From Isosphaera pallida ATCC 43644 (GTDB lineage Bacteria > Planctomycetota > Planctomycetia > Isosphaerales > Isosphaeraceae): a DNA stretch of 64,000 nt. The position numbers were made by a program, and so were the translations under genes. Positions 1 through 64,000 of the stretch are shown here, in pieces; position 1 is the first letter of the stretch; the number at the start of each line of letters is the position of its first letter. Under the pieces are notes generated by a model. The model searched no databases and was not told where the DNA came from. It saw nothing but the letters and a program-made list of their open reading frames with translations. The stretch spans positions 4,120,450 to 4,184,449 of the forward strand of contig NC_014962.1 of the NCBI RefSeq assembly GCF_000186345.1. The letters are read 5' to 3'.

Positions 1-1746
1 AACCTCGGCTACTTCGAGTACGGCGAGAACGAGTTCGCCGACGACCAGGAAGAAGACACCGACGACTACATCGCCTTCACCGCCAAGGCCCCGCCGGGTC
101 GTCCCTTCACTGGGCGGCTGTGGGTGCCGATCGTGCCGCCGGCCACCGGCTTCACCCCTCCCGGAGCCAACGCGACCGCCGTGGCAGCCATCCTCGAACG
201 TTTCATGCCGATCACCGTCACCAGCGAGTTCGCCGAGATCATTTATTTCATGCGCTGGGATGTGACCACCGGGACCGGCAAACTCTATCGCCGCGTGCTG
301 CTGATCGACCCCAAGCGGACCGAGATGTACGCCGCCGCGGTTGGTCCGCCCAGCGTGTTGCGGCCTTTCGGTAACGCGCTGGGACCGCAGCCCAACAGTT
401 CGCTCAACACGCCGGGGTTCTACCTCTGGAACCTCATCCGTCAGGCTCCGGTGGACACCAGCCTCGGCCTGCCGCAGGTGGAGTATCTTGCGAGCTGGAT
501 GGGGGTCAACGACCTGTCGGTGCGGCCCGGCCCGGCCACCACGGCGCTGGTGACAACGCCCGATGTGTTCATGCCGGTGGGCAACACCCTGGGCGATCTG
601 ACCGACCGCCACAACCGCTTCATGCGTCCCCGCTTCACGGATGATTACATCACCAACGACGGCGGCGCTCCGGCTCCCGACGGCAAGGCGGACGACACGA
701 ACTTCGACGGCCTGCCCGACTATTACCCCACGCTTTATCCCGGCGCGCCAAATGTCCGGGTACCAGTGGGAGCGAGAAACACGTTGGACGCCAAGCCGTT
801 CCCCTACATCTATCGCGGCATGGATGTGAGCAAACCCGGTGGGGTGACGCTCACCAGTCCTCTCCTGAGCTTGCCGTATGCGAATAATCGCCCGGAAGAC
901 CTCGCGTTACGCCTAAACCATGCTCCTTTATCCTTTGGGGAAAGTTCGCGATACGGAGTTCCCCGCAACTCCTGGCTCGGTTTCCCCACCTGGAGGGAAA
1001 CCGCCGTGGGTCAATTGTCGGTGGCGGGTGGCAGTCCCATTCCCTCTCCGCTTGCTTTTCATTCGCTCCATCCGATCAACGACCCCAATAATACCTTTGG
1101 CTCGACAGGTTCCCAAGTGCGGGGGGTCTCCTGGGAGGGGCTCGCCGTCTTTCCCGACCGGATGTTCGCCGCTACTCCACAGGCTCAGGATCAACTGCTC
1201 CGAGGCGTCTGGGAAGACGACCTAATCATGACCGGCGTGCGGTCGTTCGACGTCAAGGCGCTCGATCCCAACATCAAACTGTTCGACGAACTTTCGGGCG
1301 GCGCGTTTCCCAACGTCGCCTCCACGTATGTCGATCTCGGTTACGCCGACGGCTTCCTTGATAGCGTGTTGGGTGGCCTCAACGGCTTTCAGCGCCTTCG
1401 GATCAAAAACGAAACCTTCGCCCACAACGGCTGGACCCCGCCGCGAATCATCGACGGCGTGTTGGACCCCAACTTCCCTCAGAACGTCGGCGACAACAAC
1501 ACGGCCATCCCCCGGCTGTGCCGGGTCTGGGATAGCTGGTCCACCACCTACACCCGCGCCCCTCAGTATCCCCTGAGTGTGCCGGACATCGCCGGTCTGA
1601 ACCAGATTCCCCCCGCGATGCCCAGCTACCCCGCGCCTTATCCCCAAGCGCTTCGGGGCATTCAGATCAACATTCGCGTGGTCGATCCCCGCGAAAGCCG
1701 GGTGCGGAGCCTGACGATTCGTCACGACTTCTCGTCCAAGCTGTAA
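1..1746 (+). CDS. GspJ-like pseudopilin-type protein, 5' end outside window
   Basis: The reading frame is open from the first base, so the start and any prepilin N-terminus lie upstream; 581 residues are visible. The visible part is rich in Pro, Asn and Gly with no membrane helix. Its C-terminus (GIQINIRVVDPRESRVRS, then a short tail) resembles the closing strand of GspJ/PulJ-type minor pseudopilins, where a similar 'IRV-D-x-R' pattern occurs. It sits directly upstream of a GspK-like gene in the same orientation, separated by a terminator-like hairpin, which supports a pseudopilin role. The function as part of a type II secretion or type IV pilus-like machine is inference from this neighbourhood. 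The coding frame is certain; the family is tentative. Confidence 0.6.
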   Translation, partial: NLGYFEYGENEFADDQEEDTDDYIAFTAKAPPGRPFTGRLWVPIVPPATGFTPPGANATAVAAILERFMPITVTSEFAEIIYFMRWDVTTGTGKLYRRVLLIDPKRTEMYAAAVGPPSVLRPFGNALGPQPNSSLNTPGFYLWNLIRQAPVDTSLGLPQVEYLASWMGVNDLSVRPGPATTALVTTPDVFMPVGNTLGDLTDRHNRFMRPRFTDDYITNDGGAPAPDGKADDTNFDGLPDYYPTLYPGAPNVRVPVGARNTLDAKPFPYIYRGMDVSKPGGVTLTSPLLSLPYANNRPEDLALRLNHAPLSFGESSRYGVPRNSWLGFPTWRETAVGQLSVAGGSPIPSPLAFHSLHPINDPNNTFGSTGSQVRGVSWEGLAVFPDRMFAATPQAQDQLLRGVWEDDLIMTGVRSFDVKALDPNIKLFDELSGGAFPNVASTYVDLGYADGFLDSVLGGLNGFQRLRIKNETFAHNGWTPPRIIDGVLDPNFPQNVGDNNTAIPRLCRVWDSWSTTYTRAPQYPLSVPDIAGLNQIPPAMPSYPAPYPQALRGIQINIRVVDPRESRVRSLTIRHDFSSKL

Positions 1747-1747
1747 A

Positions 1748-1779
1748 CCGGTCGGAAGGGTCGTCAGCACGACGACCGG
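1748..1779 (+). terminator. Hairpin after the GspJ-like gene
   Basis: CCGGTCG at 1748-1754 pairs with CGACCGG at 1773-1779, and inside it GTCGT (1760-1764) pairs with ACGAC (1769-1773). It starts just after the stop codon and is followed by CCCGTTT, only a weak T-run. It may be an attenuating or leaky terminator, or an RNA-stability hairpin, since the next gene has the same orientation. Confidence 0.45.
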
Positions 1780-1889
1780 CCCGTTTCCCGCAACCGCTCG
1801 CCTTGCCTGCCGTCCATCGCCCCGTTTGAGTTTGAATTGATTGAATTCACTTCGGTTCCGGTCTCGTTTTGATGAGGAGCCTTCTCGCT

Positions 1890-4800
1890 ATGCGCCCGGC
1901 TCGACCCCCGTTTCCCGACTCCGCCGCCTCGCCGCCGATCCCGGCTCCGGCCACCGGTTCGCCCGAGCGTCGGGGGGTGGTGCTGATCCTGGTCCTGGCG
2001 CTGCTCTCGCTGATGGCGCTCATCGGAGTGACCTTCGCCACCATCTCCGGCCAGTATCAGCGTTCCAGCCGCAGCTTCGCCCAAAGCCTCCTGAATCCTC
2101 CAGCGGCCGATCTGGTCGATTACGCGCTCAATCAACTCATCAACGACACCGGCAACCCGCTCTCAGCTATCCGCGGCCACTCGATCAAGCGGGACATGTA
2201 CGGCAACGACGCCCAGTACAACGGGTTTCTCGACCGTCATCCAATCAACCGGGGACTGCTGCGAATTACCGCGGTCGCCAACAATGGGGATGGCACCCTC
2301 ACCCTGACAACCAACCTGGAGTCGATCGCCGCGGCCAGCCTCAACCTCAACTTCAACCGCTGGATCCTGCGCACCGTTCCCAACCCCGGCGAAGTGACGC
2401 AAACGCTGGAAGTCAACGACGTCCAGTGGAACCCAGCGCTGGCCACGCGGGTCACCAACGAGCCGTTCGTGCGTTTGCAAGTCGCGCCCCGCGTCGTCGT
2501 GGCCGATAACGGCGCGGCGCTGGCTCAGCCGGTGGTGGGCCGGGTCTTCACCCTCGACGGCCGCTATCTCAACATGATGAACGGGCCGGGTCTGGATAGC
2601 CTCACGCCCACCCTCGGCGCGCTCAACAGCCGCATCCCCAACCCGACCAATGTGAGCAATCCGTTGTTGGGACAAGACAGCGCCCCAGTCGAAGATCCGG
2701 TCATTAATGGACTCGTTCCGGGAATTCCCTTCCCCGAGACGGCGGGGCGCCACCCCAACTTCCGGTTCAACGGCCTGGGCAACCGCATCTTGACCGCCCT
2801 GGTCGCGCCCAAGTTCATGTGGTTCAATTCCACCTCGCTCTTCGGAGCGCTGGGCGACCCCGACTTCGTGGGGATGGATGAAGATTACGACGCCTGTGAC
2901 CTGGAAAACTGGTTCATGGCGATTCAGTCGGCCGACGGTCGGGTGGTGGTGCCGAGCTTCCACCGTCCGGCGATTCTGGTCCACGCCGCGAACAACCCCT
3001 CCGCGCCGATCAATCCGGCCAATCCCTTCCTACGCCGCAGCGACTGGGAGAGCTACACCGACGCGGAACTCGCGTTGATGGCGCTGAACGAACCGCGACG
3101 GTATCAGGCGATGCAGATTCGTTCCAAGTTCCTGCGTCCCCGCAAGGCGGACCATCCCAAGTGGTCGTGGACCGAGAACCCCACCGGGACCGACCCGGTT
3201 CCCGATCCGGCCACGGGCGCAATCGAGTACGACGTGGACAACGACGGCGACGGTTATAAGGAAGGGGTTTGGCTCGACCTGGGTTATCCCGCGGAGCGCG
3301 ATCCGGAAACTGGGCGTTTGTTCAAGCCGCTGTTCTCGTTCACGGTGATTGGGCTCAATGGCCGTTTGCCGCTGAACACCGCAGGCAACCTTCAAGCCCG
3401 CAAGCTGTTCAACGACAGCTCCGGCATCCCCGTTGGCGCGCCGCTGTGGACTCACACCTCGCACCTGGGCTACTCGGTCAACGAGATCAACCCGCTGTTT
3501 GCGTTGCAGAACGCGTATCTGTTCCCCGGCGTCCCCACCGACGCGACCCGCCTGGGACTCGACGCCGACGGCAACCCGACGATCATGAACAATAATGTTT
3601 ATTCGCAGGTGGATGTGCGTGGAATCAATGTCGCCGTCACCCAACTGCGTAACCTGTTGACTGGGACCCGTCCGCACGCCAACCCGGCCGCGCCGGACTT
3701 CACGGAGAACGGCGAATCCGACTTCGTGCAGGTGGCCGGTCAACCGTTTTTCATGCCCAACAACATTTTCCAGAACCCGGGTGACGCCAACGCGATCCGC
3801 CGCACTCCGGCGGTGGCCGGTCGTTGGGGCGAGGCCGATGCCGTGCCAGACAATCTGGTGCTGGGGGTGGACCCCACCGCGCCTTACACCGCCTTCAACA
3901 CCACGGTGCGGGCCGGTCGGGGGAACACGGGCAACCCGGTCAATCGGTTCCACCCCGGCACCGACGACGACTTCAACGGCCACGACCCGGTGCCGTTCAA
4001 CGCGCCGGAGACCGCCAACCTCTACGACGTGGCTGGACAACTGCCGATCCCCGCCGAGCGGATGCGCGAGTTCAGTAGGCCGGTGGATGTCTCGGGCAAC
4101 GGTCGGGTGGTCCACCACGACTGGAATGGCTACCTGCGGGTTGGTTCTGGCGGAATCAACCCGATCCGCGAGTTCGCCCCTCAACTGGCCTGGGGAACCG
4201 GAGCCGACCAGTACGGGCGGGTCGGGCACTTCATGTATTTCCGGCCCGAGGGTCTGGTGGTTGACTCCGCTGGAGCACTCAAGGGAGCTAACACCAACCG
4301 AATGCACGGGTTCGAGGCGTGGAAGTCGCCCAACGGCTTGGACGTCGCGCCCACGGTGGGACAGGTGCGAGCCTTTGGAGTCCTCGACGTGGACCAGGAC
4401 GGCAACACCGATCCGGCCATCGACTTGCTTCCCCGCCGCTTCATGGCCGCCATGCCCTTCGATGGCGCGCTCAACGCGCCTCACAACAACGGGGTGCCGA
4501 CCTACAACCCGGTCAACTTCGCCGCGCGTCCCAACCCCGGGGATCCGGTCGCGCCGGTCAACGCCTATCCGTTGGGGAGTCTGGCGAAGGACGAGGCGTC
4601 GGAGTTGAATCTGTACGACCCGGCTCCCTACTACGACGCGCCATTCACCAACAACGACCTCGATTGGCTCTACAACCGGGATAAGGACATCGTTCAGCAG
4701 GGCAGCCGTCTGGCGTCGCTAGCCCCGATCAGCTTCACTAACCCCAAGGACGGCCAGCAACGGCGACGGCTGTTCGCGGTCGAGACCTGGGACCTCAACC

Positions 4801-7800
4801 GGGCGAGCTTCGCGCCCTCCAACCCCGGCAACGCCTTCGAGTTCAATAGCTGGTTCAACCACGCCGCGGCGGGCAACACCAACGCCGCCAATCCCCTGGC
4901 GGCGTGGCAGGCGGTGGTGCAGTCGATGCAGGCCAACGGCGGCTTCGGCAACGCCATCGCCGCGCCCGCTTCGGCCCACAACGGCCTCACTCCACCCACG
5001 CTCCACGGCGGACGGCGGATCAACCTTAACTTCGCCTTCCCTGTGTCGGACAACCCATTCGAGCCGGTTCGTCAAGAATGGGTGCTCGACGCCTACGACA
5101 TGATGAAAAAGGCGCTCCCACCCCTGGCGGTGGATGACCCGGTGGAACGGGCGCAGCTGTTTCAACTAGCGCTCAACATCGTTGACTTCCGCGACCCCGA
5201 CGGCGTGACCACGATCGCCACCTGTCCCGACGTGACCCTGGTGCCCGCCACTCAAGATGAACCAGCGCGGGTAGAGTTCCGCGTCGGAGCGTTGGCCGGC
5301 GCTCCGCCGTTGCAGATGTTCGGCATGGAATATCAACCGGTGGCAATCAACGAGGTGCTGGCATTCCAGTACACCCCGCAAAGCGGCCAACCCCAGGCGC
5401 GTCTGTTCATCGAATTGGTCAACACCCTCACCCGTCCTGGCCCCGACTCGCCGTTCCCCACCGCCAACGACCTGACGTTGGAAGGTTGGGACCTGATCCT
5501 CACCAAGGACGGCGACGAACTGGATCCCACCACCAACTTCTGGCAGGCCCGACCCGATCCGATCACCGGCCAACCTGGCGTGATCCCGCCCACCGGCGTG
5601 ACCCCCATCCCTCCCGGCGATCCAATCCCCGCGCTTGATGGAACTTCGGGAGGCGCGGCACGAGCCAATCCGATCTATTACTTCACGCTGTCCAACACAC
5701 CGGCCGATCCAAACGTCGAAGAGAACCCGCCGCCCTCCAACGACACCGCCCGCGCACTGCCGACTGGCCGTCAACTCGACAATGCCTGGGTGGACGCCAA
5801 CCTGTTGAACAACCCTGCGCCGCTGGGGAATCAGGATCGGCGGTTCCACTGGGTCTATCTGCGACGTCCGGCCAATCCGCTGCTGCCGCCCAATCCGGCC
5901 ACCAACCCGATGGTGGTGATCGACTCGATGCGGTTCCCCTACATTGAAGGCTCAGGGACTGGCGCGCCCAACCCCAATAGCAACGCCCGCCGTGTCTATT
6001 CGGTCTACCGTCGCCAGCCTTACCGGGGTGGCCAGGTGATCTTCAACCACAACTTGCCCGACGTGATCGACAGCGGCGGCAACCTGGTCCACAACCCGGC
6101 GGTCCCCCGCCCGCGTTACGCCTACGGCTTCTCGGAACAAACCGCCTCCTACAGCGCCCAGCAGGAAAACAGCGTTCCCTCCACCTCCAATCGCCGCTAC
6201 CGCATTTTTTGGGACGCCTCTCAACCGCCCACTGGTCCGGGCTCGGAAAACCGCTACCGCACTCGAACGATCTACAACACCATCGCGCGGAGTAACGACC
6301 GCAACGACAACGGTCATTTCGCCCCCTTCACCTTCCACGACCGCGAATACATGAGCGTCGCGGAAGTCCTGCTGGTGCCGATCTGCTCGCCAGGCCTGTT
6401 CACCAAGCAATTCATCGAGCGGTCGTATCACCCCGGGCGTTACCGCAACACTCCGGGCGACCCCACCGCCAACGATTACCGGCAACGACCCGCAGCCTAC
6501 GGCAACGACCCCGGCGAAAGCCAGCGGATCGACGCCTCGAATCGGGATCTGAGCCACGAAAACTCGGAGGATATGCCCTCTTATCCCTGTCTGAGCGATC
6601 TCTTCTACTACTCCGGCGCGACTCCACAGCCTCCCGGCGGTCAGGTCGCCTCGCTGATCACGCCCAAATCGTGGTATAATCCCGCCGATCCTAATCTCGC
6701 CGCGTTGCCGCCCTCCCAAGTCGGCGGAACCACCGGCGCGGGCTGGGCACGGATGCTGGAGTTCTTCGAGGTTCCCTCCACGATGGCCGGCACCCTCGGA
6801 CCCGCCGCCGCTGGAGACAACTTCGACTGGGCGCGACAGGATCGCGTCCCCGGCAAGCTCAACCCCAACCTCATCATCGATGAAGAAGTGTTTTTGGGTC
6901 TGATCGACGATCCCCGGTTGAACCTCTCCCCCGTGCCGCTGGGCCAGGGTCTCCATGTTGTCCACGGCCTCAACGAAGTCGGCGCACCGTACTTCCAGGA
7001 ATACAACCGTGGCGCGCCTCGGGTTGGTCCGAGTGTTCCCGGTGGTTCGGCTCTTCAGGTTGAGAACGACGCGCGGATCAACAACCCAGCCGGTCTGCCG
7101 CTTCCTCCAGACAATGGAATGAGTCCACTGGCGTTGATGTCCACCGCCTTCCACGACTTCCTGTCGTTGACCCACGGCGGCTCGGGACACATCTTCGCCC
7201 ACGGCACCGGCCCGGTGGGCGCGGGCAACGTGGGAACCCCCAACCCCGTGCCAATCGCCGCCGAGCGTCCCTACCGCTCACTCGCTTACCCGGACATCAA
7301 TGCCACCATCATGCGGCCCGCCTGGTTGCCGCCCGGCCCGGCTAGCGAATCGGTCGCGCCATTGTATGTGGCCTCCGGCGTCGGCTCAACCGACCCCAAT
7401 TGGCCTTACCGAGAGCCATTCCCCGCGCCGACCCCACTGATTCCAGGCGACCCTCTCAGAAGTTTCGCCACCTTTGCCGACCAAGGTGTGCGCAACCCCT
7501 ACCTCGAATGGGGAGCCTGGCCTAACACCCTACCCCAGGAACGCACCGTTCCACCGCTGCCACCCCGCCGGCTATGGCAGATGCCGGATTACTTCGACGT
7601 GCGGTTCAACAGCGTTCAGGATCCCAACAACCCCGGCGATCCGATGGCCCGTGTGACAATCGTTCGGCCCCCCCTCGAACAGTACTACCACCCCACCAAC
7701 GAACGTGGTGGTCTGCATGTGAACCTACCGATGGATCATAAGCTACCCGACGTTCTACCCGCGGTCGGCTCGGGCTACAACATCCGCAACCGGTTCGCCA

Positions 7801-8432
7801 ACCTGTTCGGCTCACAGCCCGCCATCGGTGACGCATTCAATCCGACCACTCATTTGGACGCCTCGGGTATCCAGGGAAGTGACCCCGCCAACCCGCCCGC
7901 GGTCCTCTATCTCTACCGCGACCGTTACGGCTTCAACAGCGGGTTCCGCTACCCAGTCGAACCGCCTCAATACTTCTTGGGCGGAGCATTCATCGAAACC
8001 TACCGGTACGACCTGATGAACGATCCGGGTAAAACCAACCCGATCGACGCCCACTACAACGGCGACGACCCGGCGTATGTTGGTCAACCTCAGCCCTATG
8101 AATACCTCACCGGTACCTCGACTCGGGTGACCGACCATCGCCGCGAGCCGTACTTCCGCACCGAGTTGCTTCAGAAGGTCATGAACCAGACGACGCCGCG
8201 GACCCACCAGTACGCGGTCTGGGTAACGGTGGCCTTCTTCGAGGTCACGGAACAGGGCGACCCCCGGTTGCTCAAGCCGGACCAACTCGGTCCCGAACGG
8301 GTGTTGCCCAACGGCGAAACCGAGCGGATCAAGACCTTCTGCGTGATCGACCGCACCCGAGCTATCGGCTTCAACCCCGCCATCCCCGGCGACTTCCGCG
8401 ATCTGATCACCTACCGCCGTCGCATCTTCTAA
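1890..8432 (+). CDS. Giant GspK/PilX-like pseudopilin-type protein (2180 aa)
   Basis: The predicted protein has a prepilin-like N-terminus: a basic stretch with a Gly just before a hydrophobic helix (RRGVVLILVLALLSLMALIG, about residues 27-46), then a polar segment typical of PilX/GspK. A GspK-like signature GLNGRLPLNTAGN follows around residue 490, resembling the 'G-x-INLNTA' core of GspK. Acidic Asp/Asn-rich stretches (DVDNDGDGYKEG; DVDQDGNTD) could bind calcium. The remainder is Pro/Asn/Asp-rich, soluble and unlike domains I know. ATG 1890 was chosen because AGGAG lies at 1875-1879; ATG 1872 is the alternative. The usual GspK length is about 300-350 aa, so this is roughly six-fold larger. 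It probably caps or decorates a pseudopilus; this is inference from family and neighbours. Confidence 0.7.
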   Translation: MRPARPPFPDSAASPPIPAPATGSPERRGVVLILVLALLSLMALIGVTFATISGQYQRSSRSFAQSLLNPPAADLVDYALNQLINDTGNPLSAIRGHSIKRDMYGNDAQYNGFLDRHPINRGLLRITAVANNGDGTLTLTTNLESIAAASLNLNFNRWILRTVPNPGEVTQTLEVNDVQWNPALATRVTNEPFVRLQVAPRVVVADNGAALAQPVVGRVFTLDGRYLNMMNGPGLDSLTPTLGALNSRIPNPTNVSNPLLGQDSAPVEDPVINGLVPGIPFPETAGRHPNFRFNGLGNRILTALVAPKFMWFNSTSLFGALGDPDFVGMDEDYDACDLENWFMAIQSADGRVVVPSFHRPAILVHAANNPSAPINPANPFLRRSDWESYTDAELALMALNEPRRYQAMQIRSKFLRPRKADHPKWSWTENPTGTDPVPDPATGAIEYDVDNDGDGYKEGVWLDLGYPAERDPETGRLFKPLFSFTVIGLNGRLPLNTAGNLQARKLFNDSSGIPVGAPLWTHTSHLGYSVNEINPLFALQNAYLFPGVPTDATRLGLDADGNPTIMNNNVYSQVDVRGINVAVTQLRNLLTGTRPHANPAAPDFTENGESDFVQVAGQPFFMPNNIFQNPGDANAIRRTPAVAGRWGEADAVPDNLVLGVDPTAPYTAFNTTVRAGRGNTGNPVNRFHPGTDDDFNGHDPVPFNAPETANLYDVAGQLPIPAERMREFSRPVDVSGNGRVVHHDWNGYLRVGSGGINPIREFAPQLAWGTGADQYGRVGHFMYFRPEGLVVDSAGALKGANTNRMHGFEAWKSPNGLDVAPTVGQVRAFGVLDVDQDGNTDPAIDLLPRRFMAAMPFDGALNAPHNNGVPTYNPVNFAARPNPGDPVAPVNAYPLGSLAKDEASELNLYDPAPYYDAPFTNNDLDWLYNRDKDIVQQGSRLASLAPISFTNPKDGQQRRRLFAVETWDLNRASFAPSNPGNAFEFNSWFNHAAAGNTNAANPLAAWQAVVQSMQANGGFGNAIAAPASAHNGLTPPTLHGGRRINLNFAFPVSDNPFEPVRQEWVLDAYDMMKKALPPLAVDDPVERAQLFQLALNIVDFRDPDGVTTIATCPDVTLVPATQDEPARVEFRVGALAGAPPLQMFGMEYQPVAINEVLAFQYTPQSGQPQARLFIELVNTLTRPGPDSPFPTANDLTLEGWDLILTKDGDELDPTTNFWQARPDPITGQPGVIPPTGVTPIPPGDPIPALDGTSGGAARANPIYYFTLSNTPADPNVEENPPPSNDTARALPTGRQLDNAWVDANLLNNPAPLGNQDRRFHWVYLRRPANPLLPPNPATNPMVVIDSMRFPYIEGSGTGAPNPNSNARRVYSVYRRQPYRGGQVIFNHNLPDVIDSGGNLVHNPAVPRPRYAYGFSEQTASYSAQQENSVPSTSNRRYRIFWDASQPPTGPGSENRYRTRTIYNTIARSNDRNDNGHFAPFTFHDREYMSVAEVLLVPICSPGLFTKQFIERSYHPGRYRNTPGDPTANDYRQRPAAYGNDPGESQRIDASNRDLSHENSEDMPSYPCLSDLFYYSGATPQPPGGQVASLITPKSWYNPADPNLAALPPSQVGGTTGAGWARMLEFFEVPSTMAGTLGPAAAGDNFDWARQDRVPGKLNPNLIIDEEVFLGLIDDPRLNLSPVPLGQGLHVVHGLNEVGAPYFQEYNRGAPRVGPSVPGGSALQVENDARINNPAGLPLPPDNGMSPLALMSTAFHDFLSLTHGGSGHIFAHGTGPVGAGNVGTPNPVPIAAERPYRSLAYPDINATIMRPAWLPPGPASESVAPLYVASGVGSTDPNWPYREPFPAPTPLIPGDPLRSFATFADQGVRNPYLEWGAWPNTLPQERTVPPLPPRRLWQMPDYFDVRFNSVQDPNNPGDPMARVTIVRPPLEQYYHPTNERGGLHVNLPMDHKLPDVLPAVGSGYNIRNRFANLFGSQPAIGDAFNPTTHLDASGIQGSDPANPPAVLYLYRDRYGFNSGFRYPVEPPQYFLGGAFIETYRYDLMNDPGKTNPIDAHYNGDDPAYVGQPQPYEYLTGTSTRVTDHRREPYFRTELLQKVMNQTTPRTHQYAVWVTVAFFEVTEQGDPRLLKPDQLGPERVLPNGETERIKTFCVIDRTRAIGFNPAIPGDFRDLITYRRRIF

Positions 8433-8442
8433 CCTCACCTCG

Positions 8443-8463
8443 CCGCGGGATGGACTCCCGCGG
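8443..8463 (+). terminator. Perfect 8-bp hairpin after the GspK-like gene
   Basis: CCGCGGGA (8443-8450) and TCCCGCGG (8456-8463) form a perfect GC-rich stem with a 5-nt loop, 10 bases past the stop codon. There is no T-run after it, so it is a hairpin-only candidate terminator or a 3' stabilising structure. Confidence 0.45.
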
Positions 8464-8616
8464 ATCGCCTCGGGGCGTTGGCCGCTTGCGATCAGCGCGA
8501 CCCGAGGCCACAATAACCCTCATGCCTTCACGAGTTTCATCGCCGCGTTTTCCCCATCGGATTGATGTTCGATCCGTCGCCCTCGAATTCGACGTGACCC
8601 GTTGAGGATTCGTCCC

Positions 8617-9864
8617 ATGCCTCCGCGACCGCGACCCTCGAAACCGACCCGCGCGGGCTTCACCCTCGTGGAATTGCTGGTGGTCATCTCGATCATCGCC
8701 ATTCTGATCGGCCTGCTGCTGCCGGCGGTCAACAGCGCGGTGGAGTCGGCCCGGCAAACCAAAACGCTCAACAACCTCCGCCAGTTGGGGATTGGCCTGA
8801 CTTCCTACGCCTCGAAGAAACAGGTTTTCCCTTACGCGGGGGTTTATGCGAGTCCTGCCTCGGTGGTCGCCGCCGAGGGAAGCGGTGCCGGCACCACTGA
8901 GATCGTCCCCAACGCGGGCAACACGGTGGTCAACGGTCGGCAGGTCGGCGCGATGTATAGCTGGGTGGTCGAAATCCTTCCCGAAATCGACCAGCAAAAC
9001 CTGGCCAATCAGTGGTCCAAAAACTTCAGTTACACCGACCTCACGCCCAACCCCAATCAGGTCGTCAGCAACGCCCAGCTCGCCACCACCTTCATCCCCA
9101 GCCTGGTCTCAGGCCGGGACGACAGCGCTGTGGGCGGCGGTGCGCTCTCGTTCGTGGCCAACGGCGGCTTTTTACGGTTCCCGCCAGTCGGAACCAACCC
9201 CAACGATCCCAACCGCGTCAGCGCTTGGTGGAATGTCGCACCGTCGGGCGGCACGGTGCAATGGCAGCCCACCCCAATCACGCTCGGGCCTCCGCTCAAC
9301 GAGTTTCACAACGACACCGCGGTGATGACCATTGGTGTGGCCGCGCCCGGCGGCGGCGTCAGCCCCGCGCCGTTCAACCACCGTACCCGGTTGTCCAACA
9401 TCACCGACGGAGCGAGCCAAACTCTGCTGCTGGTCGAAAACGTCTTCGCGGGCAACAGCGAACGCACAATCGACAATCCGGCCTACAGCTGGGCCTCGCC
9501 CCACCCCAACCTCGTCATGTTCACCGCGCCAGCCCCAGCGCTCTACGGTTCGAGTCCGCCCAACCGGGCGTTGGCCAACGACTTCGCTAACAACCCGCTC
9601 ATGGCGATCAACGGCGGCACCCGTGTTGGCCTCAGTCTTAGCAACCCGGGCGGCTTGCAACAATTCGACTATCTCGACGGTCACATTCCCTATCCCAACA
9701 GCGGCCACAACGGGATTCTTCCCGCGCTCTTTTGCGATGGCTCGGCCAGGCGGATCAACGAATCGATCAACGGCGCAGTCTGGTCAGCCCTCATCACCCC
9801 CCGAGGCGGCAAGCTGCCCGTTCCCTTCCGCGAAACCCCGGTTGATCTCACCGAACTCGACTGA
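8617..9864 (+). CDS. DUF1559 prepilin-like protein
   Basis: The N-terminus carries a canonical prepilin cleavage and methylation motif, [19 protein letters not shown], with Glu at +5 after the Gly/Phe junction, followed by the start of the long helix. DUF1559 is the expanded planctomycete family of such proteins, and the C-terminal [18 protein letters not shown] segment matches the family's 'H-x-G-x9-DGS' closing motif. Length is 415 aa from ATG 8617, preceded by GAGGA at 8604-8608; an upstream TTG at 8602 is less likely. It should be inserted in the inner membrane and processed by a prepilin peptidase. The role of DUF1559 proteins is not established. It follows the GspJ- and GspK-like genes in the same direction, so all three may contribute to one surface structure. 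Confidence 0.88.
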
Positions 9865-9923
9865 TTCCTCGCGGGGAACTCCACCCCAACCAATCTTCTC
9901 CCGCCCGCTTGAACATCGTCATA

Positions 9924-9962
9924 CCCCGATCGTCGTTTCCTTCTGGGATTCGACGACCGGGG
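9924..9962 (+). terminator. Terminator-like hairpin after the first DUF1559 gene
   Basis: CCCCGATCGTCG (9924-9935) pairs with CGACGACCGGGG (9951-9962) with a single mismatch across a 15-nt loop. It lies 60 bases past the stop codon and just before the heptamer array. The T-run is poor (TTGTG). Confidence 0.5.
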
Positions 9963-9974
9963 TTGTGCCGTGGA

Positions 9975-10135
9975 GTGGAGAGTGGGGTGTGGGGTGTGGG
10001 GTGTGGGGTGTGGGGTGTGGGGTGTGGGGTGTGGGGTGTAGGGTGTGGGGAGTGGGCAGTGGGCAGTGGGCAGTGGGGTGTGGGCAGTGGGCAGTGGGCA
10101 GTGGGGTGTGGGCAGTGGGGTGTGGGCAGTGGGGT
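9975..10135 (+). repeat. Heptamer tandem array 1 (GTGGGNN, about 23 units)
   Basis: Twenty-two consecutive 7-bp units run from 9982 to 10135, preceded by one degenerate unit (GTGGAGA). The first eight are GTGGGGT, then come GTAGGGT and GTGGGGA, and then a mixture of GTGGGCA and GTGGGGT. The plus strand is G-rich with regularly spaced runs of three or four G, which fits the G-quadruplex pattern. A short degenerate remnant follows at 10157-10180. Short heptamer repeats of similar composition (STRR) are known from filamentous cyanobacteria; the resemblance is noted from memory. Confidence 0.93.
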
Positions 10136-10467
10136 GTGGTGGGTTCAGAAGAGTAGGGTTTGGGGAGTGGGGTGTTCGGAGGAGAAGATAAGGAATAAGG
10201 AGTTTCGAGTTGGGACGGAAGAAGTGGGAAGAGAAAATAAGCTGTGGGTGATCGTAGGATGAAGTGACATCAGCGCTCCGGTTTGCAAAACCCTCACTCA
10301 TGCCTTTGCATTCTTAGATATTTCGATATTGACAAAAGCATTCAATATGACAGGATTCACATTCGTTGCGATTATAGATGATCGATGTAGCAGCCCGCAA
10401 CTTCCCGTTTTACATCGATCGAATCTCATCTTTAATTTTCTCGCTTTTTCCTTATCAAACAGCACTC
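10136..10467. other. AT-richer spacer between the two heptamer arrays
   Basis: This 332-bp stretch is clearly lower in GC than its surroundings, especially 10187-10463. I see no coding region with codon use like the neighbours, no tRNA and no inverted termini. It probably contains the promoter of the downstream redoxin gene. A perfect TTGACA is present at 10329-10334, but no convincing -10 box follows at 16-18 bp. Confidence 0.5.
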
Positions 10468-10572
10468 TCCCCACACCCCACTGCCCACACCCCACTGCCC
10501 ACTGCCCACTGCCCACTCCCCACACCCCACTCCCCACACCCCACTGCCCACTGCCCACTCCCCACACCCCAC
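10468..10572 (-). repeat. Heptamer tandem array 2, inverted copy (15 units)
   Basis: Fifteen exact 7-bp units (ACCCCAC, TGCCCAC, TCCCCAC) run in register. Read on the minus strand they are GTGGGGT, GTGGGCA and GTGGGGA, the same unit types as the array at 9982-10135 but in opposite orientation. The array stops ten bases before the AGGAG ribosome binding site (10582-10586) of the next gene, so it must form part of that gene's leader or promoter. The two arrays could pair into a long imperfect stem around a 332-bp loop. Confidence 0.93.
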
Positions 10573-10594
10573 TCCCCCCACAGGAGCCTTGTTC

Positions 10595-12478
10595 ATGAAT
10601 CGCCTCAGCCAACGCCAACGGGGATGGATCATCGCCAGCCTAGGATGTCTGATCGCGGTAGGGTGGTGGTCTTTGACACGGGGGAGCGCGGACGCCGCCG
10701 CATCAAACGACACGCTCCCGGCAATCGGCGCAGTGGTTGATGCGGGCACAATTACATTTAAGGACCAATGGTTTCTCAGTCGATCGCTGATGGATCTTGA
10801 ACCGGCGGAAATCAAGGTGGTCGTTGCCGTTACGGAGTTTTGCCCGTTAGTCAAGCGATACGCCCCTAAACTGGAAATGCTGTTCCGAACCTATCGCGAT
10901 CGCCAGGTGAGCATGTTAGCGCTCTATGTCGGTCCCGAAGCCTCCGTGCCCCGTATGGCCGCGCACGCTTTCGAATTTGGTCTGACCTTCCCGATCGGTC
11001 GGGACGCCGAGGGTGTCGCTGCCGCGGCGCTGGGGTTGACGCGCACGCCCCAGGTGGTCGTGTTGAATCGGGAGAACCGGATCGTCTATCGCGGACGCAT
11101 CGACGACCAATACCGTGTGGGGGGAGAGCGTCCTCACATGCGAACTGACGACCTGCGCGACGCGATCGAGGCGTTGCTGGCCGGCCGCGCGATTGCCAAC
11201 CCGGAAACGCCCGCCGACGGCTGCCGCATCACTCGCCCAGTTGCGCTAAGGTTGAACCCCGCACCCACCTACCACGGACACATCAGGCCGATCCTGCAAG
11301 CCCATTGCGTGGAGTGTCACCGAAACGGTGGCGACGCCCCGTTCCCGCTGACGACCGTCGGCGACGCCCGCCAGCACGCCGAGACCATCGCCGAGGTCGT
11401 GGCCGAGGAACGAATGCCTCCCTGGTTCGCCGACCCCCGGCACACTGAGTTCGTCAATCGGAGAGGTCTCGACCCGGAGGAAAAATCCCTTCTGATCGCC
11501 TGGTGTCGGGGTGATCGGGCGCTGGGAACCCCGCGCGAATCGGTCGAGCCGTCGGTTCCACGATCGTCCGAAGCCGTGAAGACCAACGACGCCGAAAGCA
11601 ATTCGAAACCGGGCAATTGGACCTGGCGGATTGGCACGCCTGACCTGGTGATTGTTCAACCCTTCGCGCACCAGTTGCCCGCGACTGGTTTTATCGACTA
11701 CAAATACGTCGTTTTCCCATATCTCTTCACTCATGAGACTTGGGTAGATCACGTGGAAATCACGTCGGACAACCCGACCGTGTTGCACCACGCCAATTTG
11801 GCCTGCGTGCCGCTGGGCCGCAAGTTCGAGCAGGAGTTTTTCATCACCGGCAAGGTACCCGGCGGCGACCCGATGCGGCTCGATCCGGGAATCGCCTACA
11901 AAATCCCAGCTGGGTCGGTGCTGGCGATTCAAATTCATTACACCACCACCGGCAAGCCGGAAACCTGTCGGCTGGCGATTGGTCTGAAATATCCACGGGT
12001 GAAGGTCCAACGGCAACTTCATCATCAACAGGTGACCACGGGGCGGTTCCTGATCCCGCCGGGCGAACCGGCGCACGTGGTCCAAAGCACGCGGACGATC
12101 CCGTTCGACGCCGAAGGGCTTGGCATGTTCTCGCATATGCACTTGCGTGGCAAGAACATGATCTTTGACGCCATATCGCCCGAGGGCCGGCGCGAGCGGC
12201 TGCTGGTGGTACCGAATTATCATTTTGAATGGCAGCAACCCTATCGCTGGCGTCCAGGGACCAAGCGGTTCCCTGCCGGGACAGTTTTGGAGGTGACCGC
12301 GCAGTTCGACAACTCGGCGTTCAACCCGTTCAATCCGGACCCCAGCCGCGCGGTGGGCTACGGCGATCAGACGTATGATGAGATGATGTTCGGCTTCGTC
12401 TTCTACACGCGGGCCGACGAGGCGCTCGACCTCACGATCGACCCCAAGACGGGCCGGGTGGTTTGGGGCCCGCGTTGA
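10595..12478 (+). CDS. Redoxin - cytochrome c - copper monooxygenase-like fusion protein
   Basis: Three parts are visible. Residues 10-27 are a signal/anchor helix. Residues about 45-205 are an AhpC/TSA-type redoxin with a single candidate peroxidatic Cys83 (TEFCPLVKRY). Residues about 225-305 hold a c-type haem motif CVECH at 238-242. The rest, to residue 627, resembles the C-terminal domain of copper type II, ascorbate-dependent monooxygenases, with candidate copper ligands in HHANLACV, IQIHYTT and HMHLRG (His514, His516). Such fusions occur repeatedly in planctomycetes; the substrate is unknown. It is presumably exported and redox-active. ATG 10595 was chosen for AGGAG at 10582-10586. The leader is formed by the inverted heptamer array, which is unusual. 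Confidence 0.8.
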   Translation: MNRLSQRQRGWIIASLGCLIAVGWWSLTRGSADAAASNDTLPAIGAVVDAGTITFKDQWFLSRSLMDLEPAEIKVVVAVTEFCPLVKRYAPKLEMLFRTYRDRQVSMLALYVGPEASVPRMAAHAFEFGLTFPIGRDAEGVAAAALGLTRTPQVVVLNRENRIVYRGRIDDQYRVGGERPHMRTDDLRDAIEALLAGRAIANPETPADGCRITRPVALRLNPAPTYHGHIRPILQAHCVECHRNGGDAPFPLTTVGDARQHAETIAEVVAEERMPPWFADPRHTEFVNRRGLDPEEKSLLIAWCRGDRALGTPRESVEPSVPRSSEAVKTNDAESNSKPGNWTWRIGTPDLVIVQPFAHQLPATGFIDYKYVVFPYLFTHETWVDHVEITSDNPTVLHHANLACVPLGRKFEQEFFITGKVPGGDPMRLDPGIAYKIPAGSVLAIQIHYTTTGKPETCRLAIGLKYPRVKVQRQLHHQQVTTGRFLIPPGEPAHVVQSTRTIPFDAEGLGMFSHMHLRGKNMIFDAISPEGRRERLLVVPNYHFEWQQPYRWRPGTKRFPAGTVLEVTAQFDNSAFNPFNPDPSRAVGYGDQTYDEMMFGFVFYTRADEALDLTIDPKTGRVVWGPR

Positions 12479-12880
12479 GTGGGTTGAAGCGGAACGGCTT
12501 TGCGACGGTTGGGAACCGATTTGCCTTGTCCGCGATCGTGGCTTGAAATGGTCCCCTGAGCTGGGCCGGTTGTGTCGGTTGGACGACTTGGGCGTGAGGG
12601 GGAGTGTCGGACCGGCGTCCCCCGCTCAGATCGTCGTTGGGTTTGATCCGATCCTCAAGGGTGAATCAAGACAACCGGAGCGGGTCGGGAATGGAGTCCC
12701 CGCTCGCCGGGCGGCTCCGGGTCGCCCGGTGGAGCGTTCGACGCGACCGGCGCAAGCGTCCGCGACGATCATCCTCATGCGGAGGGTTGTACGGGCGTTT
12801 CGTCGTTGTGGTGGTCCATTCGCCAGAGTTGGGGATTCGCTCCGCGACCGAACCCGGACGAGGTCAGGAGCGTTCGAGCG
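12479..12880. other. Intergenic region upstream of the dockerin protein gene
   Basis: Overlapping short open frames here show no recognisable motif. The only functional element I can support is the ribosome binding site AGGTCAGGAG at 12861-12870, which sets ATG 12881 as the start of the next gene. No clear promoter or terminator is seen. Confidence 0.5.
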
Positions 12881-15800
12881 ATGAGCCGAAGCCAGGATGG
12901 GAGTCGGCCGGATGAGCAGGTCCGGTCTTCGGAATCGCGTCTTCGACGTCCCCGCCGCCGCTGGACCGGGCGGGTCGAGACGTTGGAGCCTCGGGTGGTG
13001 CTAAACGCGGCGTTCGATGGGATTGGGCTGACCGCGGCCCGTAACGACCCCACCTTCGGGGCGTCGTTGGATGGGATGGGTCCCGATGGCCGTCCGATTG
13101 GGATCGCCGTGATCGACACGGGAACCAACGGCAGCAACCCCGCCCTCGTGGAGAGTCTAGCCGCCGCCTACGACGCCGTGCTGGGTAGCCCGCGCGAGCC
13201 GTCTGAGTCGCTCGACGGCAATGGCCGAGGCAGCCAGGCCGGTTCGCTGATCGTGTCGGACGATCCGACAATTGGCGTGACTTCGATGGGTCGGATCGTG
13301 GCCGTTCGGGCCTTGGCCCGCGACGGCGAACCCCAGGCTCCGTTCGACGCCGTTGCCAACGCGCTGCAGTGGGTGATCGACAACGCCCGGCTCCACAACA
13401 TCAAAGTGGTCGATCTGTCGGCGGTCGATGATCAGATGCTCAACTCCTCCGACGAGATTCGGCCCGGCGGTTCACGTCTGGCGGCCCTGGATCAGCTAAT
13501 CGGTCAACTCGAAGCCCAGGGGATCACGGTAGTGGCCGCCGCGGGGGATCGCCAACCGGGGATGACCGGCGAAGGGGTCTCGACCGCCGCGACGGTGGCG
13601 ACCTTAGGGGTCTCGGCCGCGACCACGCCGGGCGGTCCTAACTCCAGCGTGCGTGAGGAACTCTCCCCCCTTAGCCGTCGGGGAACGGCGGCCAACCTGA
13701 TTTCAGCCCCCGGCGACGCGATGCGGGCGGTCAACGCCAAGAACGCTTTGACTTCGTTCCGCTCCGGCTCAGCAATAGCCTCGGCGGTCGTCGGTGGAGT
13801 CGTGGCGCTGTTGCAGGATGCCGCGGCCACCTTCGGTGAGCGTTCGCTCCTGCCGTCCGAAATCCGCGACATTCTCAAATCCACGTCCGACGTGATCCCC
13901 GCCTCAGCCTCCGCCATATCCACCGCCGAGGTCGACGACTCCGGCCCTTCAGCCGCCTCGCTGAGTTTGGAGACGGGGATGCCCGCGACCCTGGCCGAAG
14001 CGTCGGCCTCGCTGACGGCGATGCTAGAGCGGATGCGTTCTGAAGCAATCGCGGCCGAGCCTCGGGTCAGCGAAGCGATTGAAACCCTGTTGTCCACCCT
14101 GAACGGCCACAACAGGACGTCTCCCAGCGTCCAAGCCGCGTCCCAGACCGGCTGGCGCACGGACAATCGCGTTCAAGCCGCGTCCGACGATGCGAATGAC
14201 ATGGAAGTCGAGTCGGACGAAACCGCCGGCGGTCCGATCCAGGTCGCCCAAGTCGGCGAGAACGGCTCGCTCGATCGGATTCGCGTGGATCGCGCTGTGG
14301 TGGAAACGATCAATCAGGTGCGAACCTCGGTTGAAGGGGAACTCAACGCCACCCTCGCCACGGCGGTCGAATTGGGCGTGGTCACCACCGAGCGGGCCGC
14401 GTTCGCCTCCGGTTTCATCGGAAGCGATGGTCAAAACGCAGTGGGAGCCAACGATGTCGATTTGTATCGGGTCGAGACCGACGGCCAGGGACGCCTCCGC
14501 GCCCGGGTGATTCCCACTGGCGACAACGGCGCGGGTCTCAACGCCGAGTTGCGGATCTTCGATGCTCAGGGTCAGCAGGTCGCGCGGGCCCAAGCGCCTT
14601 TGGGCCAAGCGGTCACCATCGCCACGCCCGACCAGGCCAGTGCGGCTCGCCGCGTCTTCTTCGTGGGGGTCTCGGCGTTGGGCAACGCGGCGTATGATCC
14701 CACCACCGGCACGGGGGCGACCAGCGGTTCGACCACGGGGGGGTACGACCTCGAAGTGCTGCTCGAAGCGCCCGACCCCAACGGCACAGCCGCCGGAGCG
14801 CAACGGTTGCTCAACCTGCCAGTCGTCGATTTCACCGCGACCATCGGCAACGATCCGGCCCCGATCGGCTCGGTGGGAGTAGTCGCAGTCGGCGGCAACG
14901 ATGTGGATATGTATCTCGCCCGCGCCAACGACGACGGCCTCTTCCGCGTCCAGGTGTTGGGAACCGGCACCCCGGCGCTCACCGGCTTCCTGGCGATCTA
15001 CGAGATCGACGCCCAAACCGGCGTCCGACGATTCCTCAGCTCCTCGACCAATCCCTCGGGGACCCTCGACAACGAGTTGACCGTGCCCGCGATCCGGGGC
15101 AACGATTATCTCGTTGTCATTGCCGACGCGACCAACACCACCTTCGACCTGGACAACGGCTACAACCGTCGCCCCGTTGGAACCGGCGGGGGCTACCGGA
15201 TGTCGGCCGCCTTCGACAACCGCGACGTGGACGGGGCGATTCCCCTGATCGGTCCCGAGGCAATCCGCACGCTGCCGGTCAACGCGCAGTTCCAACGGGT
15301 GGAAGGAACCATCGGCATCGATCCGGGCGTCGATCCGGTGGGACGCGACGGACGGCTCGACGTGGACACCTGGGCATTCCGGGCCGAGTCCAACGCCGTC
15401 TTCGAGATGCGTCTGGCTCCCGACGCCTCAGGAGCCGACCCGGCCGTGAGCGTGGAACTCTGGTCGTTCGATCCGCAAACCAACCGAGCTGCTCGCTTGG
15501 CCTCCTCGCGTGAAACCGGTTCGACCAACTTGGCGGTGCCGGTGCCCGCCGGTCAGGTGGTCTACGTCACCCTCGCGGCCGACTCCAACGCGCGTCCGCT
15601 CTGGGCGGCGACCACCACAGGAATACCCCGAGCCGAGCCATTCACGCCAATCCCCTACGCCGTCGAAGCCCGGATGCGTCCAGCCAGCGACCTCAACGGG
15701 CTGCTTGACGACTCGATCCGCGACGCCACCGGGATCACCAACCTGAGCGACGGAGTGGGCGTGGTCGCTCGGCTGGGCGATGACCAAACTCGTCCCGACG

Positions 15801-16807
15801 GTCCGATTCTGGCCCGCGGAGCTGCTGACCTCGATCTGTATCGGATTCGTCCGACTCGCTCCGGCTCGGTCACGCTGACGACCTTCCGGCTCGATTCGAC
15901 CAGTCCCGACACGAAGCTGAGACTCTTCGACGCCCAGGGCAACGAAATCGCCGCCAACGACGACTTCGTGGCCGACGCGGTGGACAATCAGCCTGTCGTG
16001 GCCACCCTCAACGCCGGCGGCTATTCGCAGGCTCTTGTGGACGCGCGCCTCACCGCCAACCTCGACGCGAATGTGACCTACTTCGTCGGCGTCACCGCCG
16101 TGGGCGAAGGCACCAACGACTACAACGCCCTCACCGGCCAGGGAGTCGCGCCGGCTGCCCAGGGGCTCTACGGTCTGCGCCTCGAAGGCGGAGGCGGCGT
16201 CCCGCCCACCCCCGGCGGTCGTTTGGAGGATTTCATCGTTCAGTTTGGTGAACGCCAACGCTCGTTCGTCAACCATGTCCGCATGGTCTTCTCCGACGAC
16301 ACCAATGTTGACGCGCTGTTTCAAAGTGTCACCACCAACCGGCCCGACCGCATCCGAATGTTCCGATCCAACCTTCATGGCACCGGCTTAATTCCCGTGG
16401 AAATCGCCGACGCCGCCCGACGCGAAGGCCAGGACATCGTGCTCGATTTCGGCCCCCAAGGCATCGGCGGCCCCCGCGCTACTCCCATCCCCGGCGACGC
16501 GATCTACACCGTGCTGATCGACGCCAACCTCGATGGTCGGTTCGAGACCCGCCGACGCTTCTTCCGCCTCCTGGGCGATGTGGACGGCAACCGCATCGTC
16601 GATCGCGACGACGTTCAAACCGTCCAACGCGCCGTGGGCGTCACCCCCCCCGAACGAACCGAACTCGACGTCAACGGCGATGGCCGTGTCGATCAACGCG
16701 ACGTGCGACTCACCCAACGCTCGGTCGGACGACGAGTCATCCCACCCATCCGCGCCTCCGTGGTCGAATCCCAAGCCGATGACCTCGGCTCGGGCGACTT
16801 CCAATAA
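12881..16807 (+). CDS. Secreted subtilisin-fold protein with PPC-like repeats and dockerin; likely inactive
   Basis: 1308 aa. An Arg-rich N-terminus leads to VETLEPRVVLNAAF (residues 32-45), the LEPR-type motif of planctomycete secreted proteins. Residues about 70-330 follow the S8 subtilisin fold: IAVIDTG with Asp79; DGNGRGSQAG, where the catalytic His position is Gln119; VVAAAGD, where the oxyanion Asn is Asp; and SGSAIASAVVGG, where the nucleophile Ser is Ala298. Three of four active-site residues are therefore replaced. About four PPC-like beta domains follow between residues 500 and 1120 (for example DVDLYRVETDG and ADLDLYRIRPT). The C-terminus carries two dockerin type I calcium loops (GDVDGNRIVDRDD and LDVNGDGRVDQRD). 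It is probably a surface scaffold or recognition protein rather than a protease. The start is set by AGGAG at 12866-12870. Confidence 0.85.
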   Translation: MSRSQDGSRPDEQVRSSESRLRRPRRRWTGRVETLEPRVVLNAAFDGIGLTAARNDPTFGASLDGMGPDGRPIGIAVIDTGTNGSNPALVESLAAAYDAVLGSPREPSESLDGNGRGSQAGSLIVSDDPTIGVTSMGRIVAVRALARDGEPQAPFDAVANALQWVIDNARLHNIKVVDLSAVDDQMLNSSDEIRPGGSRLAALDQLIGQLEAQGITVVAAAGDRQPGMTGEGVSTAATVATLGVSAATTPGGPNSSVREELSPLSRRGTAANLISAPGDAMRAVNAKNALTSFRSGSAIASAVVGGVVALLQDAAATFGERSLLPSEIRDILKSTSDVIPASASAISTAEVDDSGPSAASLSLETGMPATLAEASASLTAMLERMRSEAIAAEPRVSEAIETLLSTLNGHNRTSPSVQAASQTGWRTDNRVQAASDDANDMEVESDETAGGPIQVAQVGENGSLDRIRVDRAVVETINQVRTSVEGELNATLATAVELGVVTTERAAFASGFIGSDGQNAVGANDVDLYRVETDGQGRLRARVIPTGDNGAGLNAELRIFDAQGQQVARAQAPLGQAVTIATPDQASAARRVFFVGVSALGNAAYDPTTGTGATSGSTTGGYDLEVLLEAPDPNGTAAGAQRLLNLPVVDFTATIGNDPAPIGSVGVVAVGGNDVDMYLARANDDGLFRVQVLGTGTPALTGFLAIYEIDAQTGVRRFLSSSTNPSGTLDNELTVPAIRGNDYLVVIADATNTTFDLDNGYNRRPVGTGGGYRMSAAFDNRDVDGAIPLIGPEAIRTLPVNAQFQRVEGTIGIDPGVDPVGRDGRLDVDTWAFRAESNAVFEMRLAPDASGADPAVSVELWSFDPQTNRAARLASSRETGSTNLAVPVPAGQVVYVTLAADSNARPLWAATTTGIPRAEPFTPIPYAVEARMRPASDLNGLLDDSIRDATGITNLSDGVGVVARLGDDQTRPDGPILARGAADLDLYRIRPTRSGSVTLTTFRLDSTSPDTKLRLFDAQGNEIAANDDFVADAVDNQPVVATLNAGGYSQALVDARLTANLDANVTYFVGVTAVGEGTNDYNALTGQGVAPAAQGLYGLRLEGGGGVPPTPGGRLEDFIVQFGERQRSFVNHVRMVFSDDTNVDALFQSVTTNRPDRIRMFRSNLHGTGLIPVEIADAARREGQDIVLDFGPQGIGGPRATPIPGDAIYTVLIDANLDGRFETRRRFFRLLGDVDGNRIVDRDDVQTVQRAVGVTPPERTELDVNGDGRVDQRDVRLTQRSVGRRVIPPIRASVVESQADDLGSGDFQ

Positions 16808-17624
16808 GCTGCCCCGCTCGCCACTCCCCCCCACAAAGCAAAGCCAAAAAAGGTCAACTCCGCCGGAGCGTGGTCCCGCGCCGTGGTTCGAACGACGAAC
16901 CCGACGCCACCCCGACGGAGTTGATCGCTTGAAGCCCGACTGAGACTGAGATTCAGTCTCAACACGACCGATCATAACGAGTGCTTGGAGGGTCCGTCAA
17001 TGGGATGGGGCGAATTTTTTCCGAGCGACATCAAGGGCGGAAGGCTTTAGTTTGGGAGCGGTTGGCACAGGGATGGCAGTCCAAGATGAAGAGAGAAGGT
17101 GGATGTGGCCGACTCCCAGTCTTCGGTCGGTTTGTCTTGCGATCGGGCGGGAGAGGAAGTAAAATGAGGTGGATCACTTCGTCAGAGGTGGTCGCCCTCT
17201 GCCGTGTTCGTCAGAATCGTATTCGTGTGGCGAACCAACAGAAGACCCGAAGGGTCCCAATATGGCTCGCGGTCTGACCGCGGAGAGTCTGAGGCACCCA
17301 CCTTGAATTCGGGTTCCCATCAAGCGGTTCAACGGCACTATGGCGGAGGGGTTCTCATCTGAATTGGTTCTGTTCCTTGATGTTGACTCCGGCTTGATCT
17401 TCAGCGTGGTTGGCCAAGCCGATCTTCGCCGAACCCGTCGTCCGGTTCCCACCCGGGTGGACGGGTTCGCCTTGTTTGAGGTGACATCCAAGCGACCGGA
17501 CCCATTCCACCGTCTTGAGGAGTTCGGGCGACGTTGGATTTTGGGCAAAGGGTGGAGGACGATGACGCCTTGGGCCTATTCGACGTCTCGATCCGATCAA
17601 CGGGCGGACCTTGAAAAGGTTGTG
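16808..17624. other. Long intergenic region with structured 3' segment
   Basis: No convincing gene is seen; the open frame 16981-17277 has a GTG start, no family motif and atypical composition. The first 160 bases contain three inverted repeats (annotated separately). The last part carries possible translation starts for the next gene: ATG 17562 after GGTGGAGG, or ATG 17625 after AAAAGGT. Confidence 0.5.
16854..16961 (+). other. Cluster of inverted repeats downstream of the dockerin gene
   Basis: TCAACTCCG (16854-16862) is perfectly complementary to CGGAGTTGA (16916-16924), enclosing a second hairpin GGTTCG-AACGA-CGAACC (16885-16901). A third perfect 9-bp hairpin follows: TGAGACTGA-GAT-TCAGTCTCA (16941-16961). 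None has a T-run. This could be a composite terminator, a structured 3' UTR or a small RNA; I cannot tell which. Confidence 0.45.
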
Positions 17625-18197
17625 ATGGCCAAGCGCGCGTTGCGTCGGGAGATCAAAGCGCGTCTGGCCCGGCTAGACGAGACAGCGCGGGTTCAGGAGT
17701 CCGAATCGCTCTGGGAGCGGTTTGCCGAGGCGAACCCTCTGGGTGAAGAGGGTCCGATTTTGGCTTATCTTTCCTCCTTTCCTGAAGAACCCTCCACCTG
17801 GGAGTTCGTGCGTGGGTTGTGGCAGCGCGGGATCGCAGTGGCACTGCCGCGGGTGGATCCGGAGGCGCATCGATTAGCGTTGCATCGGATCAACAGCCCG
17901 GAATGCCTGGTGGTCAATCGTTGGGGAATCACCGAACCTGCCGCCGACGCAATCGAGCTGCGGCCCCACGAGATTCGCGGCGTCCTGACGCCGGGTCTGG
18001 CGTTCGATCGCCGGGGGGGACGTCTGGGACGGGGCGGAGGCTACTACGACCGTCTCCTAAGCTGCTTGGACCCCCGCGTGCCCCGCTGGGCCGTCGCCTT
18101 TTCGGCCCAGATCGTCGAACAGGTCCCCACCTTGCCCCATGATCAAACTCTCCACGGAGTCGTCACCGCCCAAGGAGTGCTCGCCTCCCAAAGTTGA
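17625..18197 (+). CDS. 5-formyltetrahydrofolate cyclo-ligase
   Basis: The 190-residue protein shows the family order: a basic N-terminal helix (KRALRREIKARL), a middle segment PRVDPEAHRLALHRI, and the diagnostic motif GRLGRGGGYYDRLL near the C-terminus, followed by AVAFSAQIVEQVPTLPHD. It converts 5-formyl-THF with ATP to 5,10-methenyl-THF in the cytoplasm, salvaging folate. Length agrees with the usual 180-200 aa. ATG 17625 aligns best with known N-termini; ATG 17562, 21 codons upstream and behind GGAGG, is a real alternative. A small hairpin follows at 18240-18255. It lies alone, 223 bp upstream of the isocitrate dehydrogenase gene in the same orientation. Confidence 0.88.
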   Translation: MAKRALRREIKARLARLDETARVQESESLWERFAEANPLGEEGPILAYLSSFPEEPSTWEFVRGLWQRGIAVALPRVDPEAHRLALHRINSPECLVVNRWGITEPAADAIELRPHEIRGVLTPGLAFDRRGGRLGRGGGYYDRLLSCLDPRVPRWAVAFSAQIVEQVPTLPHDQTLHGVVTAQGVLASQS

Positions 18198-18239
18198 AAT
18201 TCGCAGTTGACGCGGCGGCAAACGCTCGCAATTCGATTG

Positions 18240-18255
18240 ACGGCTAAAAAGCCGT
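18240..18255 (+). terminator. Short hairpin after the cyclo-ligase gene
   Basis: ACGGCT (18240-18245) pairs with AGCCGT (18250-18255) across an AAAA loop, 43 bases after the stop codon. There is no T-run on the plus strand, so this is only a weak terminator candidate. Confidence 0.3.
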
Positions 18256-18420
18256 TGACCTCATCATCATGGATGATCAGTCTGAGTCTCACGATCCCGT
18301 GTCCGTGCCGCAACCTTAAGTTGATACCTGCATTTGAGAATAAGTTCGGACATCGGTTAGATCGAGACCCATTCCCACGTTTTTCCCACCCCCACCAAAC
18401 CAAAGTCAGGCGCGATCACA

Positions 18421-19920
18421 ATGGGAATCCCAATCACTGTGGCCTACGGCGATGGTATCGGCCCAGAAATCATGGCTGCGACCCTCATAGTTCTCAAGGA
18501 GGCCGGAGCCGATCTTGAGCCAGAAGTGATTGAAATTGGAGAATCTATCTATCAACGTGGAGTATCCTCTGGGATTGAGCCGACCTCGTGGGAATCTCTC
18601 AGGCGCACCGGGGTCTTCCTGAAGAGTCCGGTAACCACCCCTCAAGGCGGCGGCTTCAAAAGCCTCAATGTAACCATCCGCAAGGGTCTCGGGCTATACG
18701 CCAACGTCCGTCCCTGCCAAGCTTACGCACCCTTTGTCCGAACCTTGCACCCCCGGATGGATTTGGTCATCATCCGCGAGAACGAGGAAGATCTTTACGC
18801 CGGCATCGAACATCGTCAAACCGACGAGGTCATGCAATGCCTCAAACTGATCAGCCGGCCCGGGTGCGAGCGGATCGTACGCTACGCCTTCGAGTTTGCC
18901 CGCGCTCATGGCCGAACCAAAGTTACATGTATGACCAAAGATAACATCATGAAGTTGACCGATGGTCTGTTTCATCAGGTTTTCGACGAGATCGGTCGGG
19001 ATTATCCTGAACTCAAGCAGGATCACCTCATCATCGACATCGGTGCGGCGCGATTGGCCGACACTCCCGAAATTTTCGACGTGATTGTCACTCCTAACCT
19101 TTATGGGGATATTCTCTCGGACATTGCTGCCCAGGTGGCCGGTTCGGTGGGGTTGGCCGGTTCGGCCAACATTGGTGACCATGGCGCGATGTTCGAGGCG
19201 ATCCACGGTTCGGCCCCGACGATCGCCGGCAAGAACCTCGCTAACCCGTCGGGGTTGTTGCAGGCGGCGGTCATGATGTTGGTCCATTTGGGTCTTGGCG
19301 AGCTCGCCACCACGATCCGCAACGCTTGGCTACGAACCCTGGAGGATGGCCTGCACACCGCCGACATCGCCGGCACCTTGACCAAGACCACCGTGGGCAC
19401 CCTGGAATTCGCCCAAGCGGTGGTCGAGCGTCTGGGACAACGGCCCGAACGTCTCAAGCCGGCCAGCTTCGAGGCCGACAACCCCGACCCGATTCCAGCC
19501 CCTGCTCACCCACCCTCGTTGACTCGCGCTCCTGCTCCCAGTCCTGCTGCGGCGTTGCCCGCCTACCGCCGCGCGCCAGAAACCAGCAAAACCCTGGTGG
19601 GCGTCGATCTCTTTCTCAACTGGCGCGAGGGTTCGCCCGAGGATCTGGGCCGGACTCTTTCGAAGTCCGCTACCCCCAAGCTCACTCTTTGCATGATTAC
19701 CAATCGCGGCGTCAAAGTCTGGCCCAACGGCTTGCCCGAAACCTTCTGCACCGATCACTGGCGTTGTCGCTTCATGAGCGAACGCCAGGAACCCATCGAC
19801 CATCGCGACATCCTCGAACTGTATCAACGCGTCATCCAGTCCGGCTTCGACGTGATCAAGACCGAAAACCTCTGTTTGTTCGACGGCGTTCCCGGCTTCG
19901 CGCTGGGTCAAGGACAGTAA
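18421..19920 (+). CDS. icd: Isocitrate dehydrogenase, Thermus-type with C-terminal extension
   Basis: The first 340 residues are a typical beta-decarboxylating dehydrogenase: AYGDGIGPEI at the N-terminus, the substrate-binding NVTIRKGLGLYANVRPC region, RENEEDLYAGIEH, and the metal/cofactor part VTPNLYGDILSD and GDHGAMFEAIHGSAP. After an Ala/Pro-rich linker (about residues 355-390) comes a second domain of about 110 residues (VGVDLFLNW through NLCLFDGVPG). The same layout and a length of about 496 aa are known from the Thermus thermophilus NADP-dependent enzyme. It oxidises isocitrate to 2-oxoglutarate in the TCA cycle. ATG 18421 is directly at the start of homology. NADP preference is inferred from the family, not from cofactor residues I could verify. 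Confidence 0.92.
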   Translation: MGIPITVAYGDGIGPEIMAATLIVLKEAGADLEPEVIEIGESIYQRGVSSGIEPTSWESLRRTGVFLKSPVTTPQGGGFKSLNVTIRKGLGLYANVRPCQAYAPFVRTLHPRMDLVIIRENEEDLYAGIEHRQTDEVMQCLKLISRPGCERIVRYAFEFARAHGRTKVTCMTKDNIMKLTDGLFHQVFDEIGRDYPELKQDHLIIDIGAARLADTPEIFDVIVTPNLYGDILSDIAAQVAGSVGLAGSANIGDHGAMFEAIHGSAPTIAGKNLANPSGLLQAAVMMLVHLGLGELATTIRNAWLRTLEDGLHTADIAGTLTKTTVGTLEFAQAVVERLGQRPERLKPASFEADNPDPIPAPAHPPSLTRAPAPSPAAALPAYRRAPETSKTLVGVDLFLNWREGSPEDLGRTLSKSATPKLTLCMITNRGVKVWPNGLPETFCTDHWRCRFMSERQEPIDHRDILELYQRVIQSGFDVIKTENLCLFDGVPGFALGQGQ

Positions 19921-19942
19921 GGAGGGTCAGGTCCAATCGACT

Positions 19943-21886
19943 TCAACTTGTCAGAATGGGTGAGCGGGATTGAGCGGCCTTCTCCATCAGGTCGGTGATC
20001 CGACCCACCATCGACTCGGGATCGTCGAGCACGCCTTCAAGCAAGAGGGCGTTGGCGTAAAGTTGCCGAGCGCACTGCTTGATGAAGTCGTCGTGGTCAG
20101 GATTGACGCTGAGGTCTGCGAAGCGACGGATGATCGCCGCGTTGGGGTTGACTTCGAGGATGCGGTTGGAGGCAGACTCGGGCAAGTTGCGGTTCGCCAT
20201 CTGCAGCAGTTTGCGCATCGAGGTGGTGAGCGATCCTTCGGCGTGGATTAGCCCCACCGGACTCTCCAACAACCGTTGAGAGGTCCGCACCTCGCTCACT
20301 TTGCCTTCCAGCGCCGCCTTAAACAAGCTGAGGACGCGGTCAAGTCGGGCTGGATCGACAGCGGGCTGGTCAGTAGTTGCCTCCTTGCCTTGGGCGTCCG
20401 CCGAGGTCGATTCGGTCTGGGGCGGTAACTCGACCCGAGCCGAGTCAATCGACACCAGCGGCTTGCCGTCAAACCGATCCAACGACGTGATCACGAATTC
20501 GTCGATCGGGTCGGGAAGTAGCAACACTTCCAATTGTCGGGACTTGAAATAAGCCAGGTGGGGATTCTTGCGGATCGAATTCAAGTCAGGACCACCCAAA
20601 AAGTAAATTTGGGTCTGCCCTTCACGCATCCGCCCCACATACTGCTCCAGCGAGGTTCGCTTCCGGTCGGCCTCCTCCCCCTCGTTGGCCGTCGAAATGA
20701 AGCGAAGCAGCTTGGCAATGCGATCGCGGTTGAGGAAGTCGGTGTGAATCCCCTCCTTCAAGATGATGCCGAATTGCTCATAGAAAGTCTCATACGTCTG
20801 AGGGGCCTCCTCGGCAAGCTTGCTCAAGCGATCCAACACATGCTTGACAAGTGTGTTTTGAATCTTGCGCAGGACTGCGTTGTCTTGGAGGGTCTCGCGG
20901 GAGATGTTCAGAGGCAGGTCTTCCGAATCGACCAAACCGTGAAGGAATCGGAGGTAGCCCGGCAGAATCTCCTGGCAGTTGCTTTGAACCAGGACGCGAC
21001 GGGCGCAGAGTTGCACGCCGTGTTCCAGCTTGCCGAAGCCGATTGATTCGAAGTTGGTCGGCGGACAGTACAATACTGCGCGGAATTGGATGGGCGAATC
21101 GACCGCGACGTGGAGATGGAAGAGCGGGGTTTCACCCTCACGATGTGAAAGATGTCGAAAGAAACGAGTATGCTCCTCTTCGGTGACTTGATTGCGCGGT
21201 TCAAGCCAGATCGCTTTCTGATCGTTGAGGACTTCCCCATCAAGACGAATGGGTTGAGGGATGAACCCTGAGAACCGCTTGACGACCGACTTGACCCGCC
21301 AGGGTTCCAAAAACTCCTTGGTCTCTGGCTTGAGGTGAAGGATCACCGAGGTGCCCCGCGGACGGGATTCGTCAGCTGGCGAAATTGTGAACTCGCCGGT
21401 GCCATCCGATTCCCATTTCCAAGTTTCTTCGGATCGGTGGCTACGGGAGAGGACTACCACGCGATCCGCCACCATGAACGCGGAGTAAAACCCCACGCCG
21501 AACTGACCGATCAAGTTGATCGCCTTAGCCTCCTCGGGAATCCGAGTGAGGTTGCGCACGAACTCCCGCGAGCCGGAATGAGCAATCGTCCCGAGGTTGG
21601 AACGCAACTCCTCGTGGGTCATCCCCACGCCGTTGTCAGCGATGGTCAGGGTGCCGGCCTCCTTGTCGATGGTCAGGGTGATCCCCAGCTCGTCGGGATC
21701 GAGCGGACTTCCTTCGACAAGAGCAGTCAGACGCATTTTATTGAGGGCGTCGGAGGCGTTGGAAATCAGTTCACGAAGAGCGATCTCTTTGCCCTGATAA
21801 ATCGAGTGCGCTAATAGATTGAGAAGTTGCTTGATTTCGGCTTGGAACGCATGACGCTCGGAAACAGGAGGCGTTTGGGTGGTCAT
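19943..21886 (-). CDS. htpG: Hsp90-family chaperone HtpG
   Basis: 647 aa, the normal bacterial HtpG size. The GHKL ATPase domain shows ELISNASDALNK (residues 39-50), ADNGVGM and GQFGVGFYSAFM. The middle domain shows the conserved LPLNISRETLQDN, and a C-terminal dimerisation domain follows. It is a cytoplasmic ATP-dependent chaperone acting on stress-damaged or near-native clients. Translation starts at ATG 21886 with AAGGAG a few bases upstream on the minus strand. It converges with icd with only 22 bases between the stop codons. It sits near groESL and an HtrA-type protease, forming a loose proteostasis neighbourhood, although these are separate transcription units. Confidence 0.97.
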   Translation of the reverse strand: MTTQTPPVSERHAFQAEIKQLLNLLAHSIYQGKEIALRELISNASDALNKMRLTALVEGSPLDPDELGITLTIDKEAGTLTIADNGVGMTHEELRSNLGTIAHSGSREFVRNLTRIPEEAKAINLIGQFGVGFYSAFMVADRVVVLSRSHRSEETWKWESDGTGEFTISPADESRPRGTSVILHLKPETKEFLEPWRVKSVVKRFSGFIPQPIRLDGEVLNDQKAIWLEPRNQVTEEEHTRFFRHLSHREGETPLFHLHVAVDSPIQFRAVLYCPPTNFESIGFGKLEHGVQLCARRVLVQSNCQEILPGYLRFLHGLVDSEDLPLNISRETLQDNAVLRKIQNTLVKHVLDRLSKLAEEAPQTYETFYEQFGIILKEGIHTDFLNRDRIAKLLRFISTANEGEEADRKRTSLEQYVGRMREGQTQIYFLGGPDLNSIRKNPHLAYFKSRQLEVLLLPDPIDEFVITSLDRFDGKPLVSIDSARVELPPQTESTSADAQGKEATTDQPAVDPARLDRVLSLFKAALEGKVSEVRTSQRLLESPVGLIHAEGSLTTSMRKLLQMANRNLPESASNRILEVNPNAAIIRRFADLSVNPDHDDFIKQCARQLYANALLLEGVLDDPESMVGRITDLMEKAAQSRSPILTS

Positions 21887-22097
21887 CGGACGGACTCCTT
21901 GCGGGATGGTGGCGATGGGATTGGGATTAGGATGGAAAGCAAGCGATGGCCAGCCCCGAAAAACAGCGCGCGGGACCTCTTTGCGGCGTCTTGTGTCGGA
22001 TACCCCGACAAGCTAGCGTGACCAACGGAGACAAGGTCGCCGTTGGAATCGAACAACCATCGGCGAGGTCCTCAACGAGTGTAGCGGGAGGAGGAAC

Positions 22098-23273
22098 ATG
22101 GCGCGGGAACTTGGGGATTGGCCGAAGCGTGGAGTCACCGTAGCGGGGATACTCGTCGTGGCGTTGGCGTTGGGGAGCGGCGGCCGTTTTGTGCCGCCGC
22201 AGGCTCCGGTTAGCGAACCGCCCCCCGAACTCAACACCTTCTCAATCTGCGCGCGTGACCCCGAAACCGGCGAACTCGGCGTGGCGGTCACCACGCGCTT
22301 GACTGAGGTGGGGCGGTTGTGTCCCTTCGTCAAGGCAGGAGTGGGCGCGGTGGCGACCCAGTCGTTCGTGCGGGTCGAGTATGGTCCGCGCGGCCTGGAG
22401 TTGCTCGAACAAGGACGAACTCCCCAGGAGGCGCTCGACGAAATGCTCAAGGATGATCCTTTAAAGGAACGTCGGCAATTGGGGATCATCGATGCCTCCG
22501 GCCGCACCGCGACCTTCACTGGAGCCGGCTGCCTCGCCCATGCGGGCGATCGAGTGGGGGCCAATTACACGGTGCAGGGCAATCTCTTGGTAGGTCCCGA
22601 GACCCTGGACGCGGTAGCCGAACGGTTCGAGGCGACCGAGGGATCGGGCCGAAGCCTAGCCGACCGCCTGATCGACGCCCTGGCCGCCGGTCAGGCCGCC
22701 GGTGGCGACAGACGCAAAGGCAACCCGCAATCGGCCGCCCTTCTCGTGGCCGACCCCCGCCGAACCCATCCCGACGGCTCCCACCTTACGGTCAACCTTC
22801 AGGTCGCCGAGCATCCCGAACCAATCGACGAACTTCGACGCCAGTACGACACGATCACCCACAACCTGGGATACCGCACCTTCGCATTGATTCAAGGACC
22901 GGATGTTGTTCAGCTGAAACGCGCGCTCCACGAGTTAGGCGACTACCGACCCGACGAGCAAGAAGCCGACTTCAACCGCGGTCTACGGTCATCCGAGGGA
23001 GGCGTTTACGATCGTGAAACCGCTCAGGCGGTGGACCGCTTCCGCGCCCGCGTCGGATTACCCCACCCCGGCTTGGGTCTGGGGTACGCCCCCGGCGTGG
23101 TGGATCGGGAGATGATTCGGGCGCTGCAAGACGCGATCACCCAACTCCGCCGCGCCCAACGCGCCCAGAAGAGTGACTCCCCGGAGCAACCCCCACCTCG
23201 GGAAACCAAGGATCAGAGCGAGTCCCCCCGGGTCGAAACGCCGTCCCAAGGTGATGGCCCCTCTCCAAGATGA
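22098..23273 (+). CDS. Exported DUF1028 protein with peptidoglycan-binding-like C-terminus
   Basis: 391 aa from ATG 22098 behind a strong GGAGGAGG. Residues about 13-30 form a hydrophobic signal/anchor. Residues about 45-270 are DUF1028: NTFSICARDPETGELGVAV, the Gly-rich VKAGVGAVATQS and the CLAHAGDRVGANYTVQGN segment. DUF1028 has an Ntn-hydrolase-like fold in known structures and no settled function. The C-terminal part, from about residue 275, resembles a peptidoglycan-binding domain: VVQLKRALHELGDY, then GVYDRETAQAVDRFRARVGL. This would place the protein at the cell wall. A Pro/Ser-rich tail ends it. It is divergent from htpG with a shared upstream region of about 210 bp. Confidence 0.85.
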   Translation: MARELGDWPKRGVTVAGILVVALALGSGGRFVPPQAPVSEPPPELNTFSICARDPETGELGVAVTTRLTEVGRLCPFVKAGVGAVATQSFVRVEYGPRGLELLEQGRTPQEALDEMLKDDPLKERRQLGIIDASGRTATFTGAGCLAHAGDRVGANYTVQGNLLVGPETLDAVAERFEATEGSGRSLADRLIDALAAGQAAGGDRRKGNPQSAALLVADPRRTHPDGSHLTVNLQVAEHPEPIDELRRQYDTITHNLGYRTFALIQGPDVVQLKRALHELGDYRPDEQEADFNRGLRSSEGGVYDRETAQAVDRFRARVGLPHPGLGLGYAPGVVDREMIRALQDAITQLRRAQRAQKSDSPEQPPPRETKDQSESPRVETPSQGDGPSPR

Positions 23274-23556
23274 AATGGTGATCGGGGACGCACAACTCAT
23301 CTGGTCTGGTTCCTCCAGCCCCGGGACGACGAAACCGCGCCTTCGGACTTCGTAACCACGCGAAATCCGGAGACGCGGTTGGCTGAGTGAATCCACGCGC
23401 GGAGTGGGACGACGAACCGAAACGGTACGCTTCCCTCCTCCGTGACTCGTTGAAACCGTGGGCGAAGTCGAAGCCAACCCGAGATCGGGACGGAGCGTGT
23501 AAGTGCCTCGCCCCGTCCCCCAGTTGGCGGCTCCCTCCCCACGGAATCCGAGCCGA

Positions 23557-25203
<1,647 letters not shown>

Positions 25204-25330
25204 TCAAATGAGCTCTGTTCTAGGAATGGTTTTGCTTCGAAGAACCGCGTGCGGAGCAGTTGACGCTTGAACGGATGGTTTCGCCGAGTCGAATCGACTC
25301 GACTTCATCAGGACGTCGCGCGCAACGATT

Positions 25331-25624
25331 TCAGCCTTCGACGACGGCATAAATGTCGTCCTCGCGCATCAGCAGAACCTTGGTTGTGCCGTTCAGCTTG
25401 AACTCGTCGCCCGCGTAGGAGGAGAACAGCACCCGGTCGCCCACCTTGACCTGCAACTCCCGACGCTTGCCGTCCTTGGTCAATCGGCCAGTACCCACCG
25501 CCAGTACTTTGCCATGCTGTGGCTTGTCCTTGGCCGTGTCCGGCAGCACGATCCCACCAGCCGTCGTCGCTTGCGCTTCTTCGCGCTCGACCACTACACG
25601 ATCACCCAGAGGTTGAATCTTCAT
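25331..25624 (-). CDS. groES: Co-chaperonin GroES
   Basis: 97 aa. MKIQPLGDRVVVEREE at the N-terminus, GGIVLPDTAKDKP (the mobile loop and its flank) and GDRVLFSSYAGDEFKL are diagnostic. The upstream frame is open much further, but ATG 25624 starts exactly at the family N-terminus and has GAGGAGTG just upstream on the minus strand. It is the lid of the GroEL chamber and the first gene of the groES-groEL operon. Regulation is unclear: a 6-bp inverted repeat lies 175 bp upstream, but no canonical heat-shock operator was seen. Confidence 0.97.
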   Translation of the reverse strand: MKIQPLGDRVVVEREEAQATTAGGIVLPDTAKDKPQHGKVLAVGTGRLTKDGKRRELQVKVGDRVLFSSYAGDEFKLNGTTKVLLMREDDIYAVVEG

Positions 25625-26327
25625 CGAAATCCCACTCCTCGAAATTTGCCCAAGGCGTCGCGGGGACGCGACCCACGAACCATGCGGAGAGCCCACCCTG
25701 TTCTTCGACTTCCACCTCACCCCTCTCTTCGTGTCTGTCGCCATTGGGAAGGATGAGCGGTCGAACCCGGCTCGGTGGGCGGTTACCAGCCTCTCTGCAA
25801 GTTGCGTGCCGCGGCTCAACTTTTGTCCTAAACCTTGATCTAACAATGACTTGTGTAGAATGCCGATGGTCTGGCTAGGGTCGGGTGAGGCTGCCACTCC
25901 GTTTCAAGAGGCCGGCGCGAGACCGTCATTTTGGCAGGGCAATAGGAGGGAGGTTGGAAGCCAATGAGACCGACCGATCGTGTCAAACCCGGCAATCTGG
26001 GAAACGGACGGTGAGACCGGGTTCAAGAGAAGGGATCAGGTGTCCGATCTTTGTCAAGGCGAAGGTTGGAAAAAGGCTCCGAGCCGTGTTGAGGGCGCGA
26101 CGGGGCGATCGCCAAGCGAAGTGGTCTCCCAAGCGGAATTCGGTCCGCCGGGGGTTGAATGACGCAGTGTTGGGCCATCCGCGGCGGTGACTCTGCCTGG
26201 GCGTGGCAGTCGTTGTCGTGGGGCGGTTCGGCCTGTGGGAGCACGTCGCGCTTTGGGGGAGGTTCGACCGGTTTGGCGCGCGGGTCGCGGAACGGGTCGA
26301 GGATGTCATTCATTCGTCCGTATTGCT
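25625..26327. other. Divergent intergenic region between groES and the HtrA-type gene
   Basis: About 700 bp with several short overlapping open frames in different registers, none carrying a recognisable motif or consistent codon use. It must contain the groESL promoter on the minus strand and the protease promoter on the plus strand. Apart from the 25799-25822 inverted repeat I see nothing I can name. Confidence 0.5.
25799..25822 (-). promoter_or_regulatory. Inverted repeat upstream of groES
   Basis: AAGTTG (25799-25804) and CAACTT (25817-25822) are perfect inverted half-sites 12 bp apart, in the non-coding region upstream of groES. Spacing and symmetry suit a dimeric regulator, but the half-sites are short and could arise by chance. 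This is not the CIRCE sequence. Confidence 0.25.
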
Positions 26328-27836
26328 ATGGGGATCATCGCCGTGCCACCTATCCATTCTCGAGGCGCGGGGGTTCGAAGAGCGGCCTGGTTTTGGGTCG
26401 CGGGATTCTCCTCGTTGTGGGTGTTGGGGTTGGGAATGCCGGGCGGTGGGGTCTCGGGGATTGGTCCCGCGGCCGTGGTGGCTGGTCCCTTGGAGGGCAA
26501 CACCAATTATGAGGTGTCCCGGAGAACCGCCACGGTGCAGGCGATCGAGCGGGTGCGTCCCAGCGTGGTGAGCATCTCCAGCGAGAAGCGCTCCTCCTCA
26601 CCGAACCGTTGGCCGTTCAGCGCCGAGGAGAATGCGAAGGCGCGGGTCAGTGGCATGGGGACCGGCGTGATCATCGACGCGCGGGGCTACATCTTGACCA
26701 ACCAGCATGTGGTGGACCGGGTCACCGGCATTGAGGTTCAACTCAGCAATGGCGTGGTGCTGCCAGCGCGGGTGATTCAGCAGGACAAGATCAACGATTT
26801 GGCGTTGCTCAAGGTCGAGCCATCGACTCCTTTGACGCCGATCGTGTTGGGTACCTCTTCCGACTTGATGGTGGGCGAGGACGTCATCACGATCGGGAAC
26901 GCCTACGGCTACGAGGAAACCGTTTCACGGGGCATCATTTCGGCGTTAGGCCGCAATGTGACCCTGTCGGACGACCAGGTGTACCGTAACCTGATTCAGA
27001 CCGACGCCTGCATTAATCCTGGCAATTCGGGAGGTCCGCTGATCAATATTCATGGTGAACTGATCGGGATCAACGTCGCGGTCCGGGCGGGAGCGCAATG
27101 CATCGGGTTCGCTTTGCCGATCGACGACGTGAAGCAAATCCTGGCTGAGATGATCAGCACGCGCCGGTTAGCCTCGACCTGGCACGGTCTGGTGGCGGAG
27201 GAGCGGTTTTTGGAACAAGCCCGCCGCGTGGTGTTGTCCGCAGTCCGCGCTGGCAGCCCAGCGGAGCGGTCCGGCTTTCGTCCCGGCGACTTGGTGATGA
27301 AGGCCGGCGATCTGGAGGTGCGTACTCCGATCGATATCGAACGCGCCATGCTCGACGTGCGGCCCGGCACGCCGGTCCCGGTGGTGGTCCTGCGCGAAGG
27401 GCGTCGAGTCGCCATCGACCTCACCACCGCACCCCTGCCTCGCACGGTCGAGGCGGTCAACGCCGAACTCGACTCCGACGCCGTCGTGTGGCGGATTCTG
27501 GGTCTGCGAACCGTGCCGGTGGGAGCCGAGCAGGTCGCCGCTGTCTCTCCCAAACTTCGGGGGGGGCTGTACGTCCGCGAGGTCCGGCCCAACAGCCCGG
27601 CCGCCCGCAGCAACATCGCCCCTGGGGATGTGTTGATTGGTCTCAACGTCGGTTCACGTCACTGGGAGACCATCCGGGCTGACAACATCCTGTTTGTCCT
27701 TGACCAGAAGACCAGGGAAATGGTCGGTCCTGACGACGATGGGATTGTATTCTACCTGATCCGCCGCAACCTAATGCAACAGGGCGTGCTGCGTTTGACC
27801 GAAACCGACCGCAGGGCCGCTGCTGCCCGTCGTTGA
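26328..27836 (+). CDS. HtrA/DegP-type serine protease with two PDZ domains
   Basis: 502 aa from ATG 26328. Residues about 18-40 are a signal/anchor. The trypsin-like domain has the full triad: His127 in TNQHVVD, Asp157 in NDLALL, and Ser234 in GNSGGP. Two PDZ domains follow: one begins near residue 290 (VVLSAVRAGSPAERSGFRPGD) and one near residue 415 (GGLYVREVRPNSPAARSNIAPGD). This is the family arrangement of periplasmic quality-control proteases. It probably degrades or refolds misfolded envelope proteins. The linker between catalytic and PDZ parts is typical. An upstream in-frame start is possible because the region before 26328 is open, but its translation is unlike a coding sequence. Confidence 0.92.
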   Translation: MGIIAVPPIHSRGAGVRRAAWFWVAGFSSLWVLGLGMPGGGVSGIGPAAVVAGPLEGNTNYEVSRRTATVQAIERVRPSVVSISSEKRSSSPNRWPFSAEENAKARVSGMGTGVIIDARGYILTNQHVVDRVTGIEVQLSNGVVLPARVIQQDKINDLALLKVEPSTPLTPIVLGTSSDLMVGEDVITIGNAYGYEETVSRGIISALGRNVTLSDDQVYRNLIQTDACINPGNSGGPLINIHGELIGINVAVRAGAQCIGFALPIDDVKQILAEMISTRRLASTWHGLVAEERFLEQARRVVLSAVRAGSPAERSGFRPGDLVMKAGDLEVRTPIDIERAMLDVRPGTPVPVVVLREGRRVAIDLTTAPLPRTVEAVNAELDSDAVVWRILGLRTVPVGAEQVAAVSPKLRGGLYVREVRPNSPAARSNIAPGDVLIGLNVGSRHWETIRADNILFVLDQKTREMVGPDDDGIVFYLIRRNLMQQGVLRLTETDRRAAAARR

Positions 27837-28016
27837 GCCGGTCGCCCTGACTTGTTTCAACTCGGCGGAACCGACCGATCTCAGTTTGGTTCGGCTCGAC
27901 TCGACTTAACGCCGCTGCGCTTCCAGGACGCCTGATTATTCAACCTGTTGTCGTTGATAAGTGCGATCAAGAACCTGTTCCACCCCAGCCGACGGTTTGG
28001 GTCCCCAATACCCGAC

Positions 28017-28925
28017 TCAGCCCGGCGGGGTGGTCGCGTTGTACGACGCCGCGATGCTCATCGGATCGGCGTTGCTGCAAGCCGTCTCGCAGGGGGCAGC
28101 CGACTCGGGCCGCGTCGAGCTGGTTTGGATGGTCACAGCAGTTTGATCTGACGAGTGGAAAGGCCCTTCCAGCATCCGCGGCCACGTCTCCAGCTTGACC
28201 TCCGAACCTCGCACCGACACAAAGGGACAAGGTGGTAAATCCATCCAGGTCCCTGAATTGATGTACGTAATCCCGTCTTCGGAAACCGCCGTCAACGGCA
28301 AGTGTGTGTGCCCACAGGTGACGTAACGATAACCTTGGCTGCGAGCGTATTCGATGGCCCGTTGCTGAATCAGAGTGCTGTTGCGCTGCCATCTCTTGGT
28401 GGTCCGACGCAACCATCTCGACGTATTGTGGGGCGCGTACTTCTGAATGAAGTAGTAAGTGCCGCATGCCAAGTTGGTCAGCAGCGCGTAGTTGGTGATG
28501 ATCGTATCGAACTGGTCACCATGAAAGATCAGCAGATCGACTTCCCCATTGCGGTACACATACTCGTCCCAAATCTCGACGCCGACAATGTGGCTGACAA
28601 TCTCCGCCGGGCCGTCGTGGTTGCCCCGCATCCAGACCACCTTGAAGTCGTCGCGGTCGGAATGCCGGCGGATCAGTTTTAGGCACGCAAAGTGACGCTT
28701 AGAGAGCCGCTTGAAGTTGAGGTCGTCGAAGATGTCGCCGTTGATGACGAGTTCACGGGTATGGTCCACCGCCCACTCGAGAAACTCCTCGATCAGTTTA
28801 GCCTGACAAAGCGCACTGCCCAAGTGGAGGTCGGAAATCACTAGGCAATCATAGGGTCGAGGGTCCGACGGATCGCGGGGGGGGATCGGATCGTCAGCGC
28901 GCTTGCGACGGATCGAAGGAAGCAT
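28017..28925 (-). CDS. Calcineurin-like metallophosphoesterase, LpxH-like
   Basis: 302 aa from ATG 28925. The five metal-binding blocks are present in order: ISDLHLGS, NGDIFDD, RGNHD, HGDQFD and CGHTHLP. This set and the spacing resemble UDP-2,3-diacylglucosamine hydrolase (LpxH), which cuts the lipid A precursor. Many planctomycete homologues lack demonstrated function, so substrate assignment is tentative. The frame extends upstream to 29147, but that part is Arg/Ser-rich and looks untranslated. The C-terminal 40 residues after EGPFHSSDQ are Ser/Thr/Pro-rich and may be a disordered tail. The gene stands alone, convergent with the HtrA-type protease gene. Confidence 0.8.
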   Translation of the reverse strand: MLPSIRRKRADDPIPPRDPSDPRPYDCLVISDLHLGSALCQAKLIEEFLEWAVDHTRELVINGDIFDDLNFKRLSKRHFACLKLIRRHSDRDDFKVVWMRGNHDGPAEIVSHIVGVEIWDEYVYRNGEVDLLIFHGDQFDTIITNYALLTNLACGTYYFIQKYAPHNTSRWLRRTTKRWQRNSTLIQQRAIEYARSQGYRYVTCGHTHLPLTAVSEDGITYINSGTWMDLPPCPFVSVRGSEVKLETWPRMLEGPFHSSDQTAVTIQTSSTRPESAAPCETACSNADPMSIAASYNATTPPG

Positions 28926-29283
28926 GGAACGCCACTCGCCGAGGATAACGCCAGAGGATGAAGAACGGGGTTGACGCCGTCGGCGTCGGGGTCTGAGCTC
29001 AACCGATTCCAACCCGTCCCTTAGACCGCCCCATTCCCCTTCGACGCAACAGAGGAACCAAACCATCCGCGTCGCAATCCGAACCGCCAACGGCGATTGG
29101 TCCGATTCGGATCGGACCCGCAAACCACTTGGGAACCAGAAAATCATCGGGAAAGCCGTTCGATTGTATCACGTTGAGCCGTCCGAATCACCCCCTGGAA
29201 TCAACGTTCTGCCACCTTCACGGCAACTCCATTCTGCGCACATGATCTCATCATTTTCGTGGTTCTGTTGACGTTGGTTCAGT
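28926..29283. other. Intergenic region between the Lhr and phosphoesterase genes
   Basis: About 360 bp, less GC-rich near 29160-29280. I see no gene and no strong hairpin. It holds the phosphoesterase promoter and the 3' end of the helicase transcript, both on the minus strand. Confidence 0.4.
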
Positions 29284-32200
29284 TCAGTGAACTCGGAAGA
29301 GGGTCAAGCCGGGGGGATCGGGCACGAAGCCCAACGCCTTGAGCCAACCCTCAGCGATCGATTGGCGGACCGGAGCGCCGTTGAACCGTTCGACCCGCAG
29401 CCGGGCGTGGGCTCGGGAGTGGGACGTCGTGGGCAAGCCGGCGAACAGTTCCAGGGCGGCCCGGCATTCCGACTCCGAGGCCGAGGGGGGAGCGGTGAGG
29501 GTTTTGCCCTCCTGCTCGATCAACAACACTGGTCGGCCGCCTCGAAGCACCAACCAATGGCCGCGGTGACGCGCGAACGAGGCCCAAGCTCCCCCTTCAC
29601 GGGCCGCTAAGGGAAGGTCGAACGGCGCGCCGGTTCCATACAAGTTGGCGGGATCAACCGCGGCGATCAAAAACGGGGTGTCGTCGGGATCGGGACGATG
29701 GGCCGAAAGTTGGTTCCATGCCTGGGGATCGGCGAACTGAGGACCGGAAAGGCCCTCCACGAAATGTCCCCGACGCACCTCCCCGCGCCATTCCAGACGA
29801 TCCAACCGCGCGGCCAACTCTCGCCAGGGGGGAGCTTGAGGACACAGCGCGGCCAGTTCCCGAGTCAACACGCCATAGCGTGTCAGCAACGCCTCGATCC
29901 AGCGATCCCATCGGGACTCGGGGTCGCGTTGGGATGGCGTCTCGACCGTCAGGGCAAACCAACGGCCTTCGGTTCGCCCCCGTAGACGTCTGCGCGTCTC
30001 CGCGCCGATCCGCCACCCTCCTCGACGCGCGCCTCCTCTCCAGACGCTTTGGGAGTCTGCGAGTGACGGCGTGGGCAGGTCCCCTTCCTCCAGTGGTTCG
30101 AGGCGGTCGTTGGAGACCATCCCCCGCGCGGCTAGGTCGCGCAACGCTCTTCGAACCCGCGACGGTTCCCGACCCAACAACAAGGCTAAATCGTCCACAA
30201 ACGAGGCTCCGCGACCTTTCAGCGTCTCCCAAACCTCGTTGGCAACGGGATCGGCCCCAGCAGGATTGGCTGGATCATCTGCGGCATGGTGGGCGTCCGC
30301 CTCGTTCAACATCCCGAGAAACTCCTGATCCACGAGCGCCACGAGCGCGTTGTTCAATCCCGGACCATCCCGAACGTCGGCTTGGGGACGGGCGCGCCAT
30401 CGCCAACCCCAAGAAGCGAGCCGGTCCCCCAGCCAATCGGCCCGGAACCCGGCGATCCGCCCTGGCAACAAGCAAGTCTTCCAGGTGGGCCAGTCGGCGT
30501 GAACCCCCTGAAGCATGACCAGAACCCGATCCAGCGGGTCATGCTCCGGGTCGTCTCTTAGCGAAGAGGGGTCGGCGAAGCTCATCGTCAAACGGGTCGC
30601 AGGGTGGACGAATTGCCGACGCGCTATGAAGTCGGCGAAGACCTCGGGAGCCACCGCCACCGCCTCCCGTCGCTTGAGTGCCAACGTGACTCGGCGGATC
30701 GCCTCCAGGTTGGCGGGGTCGGCGAAACGGGGGTTGGTCGGGTGGGAAGCGTCGTCGCTCGGCACCTCACGGAGCTTGACTAAACGTCCCTCCCGCGCGA
30801 AACGCTCCAGCAGGTCAGTTGCTTCGGCGGCGTCCAGCGGGTAGCGGGCCACCAAGTCGTCCAGACCAACCAACGAACGGGTTCGCAGGTGCCTCAACAG
30901 AATCGTCTCCCGCGCCGTCTCGGCCCGTCGAGCGTCGTCATCGCCGTTACCATCACCGACGCGGCCGGCCTGGAAGGCGGCGTGATACAACGGCCAATCC
31001 TCGGCGGCAATCCAAGCGTCCCCGGCGCGGAGGGGAAACCGGACGGCGCGTCCTTGGGCTTCCAGGTCGGCGAGGTGGGCGGCCATCGCGCCGACGAGTT
31101 CGTGGGGCAACAGGTCGCCCATGCGTTGCAAACGTTGGGCGGTCTCCTCAATCACCCGGGGCGGTTGTCCACCGTCGCGCAGACGGTCCTCGACCCGCTG
31201 GGCGGCCAGATCGTCGATCAGTTCTAACGTGATCGGATCAAGGTCGCCCGAACGGGTTTGGGCGGCCCGCTCGAAGCGATCCGCCGAGTTCCGACCACGA
31301 CGCCCGCCCCCGCGACGATGGCCAACCGGCTGATCCCACTCGTATAAAAATGTTGATTGAAACTGATGGATCAGTCCCGAGGCAAATGGCGAGGGGCGGC
31401 CCGAGACGCTGCGATGGGTCGCCAACCGAACTCGGCCGGCTTGGAGGTCGTCGAGCAGTTGGGTGAGGCCGGGAAGGTCCAGGTCTTCCTCAAGGCATTG
31501 CCGATGGGTTTCCAGAACGATGGGGAAGTCCGGAAACCCCCGCGCCACCTGGAGTAGATCCTTAGCGCGTAGGCGTTGCAACCAAAGCGGCGAGCGTCGT
31601 CCGGGATGAGGACGGGGCATCAGCAAGGCGCGGCCGGCGTTCTGGCGGAACCTCATGCCGAACAACGGGCTCTCGGCGAGTTCGTCCAGCAGACGTTGAC
31701 GGGCTTCGGCGGCGGTCAGGCGCGTGAGCAGATCCAACGGCGGTTGATCCGTGCCGGGCAGACGAATCAACACACCGTCGTCGCCGTGAAGCGAGGCGGC
31801 TTCGATCCCCAAACGCTCGCGGATCAGGCTGATTAGAACCAAACGCAGAGCATGGTGGATTGCGCTTCCCCAGGGGGAAAGGACCGCCAAGCCAGTTTCG
31901 CCGGTGGGGTCGAGAAACGCTTCGATGAGGATGGTTTGATCGTCAGGGGCGACTCCGGCCTGTTGGACCTGACGGCGCACGTAGCGCAGCAAGGCCCAGG
32001 CGGCGTGGGATTCCAAATCATGGTCGCGTCGCAGAATCTCCAAGGCGTGGGCCTCCTCAGGCGAGCCGGGACGAACCCCGGCCAGCCAGCGGGTGATGCG
32101 CCCCACCTCGGCCCCGAGTTCCCGACTGCGCCCGCTTCCTTCGCCCCTCCAGAACGGCACGAAGGCCGCTTGACCGCTCGCCGGCGCGACGACGACCCCG

Positions 32201-34011
32201 TGAGGCTCAATCGCCTCGATCCGCCAGGTCGAGGTCCCCAGGCTGAAGGTTTCGCCGACCCGACGCTCCAACACAAACTCCTCGTCCAACTCGCCTAACC
32301 GGGGACCATTCCCGCCCAGACGCACCGGATATTGGCCGGTCTCGGGAATCGCCCCGCCGTTCACAATCGCCAACCGCGCCGAGCCGGGAAGCGGATGCAG
32401 ACGATTGTGGATGCGATCCCACACCACCCGGGCGCGAAAATCCCGCAGCGCCGCCACGTCGAATCGACCTGTGACCAGATTCAAGGCCGATTCAAAGGCG
32501 GCTTCGGACAACGCCACGTAAGGGTCAGCCCGTCGCACCAGATCGTACACCGCGCGAACCTCAATGGGACCGCCCGCGACAATCGCCACGATTTGTTGCG
32601 CCAACACATCCAGACAATTGCGGGGCGGGCGGGTTGGCTCGACTTGACCCTCCTTCATGAGCTTGACCAAGGCGGCGGCCTCCAGCAGGTCGCCTCGGGT
32701 CTTGGCGATGAGTTTGCCCTTGGAACTGGCCCCTACGACGTGGCCGGCCCGACCCACCCTCTGCAACGCGCGGGAGACCCGACCAGGTGATTCGATTTGA
32801 CACACCAAGTCGATCGCCCCCATGTCGATGCCCAACTCGAGCGAGGCCGTTGCCGCCACCGCCTTGAGACGACCGGCCTTGAGCTCCTCCTCGGTGGCCC
32901 GCCGTTGCTCCAAGCTGAGGCTGCCGTGGTGGGCACGAACCAAGAGCGATGCGGAGTTCCAGGATGCCCCCGCCTCTCGTGATTTGGTTGAGGCGTCTTG
33001 GTCCTGGTGTCGCTCGTTGAGCCGGGCGGCCAGGCGTTCGACCACCCGGCGGTTGTTAGCGAAGATCAGTGTGGAGCGATGTTGGTCAATCCATTCGAGT
33101 AAACGTCGCTCCAACGATGGCCAGATCGAACGCTCGGCGAGCGACTCGCCCCGACGGGAACCGTGGGCGCGTGGTACGTCGCCACGGGATTTGGCGGCAG
33201 TCCGCTCGGAGGGCAGGATCACCTCCAGGTCGAGTTGGCGGCGCTGGCCGGCGTCCACGATGGCGACGGGTCGCGGAACCAGGCGAGTCGGATTGGTTGG
33301 GTCGGTGGTGTGACCGCCCAGGAATCGCGCGGCGGTCTCCAGCGGTCGAACCGTCGCCGACAACCCAATCCGCACGAAGGGACCAGCGCGAAGCGCCTCC
33401 AAACGTTCCAGCAGAAGCGCGAGGAAGACGCCACGCTTGTCGTTCAGAAGCGCGTGAATCTCATCGACGATGACGTATTCGACGGTCCTGAGTCCCTCGC
33501 GGGCCTTCGAGGTCAGAAGGATGTTCAACGACTCAGGCGTGGTGACGAGCAGATCAGGGGGCTTGATTCGCATGCGGCGGCGCGCGTCGGGTGGGGTGTC
33601 GCCGCTTCGGACGCCCAGGGTCAGGCGGGGAAGCGGCGTCCCTTGTTCTTCGGCCACCGCGAGGATGCCGTCGAGCGGGGCCTCCAGGTTGCGGGCCACG
33701 TCGGCGTTGAGCGCCTTGAGGGGCGAGATGTAAAGGATCCGCGTCCCTGAACCCGCGGCGGGATGTCTCCAAAGATGATCGAGTGCCGCGAGGAAGGCGG
33801 CCAGAGTCTTGCCCGAGCCGGTGGGCGCGACGATCAAGGCGTGACGCCCCGCCCGAATCACGGGCCAGCCCAGACGTTGAGGAGGCGTGACCTCGGCAAA
33901 ACAGCGTTGGAACCAGATCCGCACCGGCGGTAGGAAGGCGTCAAGGGGATCGTCCGCCTCGGTGGTTGCGATGGTGGGGGGCTCTGGTACGATCCAAGAG
34001 CAAGTTGCCAT
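29284..34011 (-). CDS. lhr: Lhr-type large superfamily 2 DNA helicase
   Basis: 1575 aa, close to the full-length Lhr of Escherichia coli (about 1540 aa). The Walker A motif APTGSGKT is at residues 62-69, followed by TPESLNILLTSK, the DEIH box (VIVDEIHALLNDKRG), SATVRP, the helicase C segment TASLELGIDMGAIDLV and the arginine-finger block RVGRAGH. The winged-helix and Lhr-specific domains follow, with a long C-terminal half that is absent from Lhr-core proteins. It is an ATP-driven 3'-5' translocase in DNA repair. ATG 34011 was chosen because homology starts near residue 22. The frame stays open to 34539 with Ser/Pro-rich sequence that overlaps the divergent epimerase gene, so that part is unlikely to be coding. 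Confidence 0.9.
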   Translation of the reverse strand: MATCSWIVPEPPTIATTEADDPLDAFLPPVRIWFQRCFAEVTPPQRLGWPVIRAGRHALIVAPTGSGKTLAAFLAALDHLWRHPAAGSGTRILYISPLKALNADVARNLEAPLDGILAVAEEQGTPLPRLTLGVRSGDTPPDARRRMRIKPPDLLVTTPESLNILLTSKAREGLRTVEYVIVDEIHALLNDKRGVFLALLLERLEALRAGPFVRIGLSATVRPLETAARFLGGHTTDPTNPTRLVPRPVAIVDAGQRRQLDLEVILPSERTAAKSRGDVPRAHGSRRGESLAERSIWPSLERRLLEWIDQHRSTLIFANNRRVVERLAARLNERHQDQDASTKSREAGASWNSASLLVRAHHGSLSLEQRRATEEELKAGRLKAVAATASLELGIDMGAIDLVCQIESPGRVSRALQRVGRAGHVVGASSKGKLIAKTRGDLLEAAALVKLMKEGQVEPTRPPRNCLDVLAQQIVAIVAGGPIEVRAVYDLVRRADPYVALSEAAFESALNLVTGRFDVAALRDFRARVVWDRIHNRLHPLPGSARLAIVNGGAIPETGQYPVRLGGNGPRLGELDEEFVLERRVGETFSLGTSTWRIEAIEPHGVVVAPASGQAAFVPFWRGEGSGRSRELGAEVGRITRWLAGVRPGSPEEAHALEILRRDHDLESHAAWALLRYVRRQVQQAGVAPDDQTILIEAFLDPTGETGLAVLSPWGSAIHHALRLVLISLIRERLGIEAASLHGDDGVLIRLPGTDQPPLDLLTRLTAAEARQRLLDELAESPLFGMRFRQNAGRALLMPRPHPGRRSPLWLQRLRAKDLLQVARGFPDFPIVLETHRQCLEEDLDLPGLTQLLDDLQAGRVRLATHRSVSGRPSPFASGLIHQFQSTFLYEWDQPVGHRRGGGRRGRNSADRFERAAQTRSGDLDPITLELIDDLAAQRVEDRLRDGGQPPRVIEETAQRLQRMGDLLPHELVGAMAAHLADLEAQGRAVRFPLRAGDAWIAAEDWPLYHAAFQAGRVGDGNGDDDARRAETARETILLRHLRTRSLVGLDDLVARYPLDAAEATDLLERFAREGRLVKLREVPSDDASHPTNPRFADPANLEAIRRVTLALKRREAVAVAPEVFADFIARRQFVHPATRLTMSFADPSSLRDDPEHDPLDRVLVMLQGVHADWPTWKTCLLPGRIAGFRADWLGDRLASWGWRWRARPQADVRDGPGLNNALVALVDQEFLGMLNEADAHHAADDPANPAGADPVANEVWETLKGRGASFVDDLALLLGREPSRVRRALRDLAARGMVSNDRLEPLEEGDLPTPSLADSQSVWRGGARRGGWRIGAETRRRLRGRTEGRWFALTVETPSQRDPESRWDRWIEALLTRYGVLTRELAALCPQAPPWRELAARLDRLEWRGEVRRGHFVEGLSGPQFADPQAWNQLSAHRPDPDDTPFLIAAVDPANLYGTGAPFDLPLAAREGGAWASFARHRGHWLVLRGGRPVLLIEQEGKTLTAPPSASESECRAALELFAGLPTTSHSRAHARLRVERFNGAPVRQSIAEGWLKALGFVPDPPGLTLFRVH

Positions 34012-34225
34012 CTTCGACTTCGAAACGGCTGGACCCCCGCCTCCCGCAGCGCGTGTTGGCGCGGGCGGCAGAGAAGAAGGCGCGACCGGCTGTGTTGCGA
34101 TTGGGTCGTTTGACCAGGGCGACGGCTGGACAACCGGAACGGTAACCGGTGAAGACACGCTTGACGAGGGCGACTCCGGGTTGGGTTGAGCGGACGACGA
34201 GCGACGACGCGAAGGGGAACGAGCC

Positions 34226-35221
34226 ATGACGGGGTCCATCCTGATGACGGGGGGCGCGGGCTGCATCGGTTCATGGGTCGCCAAGCTGCTGTTGGAAGAC
34301 GATCGCCCGGTGACGATCCTCGACCTGAAACCCGACACCCGCCGCTTAAGTTGGATCGTGGACGATCCCAAGATCATCTCCAAGGTGAAATTTGTCCAGG
34401 GCGACGTGGCAGACGTGGAGACTGTCATCGCGGCCGCCGAGGGGTGCGGAGCCGAAGCGATTCTCCACTTGGCCGGGTTGCAAGTGCCGGTCTGTCGCGC
34501 CGATCCGTTGATGGGCGCGCGGGTCAACGTGCTGGGCACCCTCGCGGTTTTCGAGGCGGCGCGACGCTCGCAAGGCCGGATCGGCCGGGTGGTTTACGCA
34601 AGTTCAGCAGCGGTCCACGGTATCGATCCCGACGGCCTGGCGGAACGAGGGAACCAGAGCGAACTCGGCCCGGTAGCCGACGATGCCCGTTTGACCCCGA
34701 CGACCCACTATGGCGCGTTCAAGGTCTGCAACGAGTTGAACGCGCGGGTCTACTGGTTGGAACATCGTCTGACGAGCATCGGTTTGCGTCCCTGGACGGT
34801 GTACGGGGTGGGCCGCGACTTCGGCCTGACCAGTGAACCGACCTCCGCGATCCTGGCCGCGGCGGCAGGCCGTCCGTTCGCCATTTCCTATGGAGGATTG
34901 CAAGACCTTCAATACGTCCGCGACGTGGCGGCCGCCTTCCTGGCGGCGGTCGATCGTCCGTTTCAAGGAGCCGAGGCGTTCAACGTGCGGGGCGAAGTCG
35001 TACCGATCGAGCGGTTCGTCGCCACCCTGGAGGAGGTGGTTCCCGAGGCGAAAGGCACGATCACGCACGGGGTCGCCCCCTTGCCAATCGCGCCCGATCT
35101 GGACGCCTCGGGACTTGCCCGCGCCCTTGGTCCCCTGCCCCGAACCTCGCTGGCCGAGGGCATCCGCGCCACCTACGAACGGTTTCAGCGGCTGCTGGCC
35201 GAGGGCCGGATTTCGGCGTGA
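34226..35221 (+). CDS. NAD-dependent epimerase/dehydratase (extended SDR)
   Basis: 331 aa from ATG 34226, with AAGGGG upstream. The N-terminal Rossmann motif is MTGGAGCIGSWVAKLLL (GxxGxxG), then Asp in ILDLKPDT for the ribose hydroxyls, HLAGLQVPV, the catalytic Ser/Thr segment YASSAAVHG and the YxxxK motif THYGAFK. The C-terminal half (EAFNVRGEVVPIERF) fits sugar-nucleotide-modifying members. The substrate cannot be read from the sequence. It is divergent from lhr, about 215 bp apart, and converges with the Nif3-like gene. No sugar-nucleotide cluster surrounds it, so a role in cell-surface glycans is only possible. Confidence 0.85.
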   Translation: MTGSILMTGGAGCIGSWVAKLLLEDDRPVTILDLKPDTRRLSWIVDDPKIISKVKFVQGDVADVETVIAAAEGCGAEAILHLAGLQVPVCRADPLMGARVNVLGTLAVFEAARRSQGRIGRVVYASSAAVHGIDPDGLAERGNQSELGPVADDARLTPTTHYGAFKVCNELNARVYWLEHRLTSIGLRPWTVYGVGRDFGLTSEPTSAILAAAAGRPFAISYGGLQDLQYVRDVAAAFLAAVDRPFQGAEAFNVRGEVVPIERFVATLEEVVPEAKGTITHGVAPLPIAPDLDASGLARALGPLPRTSLAEGIRATYERFQRLLAEGRISA

Positions 35222-35224
35222 GCA

Positions 35225-35246
35225 CCGATAGCCCCAGGGGGATCGG
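35225..35246. terminator. Bidirectional hairpin between convergent genes
   Basis: CCGAT (35225-35229) pairs with ATCGG (35242-35246), with an inner CCC/GGG stem, in the 37-bp gap between the epimerase and Nif3-like stop codons. There is no T-run on either strand. Position between convergent genes is the main support. Confidence 0.4.
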
Positions 35247-35258
35247 CCCGCTAGGGCG

Positions 35259-36419
35259 TCACGCCGTCCTCGGCCGCGCCGCGACGCTTTGAAACGGATC
35301 GCGTTCGCGTCGCGCGGCGTGAACCCGAAGGGTTGGAAAGGCCTCGGACAAACGCGCGGCCAGGCGTTCGACGCCGGGGCGCTCAGTGGCATAATGGCCC
35401 GCGAGGATCAGGCCGATGCCTTCCTGGAACGCTTCCAGCCCGCGATGGAACCGCGCCTCGCCGGTCAATAGCGCGTCGGCCCCAGCGCGTCGGGCGTCGC
35501 CCAGGACATCGTCCCCCGCACCGCACATGATCGCCAAAGTTCGCGCGGGTCGCGTTGGATCGCCCGCCAGTTCGACCTTGGGAAGTCCTAAAACCCGCGC
35601 GACATGGGCGGCCAGGGATTCCAGGGTGTGGGATTCGTCCAGTGTACCGATTCGCCCCACACCGGGACCGCGGCCCGGCGTGTGGAGCTTCACCAAGTCA
35701 TAAGCTGGCTCCTCATATGAGTGGGCCTGAATCACGGCACGCACCACCTCATCCACCCGTTCGGGCGGACAAACCATCTCCAGGCGAACCTCCTCGACGG
35801 TTTCGAGTCGCCCGGCCTGGCCGATGGTCGGGTTGGTGGCATCTCCTCCCAAGAACGTTCCCCGACCCCGGAGCTCAAACGAGCAAAAGGTGTAGTCACC
35901 AATCACCCCCGCGCCGGCCTGGGCCGCGGCGCGGCGTACTGGCTCTAGGTCAGACTCGGGAGTGAAGACGACCAGTTTGAATTGCTCGGTGGCGGCCGGA
36001 GGCCGCAATGGCCGCACGTCGTTCAAGCCCAAACGTTGCGCGAGTTCATCGTTGATCCCTCCCGGGCAGTTGTCAAAGGCGGTGTGGGGCGAGTACACCG
36101 CAACCCCCGCGCGGGCTAAGGTCCAGAGGAATCCGGTGTCGCCGCGGTCGGCCCGCAACCGTTTGATACCGCGGAACAAGATCGGGTGATGACTCACAAT
36201 GAGATCGATCTGATCGGCGATCGCCTCAGCGGCAGTTTGGGGAGTGACGGTCAAACAGGTCATCACACGAGTCACGGGCGCGTCGGGGTCGCCCATGAGC
36301 AGGCCGACGTTGTCCCAATCCTCGGCCAGCGAAAGCGGAGCGAACCGTTCCAGCCAGCAGGTCAGGTCGCGCACACGGAGCGGTTCGCTCGTGGGTTCGG
36401 CGATCGTGTTGGTCGTCAT
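35259..36419 (-). CDS. Nif3-like dinuclear metal-centre protein
   Basis: 386 aa. Family signatures are DWDNVGLLMGDP near residue 37, the metal ligands in VSHHPILFRGIKRL, HTAFDNCPGGINDELAQRLG, and close to the end GHYATERPGVE. The middle holds the PII-like inserted domain seen in longer members (EPVRRAAAQAGAGVIGDYTFCSF). The family forms toroidal hexamers with two metals per subunit. It has been linked to GTP cyclohydrolase I-like or phosphoesterase activities, but its role is not settled. It is the last gene of a minus-strand run, 46 bp behind the class IV aminotransferase gene. Confidence 0.9.
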   Translation of the reverse strand: MTTNTIAEPTSEPLRVRDLTCWLERFAPLSLAEDWDNVGLLMGDPDAPVTRVMTCLTVTPQTAAEAIADQIDLIVSHHPILFRGIKRLRADRGDTGFLWTLARAGVAVYSPHTAFDNCPGGINDELAQRLGLNDVRPLRPPAATEQFKLVVFTPESDLEPVRRAAAQAGAGVIGDYTFCSFELRGRGTFLGGDATNPTIGQAGRLETVEEVRLEMVCPPERVDEVVRAVIQAHSYEEPAYDLVKLHTPGRGPGVGRIGTLDESHTLESLAAHVARVLGLPKVELAGDPTRPARTLAIMCGAGDDVLGDARRAGADALLTGEARFHRGLEAFQEGIGLILAGHYATERPGVERLAARLSEAFPTLRVHAARRERDPFQSVAARPRTA

Positions 36420-36465
36420 TGGTGGTCGCCTTGAGTTACGGGTCGTTGCTCAGTCCGTCCGTCCG

Positions 36466-37407
36466 TCAATCAATCTCTCCGTTAATCGACTGGTTGGACA
36501 ACGATTCACGGATCGCCTGAGCCAGCGCGCTGGCAACCGGGCCGGGACGCTCGCCTTGAGGTGCTCGCCAGCGTCCCAGAATCGCGGCCACTGGCATCAG
36601 TCCGCGCGCGGCGTTGGTCAGGAAGAGTTCATCAACGCAAGCGAGTTCGGTGGTCGGATCCAGCCCAGCGCACTCCTCGATCTTCCAGAGTCTCCCGGCG
36701 ACCTCCAAGACCAGACCGCGCATCACGCCGGGCAGGATTGGGCGGTCGGTTGCGGTGGTGAAGAGGGTTTGGCCCCGGACCCAAAACAGATTGGACCGCG
36801 ACGCCTCCAACCAAAGCCCATCCGTGTCGGCAACGATTACCTCGTCGCTCCCTGGAGCGCGATGTTCGAAGACCCAGCGTCGGGTCCAATAGTTGAGGGT
36901 CTTGAACCTGGCGAGGGGATCGACGCGGCCCAGGCTGACGGCCGAGATGTCCAGGATCAGACCCGGACGGGTCATCCAGGCATCTTGGTCGTGGGGACTC
37001 AGGCCGAACGGGTCAGGGTCCAGCCATTGTCGCAGGGTGGCCCAGACCAGACAGGAACCGGGACGATCCCCCCCACCGGAAACGTTAACCCGGAGCGCTG
37101 CGTCGGCCTGAGGGGAGACCTGCGGACTTCGGCAGGCGTGGACGAGTTGGATCAGGTCAGCGGCGCTCGGCAGGTCGGCGGGATCGAGCGGAAGGCCCAG
37201 ACGTTGGGCTGAATCGAGCAAACGCCGGCGATGACGCGCCCAAAGCCGCGGTTCTCCCCGCCAGGTGCGGACGGTCTCGAACAGACCCAACCCGTGTTCC
37301 AATGTGCGGTCCTCAATTGGGAGCGCGAGGGCCGATTCATAGCGGATTCGCCCTGCGCGCCAAATGGGGTGGGGAGCGGGACGGTCTTGAATTAGGGAGG
37401 CAGTCAC
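36466..37407 (-). CDS. Class IV aminotransferase (4-amino-4-deoxychorismate lyase or branched-chain type)
   Basis: 313 aa. The fold-type IV PLP pattern is visible: EHGLGLFETVRTWRG near the N-terminus, the candidate Schiff-base Lys in ARFKTLNYWTRR, EVIVADTDGLWLEASRSNLFWV, and ILPGVMRGLVLE. The family includes PabC (folate synthesis), branched-chain and D-amino-acid transaminases; I cannot separate these by motif. Its start overlaps the stop of the upstream secreted-protein gene by four bases (37404-37407), implying translational coupling. A folate role would fit the cyclo-ligase elsewhere in the window, but that is a weak argument. Confidence 0.82.
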   Translation of the reverse strand: MTASLIQDRPAPHPIWRAGRIRYESALALPIEDRTLEHGLGLFETVRTWRGEPRLWARHRRRLLDSAQRLGLPLDPADLPSAADLIQLVHACRSPQVSPQADAALRVNVSGGGDRPGSCLVWATLRQWLDPDPFGLSPHDQDAWMTRPGLILDISAVSLGRVDPLARFKTLNYWTRRWVFEHRAPGSDEVIVADTDGLWLEASRSNLFWVRGQTLFTTATDRPILPGVMRGLVLEVAGRLWKIEECAGLDPTTELACVDELFLTNAARGLMPVAAILGRWRAPQGERPGPVASALAQAIRESLSNQSINGEID

Positions 37408-38732
37408 GGCAAAGGGATGTCCTCGAACTCGAACTCCAGGGGGATGCGGGTCAGTTTCACCGGGGTCTCATACAGAAGGCGGTAGTCGGATGGCTTGCCG
37501 GGGATATCCACGAACAGATATTCAAAACCGACTCGATTCCCACCGGTTTGGGTGGGTGAAAAGCCGCCGTTGAGCTCGATCCGCGAGCCGTCGGCGCGCT
37601 CCAGGGCAATCATGTTGCTGAACATCCCTTGACGGAAGCTCTCCAACACGGTGCCGGTCTGGTTGTACTCGACCAGCATTTCGACCTTCCAGACGAATTC
37701 CTCGACGCGCAACGAGTTGAGCGTCACCGTCACGCCGCGATCGCTTTGGCGTTGATTGGGTTGGGAGGCGTCGGGGAAACGGAACACGCGGCGGACCGAG
37801 GGGACCGTGACCTCGCCTCGAACAGCCAGCCGTTTGATGGTTTGAGCGTCGCGGAACGGCGGTTCGAGATCCAAGTTGACTTCGATGATCGGATTCTCTG
37901 GCCTCAGCATCGTTTCGAGGACTTCCCCCTCGACGCGGGGGCGAATTGGTCGATCCTGATCGTCCACGATGGTCAGGTCGCTCATGGGCAACCGCAACAG
38001 CATCGGACGCAACCGCGGTTCCCAGGCGATCTCCAGCAGCAGACTGGCGGTCTGCACGCCATCGCGGAAGTTGTCCACCGCGCCGTATTGCACTAGTTCG
38101 ACCCGGAAGGGACCGGGATAACGCACCAGGGCGCGGGAGAGCTCCGCGTTGGGGTTGGGTGAGATGACCATGCCGGGATTCAGCGCGATCGTGCCGTCGG
38201 CGGAATAGAACGAAGGAACAATCCCGACACGTGCGCACACCTCATCAAGCGCTTTGAGGAATGGCTGGTCGATCAAGGCCAAATTCAGGGTCGGGTTGGC
38301 GTCATCGTCGCGGCGGTCGGTGATGAGGTTGCCGGTTTGGCGTTGGAGCTCGCGCAGCGCCTCGGAGAGGCGAAACGACCCTTCAAGAGTCACTCGGGAG
38401 CCTTTGAGCGCGACCGCGTCGGCCGCCTCACGCAGCGTGTTGCGAATTTGGACCAGCGGCGAATCGACCGGTTCTCCCTCTTGGTCGGCGGGCAGGTATT
38501 CCAGAACGCGGGGACCGAGTTTGAGCAGCGCTTCACGCGCGCGGGCGACCACCTGAGGGTCGGGATCGCCCAGACGCTCGACGAGTTGAGCGACCCGATC
38601 CTTGAGCGTCTCGTCGGCTTGTCCCCGGGCGTTGGTCGGCATCAACCCGAGCATCCCGCAGGCCATCCAAAAACTTATCATTACATAAAAAACACGACAA
38701 CATCGCAGACCACTATCCGATTGGAACAGCAT
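37404..38732 (-). CDS. Exported protein of unknown function
   Basis: 442 aa with an N-terminal hydrophobic signal region (about residues 15-38, ending near TNARGQA). The first mature part is a helical, HEAT-like stretch (DRVAQLVERLGDPDPQVVARAREALLKLG). The remainder is beta-rich (FRVELVQYGAVDNFRDGV; VNLDLEPPFRDAQTIKRLAV). The middle has SGxLxEALRxLQxQTGN-type wording reminiscent of secretin/TonB N-terminal or STN domains (FRLSEALRELQRQTGNLI), a resemblance only. ATG 38732 has GGGAGG upstream at a good distance. It heads the operon with the aminotransferase and Nif3-like genes. I do not recognise the whole protein. Confidence 0.75.
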   Translation of the reverse strand: MLFQSDSGLRCCRVFYVMISFWMACGMLGLMPTNARGQADETLKDRVAQLVERLGDPDPQVVARAREALLKLGPRVLEYLPADQEGEPVDSPLVQIRNTLREAADAVALKGSRVTLEGSFRLSEALRELQRQTGNLITDRRDDDANPTLNLALIDQPFLKALDEVCARVGIVPSFYSADGTIALNPGMVISPNPNAELSRALVRYPGPFRVELVQYGAVDNFRDGVQTASLLLEIAWEPRLRPMLLRLPMSDLTIVDDQDRPIRPRVEGEVLETMLRPENPIIEVNLDLEPPFRDAQTIKRLAVRGEVTVPSVRRVFRFPDASQPNQRQSDRGVTVTLNSLRVEEFVWKVEMLVEYNQTGTVLESFRQGMFSNMIALERADGSRIELNGGFSPTQTGGNRVGFEYLFVDIPGKPSDYRLLYETPVKLTRIPLEFEFEDIPLP

Positions 38733-38780
38733 TGGCGAAGCCTCCCGAGCGACGAGGAGTTGAGTGGGGTTCGGTGGGGT

Positions 38781-39869
38781 TCAACCAACATACCAACGGC
38801 CGTTTTCCATGACCACGCGATCATCGACCGTGATTCGTCCCTTGGAGCGGAGGTCGAGGATGAGGTCCCAGTGGAGCGACGATTCATTGACGCCGCCGGT
38901 CTCGGGGTAGCTTTGGCCGAGGGCGAGGTGGACGGTGCCGCCGATTTTTTCGTCGTAGAGGATGCTACCGGTGAAGCGGTCGATCCCGGAGTTGAGACCG
39001 ATGCCGAATTCGCCCAGACGACGCGCGCCGGGGTCAAGGTCGAGCATCGAGAGCAGATACGCCTCCTCGGCCTGGGCGCGGGCGTGGACCACGACACCGT
39101 CGCGGAATTCCAGTTCGATCCCCTCTAAGCGTCGCCCGTCGCGGCAGACCGGGAAGGTGGAGCGAAGCCGCCCCTGGATGCTCTCCTCGATGGGTCCGGT
39201 GAAGATTTCACCCGAGGGCATGTTACGACGGCCATCGGAGTTGATCCAGGTTCGCCCAGCCACCGAGAAGGTCAAATCGGTGTCGTCGCCCTCGATGCGG
39301 ACCGTGCGGGCACCGGTCATGAACTTGATCAGGCCGGCCTGACGACGGCCCAGGTCGCGCCAGGCTTCTGCGGGGTCGGGCTGGTCCAAAAACATTGAGC
39401 GGGCCACGTAATTGGTGTAGTCCTCCAACGTCATGTTGGCTTCGGCGGCATAGGCGGCAGTGGGGTATTGGGTGATGACCCAGCGGTTGCGGCGGCTCAG
39501 TTCCCGCAGGTTCCCCAAAGCGCGGTCGCGGATCGCCTGGCGGCGGGGATCGACCTGGGCCATTGAGCGGGTGTCGATCTCGGCGGCGATGCGGATGCGG
39601 CAGGGGACTGTCTCGGCCTCGTAAGCCAGCGTCATTGGATAGCGGCTCAATTGAGTCTCGCTGGCGTGGAGCAGGCGGTATTCCTCCAGCCCCGGCAAGC
39701 TCAGGCGCAACAATGGATGACCGCCTCGGTCAATCACCGCGCGGAAGCAGGCTTCGACCAGCGGGCGGGCCTCCAACTCTGAGACAATCGCCACGGCCTC
39801 CCCTGGCTGAACTGCCAGGCAGTACCCGGTCAACAAGTCGGCCCACTTGGCCACCTGGGTCTCGTCCAT
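38781..39869 (-). CDS. M29-family aminopeptidase
   Basis: 362 aa from ATG 39869. The metal-binding C-terminal half is characteristic: GEIFTGPIEESIQGRL, GEFGIGLNSGIDRFTGSILY, DEKIGGTVHLALGQSYPE and HWDLILDLRSKG. These contain the Glu, His, Tyr and Asp ligands of the M29 (thermophilic aminopeptidase, AmpS/PepS) family. The enzyme removes N-terminal residues from peptides in the cytoplasm using a dinuclear metal site. The frame is open 33 codons further upstream, but that part is unlike the family. It lies downstream of the rhomboid gene on the same strand with about 110 bp between. Confidence 0.9.
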   Translation of the reverse strand: MDETQVAKWADLLTGYCLAVQPGEAVAIVSELEARPLVEACFRAVIDRGGHPLLRLSLPGLEEYRLLHASETQLSRYPMTLAYEAETVPCRIRIAAEIDTRSMAQVDPRRQAIRDRALGNLRELSRRNRWVITQYPTAAYAAEANMTLEDYTNYVARSMFLDQPDPAEAWRDLGRRQAGLIKFMTGARTVRIEGDDTDLTFSVAGRTWINSDGRRNMPSGEIFTGPIEESIQGRLRSTFPVCRDGRRLEGIELEFRDGVVVHARAQAEEAYLLSMLDLDPGARRLGEFGIGLNSGIDRFTGSILYDEKIGGTVHLALGQSYPETGGVNESSLHWDLILDLRSKGRITVDDRVVMENGRWYVG

Positions 39870-39978
39870 CGTCGCGCCTCGCTCAGGCCGTTCAAGGGGA
39901 TGGGGATGTTGGTTGTCTGCTGCCGTCGCGTCCAGCTTGATCTTACAAGCGTCGCAACCGGAATGCAATCAGGCCTTC

Positions 39979-40914
39979 TCAGACGATCCGGGTTCCGGGA
40001 CGTTGAGCCAGCAGCGCCCCCAGACCCAGCCCGGCGAAGTGGGCGATGTTGGCCACCGGACCGAAAATCCCGGTGAGGCACACCACGAGATAAATCATCA
40101 CCAACGCGAGGGTTTGAGGGTGGATGAACAAACCAAGTTCCGGCTCGCGACTCGACTTGATCCAGGTGTAGCCGACTAGGCCGCAGACCACCCCAGAAAG
40201 CCCCCCGAAGAGGGGGTTGAATCCTCCCAAGACGTACTGAAGGATGTTGGAACCGACCGCCACCACCAAGATCAACAAGACGAATTGGCCCGACTTGATC
40301 CGCCGCTCCAACTTGCCGCCTAGGTCGTACAACCACAACAGGTTGAAGAGCAGGTGGAACGGGCCGAAATGGAGCAGAATCGGCGTGACCAGCCGCCAAA
40401 TTTCCCCTTGTTTCACGTCGGCGAAGGCGAGGAAGCGGAGACGCTCCTCAAGCGCGACAGGTCCGCCTTCCTTGCGATTGTTGATCGTTTCAGTAGATTG
40501 AATCAAAAACGGTTCTACTCGCTCATCTTTGAATCCAAATTGGTTGAAGAGCCCCAACACGATTGCTAAGGCCATCATCAGCGAGGTGACCGGGACCGAA
40601 CGGAGGGTGATTTGACCGCTCATCGCCTTGTCCAGGCGATTGGTCCGACGCTGGTAATCCCGTTCTAGGCGTTCCGCTTCTGCGCGGAGGGAGGCGGCCT
40701 GGACTTGGGCCTGGCGGTAGAGGTCGTCGTCGGGGTTGAGCCGGAAGCGCTCTAATTCGCGGCGGGCCTCGTCGAGTTGATCTTCCTTGCGGACCCAAAC
40801 GGCCAATTGCCCCTTGGTGGTGGGGCGGATGAGGGCCGGGATGCGGCGGGTGAGCAGGTAATCGACAAATCGCTCGGCCTGGTGGGAATCGTCAAGCACA
40901 CCGATTTCGCGCAT
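39979..40914 (-). CDS. Rhomboid intramembrane serine protease, GlpG-like
   Basis: 311 aa. Residues 1-60 resemble the cytoplasmic N-domain of GlpG (ERFVDYLLTRRIPALIRP, then AVWVRKEDQLDEARREL). After a coiled, charged linker come six or so membrane helices. The catalytic dyad is clear: Ser240 in GGLSGVVCG and His292 in NIAHFAGLGLGAL. The family's WRLVTPILLHFGPFHLLFN segment and Gly-rich helix packing are present. It cleaves membrane proteins within or near the bilayer; substrates are unknown. It is followed by the M29 aminopeptidase gene, which may share its transcript. Confidence 0.93.
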   Translation of the reverse strand: MREIGVLDDSHQAERFVDYLLTRRIPALIRPTTKGQLAVWVRKEDQLDEARRELERFRLNPDDDLYRQAQVQAASLRAEAERLERDYQRRTNRLDKAMSGQITLRSVPVTSLMMALAIVLGLFNQFGFKDERVEPFLIQSTETINNRKEGGPVALEERLRFLAFADVKQGEIWRLVTPILLHFGPFHLLFNLLWLYDLGGKLERRIKSGQFVLLILVVAVGSNILQYVLGGFNPLFGGLSGVVCGLVGYTWIKSSREPELGLFIHPQTLALVMIYLVVCLTGIFGPVANIAHFAGLGLGALLAQRPGTRIV

Positions 40915-41333
40915 CGGGTCACCTTACAAGGACAAACGAAACGAGCCGGGACAATCAAACCAGGGGAGAAACCGACTCGGGAGGGAAGAAGGAATAGGTT
41001 AGCGGATCGCTCGGGGATGAACCAACTCTTCTGATTGTAGCGACCCCTTCTGATTGAGCCAGCAAGGGACACGATCCCGAGAGCAAACCCGCCTGCTAAT
41101 CCTTGACGCTCCGTCGCGCGAGGACTTGATGGAGCGGGAAGGGCTCGGCGACGCTCAACCCACCAGAAATGGCAACGCCGGGACGGGGTTTGGTCATTTT
41201 GGAGTTCGCGCCGGGAGAAGAACCGAGTAGGTTACCCATGCCACGGGTTGGGGTTCGCGGTCGCTCCGCGAATGGAGTCCTGCGTATTCCCCACGCGCCC
41301 GCCCGCTCTCTTCGAGGTTGGAGACTTCAGGCG
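40915..41333. other. Divergent intergenic region, rhomboid and GT87 genes
   Basis: No gene supported. The frame of the downstream glycosyltransferase is open from 41169, and ATG 41169 or 41238 could extend it, but the translation there is Arg/Gly/Pro-rich and unlike a membrane-protein N-terminus. Promoters for both neighbours must lie here; none was distinct enough to mark. Confidence 0.4.
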
Positions 41334-42983
41334 ATGGATCGCCACAATGGAGCCGCACCCGATTCTGAATCTTCCTTGTCTTCCCCTTCTCCCTCAAGTC
41401 TCACTCGGTTTGATCCACCTCATGGTCCTGGTCGTTTGGCAAACCCGAAGGTCTTCGAAGCCGCGTTGAAGCCCGTCGAACCCGAACTGGGATCGCCGGG
41501 GATCCACTCGGCCGCGCCCCACCCGTTTTGGAACCATCGCTACGCTCGTTGGCTCATTGTAGTCGGAACTCTGGTCAACCTGACCTTCGCCGCGTGGCCG
41601 GTGGTCAATCACATTCGGGCGCGGGTTAACGAGGCGCATGGTCGAACCGTACCGGTGGCCTGGGGCTTCCCCAAGCCGGCAATCGACCTGATCGGTCATT
41701 TCAACAAGGATTACGACCTCTGGCGATTGGTAGGGGTCAAGACGCTTCGGGGCGAGTCGGTTTACCCCGAACCTTCCACCGACGCGATCTTTCCCTTCAT
41801 GTATCCTCCTTCGGCAGCGGTCTTGTTGGCGTTGTCGGCGACGTTGGGCGAGCCGTTCCAGGTGGTGCTGCTCGACGCGATCAACATGCTCTCGTGGGTG
41901 GCAGTGGTGATCGGTTCGGTACTACTGGCGACCGGACGGGCGTGGGGACGTCATCCGGTGCTGTACGTCCTCCCTTCGTTGGCGGTGCTGATCCTGATCC
42001 AGAATATTTTCATGATTGGCCAACCCAACCTGGGATTGCTGGCGTTGATGCTTGGGGCCTTCCTGGCGCTCCGCGCCAAACGCGAGGGTCTGGCCGGAGC
42101 ACTAGTGGCGTTGGCGGCGGGGATCAAGGCGTTCCCGCTGCTGGCGATCGTCTATTTCCTCTGGCGGCGTCACGACCGGGCCACGGTTTCCACCATCGTC
42201 ACCCTGGCCGCGTTGCTGCTCGTCGCACCGTTGCCGTTCCGGGGGCCCCAAGGAGCCTGGGAGGATCTGTCGCGCTGGACACGCGGCATGTTGTTCAAAT
42301 ACGACGAGACTTCGATCTCCCAGCGTCCCTACCGCAGTTTCAGCTATAAGAATCAGTCGATCATGGGATTGGCCCATCGTTTGTTCCGCGACGTGCCGGC
42401 CGATGGTGAGAAGCTGGCCGATGCCCAATTGCGCGGGACCGATCCCCGGTTGATCGGACCGGTTTGGAAGGTGACAGTGGTGGACTTGGGCTTTCGCGGG
42501 GTCTCGGGGTTAATCCTGGCCTCGGCGGCTCTTGCCGGTTTGGTCTTCGTAGCGGTTATGCCCAGTCGCAACGCCCGCACCGAGCGTTCCGACACCCTGG
42601 AATGGGCCATGCTGACCCTGTTGATCGTGATCTTCTCACCACTCTCGTTCAACTACGCTTATGTCTGGATGATTTTTCCCTTGACGGTGGCTTGGACGTT
42701 GGCGTTGGAGTCGCCCAAGGGTTCAGCGCGACGTCGCGGGTTGCTCGTCTGGGCGGGCGTGGCGAGTCTCTTGCCCGCCACCGCCGCGCTAGAGCCCCGG
42801 GTTGCCCAAGCTTATGGCAACCTGTTTTGGCCTTCGGTGGTGCTATTGGTTGGTCTGGGATGGGAGTTGCGGCGATTGGGCCGACAAGCCTCGACCCACA
42901 GCGCTCAAGCAGGTTTTCCAGCGCCTTCGACGCTAACCCATCGAACGGCTCGTTCGGCGTCTCAACCTCTGTCGGCGTCTTGA
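41334..42983 (+). CDS. GT87/DUF2029-type membrane glycosyltransferase
   Basis: 549 aa from ATG 41334, with GGAG about 10 bases upstream. About ten hydrophobic helices span the protein from the first at about residues 75-95 (WLIVVGTLVNLTFAAWPVV). DUF2029-type signatures are present: a DYDLWR segment in the first periplasmic loop, FPFMYPPSAAVLLALSA, QPNLGLLALMLGAF, and GIKAFPLLAIVYFLWRR. This family includes polyprenyl-phosphate-mannose-dependent alpha-mannosyltransferases of Actinobacteria. The donor and acceptor here are unknown; a role in envelope glycans is inferred. The N-terminal 70 residues are Ser/Pro-rich and probably cytoplasmic. Confidence 0.85.
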   Translation: MDRHNGAAPDSESSLSSPSPSSLTRFDPPHGPGRLANPKVFEAALKPVEPELGSPGIHSAAPHPFWNHRYARWLIVVGTLVNLTFAAWPVVNHIRARVNEAHGRTVPVAWGFPKPAIDLIGHFNKDYDLWRLVGVKTLRGESVYPEPSTDAIFPFMYPPSAAVLLALSATLGEPFQVVLLDAINMLSWVAVVIGSVLLATGRAWGRHPVLYVLPSLAVLILIQNIFMIGQPNLGLLALMLGAFLALRAKREGLAGALVALAAGIKAFPLLAIVYFLWRRHDRATVSTIVTLAALLLVAPLPFRGPQGAWEDLSRWTRGMLFKYDETSISQRPYRSFSYKNQSIMGLAHRLFRDVPADGEKLADAQLRGTDPRLIGPVWKVTVVDLGFRGVSGLILASAALAGLVFVAVMPSRNARTERSDTLEWAMLTLLIVIFSPLSFNYAYVWMIFPLTVAWTLALESPKGSARRRGLLVWAGVASLLPATAALEPRVAQAYGNLFWPSVVLLVGLGWELRRLGRQASTHSAQAGFPAPSTLTHRTARSASQPLSAS

Positions 42984-43180
42984 ATCCGTCCGGCGGAATC
43001 GGCTCCATCCGCTTCTCCGTTCCAAAGGGATAGATTGGTCGATTGATTCCAGCCAAGTGGAATCGATCGCGTCAACCATCTGCGTCAACCGCTCCAACCT
43101 CATCGAGCCACGGATTGGGTGGAACTGCCTTAATCGATCCCAAGATCACCAAATTGGAGATACCTTTAGCCTAAGACGTT

Positions 43181-43208
43181 TTGACTTTTCGAGCCGGCGT
43201 CCTATCCT
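43181..43208 (+). promoter_or_regulatory. Candidate sigma-70-type promoter
   Basis: TTGACT (43181-43186) and TATCCT (43203-43208) are spaced 16 bp apart. They lie 59 bases upstream of the ATG of the small proline-rich protein gene, in a locally AT-richer stretch. Five of six bases fit the -35 consensus and four of six the -10 consensus. Confidence 0.45.
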
Positions 43209-43266
43209 GTGGGTGTGGTTTCGCGCCACTCTCAGATTGAGTCGATCGCCGTCAAGGACTCTACAC

Positions 43267-43662
43267 ATGCGCAATGCGTTTGTCTCCACATTCTTGATCG
43301 CCTGGGGTAGTGTGGTTCTCGCCGACCAACCCGTTCCTCAGGCTCCCTTGAAGGGGATGCCTGTTCCTGGACCGGTGATGGCTCCACAAAAAGGACTGCC
43401 TCTGGCCCAAGGTCCGATCCCCGCTCCCGTCAAGGGTCTGCCGGTTGCTCAAGGGCCCATCGCGGCTCCGGCCAAGATGATCCCCGCTCCCGTCAAGGGT
43501 CTGCCGGTTGCTCAAGGGCCCATCGCGGCTCCGGCCAAGATGATCCCCGCTCCCGCTCCTGTGGCTCAAGGTCCGATCTCCGCTCCTGTCAAGGCTATCC
43601 CTGGTCCCGTGGGACAAGCCCCCGCTCCCGCCGTCAAGTCATTCCCAACCATCCAGCACTGA
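43267..43662 (+). CDS. Small secreted Pro/Ala-rich repeat protein
   Basis: 131 aa. A signal peptide is clear: MRNAFVSTFLIAWGSVVLA followed by DQP. The mature protein consists of near-repeats of APVKGLPVAQGPIAAPAKMI and shorter variants (QGPI-APVK), dominated by Pro, Ala, Gly, Val and Lys. There is no Cys and no globular domain. At the DNA level two 63-bp copies are identical (see repeat entry). The gene has its own candidate promoter and a strong terminator, so it is probably an independent transcription unit. A cell-wall, sheath or adhesive role is possible because Lys/Pro-rich repeats suit extended extracellular proteins, but nothing shows it. I do not recognise a family. Confidence 0.75.
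   Translation: MRNAFVSTFLIAWGSVVLADQPVPQAPLKGMPVPGPVMAPQKGLPLAQGPIPAPVKGLPVAQGPIAAPAKMIPAPVKGLPVAQGPIAAPAKMIPAPAPVAQGPISAPVKAIPGPVGQAPAPAVKSFPTIQH
43421..43546 (+). repeat. Exact 63-bp tandem duplication inside the Pro-rich gene
   Basis: Bases 43421-43483 and 43484-43546 are identical, each encoding 21 residues in frame. A third, partial copy begins at 43547 and diverges after nine bases. Exact identity at synonymous sites implies a recent duplication or active homogenisation. Confidence 0.95.
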
Positions 43663-43667
43663 TGATG

Positions 43668-43690
43668 GATTCGTTTCGCTGAGACGAATC
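43668..43690 (+). terminator. Intrinsic terminator of the Pro-rich gene
   Basis: GATTCGTTTC (43668-43677) pairs with GAGACGAATC (43681-43690) with one G-T pair and a 3-nt loop, six bases after the stop codon. TATTTTG follows. It may also serve the convergent rnc gene, which ends at 43782. Confidence 0.6.
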
Positions 43691-43781
43691 TATTTTGAGA
43701 CGGGATTTCCATCCACCGCGGCCGGATCAGAACTGGCTGCGGTGGATGACGTTGTTTAATTTTGCTTACACCTTCGATCGA

Positions 43782-44498
43782 TCAATCTGCGTGGAACGGC
43801 GCTTCGAGACCTCGCAACACGCTCAGGGCGTTTTGGGCGGCGCGTTGTTCGGCGTCCTTTTTGGTTTGGCCCCAAGCGGGCGGGAATTGATGTGAGCCAA
43901 TCCGAGCCAAGATTTTGAAGCATTTGCGATGGTCGGGGCCTTTTTCTTCCAGGAGGTGATAGGTCGGCGTGGTTCCATGATTCTTTTGAGCGTATTGCTG
44001 AAGCTGGCTTTTGTAGTTTCCTTGCGACTCCTCGTTTTTGGACGATTCGATTTCGGGCAACAGGTTGTTTAGCACGAAGCGCCGGGCCGCCTCGAAACCG
44101 CTATCAAGGTAAATCGCCCCGACCACGCTTTCGAACACGTTGGCCAGAGTCGAAGCGGGTGCCTGGGAACTGGGTCCCATTCCTTTGCCGAGCAACAGAT
44201 AATTTTGGAGCCCGAGTTTCCGAGCAATCTTGGTGCAGGTCTGCCGCGACACCACCACCGACTTGATCCGGGTTAAGTCTCCCTCCTTGGCCTCGGGGAA
44301 AAGGTGAAAGAGGGTGTCGCAAACGATCATCCCCAAAACCGAATCGCCCAGGAATTCGAGACGCTCGTTCGAGGCCAACGGGTGAACAGCGCGCGAGGAA
44401 TGGGTCAGAGCGGCTCGGAGCAGCCCTCGATCCTGAAACGAGTGACCGATCACCCGCTCGCACGAGGCCAGCAATTCCGAGTCGTCCGGCTCGCTCAT
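43782..44498 (-). CDS. rnc: Ribonuclease III
   Basis: 238 aa from ATG 44498 (a GTG directly upstream at 44501 is possible). The catalytic signature NERLEFLGDSVLGMIVCD is present, with the acidic residues for two-metal cleavage, and later the second acidic cluster ANVFESVVGAIYLDSGF. A C-terminal double-stranded RNA-binding domain follows (NYKSQLQQYAQKN ... QTKKDAEQRAAQNAL). It processes rRNA precursors and structured mRNAs. It is divergent from efpL with about 240 bp between starts. Confidence 0.96.
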   Translation of the reverse strand: MSEPDDSELLASCERVIGHSFQDRGLLRAALTHSSRAVHPLASNERLEFLGDSVLGMIVCDTLFHLFPEAKEGDLTRIKSVVVSRQTCTKIARKLGLQNYLLLGKGMGPSSQAPASTLANVFESVVGAIYLDSGFEAARRFVLNNLLPEIESSKNEESQGNYKSQLQQYAQKNHGTTPTYHLLEEKGPDHRKCFKILARIGSHQFPPAWGQTKKDAEQRAAQNALSVLRGLEAPFHAD

Positions 44499-44740
44499 CA
44501 CCGTTGGACCCCGCGACCTAATTCGTCCCGCTCCGTAGGCATTCTACCCCCTGGACGATCGATCCGCACCGTTTTGATTCGGATTCGATTTTGCCCCAAC
44601 GCTTGGCTGAGATCCTCCGAATCAAGTACACTTCTGATCCGGCTCTTAACTCCGCTTTGGTTTTGGTGGAGGAGTCGTTTTCACTCATCCCAACCGGGTT
44701 GTTCCGGGCTTGTTGGGTTTCGATTTCTCAACGCGGGAGC

Positions 44741-45316
44741 ATGTCCGTGGTTCCGGCCAAGGATTTCACCAAACGGATGGTGGTGGAGATTGATGGTGCG
44801 CCGCACATGATCGAGCGGATTCAGGTTCAAACCCCCTCGGCGCGTGGAGCGGCCACGTTGTACAAGGTGCAGGCCCGCAACCTCAAAACCCGCGCCAAGC
44901 TCGAAAAAACCTTCAAGGGAACCGACTCACTCAACGAAGTGGCCTTCGAGCGTCGAGACGTGCAATATTTGTACCGCGACGGCGAGCTATTCCACTTCAT
45001 GGACTCGACCGACTTCAACCAGTTCACCCTCGCCTTGGAAGATTTGGAGGACCAAGTCGGCTACCTCCAGGAAAATATGGAGGGCTTGTGCGCCTTAATG
45101 GTCAACGACGAACCCATCGCGGTGGAGTTGCCTGACACCATTGAGCTGACGATCGTGGAAACCACGCCTGGAGTGCGGGGAAACTCCGCGACCGGGCGGA
45201 CCAAGCCAGCGACCCTCTCCACCGGCCTCGTCATTCAAGTACCTGAACATCTTGAAGCGAACACAAAGATCAAGGTCGATACCCGCACCGGCGAATACCT
45301 CGGCCGGGTCAACTGA
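44741..45316 (+). CDS. efpL: Elongation factor P-like protein EfpL (YeiP)
   Basis: 191 aa from ATG 44741. The first-domain loop reads QTPSARGAATLYK, which matches the EfpL/YeiP subfamily (E. coli YeiP has SPTARGAATLYK) rather than the PGKG-type loop of canonical EF-P. The tip residue is Arg35 instead of the modified Lys. The middle KTFKGTD and the C-terminal block NSATGRTKPATLSTGLVIQVPE are also subfamily-typical. EfpL relieves ribosomes stalled on poly-proline and related motifs. The frame is open upstream to 44591, but the homology starts at 44741. Pro-rich proteins are abundant in this window, so the need for such a factor is plausible. Confidence 0.9.
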   Translation: MSVVPAKDFTKRMVVEIDGAPHMIERIQVQTPSARGAATLYKVQARNLKTRAKLEKTFKGTDSLNEVAFERRDVQYLYRDGELFHFMDSTDFNQFTLALEDLEDQVGYLQENMEGLCALMVNDEPIAVELPDTIELTIVETTPGVRGNSATGRTKPATLSTGLVIQVPEHLEANTKIKVDTRTGEYLGRVN

Positions 45317-45401
45317 CCAAGCGAGGTGGGAATCGGTCCCGTCAAGCCTGGTGTGGGGAGTTTGAGATGGGTGACGAGGGAAACGCGGCGGCGTTCGTCA
45401 G

Positions 45402-47036
45402 TCAGTAGCCCACACCTGGGTCGCAGAGGGCGGCCAATCCTTTGAGCGGGATGCTCACCCAGTCGGGGCGGTTGTTAAGTTCGTAGTCCAACTCATAAAG
45501 CGCCTTGTCGGCCAGATGGGCGGCCAGGATGGTACGGGACGCCGCGTCAGGGTGGGCGGCCTGGTCGTTGCTGAGGGTGGCGAAGTAGCCCTCCTCGAAA
45601 GCGGCCGTCATTTGCGCGCGCCACTGGTCGGCGACTGTCTTGATCGCGACGGGGTCGTTGCCGTTCGAGGCGCTCTGCTCGCCGCGGAGATCGCGCGCGG
45701 CGTGAACCGCGAGGGTGGCGGCGTAGTCGAACGAGCGGATCATGCCGGCGACATCCTTCAATGGGGAGGTTTTGGCCTTGCGCGCCTCCAACGAGCGTGC
45801 TGGTTCCCCCTCGAAGTCGAGCAGCACCACGTCGGGCGCGTGCGGCTCGCCTACGACTAAAACCTGTCCTAGGTGATAGTCGCCATGAACGCGAATCCGC
45901 CTGGGACTGGCCTGAGCAACCAGGTCGTCGGCTTGAACCCGCAACCGATTGACCAGCGCGGGAAACCCCGCGACGACCATCTCGACCGTCGCCTGCTCGA
46001 TCGGGGTGGTGTGGGAGAGGTGGTCGGTCAACAACGGTTCGAGCCGCCGCCAGCGTTCCGCCACTTCGTCGAGCAAGCGGCGATGGTCCTCGGCTCGGTA
46101 CGGTTCGGGCGCGAAACCGGGATCGTCGGGGTCGCTCGCCAGAACCTGGTGCAGTTCGGCGGTGCGTTGACCCAACAGTCGCGCTAAACCGGGGGCACGG
46201 TCCTCGGTTGCCAAGGTAGCGGCCCCGAGGGTGGGGTCCGCTTCAGGCATGGCGTTCAAGCGGGAACTCAGATCGTTGAGAAACCAAGTCCAAGCCGAGC
46301 CGGAGTTGGGCACGAGGCGTTGCAACATGGCGAGGGTCACCAGCGATTGGTCGGACGCGACCCAATCCAAATGACCGAGGACTTCTGGAACCTGCGGGAA
46401 CCCGTGACGGGCGAGAAAGCGTCCCATCTCGAGGTCGGGGTTCTCGCCACGCTCCAGTTTGCGGAACACCTTGAGGATGGCGGTTTGACCGAAGGTCAGG
46501 TTCGAGTTGCTCTGCTCCGCGGAGAGGGGCCGCGGAGCCGGGGCGGGTTGGTCGGCGGGCCAGGCCGCCTCAAGGCCGGGCAAAGCCACCCCGCGGATCC
46601 AACCCCGACGGGTCGGGCGGCTCCGCTGAAACCGGATGGCGTCGAACCAAGCCGCCGCCAGACGCAAATCCGTCAACCCTTCGCGGAGGTGGGCGGTTTC
46701 CCCCATCTCCGTTTCGATCCGCGCCAAAATCGCTTGGGGAGACTCTTGGTCTTCAGGCGCACCAGGACGAATGACCCAAGGAATCGCGTAGGATTCGGAC
46801 CTCGCTTCGACCGGATGAACCGCCACGATCGCCAAGCCACACGGCTCGGCCTCGTTGAAGGCGGTCGCGGTGGAATCGCCGGGTTGAAGGTCGTCAATTC
46901 GCTCGATCCGGTCAATCCCCCGCGCCTTGGAGCCGAACCAGCGTTGACGGGTGAGGAATCGGGCGAACACCGCGTCGGGTAGTTCCCCTGCGTGACACAC
47001 CGGCAAGTCGTCGAAGGGTTGGGTGCGATCGGTCAT
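45402..47036 (-). CDS. Maltokinase
   Basis: 544 aa from ATG 47036, with AAGGAG about 12 bases upstream. N-terminal FLTRQRWFGSKARGIDRI is typical of maltokinases (Mak/Pep2), followed by the kinase-like part: LSAEQSNSNLTFGQTAILKVFRKLERGENPDLEM, cut here as two adjoining motifs, then RIRVHGDYHLGQVLVV (catalytic loop) and LLDFEGEPARSLEAR (metal-binding DFE). It phosphorylates maltose to maltose-1-phosphate, the GlgE glucan pathway donor, in the cytoplasm. No treS or glgE gene is visible in the window. It lies 230 bp downstream of the anti-sigma gene on the same strand. Confidence 0.88.
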   Translation of the reverse strand: MTDRTQPFDDLPVCHAGELPDAVFARFLTRQRWFGSKARGIDRIERIDDLQPGDSTATAFNEAEPCGLAIVAVHPVEARSESYAIPWVIRPGAPEDQESPQAILARIETEMGETAHLREGLTDLRLAAAWFDAIRFQRSRPTRRGWIRGVALPGLEAAWPADQPAPAPRPLSAEQSNSNLTFGQTAILKVFRKLERGENPDLEMGRFLARHGFPQVPEVLGHLDWVASDQSLVTLAMLQRLVPNSGSAWTWFLNDLSSRLNAMPEADPTLGAATLATEDRAPGLARLLGQRTAELHQVLASDPDDPGFAPEPYRAEDHRRLLDEVAERWRRLEPLLTDHLSHTTPIEQATVEMVVAGFPALVNRLRVQADDLVAQASPRRIRVHGDYHLGQVLVVGEPHAPDVVLLDFEGEPARSLEARKAKTSPLKDVAGMIRSFDYAATLAVHAARDLRGEQSASNGNDPVAIKTVADQWRAQMTAAFEEGYFATLSNDQAAHPDAASRTILAAHLADKALYELDYELNNRPDWVSIPLKGLAALCDPGVGY

Positions 47037-47266
47037 TTCGAATCCGAACTCCTTGGACGGAAACGGAAAAAAAACGGAGTCCCCCGCGGTGGGTTCCGCG
47101 AGGGATCTCGATGGATGCAACCTAAGTTCAAAGATGAGCTTCGGGTCGTCGTTCTTCCTTGCGTCAAGCAACCTGCCGATTCGATTTGAGTGGTTGAGTG
47201 GAGGGCGACCACCTTACACACAATGACAGCGAGGTGATGGCAGAGTGCAATCAATCGCCACGTCGA

Positions 47267-48817
47267 TCAGGGGGACGGCGGGGATGGCACAGCGGCCCCT
47301 GAAGAGAACGAGGATGAAGAGGACTTGGCGGCACGCGGGTCGGATTCAGGTTGGACCGGGTCGGTTTGCAGAACCAGCCAAATCAGCAGGGTTTGGGGAG
47401 CTTGTTCGTCGGTCAGGTTGCGGAACCTCTCGGCCGGCGGGGGGGGGATGGAGACGGACTCGTCAATGGAGCGGTTCCCTTCGGCGTCCATGTCGCGCGG
47501 GTTGGCGGAAGAGAGCGTCATAGGATCCACCACCCGATCGGCCAGGGGATCATCGGGGAATCCGCGCGGAGGACCAGCGACCCGCTCCCGAATGACGGGG
47601 TGATGGTGGGGGTCGGACTCGGCCGCCAAGGGAGGAAGTCCCAGGTCAACGGTCGGTCGATCCCGTCTCAACCCCGCAGCGGGAATCGTCACCAGCGACT
47701 CAACCCGATCGGCCGGGGTGGTTTCGAGACGGGCCAAGGTTTCGGCGGATTCGGAAGCGAGAGTACCGACTTGTCCATCAAACCGTTGGCGCAACAAGTC
47801 CACCAGCCGATCCCGGTCATACCGATCGACCCGCACTGCGAAGACCGCAACCGCCTCACCGCCGGCGCGGTCTTCGCCCTCGACCAGACGAATCAGGCCG
47901 TGGCGTGCGAATCTGAGGGGACAGTCACGCAACACCCCTTCTACCTGATCCACCAAGGTTCTCAACGGAGGGCAGCCTACGATTTCGACCCCTTCGACTG
48001 GCCGGGCCAACAAATCGGCCAGCATCGTCGCAGCGGCGGATGTCCCGCTTGAGGTGGGAGCCGGCGGTGGAGGTTGGGGGGGATCCGCCGCGGCGGCCTC
48101 GGCCGGGTGGGACGGTTTTGCGTCGGCCGCCTGAGCGGCGACGCTGCTGCCGTTGTCGCCAAGCGTCAAGGAGGTGGAGGCAGTGGGTCGAGTGGCAGCG
48201 ACGATCGGCGGGGTCGGCGTGTGGCGGGGGGACTCCCAAACCACCGGGTCATCGGAACGAAGCAGGGACGGAGGCGAGGGGGATTGCGAGTTCAAGGCGA
48301 TCAACTGGATCGCCAGACCGGACGCCACCAACAAAATGGCGGCCGAGGCCCACACCACCACGCGAGGCGTGGCGCGTGGGTCGAACCAACCAACCCGCCC
48401 GGCGACCATCGGTTCCTCAGAGCAAGACGGCGACTCGGCCTGTTCTCGAAGCAAACGTTCCACCAAACCAGCGGCGAAGGCGGGATCGAGAGGCGGGGAA
48501 GGACGGGGAAGTTGAGCCAACAGATGGGTCAAGCGGCGGTAGTCGCGCAAGCGTTGGCTGGCCTCGGGATCGGTTTGCAGGCGGCCCTGAGCGCGTGCTT
48601 GGCTCTCGGGGTCGAGGCGGCCATCCAGAAGGTCATGAAGCCAAGCGTCAGGGTCGTCGGATGGGTCACCGTCGTCCGGGGGGAAGGGTGGGGGTGAACC
48701 GCGAAACTGGAAAGCGATCGGCAAAGTGGAGTGGGCTAGCGGTGAGGTCGGCGCGGCGTCAAGCCGGCGGGAGGAAGAAGAGGATGAAGATGGGGTGGAG
48801 GGATCGACGCTGCTCAT
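47267..48817 (-). CDS. Anti-sigma-factor-like membrane protein
   Basis: 516 aa. A Ser/Pro-rich N-terminus (with a run of seven Ser at residues 10-16) precedes an anti-sigma-like helical segment (residues about 57-105: WLHDLLDGRLDPESQARAQG, then LQTDPEASQRLRDYRRL). One membrane helix lies at about 152-175 (VVVWASAAILLVASGLAIQL). Beyond it lies a Pro/Ala-rich linker and an outer domain with a ferredoxin-like feel (AVFAVRVDRYDRDRLVDLL), then another Ser-rich tail. No zinc-binding HxxxCxxC is present. It follows the sigma-factor gene by 99 bp, as expected for a cognate anti-sigma factor. The long outer domain may sense a signal or bind another protein. Confidence 0.75.
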   Translation of the reverse strand: MSSVDPSTPSSSSSSSRRLDAAPTSPLAHSTLPIAFQFRGSPPPFPPDDGDPSDDPDAWLHDLLDGRLDPESQARAQGRLQTDPEASQRLRDYRRLTHLLAQLPRPSPPLDPAFAAGLVERLLREQAESPSCSEEPMVAGRVGWFDPRATPRVVVWASAAILLVASGLAIQLIALNSQSPSPPSLLRSDDPVVWESPRHTPTPPIVAATRPTASTSLTLGDNGSSVAAQAADAKPSHPAEAAAADPPQPPPPAPTSSGTSAAATMLADLLARPVEGVEIVGCPPLRTLVDQVEGVLRDCPLRFARHGLIRLVEGEDRAGGEAVAVFAVRVDRYDRDRLVDLLRQRFDGQVGTLASESAETLARLETTPADRVESLVTIPAAGLRRDRPTVDLGLPPLAAESDPHHHPVIRERVAGPPRGFPDDPLADRVVDPMTLSSANPRDMDAEGNRSIDESVSIPPPPAERFRNLTDEQAPQTLLIWLVLQTDPVQPESDPRAAKSSSSSFSSGAAVPSPPSP

Positions 48818-48916
48818 GTAACGCTCCCGTTCGGGAACGATCCCGCGCGTTCGGAAGCGGGCAGGCCGCCGGGAACGAAGGGGACCGGGGAGGGACCGAG
48901 TGGGAACCTCGACGAG

Positions 48917-49672
48917 TCAACGCGACTCGCGGACGACCCGAGCCGCTGCCGAGCTGCCCAGCGGGGCAACCGACTCGGCATGCAGGTGCAGGTCAGGGGA
49001 ACGGGTGGAGGGATCGGATGAGGTTGATTCCCCTCCCTCCAGGTTGGACGACGCCAAGGTTGTTTCGATTCGTGTCGCATCGTCGGACTTGGAGAGCCAC
49101 CCCATCCGTTCCAATGGGGCTTGAAGCCGGAGGCGGAGTTCGCCCCGGGCCCGATGCAAACGGCTGCGAACCGTTCCAATCGGCACCCCCAAAATCTCGG
49201 CGATCTCCTCATAACTCAATCCCTCCAGGTCGCGGAGGATTATCACAGCCCGCGCCTCGGGTGGCAGCTGGGACAACGCACGCTGCACCAGCGCCTCCAA
49301 CTCAGCCCGTTCAAGATTGGCGGTTGGGTCGGAGGTCGCACTCAGGTCGGAGGGGTCCGGCGGAGCCGACCCTTCGCGGTCCCACCAACCGAAGAGCCGC
49401 TTTCGCTTGCGGCGGCGGCTCAGCGCCAGGTTCATGGCGATTCGGTAGACCCAGGTGGAGAAAGAACTCTCCCCCTGGAACTGGTCAAGCTTCCGGTAGG
49501 CGTTGAGGAAAGCATCCTGCAACAGGTCGCGGGCCTCTTCGGTATCACCTAGAAACCGCGTGAGGGCGGCGTGAAGGCGATCCTGATGCCGTTCAACAAG
49601 TTCCCCGAAGACCTCCGGGCGACCAGTCCGACAGAGTCGAACCAGGGTTGCGTCGTCCGTCCGCTGGGTCAT
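48917..49672 (-). CDS. ECF (sigma-70 family) sigma factor
   Basis: 251 aa from ATG 49672. Region 2 reads DTEEARDLLQDAFLNAYRKL, then FSTWVYRIAMNLALSRRRKRK. Region 4 reads LPPEARAVIILRDLEGLSYE, then EIAEILGVPIGTVRSRLHRA (the -35-reading helix-turn-helix). A tail of about 60 residues follows region 4 and is unusual in length, Ser/Thr/Glu-rich and without known motif. It directs RNA polymerase to a stress- or envelope-specific regulon. The start has no strong ribosome binding site and the frame is open 42 codons upstream. The adjacent anti-sigma-like gene supports a regulated pair. Two imperfect direct repeats upstream (49883-49922) may be a control site. Confidence 0.93.
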   Translation of the reverse strand: MTQRTDDATLVRLCRTGRPEVFGELVERHQDRLHAALTRFLGDTEEARDLLQDAFLNAYRKLDQFQGESSFSTWVYRIAMNLALSRRRKRKRLFGWWDREGSAPPDPSDLSATSDPTANLERAELEALVQRALSQLPPEARAVIILRDLEGLSYEEIAEILGVPIGTVRSRLHRARGELRLRLQAPLERMGWLSKSDDATRIETTLASSNLEGGESTSSDPSTRSPDLHLHAESVAPLGSSAAARVVRESR

Positions 49673-49882
49673 AGTAATGAGACGCCGCCCGACGCCCTCG
49701 AGTTCCTGGAAAATCACCACGCCGCTTGATCCCACCCCCGATGCTTCAGGATGGAGCCGCGTCCACGTTGGGTTCCCCGGTCCAGCCCACCGATTCAATC
49801 ACGCCCCCCCTTCCGATACAACCCGCCCCTCTGCTCGCCTTTCCGGGTTGCTTCTCTTCTCTGTTTGGGTGGCTCTGTCTAG

Positions 49883-49922
49883 TCTTTGATCTAACCTTAT
49901 CGTTATCTTTGGTCCAACCTTA
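49883..49922 (-). promoter_or_regulatory. Imperfect direct repeat upstream of the sigma-factor gene
   Basis: Two 17-bp copies, 49883-49899 and 49906-49922, agree at 15 of 17 positions, with starts 23 bp apart (about two helical turns). On the minus strand each begins TAAGGTT and ends CAAAGA. They lie 211 bp upstream of the sigma gene start, past the end of the endonuclease-like gene. A tandem regulator site or sigma-recognised promoter pair is possible. Confidence 0.35.
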
Positions 49923-49947
49923 CCTTAGTTGAGGATTGTGAACCCGC

Positions 49948-50679
49948 TCACGCATCCCACTCCACCGGGCCGGTTTCGGGAAGCGCCTCGCGGAGGGGGC
50001 AGCGATCGCAACGCGGCGCGGTGGGTTTGCAAAACTCCCTGCCCACCCGCTCCATCCATCCACTCCAACGACCTACTGCAGCAAGTGCGGCCCGAGGGTC
50101 GCCCGCTGGGTCGTCCCACCGCCCCCCCTGAGCTAATTGAACCATCGTCGAGCGCAGTTCGTCCGTGTCAGCGGTCGGGTCGATCCAGCCATGACGCAGC
50201 AGAATCCGGTAACCCGAGCGATCCAACGGCACGCCTTCGCGTCCCAACCCCCAAAGCAGAAGACGCTCCGTCAGGGCCGGTCCCACGCCCTGAATCTGCC
50301 GCAACTCCTCGCGGAGACGGTCCACCCCCACCTCCGCCAATGCCGTGGGATCACCCCTGTGACGATCGACTAACCACATCGCAAGTTTCCGAACCACCCC
50401 CCCCATCCGCGCTGGGGGTTTTAGACCGGCTAGCTGCCAAACCGACGCCAATTCGAGCGGATCGGCCTCGGCAATTGGCCCGGCCTCGTCCAAACCCGCC
50501 TCCACCAACGCCTCCCACGCCAACGCCGCCTGTCGGGCGTCGAGAAACTCCTCCAGCACCACCCGAACCATTGCGTCAAACGTGACTTGTGACGGCAACG
50601 GGGGTGTGTCGCCCCCCCTGCCGTACCTCGCTTCTAAGGCGGCCGCTAGTCCGTCGCGGGCCTGTTCGATTCCCGGCAT
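49948..50679 (-). CDS. Endonuclease III-like HhH-GPD protein
   Basis: 243 aa from ATG 50679. The helix-hairpin-helix is visible (QIQGVGPALTERLLLWGLG), followed by the catalytic-Asp position (VPLDRSGYRILL). In bifunctional endonuclease III the hairpin carries the catalytic Lys (GVGRKTA); here that position is Ala. The C-terminal iron-sulfur motif keeps three Cys with family spacing (FCKPTAPRCDRCPL) but lacks the fourth. It may be a mono-functional glycosylase, or a divergent protein without an intact cluster. The gene is upstream of the sigma gene on the same strand but separated from it by about 275 bp. Confidence 0.8.
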   Translation of the reverse strand: MPGIEQARDGLAAALEARYGRGGDTPPLPSQVTFDAMVRVVLEEFLDARQAALAWEALVEAGLDEAGPIAEADPLELASVWQLAGLKPPARMGGVVRKLAMWLVDRHRGDPTALAEVGVDRLREELRQIQGVGPALTERLLLWGLGREGVPLDRSGYRILLRHGWIDPTADTDELRSTMVQLAQGGRWDDPAGDPRAALAAVGRWSGWMERVGREFCKPTAPRCDRCPLREALPETGPVEWDA

Positions 50680-50979
50680 GTTTCGACTCCCTGGCCGTGT
50701 CCCCGGCGACGGCGACCGGCCCACGTGTTCTGCGACCAGATCCGTCCCTATCCCTGGCTTCTCAATCGAAAACGGACGCGCCAGAGCCGCCTCGGTCGCA
50801 AGGTTGCTGCCGCGTCGATGTCTCTGAGCGTGAACGTCCGATCAACCCTTGTCAACCCCCCGCCGTTTTATGGAGCCCCTCGCCTTGGAGCGAATCGGCG
50901 GGTATCATCAACAGGGTTGCCAATACGCCTCCCGCTCTCCTTCCCTCTCGACCCTCCGAACTCGCGTAGGGTTCCCGCC

Positions 50980-53439
50980 ATGTTCGACCTCCTCCGCTGC
51001 CCCGCCTTTGGGCGATTGGGGCTCTCAAGCAACCGTGCCATGACCTCGACGTGGAAGGTTGTCTTCCCAGGCGCGTTGGCGTTGACCCTGTGGATCAGCG
51101 CTGGTGTGTCCCGGTCGTGGGCCGAGACGCCCCCAGACAATCCGGCGGAGATCCCGGTTGCTCCTCTGGAAACCTTCCGCTCCGACCAGAAAAGCCACTG
51201 GGCCTATCAGCCGGTCCAGCCAGTCGAACCCCCCGAGGTCGAAGGAATCGAGTGGGTGCGCAACCCGATCGACCGCTTCATCCTGGAGGCGCTGGAGACC
51301 GTCGAACTGCGGCCCTCGCCGCCAATTGACCGCGCCGGCTGGCTGCGGCGGGTCAGCTTTGACCTGATCGGTCTGCCGCCCACTGTGGAGGAACTCGACG
51401 CCTTCCTCAACGACCCCCGGCCCGACCACGACGCCCAGACCGCTGTGGTCGATCGGTTGCTCGCCTCGCCCCGCTACGGCGAACGCTGGGCGCAACACTG
51501 GCTTGATCTGGCCCACTACGCCGACTCCAACGGCTTTGAGCTGGACGCCGAACGGCCCGACGCCTGGCGTTACCGCGATTGGCTCATCCGGGCGCTCAAC
51601 GACGATGTGCCCTACGACCGCTTCCTCATGCTCCAAATCGCCGGCGACGAACTTGCGCCTGGCGACCTTGACGCCCTCATCGCCACCGGCTTTTTGCGGT
51701 GCGGCCCCCGCGAGGTGGTCGCGGGCAACATCGACCCCGAAGAGAAACGCCAGTCGGAACTCACCGAGGTCGTCGGCACCGTCGGGTCGGTCATGCTCGG
51801 TTTGACTCTCGGCTGCGCTCGCTGTCATGACCATAAGTTCGACGCCATCCCGACCACCGACTACTACCGGATGCAGGCCTTTTTCGCTGGAGCACGGTTC
51901 ATCGAGAAACCGATCGCCGACGAGACCGAACAGGCCGAATTCAAGCGGATCAACGCCGAAATCGACGCCCTGATCGCGCCGCTGAAGAAGGAGAAGGAGG
52001 CGATCGAGCAACCCCATCGTGCCCGTCTCCAGGCCGCCCGACGCGCAGCGCTTCGACCCGAGGAGGAAGCGATCCTCGCCCTTCCCGCCGATCAGCGTAC
52101 CCCCGAACAGAACAAGCTGTTCGCCGGGATTCAAACCGCGTTGCGGGTTACCTGGGAAGAGCTTTACGAGGAAATCGCCCGCCACCCTGACGATTTCGCC
52201 CGCCGCGAAGCTCTCAAGCGACGGATCTTCGAGCTGGATCGACAGCGGCCCCGCCCGCTCTCCAAAGCGATGGTCATGATCGAACCAGGGCCGGAGGCCC
52301 CGATGACCCGCGTCTTGAAACGAGGCAACCCCAAAGCCCCAGGGGCAGTGGTTGACCCGCGTCCGCTTGGAATCGTGCTGGCCAACCAGGATGAGAACGC
52401 CTTCACACCTCCGGTCCCGGTGCGTCGTCCCGACGCGGAGGAGGGGGACGCCCCCATCGCCACCGGCCGCAAGACAGCCCTAGCGGCCTGGATCGCTTCG
52501 CCTCACAATCCGCTCACGGCCCGCGTGATGGTCAACCGACTGTGGCAACACCACTTCGGGCGGGGAATCGTCGCCACCCCCGGCGACTTCGGCGTGCAGG
52601 GCGAACCCCCTACCCACCCTGAACTGCTCGACTGGCTGGCCGCCGAGTTCATCCGCCAAGGCTGGTCGCTCAAAACCATGCACCGTTTGATGATCCTGTC
52701 GGCCACTTACGCCCAGGATTCCGCCGACCGCCCTGACGATCCCCACCACCAGGCCGCGCGGGAACTCGACCCGGACAATCATCTCCTTTGGCGAATGAAC
52801 CGTCGCCGTCTCGACGCCGAGGCGATCCGCGACGCCACCCTCGCCGTCTCCGGCAGCCTGAGCCTCATCGCGGGTGGTCCCGGCGTCCTCGCGCCTTTGG
52901 AGCCGGAAATTGAAGACTTGATCTTCACCGAACATGAAGAGGTCGATCTTTGGCCCGAAGCCACCGACCCCGCCCAGGTCAACCGCCGCTCGATCTACTT
53001 GTTTCGCAAGCGCAACGTGCGTTATCCCCTCTTTGATGCCTTTGACGCCCCCGACACCCAAAGCGTCTGCGCCGTTAGAGCCGACAGCACCCACGCCCTC
53101 CAGGCGCTGACCCTGCTCAACAGTGCCTTCGCGCTGGATCAAGCCCGCGCTCTGGCCGGTCGTCTGCTTCGGGAACGCCCCGGCGTGGGAGCCGACGCCG
53201 ATCACGCCCGAATCGATCTAGCCGCCCGCTTGCTGTACGCGCGACCCGCTACCCCGCGCGAGCATGAGTTGATTCGAACCTTCCTCGATCGTCAAACCGC
53301 CGCGCTGGAAACCCGCGACCCGGCCACGTTGGAACGCCCCGACCACCTCCCGCCCGGCCTGACTGCCGCCCGCGCGGCGGCTTGGGTCGATCTAGCCCGC
53401 GCTTGGCTCAACTCCAACGAGTTTCTGTACGTCCGCTAA
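50980..53439 (+). CDS. DUF1549/DUF1553 (PSCyt2/PSD1) planctomycete protein
   Basis: 819 aa. A hydrophobic signal region is at about residues 22-45 ([18 protein letters not shown]). DUF1549 starts near residue 95 ([12 protein letters not shown], then [15 protein letters not shown]) and includes [19 protein letters not shown] and a c-type haem-like [13 protein letters not shown] motif. DUF1553 forms the C-terminal half: [20 protein letters not shown], then [12 protein letters not shown]. The pair is characteristic of planctomycetes, and the gene is nearly always followed by a DUF1501 gene, as here. An exported redox or sulfated-polysaccharide role has been suggested; it is not established. ATG 50980 is favoured; ATG 51041 (MTSTWKVV) is possible. 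The DUF1501 partner begins 84 bp downstream. Confidence 0.9.
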
Positions 53440-53523
53440 TCGCGTTCAACGTCAACGACTCGATCATCCCTTCTCATCGCAACACCATCCCATCCCGGAA
53501 ACCCCACGTGGGAGTCGATCGTC

Positions 53524-55006
53524 ATGGGTACGTCACGTCCGCGTTGCCCCGGTCCCGTTGGGCCGATCCCCTCCGCAACGACCTCCCGGCGCGACTTCCT
53601 GCGCCGGGCTGGCGGTGGTTTGGGGTTGCTGGCGTTAGCCGATTTGATGGCCCGCGAGGGTCGTTTGACCTTTGGAGCCGAGGAGCGCTCATCACGAGGC
53701 GACCAATGCCTCGCGGCTAAACCGCCCCACTTCCCGGCCAAGGCCAAGCGTTGCATTTTCCTGTTCATGGTCGGCGGCCCCTCGCAGATTGATCTGTTCG
53801 ACCCCAAACCGGTTCTCAATAAGCTGGACGGCCAGCCACTGCCGCCTTCGGCAAAATCCACAGCCAGTTCCTACCAGTCCGCTTTGCTTGGGGAGCCGCC
53901 GCCGCTTTGTGAGGTGCGGCGAGTCGGGCATGCCGATGTCCGACCTCGTGCCCCACCTGCACAAGCACGCCGACGACATCGCGCTGATTCGCTCCTGCGT
54001 GGCCGACAGCGTGGTTCACGCCCCTGCGCTTTATCAGATGAACAGCGGCCGAACCTCGATGGGCTGGCCTAGCCTAGGCAGTTGGCTGACCTACGGCCTA
54101 GGTAGCGAGAACGCCAACCTGCCGGGCTTTGTGGTCATGGCCCAACCCCAAGGCACTCCCGAGGGCGGCGCGCCGTGCTGGGGGGCGGGCTTTTTGCCCG
54201 CATCGCATCAGGGCACCTTGTTCCGCGCCGGTCCTAACCCGATCGTCAACCTCAAACCCGCCCGACCTACGATCAACGAAGACCAGCAACGCGCTACCCT
54301 CGACCTCTTGGGCGACCTCAACCGCGCCTCGCCGTGGTATCACCCCGAGGACGACCCCCTGGAAGCCCGCATCGCCTCCTACGAATTGGCCCACCGTATG
54401 CAGTCCGCTGCGCCCGAGGCGATCGACCTATCGAACGAGTCGCCCGAAACCCGCGCGCTTTACGGCCTGGACCATCCCCAAACCGCCGAGTTCGGCGCGC
54501 GGTGCCTCATCGCCCGGCGTCTGGTCGAGCGCGGGGTCCGGTTCGTCCAACTCTACTCCGGCGGCGGACCGGTCGCCTGGCAATGGGACGCGCACCACGA
54601 CGTGGACGCCAACCACGAGAAAATGTGCGGACTCACCGATCAACCAATCGCCGCGCTTCTGACCGATCTCAAGCGACGCGGACTGCTAGAGGAAACCCTG
54701 GTCATCTGGGGTGGCGAGTTCGGCCGAACTCCGGTCGCCGAAGGCGGCGGCCGAGGACGCGACCACAACAATGAAGGCTTCAGCATGTGGATGGCCGGAG
54801 GGGGAGTCAAGGGGGGCACAATTCTGGGGGCCACTGACGAGATCGGCTTCCGTGCCATCGAGGACCGCGCCCACGTCAACGATCTTCACGCCACCATCCT
54901 TCACCTGATGGGGCTGGACCACCTGCGCCTCACGTTCCACCACCACGGACGCGACGAGCGGCTCACCGATGTGGGTGGCCGCGTTTTGCACCCAATTCTC
55001 GCCTGA
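53524..55006 (+). pseudogene. DUF1501 protein gene interrupted by a frameshift
   Basis: The first part is read in one frame from ATG 53524: a Tat-type twin-Arg signal (TSRRDFLRRAGGGLGLLALA), then the family block [20 protein letters not shown], up to SALLGEPP. The family sequence then continues in the next frame: [20 protein letters not shown], followed by a complete C-terminal domain ([29 protein letters not shown]) ending at 55006. The switch must lie near 53895-53915, in a GCCGCCGCCGC run, and corresponds to one extra base or two missing ones. Left uncorrected, the first frame stops at 54072. It may be a genuine recent mutation, a sequencing error, or recoding. The protein would be exported and paired with the preceding DUF1549/1553 protein. 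Confidence 0.85.
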
Positions 55007-55026
55007 ACGGTTTCCAACTAACTTAT

Positions 55027-55056
55027 CCGGCCGGAAACCGACGGGCCGGCCTTTTT
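55027..55056 (+). terminator. Intrinsic terminator after the DUF1501 gene
   Basis: CCGGCCGG near 55027-55034 can pair with GGCCGGCC at 55044-55051 (six base pairs in either register), followed directly by TTTTT (55052-55056). It is the clearest T-run terminator in the window. Confidence 0.65.
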
Positions 55057-55227
55057 GGCTTGGTCAGGTGGTTTGGGGTTGAACCTGAGAGCGAACCGGA
55101 AGGTTGGTCATGTGGTAAACTTGTGAAGACCCACCGACCAAGCCAGTGAGAAGGTCGGCGGAAAGGATCGGTTGTTGCTCCACTGCGCTAATCACCATGT
55201 GCGACGCTCAAACCGAGGGGGCCCGAC

Positions 55228-55851
55228 GTGAGACCGCAAACCTTGGCCGCCGTGTCCCGTCGCAACATCGACCCGCTCGACCGTCTGCTAGATGAAGCCG
55301 AAGGTTACCTCATTCTAGGGTTACCCGCGGCTTCGGCCCGGTTGCTCGAATCGCGCCCCCACTGGACCGCTCGGCGCGCCCGGTGGGCGTTCCTCAAAGG
55401 ATGGACGCTCAAGCGTCAGGGTGATCTCCGCGCCGCGGTCAGTCTACTGGAGGAGGCCCTTCGGCTCGATCCTGGACAATTCGAGGCCGGCCTGATGCTG
55501 GCGTGGTGCCACCGCCGCACCCATCGGCTCGCTCAGGCCATCGACGACCTGGAGTCGCTCAAACCGATCGCTCCGACCTCAGCGCGGCTGCGCTACAACC
55601 TAGCCTGCTACTGGAGCCTGGCCTGCTGCCCCCGCAAGGCGGTGGTCGAACTGGAAACCGCTTTGATGCTTCGGCCCCATTGGATCGCCCGCGCCTTGCG
55701 CGAACCGGACTTCGACCCGATTCGCAACGATCCGCACTTCCTTCGAATCATCCCGTTCGCTCCGCCCACGTTGGCCACCGAGCCCGCCGCCAACTCCAAC
55801 GGCCCCTTGCACGTCAACCTCAAGTCCAACGCCTCGGGAACCGATCACTAA
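55228..55851 (+). CDS. TPR-like protein
   Basis: 207 aa from GTG 55228 with a GAGGGGG upstream; the nearby ATG at 55197 is out of frame. Tetratricopeptide-like helices run from about residue 20 to 150: WAFLKGWTLKRQGDLRAAV, LLEEALRLDPGQFEAGLML, then LRYNLACYWSLACCPRKAVV. A Gly/Asn/Ser-rich tail ends it. No signal peptide is visible. TPR domains mediate protein contacts; the partner is unknown. It precedes the ExbB/MotA-like gene by 90 bp in the same orientation, but a strong hairpin lies between, so co-transcription is uncertain. Confidence 0.8.
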   Translation: MRPQTLAAVSRRNIDPLDRLLDEAEGYLILGLPAASARLLESRPHWTARRARWAFLKGWTLKRQGDLRAAVSLLEEALRLDPGQFEAGLMLAWCHRRTHRLAQAIDDLESLKPIAPTSARLRYNLACYWSLACCPRKAVVELETALMLRPHWIARALREPDFDPIRNDPHFLRIIPFAPPTLATEPAANSNGPLHVNLKSNASGTDH

Positions 55852-55861
55852 GCGGGGAGGG

Positions 55862-55898
55862 CCGAACCGGTCGCGTGTGTCGCTGCGACACGGTTCGG
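55862..55898 (+). terminator. Hairpin after the TPR gene
   Basis: CCGAACCG (55862-55869) pairs exactly with CGGTTCGG (55891-55898), and the loop can form an inner TGTC/GACA hairpin. TCATTTCCGTTT follows, a weak T-rich tail. It starts eleven bases after the stop codon. Confidence 0.5.
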
Positions 55899-55941
55899 TC
55901 ATTTCCGTTTCGAACCGATCCGGGTCCAGGAGGGACGAAGG

Positions 55942-57420
55942 ATGGGGCCTCATTCACGTCACATGACCTCCTCATCCGTGGTGGCGTCCTCGGATCAACC
56001 CACCAAGATGAGTGGACGGAGCCCGCGATCCGCGCGTGGTCGGCGAGGTCGATCTCGATCGCGTGGGGGTCTAATCGCGTCCACCCTGGCGGCGGCGTTG
56101 CTGCCGGTTGCGCTGATGGTCGCTCAGCCGACTCTCATGTTCGAGCGCGGGTGGGTCCAGTTCGCCGGCGTGGTCGTCTATTGGTTCGGCCTGGCGCTGC
56201 TGGGCCGCATCCTCTGGCGTCTGCACGTCGAAGAGGTCGGGTTCCAACGAGCCGACGCCTGGGAACGAGCCGCCGATCTTGGCGAGATCGCCCGCTCCAT
56301 CCCACCCGACGACCCTAGCGAGCTAGCGCGACGGCTCCGCCAACTCGCGTTCACCCACTTGGTCATCTCATCGCCACCGCACCCGCGACCAAACGCTCCC
56401 GAGGCATCGTCATCCGATCGGATCGGAATTGCTGGCGTCCTTCCGTTGAACAGCCCTTGCGTTGAGCCCGCTCCCCGCCACGCCCCCCCCCTCACCCGCC
56501 CCTCACTGGGCCAACTCATCGAACTCAACCGCGAAGCATCCGCGCTCGATCAGGAGCGAGCCGCGGGCCGCTTCGCTTTGCCCCGCTATGCTCTCTACCT
56601 GCTACCGGTCATCGGCTTCATCGGCACGGTTGAGGGGATCTCGATCGCGCTGTTCCGCATGTCGCAAGTGCTGCCCACCGTCAACGACCTAGACGGCTTC
56701 CTCGCCAAACTCGCGGGAGTCACCTCAGCCCTCCAAATCGCCTTCGACAGCACCCTGCTGGCGCTCTTTCTAAGTGCGCCCTTGATGTTCGTCTTGACGT
56801 TGATCCAACGACGCTCGGAGGAAAACCTCGCTCGGATCGACCAGTGGATCGTGGAGAACGCCCTGCCGCGTCTGAGTGGCGACGATGCCTGGGCGGGTCT
56901 CTCCGAGGGTCTGGCCCGATTGGAACGCGCGATCGAGCGGCAATCGCACGCCACCCGCGCCACACTGGAGGCGCTGGGCGGCGGCCTCGCCCCGCAAACC
57001 GAACGCCTGGCCGACGCGGTGGCCCGTCTCGGGCTGGGTCTGGAACGATTCGAAAGCGCCGCGCAGCAACTCGCCGCCCTTCAAGACGACCTCCATGCAA
57101 TCGCCGGACTCGTTCATCAACACCTGGCGATTCAACGGAACGACCATGCTGCTCAAATCGACGCCCTGACGCGGCTGCGCCACGCCACCGAGCGTACCGC
57201 CCAGGGTGTCGAAGCGCTGGCCGGGTCGCTCGCCGAATCGTTCGCCGAATCGACCCTCTCGGCCCAACGTCAGCTCGAAACCACTTTGGCTGGTCTACGC
57301 GACACCCTTGAAATGCTGCATGTTAGCATAGATCAGGGACATGTCCTGTATCGCTCGATCGTGAAGAAGATGACTCCCGCGCATCTGGTCAGCACGCCGG
57401 GACGCGAGGACGCCGCTTAA
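55942..57420 (+). CDS. MotA/TolQ/ExbB-type proton channel protein with long tail
   Basis: 492 aa from ATG 55942, behind AGGAGGGACGAAGG. A basic N-terminus leads to two membrane helices (about residues 44-66 and 71-91). A cytoplasmic segment of about 110 residues follows, then the two helices that define the family: YLLPVIGFIGTVEGISIALF and LQIAFDSTLLALFLSAPLMF. Residues about 290-480 form a heptad-rich helical tail (LARLERAIERQSHATRATLE and similar). ExbB and TolQ end soon after the last helix, so the tail is extra. The channel would use the proton gradient to drive a partner. The next gene encodes a membrane protein in the partner position. ZorA of Zorya defence also has such a tail, but no ZorC or ZorD is nearby. 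Confidence 0.85.
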   Translation: MGPHSRHMTSSSVVASSDQPTKMSGRSPRSARGRRGRSRSRGGLIASTLAAALLPVALMVAQPTLMFERGWVQFAGVVVYWFGLALLGRILWRLHVEEVGFQRADAWERAADLGEIARSIPPDDPSELARRLRQLAFTHLVISSPPHPRPNAPEASSSDRIGIAGVLPLNSPCVEPAPRHAPPLTRPSLGQLIELNREASALDQERAAGRFALPRYALYLLPVIGFIGTVEGISIALFRMSQVLPTVNDLDGFLAKLAGVTSALQIAFDSTLLALFLSAPLMFVLTLIQRRSEENLARIDQWIVENALPRLSGDDAWAGLSEGLARLERAIERQSHATRATLEALGGGLAPQTERLADAVARLGLGLERFESAAQQLAALQDDLHAIAGLVHQHLAIQRNDHAAQIDALTRLRHATERTAQGVEALAGSLAESFAESTLSAQRQLETTLAGLRDTLEMLHVSIDQGHVLYRSIVKKMTPAHLVSTPGREDAA

Positions 57421-57503
57421 CCAAACCAAGCGAAAGCAAGCACTTCCTCGACAGTTTTCGACCTGGTTGGAATCGGTTCACGTTCGGCACGAGGACCCGC
57501 GCG

Positions 57504-58256
57504 ATGCGACACGGACGACGCGGACGATCGGGAGGCAGCTTCGAATACCCCAGTTCGGGCGAGGATTCGTTCGTGGCGGTGGTGGTGACCAAACTCACCG
57601 GCGCGCTGCTGTTCATCCTCATTCTCGTTATGGGCATCATGGCGCTGATTCCCCGCGCCCGGTTCGAGAGCGCCTCCCCACCCATCGATGCGGCTCGGAC
57701 GGTTCCCCTCGCGGTGGCCACCCGCGACCCGCTGCCCGAGGCGATCGCGGGCCGTCCCTATCGGCTCACCCTCGCACATCGCGGCGGCGTGGGCGGCGCG
57801 ACGGTCTGGGAACTTGTCGGTCCCCTGCCCGAAGGTCTGAGCTTCGACGCTTCGACCGCTACGATCGTCGGTACCCCAACAACCGCCACCGAGACCCCTG
57901 CCCCGCTGATGCTTACCGTCGCGGACGCCCAGGAGTCCGCGCAGGCGTGGGTGAGTCTGAGCGTTCTCAAAGCCGAATCGGCCTCCGTGTGGACTAAGCT
58001 GCCCCCGCCCAAGCGACCACCCGCCCCCCTGACCGCCTGGCTAGAACATGGCTTCGGCTTCCTTTTGATCGTTTTGATCACCGCCCTCGGATGGAACCTC
58101 CTGCGCAACCTGGAGCAATGGCGGTTGTCCCGCGACGACGCCCTCGACCTCGACCTCGACCGTCTCGCCACCCGCTACCGCCGCTTGCGGTTAATCGTGG
58201 CCGCCTTCGGCCTGACCACTGCCGCCGCGCTCGCCGGTTGGCTCATGCTCGGCTGA
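57504..58256 (+). CDS. Membrane protein with Ig-like domain, partner of the ExbB-like channel
   Basis: 250 aa from ATG 57504. An early helix at about residues 23-49 (VVVTKLTGALLFILILVMGI) is in the position of the single helix of ExbD/TolR/MotB partners, but holds no Asp; only Asp21 precedes it and Lys30 is inside. Residues about 75-140 match the putative Ig (He_PIG) pattern: PLPEGLSFDASTATIVGTPT. Two more helices follow (about 182-200 and 229-248). It lies 83 bp after the channel gene in the same orientation, so the two are probably one operon. Membership of the ExbD superfamily is inferred from position and the N-terminal layout, not from a conserved motif. Confidence 0.7.
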   Translation: MRHGRRGRSGGSFEYPSSGEDSFVAVVVTKLTGALLFILILVMGIMALIPRARFESASPPIDAARTVPLAVATRDPLPEAIAGRPYRLTLAHRGGVGGATVWELVGPLPEGLSFDASTATIVGTPTTATETPAPLMLTVADAQESAQAWVSLSVLKAESASVWTKLPPPKRPPAPLTAWLEHGFGFLLIVLITALGWNLLRNLEQWRLSRDDALDLDLDRLATRYRRLRLIVAAFGLTTAAALAGWLMLG

Positions 58257-58284
58257 ACTCACCTCCCTGAGAGTCACCGCCCAA

Positions 58285-58325
58285 GGGCGACCCTTGCCCC
58301 CAATCACAAGGCGAAGGGTGGTCCC
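58285..58325. terminator. Hairpin between convergent genes
   Basis: ACCCTTGCC (58290-58298) pairs with GGCGAAGGGT (58310-58319) with a one-base bulge. An outer GGG/CCC (58285-58287 and 58323-58325) extends the stem. It sits between the stop codons of the Ig-domain protein and the second DUF1559 gene, so it may end both transcripts. The T-run is weak. Confidence 0.45.
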
Positions 58326-58377
58326 ATTTGGATGAACTCGCGCTGGTGGTGAACACGTTCGAATCAATGTGATTGCA

Positions 58378-59394
58378 TCAATACGCATCCGCCGAGATCA
58401 CCTCGCCGCCAGCGACGGTTCCCAGCGCGCGCCAGGTTTCGCCGTTGATCGTGTCCTTGATGAACTTCACTGAACCGTCGCCAAACAGCACATTCACGCC
58501 GCCGGGATGGTGACTGCGGGCGGTGATCGCCGCGAAGGTGGGCCCCCCGTTTTTCTCGCGGATCCCGGTGATATCCAGGTCGGCGACGGGTTTGACGTGC
58601 TGACCCGGCGTCTTGCGGTTGGGAGTCCAGGCGGTGGTGAAGCCGGTTTGATGCACCGCGCCGTCGGACCACTCCTTATGGGCGAAGTTGCGTCCACAAC
58701 CACTGGAAAGATACTCCGGCACGAGTGCGTTGGGATCGGCGTTGATGGGAGGAATCGCCGCGGGATTCTGAACGTTGGCCAACGGGCCGCAGTCGCGCAA
58801 CAACGGATGCTTGGCTTTAACGTCGGAAGCCACCATCGTATTGCTCAGACCGTCGGTGAACTCGGCCAACCGACGGCTTCGATTGGGCCCAAAGGCCGAA
58901 CGAGTCTGCATCCCGCCAATCCCGCCGAAGACGAACCAATCGCCCATAGCAAAACCATAGTTGGTGATGTTGCCAAACTCGTTGGGGAACGGCGTCTGGT
59001 CCACTTCGCTGGGGCAGACGAAAATGGCGATCTTCATGACCGCAATCGTCGTGTTGATCGGCGAATCGCCGGGAAAGTGGAAGTTGATCCCATTGAAGAT
59101 GGGACCCTGCTCCAACAGCGGCAGCAATCGACCGTGGACACTCCAGCCCAACCAAAGCGTCACCGTGTTCCCCTGCCCCGCAATGATGCTCGACGGTGGG
59201 AACGTCCCCGCGATCGACTCGTAATTGTGCAGCCCCAACCCCAGCTGCTTGAGGTTGTTGATACATTGCGCCCGACGCGCCGCCTCGCGTGCCGCTTGCA
59301 CCGCCGGTAGCAACAACGCGATCAACACCGCGATGATGGCGATGACCACCAACAGCTCGATCAGGGTGAACCCCTTGCGATCGGTTCCACTCAT
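58378..59394 (-). CDS. DUF1559 prepilin-like protein (second copy)
   Basis: 338 aa. The N-terminus carries the prepilin motif KGFTLIELLVVIAIIAVLIA directly after a short basic leader, then LLPAVQAAREAARRAQCINN and LKQLGLGLHNYES, the classic DUF1559 opening. The C-terminus shows HPGGVNVLFGDGSVKFIKDT, the family's closing motif. ATG 59394 has AAGGGG about 10 bases upstream on the minus strand. Compared with the copy at 8617 it is closer to the family consensus and shorter. Function is unknown; prepilin-peptidase processing and a surface or periplasmic pseudopilus-like location are expected. It is unlinked to other pseudopilin genes here. Confidence 0.93.
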   Translation of the reverse strand: MSGTDRKGFTLIELLVVIAIIAVLIALLLPAVQAAREAARRAQCINNLKQLGLGLHNYESIAGTFPPSSIIAGQGNTVTLWLGWSVHGRLLPLLEQGPIFNGINFHFPGDSPINTTIAVMKIAIFVCPSEVDQTPFPNEFGNITNYGFAMGDWFVFGGIGGMQTRSAFGPNRSRRLAEFTDGLSNTMVASDVKAKHPLLRDCGPLANVQNPAAIPPINADPNALVPEYLSSGCGRNFAHKEWSDGAVHQTGFTTAWTPNRKTPGQHVKPVADLDITGIREKNGGPTFAAITARSHHPGGVNVLFGDGSVKFIKDTINGETWRALGTVAGGEVISADAY

Positions 59395-59594
59395 TCCTCA
59401 AATCCCCTTCGCTCACCAGCTCATCACGCTCGTGGTTCGGACCACCCCAGCCGCCGCGCGACTTGACCGGAGAGATTCCCAAACCCCAAACTGGACCACA
59501 AGCGAAGGTTTGATGAAATTTTCGGAGTCCTCGTTCCGGTTTGCTTGAGCTTGGGCGTAAGGGGACAGGGCCTTCGAGGTCGCTTGGAGGAAGA

Positions 59595-61247
59595 TCATTC
59601 CCACTCAATCGTGCCGGGGGGTTTGCTGGTGATATCGTAGGCGACTCGGTTGACACCTGGGACCTCGTTGACGATCCGGGTGGAAACCTTGGCGAGCAGG
59701 TCATGGGGCAATCGGGACCAGTCGGCGGTCATGAAGTCGTCAGTATCGACGGAACGGAGGACGATGGTTTCGTCATAGGTTCGACCGTCGCCCATGACGC
59801 CGACCGACTTGACCGGCAGAAGCACGGCGAAGGCCTGGCCGGTGCGGTCGTAGAGGCCCGCAGCGCGGAGTTCCTCCAGGAAGATCGCGTCGGCGCGTCG
59901 GAGGATTTCGAGGCGGCGAGGTTCGACCGGCCCCAAGCAGCGAACCGCCAAACCGGGACCCGGAAAGGGGTGGCGGCCAACAAACCAGGCGGGCAAACCG
60001 AGTTCGATCCCGAGCTTGCGGACCTCGTCCTTGAACAGGTCGCGCAAGGGTTCGATCAGTTCCAGACCCAACTCGGCGGGCAGACCTCCAACGTTGTGGT
60101 GATGTTTGATCGTGGCCGCTGGGCCGTCGGCTCCCCCTCCGCTCTCAATCACGTCGGGATAGAGCGTCCCTTGCGCCAGAAAACGGGCGTGGGGGATGGC
60201 AGCGGCTTCGTTGCGGAAGAGTTCAATGAATAAATGGCCGATTCGGATGCGTTTTTCCTGGGGATCGGTGACGCCTTGGAGCCGTTCCAGGAAGCGGTCG
60301 GCTGCGTCGATGACCCGCAATTCGACGGCGAAGTGGTCGCGGAAGGCGGCGACGACTGCGTCGCGCTCGCCGGCCCGTAACAACCCGTTGTCCACCAGCA
60401 CGCAGACCACCCGATCGCCGATGGCCCGCGCCAGAAGCGCCGCGGCGACCGCTGAATCCACCCCACCGGAGAGTCCGCAGACCACCCGGCCCTCCTCGCC
60501 GACCTGGCAACGAATCCGTTCGACGGCCCGCTCCAGAAAGGTGCCCATGTTCCAGTCACCCGGAGCGTGGCACACCCGCTTGAGAAAATTGCTGAGAATG
60601 GTTTGGCCGTATTCAGTGTGAACCACCTCGGGATGAAACTGAAGTCCATAGATTGGTCGATCGGTTTTGACGACCGCCGCCAGTGGGCAATCGCCCGAGC
60701 GCGCGAGAGCCCGAAATCCATTCGGAAGCTCGCGCACCTGATCGCCGTGACTCATCCAGACGATCGATTCGGGGGGAACTCCGGTAAAGAGTGGATCGTT
60801 GGCTGCCGATTCGAGCAAATGCAAGTGAGTGCGGCCATATTCCCGGGTTTCAGCGGAGCGGACCCCGCCCGGCGTTCCCAGCGCGTCGCACAGCAGTTGC
60901 ATTCCATAGCAGACTCCCAGGATCGGCACACCGAGGTCGAAGATTCGGGGGTCGCAACGAGGAGCGCTGGGATCGTAAACGCTGGCCGGTCCGCCTGAAA
61001 GGATCAACCCGATCGGATTGAGTTCCCGAACCCGTTCCACAGGCAAATCGTGACGAACGATCATCGCCAACGTACCCGCCTCACGGGCGCGTCGAGCCAG
61101 CAGTTGGACATACTGAGAGCCGAAATCGAACACCAAAACTGGGCGCGGCGAGACGCGGTCCACGAGGGATTCACTCGAAGACCGTTGGGAGGCGGGTTGG
61201 GAAGTCGAGGTCATCGGAGCATTCAAGTCAGACGAGAACAGGGGCAT
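59595..61247 (-). CDS. guaA: GMP synthase (glutamine-hydrolysing)
   Basis: 550 aa. The class I amidotransferase domain has the nucleophile Cys113 in [10 protein letters not shown] and the His/Glu of [12 protein letters not shown]. The ATP-pyrophosphatase domain has the P-loop [15 protein letters not shown] and the C-terminal dimerisation block with [12 protein letters not shown] and KPPGTIEWE at the end. It converts XMP to GMP in purine synthesis. ATG 61247 or ATG 61214 (11 codons later) could start it; homology begins near residue 34 and neither has a strong ribosome binding site. An N-terminal Ser-rich leader of about 30 residues is unusual. Confidence 0.96.
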
Positions 61248-61531
61248 GGAACGGCCAAACCGTCATCATACCTGATCCGTCGCACCGATTCGATCGATTT
61301 TCCCGCGCAGGACCCTTGAAATGCTGGGATGGGAGGGAAGGATCGTCGCAAACGACCTTGCCCTCCTTGGCGGGTTAGTCATGGTTGCGGTCATCGTCGC
61401 GTGTGGCCGTCTTGGGTACAATCAGACATGACCAGGCGAGACGAGGCGAGCGGGAGGTTGGGTTCGGCTTGGAAGGCGGAACCGCCCGGAATAGCCCAAC
61501 CCACCCATGCGTAAGGGAGCTCACGCAACTG

Positions 61532-64000
61532 ATGACCAACCCACCCCCCCCACGGAACGTCAAGGTCGCCGATCCGCACGCCCTGGACCCGTTGATGGCC
61601 GACCTCACTCCAGCCCAGCGCCAGGCGGTCGCCCACCTGGAGGGGCCGATGTTGGTTCTGGCCGGAGCAGGGTCGGGAAAAACGCGGGTGATTACGCGTC
61701 GAATCGCTTACCTGATTCGATCCGGGGCGGTTGGCTCGTCGATCCTGGCGATCACCTTCACCAACAAGGCCGCCGGCGAAATGAAGCGGCGGATCGAAGA
61801 CATTGTCCCAAACTCGGGTGTGTGGGTCGGCACCTTTCACAGCGTGTGCGCCCGATTGATGCGCACCTACGCTCCCCTGATTGGACTGGATCGCGGCTTC
61901 ACAATCCACGACTCTTCCGACCGGATCAAAGTCATCAAGGCATGCGTGCGTCAGTTGGGACTGGACGATGCCGGGGTCTCGGCCGAGCGGTTGGAGGCGG
62001 TCATTTCCAAAGCCAAAAACGACCTGGTCGCCCCCGAGACACTGGCCCGCAACGCTTGGAACCACGAGGCGGTGCTGGCTGCGCGGGTCTATCCGCTTTA
62101 TCAACAGCGGCTCCGCGAGCAATCGGCGGTCGATTTCGACGACCTGTTGCTCCACATGGTCGCCATTCTCAAAAATCATCCCGAGGTCCGCAAGACGCTC
62201 GACGCGCGATTTCGATTCCTCTTGGTCGACGAATATCAGGACACGAACCTTGCTCAATACGCTATTCTCAAAGCGCTCTCGGTCGATCATCCCAATCTTT
62301 GTGTGACCGGTGACCCCGACCAGTCAATCTACGCCTGGCGGGGGGCAAACATTCACAACATCCTGGAGTTCGAGAAGGATTTTCCGGGCTGCAAGGTCGT
62401 CAAGCTAGAGCGCAACTACCGCAGCACTCGGAACATCCTCACGACCGCCGACGGGTTGATCCGCCACAACCGCCTCCGCAAACCCAAGGCACTTTTGACC
62501 GAAAACCCGCCAGGCGCTCCGGTACGGGTCGTCACTCACGCCAACGAGGCGGCCGAAGCCCGCGCAGTCGCCGCCGCAATCCGCGACCGGGTGGATCATC
62601 ATGGGTTCAGTTATTCGGATATTGCTATCTTCTGCCGCGTCACCGCCTTGACCCGTAACCTGGAATCTGCTTTGAGGTCGGCCCGGATTCCTTATCAAGT
62701 GGTGGGTGGGGTAGCCTTTTACGAACGTCAGGAGGTCAAAGACCTGCTCGCCTACCTGAAGTTAGCGGTCAACCCCAAGGACGACGTGGCATTCGAGCGC
62801 GTGGTCAACACGCCGCCCCGCGGCCTAGGCCAAACCACGCTGGATCACCTCCGCGCCTACGCTTCGCGGGTGGGAATCCCCCTGCTGAGGGCCGCCCGCG
62901 AGGCTCAACAAGTCGCGGCGATCAAGGACAAAGCTGCTCGGAGCTTGCGCGACTTTGCCTTATTGATGGACGAACTGGCCACCCTGCGTGATCAACCCGC
63001 CGAAGCGGCGCTGCGAAGCGTGCTGGCCCTCACCAGTTACCGCGCCTACCTGGCCGAAGCGCCTCAGGGCGAGGCCGAGGAGCGGCTGGCCAACCTCGAT
63101 GAATTGGTCTCGGCGGCCCGGGAGTACGACGCGACCCACACCGAGCCAACCCTGGACGGGTTTCTGGAGGAGGTCTCGTTGATCTCGGCGGTCGATCGAA
63201 TGCGCGACGACGCCGGCGCGGTGGCTGTCATGACGTTGCACGCCGCCAAGGGACTTGAGTTCCCCGTGGTGTTCATCATTGGACTGGAAGAGGGAATCCT
63301 GCCCCACTCCCGCTCCTCCGAAAGTCGGGAGGAGTTGGAGGAGGAACGACGGTTGCTCTTCGTCGGTATCACCCGCGCCCAGAAGGAGTTGACGATTAGT
63401 CATTGCAAGATACGTGAGTATCGTGGTCAACGTCAAGTGATGATCCCCTCTTGCTTTCTCAACGAACTGCCCGAGGAGTCGGTCGAATACGAGGATCGCT
63501 CCGCCCGCGAACCCTCCGGGTTCCATTGGGTCGAAGGGAACCACCGGGCTTTTCAGTCTTCGGGACGCAATGGAGCAAGTTGGGGATTGGTCCCGCGGGA
63601 ACCCAACCACCCCGCCGGAAGACCAAGAACCATGCGATCCCCAACCCATGATGACGACGCCATCGACCCTCCCGCGGGCGATGACCTTCCAGAGGTGCCA
63701 ATTGGGCGGCCGGCTGCATCCAGCGGTTCCAGCTCCTCCCAATCCACTGGCTTTCGGATGATCACCGCGGCCGACCTAGCCGGTGCCCATCCCACCCACT
63801 CCTCCCAAGATGAGCCGGGCCAATCCCCAGATCCGATCCAAAAACTCGGTCCCCAAGACGTGGAGCGCCTCAAACCAGGAACCGCCGTGCTTCATCCTCA
63901 TTACGGCTTGGGACGAGTGACCGGAATCGACGGGGCCGGCCCCCAACGCAAGGGACGCATTCGGTTCGCTGCCGGCGAAAAAACTTTTGTTCTGGCTAAA
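61532..64000 (+). CDS. UvrD/PcrA-type superfamily 1 DNA helicase, 3' end outside window
   Basis: The frame is open from ATG 61532 to the last base (823 codons), with AGGGAG about 12 bases upstream. All helicase motifs are visible: LTPAQRQAVAH, Walker A LAGAGSGKTRV, ITFTNKAAGEMKRR, GTFHSVCARL, LVDEYQDTN, GDPDQSIYAWRGAN, ERNYRSTRNIL, MTLHAAKGLEFPVVFI and EEERRLLFVGITRAQ. It unwinds DNA 3'-5' in nucleotide excision and mismatch repair and at stalled forks. After the motor core (about residue 640) a Pro/Ser/Asp-rich linker leads to VLHPHYGLGRVTGID, the start of the C-terminal Tudor-like domain of PcrA/UvrD that contacts RNA polymerase. Confidence 0.95.
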   Translation, partial: MTNPPPPRNVKVADPHALDPLMADLTPAQRQAVAHLEGPMLVLAGAGSGKTRVITRRIAYLIRSGAVGSSILAITFTNKAAGEMKRRIEDIVPNSGVWVGTFHSVCARLMRTYAPLIGLDRGFTIHDSSDRIKVIKACVRQLGLDDAGVSAERLEAVISKAKNDLVAPETLARNAWNHEAVLAARVYPLYQQRLREQSAVDFDDLLLHMVAILKNHPEVRKTLDARFRFLLVDEYQDTNLAQYAILKALSVDHPNLCVTGDPDQSIYAWRGANIHNILEFEKDFPGCKVVKLERNYRSTRNILTTADGLIRHNRLRKPKALLTENPPGAPVRVVTHANEAAEARAVAAAIRDRVDHHGFSYSDIAIFCRVTALTRNLESALRSARIPYQVVGGVAFYERQEVKDLLAYLKLAVNPKDDVAFERVVNTPPRGLGQTTLDHLRAYASRVGIPLLRAAREAQQVAAIKDKAARSLRDFALLMDELATLRDQPAEAALRSVLALTSYRAYLAEAPQGEAEERLANLDELVSAAREYDATHTEPTLDGFLEEVSLISAVDRMRDDAGAVAVMTLHAAKGLEFPVVFIIGLEEGILPHSRSSESREELEEERRLLFVGITRAQKELTISHCKIREYRGQRQVMIPSCFLNELPEESVEYEDRSAREPSGFHWVEGNHRAFQSSGRNGASWGLVPREPNHPAGRPRTMRSPTHDDDAIDPPAGDDLPEVPIGRPAASSGSSSSQSTGFRMITAADLAGAHPTHSSQDEPGQSPDPIQKLGPQDVERLKPGTAVLHPHYGLGRVTGIDGAGPQRKGRIRFAAGEKTFVLAK

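Follow-up and report, generated by a model that had tools for sequence, protein, structure and literature searches.

S23p (PF05635) is a four-helix-bundle protein known from intervening sequences (IVS) in bacterial 23S rRNA, whose stem is cut by RNase III, and we know of no catalytic activity for this protein. A second group of relevant sequences is the STRR heptamers of cyanobacteria, dispersed 7-bp tandem arrays including CCCCA-type units, which Mazel et al. are said to have described in 1990 as simple repeats. The 23S rRNA intervening sequences with an S23p ORF, such as those of Coxiella and Leptospira, have been described as parasitic or selfish (PMC4990558), and a CRISPR association of the 23S rRNA intervening protein (IVP) has been listed elsewhere (PMC10910872). 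According to Rehm et al. (PMC4692102), the GGGAATC repeats of Xanthomonas form convergent heptamer pairs near stop codons and the Xanthomonas heptamers are mostly transcribed; heptanucleotides of Calothrix are mentioned there as well. Over-represented G-patterns in Isosphaera pallida have also been noted earlier (PMC4060949).

Here, an intergenic feature of I. pallida was compared with these systems. It lies at positions 9975-10577 of the window, which is the whole stretch of 64,000 nucleotides that was analysed, and it probably belongs to a widespread but seldom recognized family of mobile hairpins, each bounded by G-rich 7-bp tandem arrays in inverted orientation. It is best read as an S23p-associated mobile hairpin element, in a copy without an ORF that is probably non-autonomous, and as a relative of the rRNA intervening sequences.

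Structure and neighbourhood of the element in the window

The features of the element and of its surroundings are collected in Table 1. The two arrays exist as the first-pass annotation had described them (23 units and 15 opposite ones, by TRF and by register reading), and the spacer between them is 331 bp long. When the left arm is read in register from 9975, its imperfect units include the first one (GTGGAGA) and one GTAGGGT. TRF reported a period-7 array at 9982-10139 on the left (22.6 copies, 88% matches, GTGGGGT) and another at 10467-10577 on the right (15.9 copies, CTCCCCA), where the exact units occupy 10468-10572 on the minus strand and are accompanied by a 9-nt end piece.

Table 1. 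Positions in the window of the parts of the element and of the neighbouring features
Feature	Position	Strand	Remarks
Upstream neighbour, DUF1559/N_methyl gene	8602..9864	+	Outside the element
Left arm	9975..10135	+	23 heptamers GTGGGNN, mostly GTGGGGT and GTGGGCA
Left-arm continuation	10136..10200	+	Degenerate, G/purine-rich (e.g., GTAGGGTTTGGGGAGTGGGGTGTTCGGAGGAG); sequence read
Core	10201..10440	.	AT-richer; two other elements with flanking arrays have homologous cores
Sigma-70-like promoter match in the core	10347..10375	+	9/12, consensus scan; weak, not evidence of function
Right arm	10467..10577	-	15 exact GTGGGNN, facing the left arm, to which 51 nt are exactly complementary
Probable ribosome binding site (GGAG) for the redox gene	10582..10585	+	Just outside the element; sequence read
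Redox gene	10595..12478	+	Outside the element; redoxin-domain (PF08534) protein, CVECH heme motif

The suggestion that the two arrays belong together and could form one large stem was borne out by the 51-nt exact complement that the arms have in common and by the RNA fold of 9975-10577, in which arm pairs with arm at a predicted -325 kcal/mol, compared with -239.5 +/- 8.3 kcal/mol for 20 shuffled sequences (z -10.3). Likewise, the G-rich strand fits quadruplex patterns, as had been noticed, with at least four GGG runs separated by short loops. No Rfam family was matched between 9800 and 10700 up to E 1, and a consensus scan of the region revealed no intrinsic terminator. A profile search for an S23p gene or a relic of one found none in the core of this copy, and the same was true of the other ORF-less cores.

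On the upstream side, the stop codon of the DUF1559/N_methyl gene lies 110 bp ahead of the left arm; on the downstream side, the right array ends 10 nt before the GGAG and 22 nt before the ATG of the redox gene. The first-pass annotation had regarded the arrays as the leader of this gene. In six relatives, however, the orthologues of the redox gene (51-55% protein identity) are preceded by regions of 92-370 bp without arrays, and therefore the feature is not a gene-specific leader; the upstream genes of these six orthologues also differ from that in the window. In I. pallida itself, the element is found at 13 further places, where its neighbours are unrelated genes and its outer ends mostly abut stop codons. 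If the redox gene is affected at all, this would be incidental to the insertion.

Elsewhere in the window, a 63-bp unit is repeated 2.2 times with 100% identity at 43416-43555, and ARAGORN reported a tRNA with a four-base anticodon (cagt) at 56905-57001, which is probably a false positive.

A family of convergent arrays in the I. pallida genome

The genome searched comprises 5,529,304 bases (chromosome of 5,472,964 and plasmid of 56,340). Three adjacent GTGGGNN units gave 290 overlapping matches in it versus 51 for the reversed pattern, so the arrays are not a product of chance, and a DNA search of the genome with the whole window element returned 95 matches. At least 14 convergent array pairs, each 0.34-1.2 kb long and with the G-rich strand always facing inward, were resolved within the regions retrieved around matches, which makes their number a lower bound, whereas no divergent pair was present among those resolved; some single arrays were found in addition. 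The 14 paired elements cover 0.18% of the genome. With respect to the expectation that placement and orientation of the arrays would be informative, both are strongly non-random and the pairs are always convergent; the pattern nevertheless speaks for a mobile element and not for regulation of the redox gene.

Unrelated sites have cores in common, and three groups could be recognized. The window core is 73-75% identical to those of the elements at chromosome 3059014-3059660 and 3070712-3071160, which are 83% identical to each other (73-83% for the whole group), and the other two groups are formed by the elements near 3299k and 3307k (82-91%) and those near 3422k and 3456k (89%). Outside the heptamers, the arms of eight elements match at 81-98% over 36-182 bp (up to 94.5% over 182 bp), and the arms of one element resemble each other more than the elements resemble one another.

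The gene context was examined with our own codon-model gene calls after masking of the arrays, because longest-ORF reading frames run through them. On this basis, 18 of 36 arrays have a sense stop codon at most 30 nt before their start, and none of the inner ends of these 36 arrays lies that close to a gene end. An array of five exact units occurs in just one of the 44 further genomes examined from the order, and long GTGGGNN arrays are missing from the remaining 43. A search for target duplications at the 14 elements of I. pallida gave 3.2 bp versus 3.1 bp for mismatched flanks, hence no excess.

The distribution of the family along the chromosome is uneven: a fifth of its length (2549416-3667736) contains 11 of the 14 paired elements (p 3e-4 by simulation), and those that have a core in common lie only 8-34 kb from one another; local spread or a tolerant region are candidate causes. 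In the pair at 3299171-3300087 and 3307607-3308659, 8 kb apart, the cores are in opposite orientation and the arms in the same orientation, and either the core or the whole element may have been inverted. At 2966363-2966640, a 28-bp tandem array (GGAGTGGGACGCGAGAAGCGGGGTGCTT) adjoins the left array of an element and has the appearance of a higher-order repeat that arose by growth of mutated heptamers. The plasmid record opens inside a GTGGGGA array, and thus one array spans the record start (56178-56340 and 1-78).

S23p genes between inverted arms

Only one PF05635 gene was found in the I. pallida genome, and it lies inside one of the 14 elements, between arms of the same type as those in the window. 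This element (chromosome 2792564-2793786) represents the full form; its 123-aa ORF matches PF05635 (E 3e-39 to 7e-40) and is related to the solved Xanthomonas protein 2gsc. The full form is the one that carries an S23p gene, and I. pallida has a single such copy; at least 13 of its paired elements, that in the window among them, lack the gene. A contig of Nitrosomonadales, which was found only via its arrays, has convergent GTGGGGA arrays that exactly flank an S23p ORF.

Since the S23p genes of both I. pallida and Nitrosomonadales were inside convergent arrays, S23p genes were then tested in general. An inverted-arm score of at least 30 was obtained for 84% of 69 S23p loci (27 planctomycete, 15 plasmid, and 27 in genomes chosen for arrays; mostly best-scoring database matches, planctomycete set included, and not a random sample) versus 6% of 145 unrelated small control ORFs of similar size (p 9e-26); separate tests used off-centre controls from the same locus. 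The arms had a period of 7 or 14 in 49 of 58 cases and were G-rich on the inward strand in 54 of 58, and recognizable arms were absent from about 10-16% of the sampled S23p genes. Loci with arms occur in other planctomycetes, cyanobacteria, Xanthomonas, and others. Their units vary by locus (such as TAGGGAG, CAGGGAA, AGGTGAC, and GGTTGCT): in array-bearing genomes, some S23p genes are surrounded by GTGGGGN arms (Scytonematopsis, Tildeniella, Lyngbya, Cylindrospermum, and Nitrosomonadales), and the S23p gene of Xanthomonas codiaei has arms of GGGATT type. The likeness in arms between S23p loci and array families could reflect shared mutational properties instead of common descent. A search of the literature, largely of openly accessible journal articles, yielded no account of S23p genes flanked by heptamer arms, nor of STRR pairing around them.

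The orientation of the arrays is similar in other genomes. Within 119 array-bearing stretches, mostly from cyanobacteria, neighbours no more than 1.5 kb apart were convergent in 25 cases and divergent in 4, and a sense stop codon was no more than 30 nt from 40 of the outer ends, compared with 4 inner ends near an antisense one.

Insertions on cyanobacterial plasmids

On cyanobacterial plasmids, S23p genes were detected between genes of operons, such as cas10/cmr2 and cmr3, cas6 and cas4, or nrdB and nrdA. The S23p insertion is present in plasmids of Trichormus and Scytonema and absent from the approximately 97% identical plasmids of Aulosira, Microchaete, Nostoc, and Tolypothrix; at the Trichormus/Scytonema junction, the 5-bp GTAAT is found on both sides and overlaps the stop codon of the upstream gene. 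Similarly, comparison of Nostoc ATCC 53789 (filled) with Nostoc C057 and C052 (empty) revealed a 5-bp TTCTA duplication, also at a stop codon. A clean target duplication was seen at only these two site comparisons, both of which concern S23p-bearing plasmid copies. The cmr, TraM, nrd, and integrase sites have an empty counterpart as well; there, the bases around the junction also differ and some are replaced.

These plasmids also bear on the proposal that the arrays change in length by whole units, which appears plausible: between related plasmid copies, arrays of this kind are longer or shorter by precisely one or two heptamers, with a 14-bp difference in the left array between the Trichormus and Scytonema copies and a 7-bp difference in the right array between two copies at the TraM site. 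In addition, a plasmid of Nostoc C052 contains a copy of the element in which most of the S23p gene is deleted, which indicates a route by which ORF-less remnants can arise.

With regard to the S23p genes inside CRISPR operons (cas6/cas4 and cmr2/cmr3), the cmr site with its empty counterpart suggests that they are there by insertion, which may explain the CRISPR association of the 23S rRNA IVP listed in PMC10910872.

Interpretation and alternatives

The copy in the window has the convergent pair of G-rich 7-bp arrays and has no S23p gene between its arms. Because the test for an S23p relic was negative, it is classified as a presumed ORF-less relative and not as a proven member of the S23p-associated elements. 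What the genomes display directly is the family in I. pallida, the association of S23p with arms, and the presence or absence of S23p-bearing copies elsewhere; from these, we infer that the window copy is of the same lineage, that it has moved, that S23p helps in this, and that the arms change by slippage. Mobility itself is documented for the S23p-bearing plasmid copies only, and mobilization of the window copy, as well as the role of S23p, would follow by extension. The ORF-less copies might be non-autonomous derivatives that spread in trans with the help of S23p, which, together with a putative replication, recombination, or reverse-transcription step, would move them, and their arms may lengthen and shrink by slippage. 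The hairpin may be tolerated because insertion beside a stop codon spares coding sequence and because the transcript could be cut at the stem in the way in which RNase III acts on rRNA intervening sequences.

Several alternatives were considered. The arrays might have been born locally by replication slippage, without any mobile element, each inverted partner having arisen within that intergenic region through a template switch or by duplication in inverted orientation, and they would stop at stop codons since selection removes expansion into coding sequence. The greater likeness of arms within an element than between elements, the variation of array length by whole units, and the occupation of the space up to stop codons all agree with such an origin, which is nonetheless distinctly unlikely considering that unrelated sites have cores in common, that such arms show a specific enrichment around S23p genes, and that precise insertions have empty sites in near-identical plasmids. 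It is unlikely as well, to a lesser degree, that the element is a regulatory or insulating device kept by selection, in which the hairpin stops read-through or serves as an RNA-processing site, with a G-quadruplex on one strand. Such a role is suggested by the very stable predicted stem, by the array starts close to sense stop codons (about half of the I. pallida arrays and many elsewhere, the inner end hardly ever), and by the transcription and position of the Xanthomonas heptamers as reported by Rehm et al. (PMC4692102); however, the element is absent at the relatives of the redox gene and long GTGGGNN arrays are absent from all but one of the 44 further genomes of the order, the flanking genes are unrelated, and no intrinsic-terminator pattern is present. 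A regulatory effect could coexist with a mobile origin.

The phase-variable leader of the redox gene that the first-pass annotation proposed would account for a right array that stops so shortly before the start codon, but most elements are not placed ahead of a start codon at such spacing, and the six orthologues have no arrays, which makes it very improbable. Even less probable is a RAYT/REPIN-type family, in which paired inverted repeats are moved by a Y1 transposase: although the repeats are paired, inverted, short, G-rich, intergenic, and dispersed, the arms are tandem heptamers and not a REP hairpin with a fixed head, and the sole Y1_Tnp match in the genome (chromosome 4939391-4939621) is inside a long unrelated frame far from any array. 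The Y1 transposase was thus rejected as the mover. The frame in question resembles a DNA methylase gene and is located among repeated GGGAGCGTGGGCATCTTGCCCGC hairpins, which look like a separate REP-like family.

Beyond the reading of the window feature as a copy of a mobile hairpin element, a broader and more tentative proposal, to which we give somewhat less than an even chance, is that the heptamer arrays regarded as simple repeats in planctomycetes, cyanobacteria, and Xanthomonas all serve as arms within a single widespread mobile class that has no transposase (S23p plus a 7-bp-periodic hairpin), which would insert at stop codons with 5-bp duplications and spread ORF-less copies, the 23S rRNA intervening sequences being a special case. 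If true, this would join three questions, namely what S23p/IVP proteins do, why G-rich heptamers abound between genes in some bacteria, and how rRNA intervening sequences originated, and it would predict a mobile element without a recognized transposase that chooses stop codons. S23p genes inside CRISPR and conjugation operons would then have a simple explanation, insertion rather than function.

Comparison with known systems

REPIN/MITE-type elements resemble the family described here in being short, ORF-less, and dispersed, with inverted ends and a presumed dependence on a protein encoded elsewhere. They differ in that no relative of a transposase was found here and the ends are tandem arrays of variable length; in particular, the I. 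pallida genome has no cognate Y1 transposase beside the repeats, as a REPIN/RAYT system would. At the level of the protein, S23p has its four-helix-bundle fold in common with Avd of diversity-generating retroelements (PMC10053308).

A closer likeness exists to the GGGNATC repeats of Xanthomonas and Nostoc, which, according to Rehm et al. 2015 (PMC4692102), are G-rich heptamers that are intergenic, near stop codons, and capable of G-quadruplex formation, and often form convergent pairs (70-75 pairs in Xanthomonas). The passages of that article considered here give no link to a mobile element or to S23p; the units here are GTGGGNN and the cores are long (0.2-0.9 kb). The element in the window belongs, like these repeats and the STRR, to dispersed intergenic G-rich heptamer arrays that are partly arranged in convergent pairs.

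With the rRNA intervening sequences, the full form shares its plan, in which complementary arms that pair into a single stem surround a small gene for S23p (PF05635), as well as an ORF that can decay and a sporadic distribution (PMC4990558). In the window, the complementary arms are likewise predicted to fold into one stem; the element sits between two protein genes and not inside an rRNA gene, and it has no Rfam match. More generally, the elements described here are found between protein genes instead of in rRNA, their arms are mostly G-rich tandem heptamers, a 5-bp duplication lies at the stop codon at each of two resolved sites, and most copies in I. pallida lack an ORF. Among described systems, rRNA intervening sequences that carry S23p (PMC4990558) come closest, the present elements being set apart by their location and by their tandem-repeat arms.

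Follow-up and report, generated by a model that had tools for sequence, protein, structure and literature searches.

The window, the whole 64,000-nucleotide stretch of Isosphaera pallida IS1B DNA that was analysed, carries on its forward strand a large open reading frame, which stood exactly as the sequence-only reading had given it; its features are collected in Table 1. I. pallida is a hot-spring bacterium. From the N-terminus onwards, the encoded protein consists of a LEPR-type N-terminus, a subtilisin (S8)-fold domain that is probably a pseudoprotease, an Ala/Ser-rich linker (called by eye), a series of PPC-like beta modules and a C-terminal module with a dockerin. The N-terminus scored 14.4 bits with the LEPR-8K profile NF012209 (E 0.021), which is below the cut-off of 17.

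Table 1. Features of the I. pallida gene, with positions counted in the window.
Feature	Residues	Positions	Strand	Basis or remark
Whole gene		12881..16807	+	Isosphaera pallida IS1B; 1308-aa ORF from ATG
LEPR-like export-type motif RVETLEPRVVLNAA	31-44	12971..13012	+	NF012209
S8 (subtilisin) fold domain	41-360	13001..13960	+	PF00082, AlphaFold, VIA
Asp79, catalytic Asp32 position, kept	79	13115..13117	+	alignment
Arg116, catalytic His64 position	116	13226..13228	+	alignment
Gln119, His67 position, non-catalytic	119	13235..13237	+	alignment
Asp223, oxyanion Asn155 position	223	13547..13549	+	alignment
Ala298, catalytic Ser221 position	298	13772..13774	+	alignment
PPC-like beta modules	485-1111	14333..16213	+	colinear with L086-L090
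C-terminal module	1114-1290	16220..16750	+	in whole or part common to other Isosphaeraceae ORFs
Dockerin_1	1231-1277	16571..16711	+	PF00404, 28.3 bits

Structure prediction bore out the subtilisin fold that had been proposed. The AlphaFold model of residues 31-370 was confident (pLDDT 84.2, pTM 0.86), and it matched Tk-subtilisin (2z30) in VIA with a Z of 33.3 and an rmsd of 2.5 over 272 residues, and 2sni in Foldseek with an E of 4.9e-16 and a TM-score by target length of 0.78. When the domain was scanned alone, PF00082 scored 56.5 bits against residues 73-336 (cut-off 21.8 bits, E 3.7e-15), covering profile positions 4-273 of 288, and a PF00082 search of the I. pallida genome returned it again at the same score; PF00082 was absent from the scan output of the full-length 1308-aa protein. 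Five relatives with an intact active site (L086-L090) scored 110-116 bits. By homology and predicted fold, the domain is a member of peptidase family S8.

We then located in the protein all four motifs that the sequence-only reading had singled out: IAVIDTG at residues 75-81, RGSQAGS at residues 116-122, AAGD with its Asn to Asp change at residues 220-223, and the altered Ser-motif region, SGSAIASAVVGG, at residues 295-306. That reading was right that the catalytic His is replaced, in that the His64 position (subtilisin numbering), which we take to be the first His of HGTH, is lost; the residue standing there is Arg116, however, and Gln119 falls at the His67 position. Replacements thus affect three of the four active-site positions (His64 to Arg, Asn155 to Asp and Ser221 to Ala), and the alignment with relatives places changes at the Thr220 position and in the SLG strand too. 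With differences at both His of HGTH, at Thr220 and Ser221, at the oxyanion Asn and in the SLG strand, a recent loss through one mutation is unlikely. Misalignment was ruled out because the four separate motifs line up in both the six-way and the 154-row alignments, and the same four aligned motifs, together with the 109.5x Illumina coverage given in the genome report (PMC3072084), led us to reject a sequencing error.

That the domain is still an enzyme by way of other residues we consider very improbable: Asp79 is kept and Ser297 adjoins Ala298, but the lone His of the 320-residue domain is residue 172, and changes also affect the SLG strand and the oxyanion Asn. The S8 segments of the five relatives have 5-7 His. 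Judged from these residues, it is almost certain that the domain has no S8 peptidase activity, and it fits a non-peptidase homologue, or pseudoprotease, of the family, with S8 homology but without the catalytic residues.

Across 154 aligned S8 rows, the D, H, N and S residues are kept in 150, and the I. pallida domain is one of four exceptions (D, R, D, A). The remaining three (L108, L124 and L156) have no Ser at the column; a GTS motif lies further on in each whole ORF, as read by eye, and we therefore treated them as alignment artefacts rather than as further dead S8 domains. The alignment combined a 108-row set with 46 further rows drawn from among the candidate places listed without a locus. 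The 80 loci gave 78 S8 rows (none from L139 and L157), and the 108-row set omits L050 (G013) and L051 (G147), apparently the same contigs as L087 and L090 to judge by the shared lengths of 32589 and 24149. Some rows depend on one another, several coming from one genus or one genome, and S8 candidate counts per genome are lower bounds, with at most five candidates scored in each.

None of the 153 other rows shares the replacements at the active-site positions, among them the Ala whose conservation among orthologues had been in question. The active site is intact in the paralogue L004 of the same genome and in the five Planctomycetota MAG relatives of LEPR-S8-PPC layout, whose S8 domains are 35.5-39.1% identical to that of I. 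pallida and whose colinear homology with the protein starts at residue 21-34 and ends at residue 1037-1114. These five share the order of the homologous parts but differ in their active site and in having other C-termini, with a dockerin match in 0/5 whole ORFs. A normal triad in relatives, which had been offered as a sign of recent loss or misalignment, was thus found; it marks the loss as lineage-specific among the genomes examined, with no sign of misalignment. Because the relatives keep the triad, there is no conserved pseudoprotease family as far as the genomes examined show, and the suggestion of a distinct, conserved type of protein was not supported. The alignments point to an active-site loss confined, among these genomes, to the I. 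pallida lineage, the genus Isosphaera being represented by one genome among 45 of the order Isosphaerales.

The loss of the catalytic residues could also reflect relaxed selection, with the protease having become dispensable, the protein drifting and the S8 domain being left without a retained function. We regard this as possible but rather unlikely. The gene frame of 1308 codons contains no stops (12-37 in the other five frames), and in the S8 domain, where one random change per codon would be expected to give approximately 7 stops, none was observed. GC by codon position is 69/52/78, with the third position highest in every 100-codon block. This clean coding frame makes loss with retention of the domain likelier than decay, and the coding GC pattern throughout the gene, the confident fold and the complete dockerin loops likewise speak against drift. 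The protein has nevertheless diverged considerably, as drift would predict: 36 of the 102 columns invariant in the five relatives are changed and 66 kept, and its PPC repeats are not recognised by Pfam. Retention near the three changed sites (9/18) was not significantly lower than elsewhere (57/84, p 0.18). In a relative-rate test with L090 as the outgroup, target-only changes were in excess in both the S8 domain (67 vs 29) and the PPC part (116 vs 42), while no such excess was observed for HtpG (47 vs 60) or an isocitrate dehydrogenase-like protein (46 vs 41). The test is weak evidence, since a tree rooted on Clostridia-type loci sets the I. pallida protein outside the L086-L090 clade (support 92.7/94), and the three-taxon counts may therefore overstate the acceleration. 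From the same node, its branch measures 1.22, versus approximately 0.63 for L087 and 0.69 for L090; its position among the remaining groups of the tree is poorly supported (67.8/57). The long branch spans the whole protein, S8 included, and not S8 alone, which fits relaxed constraint as well. The branch of L004, weakly placed, is also long (0.83), and since L004 has an intact site, fast change is not peculiar to the dead domain.

Downstream of the linker, we counted about four PPC-like modules by eye on the alignment. The PPC-like repeats of the sequence-only reading stand by homology, all ten aligned relatives having a PPC match (four stretches in L089), but PPC (PF04151) gave no Pfam match in the I. 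pallida protein itself. The AlphaFold model of residues 441-1308 was weak (pLDDT 58.6, with the dockerin part below 50). A Foldseek search with it, in which the tandem collagen-binding domains of ColG (5iku) ranked second, gave low TM-scores and was not relied on; nor did we use a PDB profile search (A5), which returned 10 chains, one a cell surface protein and the others with Cake or Bagel names, matched over a short stretch.

The dockerin that had been proposed was upheld, its PF00404 score lying above the cut-off of 22.9 bits. It has two complete calcium loops, DVDGNRIVDRDD at residue 1233 and DVNGDGRVDQRD at residue 1263, the loop residues presumably being the calcium ligand positions, and on its sequence it is a genuine dockerin with both loops intact. 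Moreover, in a cohesin system dockerins are carried by the cargo and not by the scaffold itself. Eight dockerin matches were found in the I. pallida genome, one of them in this protein. The sequence-only reading suggested that the dockerin could dock on a cohesin-bearing scaffold, and a search of the 99.97% complete genome did not favour this, with 0 matches to cohesin PF00963, a profile that a divergent cohesin could escape. Among 14 control genomes, PF00963 matched in one (Methanosarcina acetivorans). PF00963 matched in five of the 45 Isosphaerales genomes, in four of them above the cut-off, as against 33 of the 45, its own included, that have a match to residues 1114-1308, many of these matches being the dockerin end alone. 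A cohesin/dockerin assembly with peptidases, the planctosome, has been proposed for freshwater Planctomycetes (PMC6461901), and the I. pallida protein shares with it the dockerin and a peptidase-type domain; however, the peptidases named in the available part of that report are M12B and M14, not S8, and the I. pallida genome is without a cohesin match. Docking of the pseudoprotease on a scaffold of this kind is therefore quite improbable, for all that the dockerin is genuine and not the only one in the genome, and the scaffold idea is weak. The protein is one more case of a dockerin whose genome has no recognisable cohesin.

Taken together, these results probably describe an exported multi-domain I. 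pallida protein in which the S8 domain is a true pseudoprotease, having kept the subtilisin fold and lost the catalytic residues in this lineage only among the genomes examined. By homology, its ancestor would have been an active LEPR-S8-PPC protein of a kind still present in other Planctomycetota, where activity is predicted from the residues. The LEPR-type N-terminus would mark the protein for export, the inactive S8 fold would be a folded module with a structural role or one in binding proteins, and the PPC-type modules, to go by their family, may bind polymer or matrix. The calcium-binding dockerin end could provide attachment or assembly via a partner other than a recognisable cohesin. 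A more specific version, which we put forward as speculation and think unlikely as a whole, is that the exported protease has become an adhesive or matrix protein that no longer cuts: its S8 cleft, with a new Arg/Asp/Ala surface, would bind a specific protein partner, and its dockerin would assemble the protein on the filament surface by a non-cohesin, calcium-dependent contact. Overall, an enzyme seems to have become a non-cutting part in one local instance, and this does not look like a new kind of scaffold system.

Pseudoproteases of family S8 are known already (CspC, CspA and PIMMS2), and well-studied ones seem few, these three being those met in the literature searched; among the matches listed, from open-licence literature, we saw no planctomycete S8 pseudoprotease, and the one paper listed for Isosphaera and dockerin together concerns huge proteins. 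In CspC of Clostridioides difficile, D105 is kept and T170 and G485 replace the other triad residues (PMC6636752). CspC and CspA thus resemble the I. pallida domain in retaining only the Asp of the triad, related Csp proteins stay active, and the loss is lineage-restricted in both cases (PMC6636752). Unlike the I. pallida protein with its PPC-like repeats and dockerin, CspC, which functions in spore germination, contains a prodomain and a jelly-roll insert; a Pfam scan of the I. pallida protein, and of its S8 domain alone, listed no prodomain. The CspC_non_triad profile NF040808 had no match to the I. pallida S8 domain at E 0.1 and a weak one to the relative L088 (E 0.001). PIMMS2 of Plasmodium berghei, with a subtilisin-like domain without the HGT and GTS motifs, is likewise a proposed pseudoenzyme (PMC5520436). 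However, it belongs to a eukaryotic parasite and has a transmembrane domain, and in P. berghei, unlike in the I. pallida domain, counterparts of D, H, S and N are present; the available sections of PMC5520436 describe neither PPC nor dockerin. The I. pallida protein and its same-layout relatives, whose active site is kept, form a before-and-after pair from which the role of a subtilisin fold after the loss of cutting could be explored.

Several lines of evidence predict a subtilisin fold for the S8 domain of the target protein (residues 41-360). Scanned alone, these residues matched the S8 family profile PF00082 with 56.5 bits, the match spanning positions 4-273 of the 288 in the profile; the five relatives L086-L090, Planctomycetota proteins with the same LEPR-S8-PPC layout, scored 110-116 bits. 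The match to the target was also found by genome search, and it is not listed in the full-length protein scan. An AlphaFold model of the domain (51 sequences; pLDDT 84.2, pTM 0.86) had subtilisin 2sni as its top Foldseek match (E 4.9e-16; TM-score 0.78 when normalised by target length), and VIA-align superimposed it on Tk-subtilisin 2z30 with Z 33.3 and an rmsd of 2.5 over 272 residues. This model leans on active-type relatives, since they make up most rows of its alignment.

Alignment with the relatives placed Asp79, Arg116, Asp223 and Ala298 of the target at the Asp32, His64, Asn155 and Ser221 positions, respectively, in subtilisin numbering. The sequence-only reading, which described an S8 fold with replaced catalytic residues joined to a dockerin, is borne out. 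The Gln that it had named is present but aligns with His67, which is non-catalytic; the catalytic His is read as Arg. The domain contains one His (residue 172), compared with 5-7 in the corresponding segment of the five relatives, and its SLG strand is altered, with one residue inserted. Site geometry is judged here from sequence, and classical S8 catalysis would not be expected with these residues. The S8 domain is thus very likely a pseudoprotease, as had been proposed, with Arg in place of the catalytic His. S8 pseudoproteases as a kind are known already, CspC and CspA (PMC6636752) and PIMMS2 (PMC5520436) being described examples, and MEROPS has a category for non-peptidase homologues (PMC5753285); the target adds one more.

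Matches to the S8 domain at E 0.001 were found in at least 110 of 397 genomes of the class, with the best 5 or fewer candidates per genome scored, and at E 1e-15 in 3 of 392 genomes drawn from the phylum, its own included. A scan of genome contigs kept 80 loci. D, H, N and S occupy the four positions in 150 of the 154 rows of the combined alignment, and D, R, D, A is found only in the target; three rows lack Ser at the Ser column, all from ORFs with GTS further on. The five relatives (L087, labelled Isosphaeraceae; L086, L088 and L089, labelled Phycisphaerales; L090, labelled Planctomycetota and apparently from another family of the same class) are colinear with the target from residues 21-34 up to 1037-1114. 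All five keep the active-site residues, and none gave a dockerin match when whole ORFs were scanned.

The S8 tree places the target outside the L086-L090 clade (support 92.7/94), on a branch of 1.22 from the common node, where the branches to L087 and L090 measure 0.63 and 0.69; long-branch effects are possible, and the target's own-genome paralogue L004, whose site is intact, is long-branched too. Three-taxon counts gave an excess of target-only changes in the S8 domain (67 versus 29) and the PPC part (116 versus 42), and none in HtpG (47 versus 60) or an isocitrate dehydrogenase-like protein (46 versus 41); the test is weakened because the tree places the target outside the clade. Divergence extends over the whole protein, and both a change of function and relaxed constraint fit. 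Three features favour a retained product: an intact frame (0 stops; range over the five alternative frames, 12-37), the fold prediction, and a dockerin with both calcium loops complete. GC at the three codon positions is 69/52/78 across the gene and differs little from this within the S8 domain (67.5/55.3/78.1) or the PPC part (69.7/51.3/79.8). The whole protein has only four His among its 1308 residues (172, 410, 1132 and 1166).

In 10/10 relatives the beta modules aligned with residues 485-1111 match Pfam PPC; the target itself gave no Pfam PPC match, and its structure model is weak here. The dockerin scored 28.3 bits against PF00404. Matches to residues 1114-1308 occur in 33/45 genomes of the order, many covering the dockerin end alone; dockerin matches number 8 in the own genome. 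A cohesin scaffold for the target is unsupported, since the own genome gave no cohesin match and 5/45 genomes of the order did (4 above cut-off). The suggested distinct type of scaffold protein accordingly finds no support, because, among the relatives examined, a single protein shows the loss while the other family members keep the site, and the scaffold partner is missing. A planctomycete cohesin/dockerin model, the planctosome, is described in PMC6461901, and I. pallida IS1B is described as a gliding, filament-forming, phototactic planctomycete of hot springs (PMC3072084).

The genome comprises two contigs totalling 5,529,304 bases, of which 5,472,964 lie in the larger one. It holds a second S8-type ORF, at locus L044, with a dockerin match, the Asp motif VGVLSDS, a kept GTSAAAPH and EGRAMIELVHDLAPGA between these two motifs; pattern search found no HGT in it. 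Its catalytic set may differ, or it may be a further degenerate S8. A giant ORF of 3896 aa, partly covered by locus L008, has a similar pattern (VGVISDS and GTSAAAP), again with no HGT by pattern search. In the window, two heptanucleotide arrays in inverted orientation are separated by ~330 bases, the longest arms reaching 123 nt at 88% complementarity; they resemble known cyanobacterial heptamer repeats.

Coordinates of the target and of accompanying features (window positions unless stated)
Feature	Position	Strand	Remark
Target gene	12881-16807	+	1308 residues
C-terminal module	residues 1114-1290		ends in dockerin
L044 ORF	5076-8501 of C2:1384000-1398000	-	1142 aa
L008	C2:985772-989161		part of giant ORF
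GTGGGGT tandem array	9982-10139		22.6 copies
CTCCCCA tandem array	10467-10577		15.9 copies
ARAGORN tRNA	56905-57001	-	type unknown, four-base anticodon; perhaps a false call
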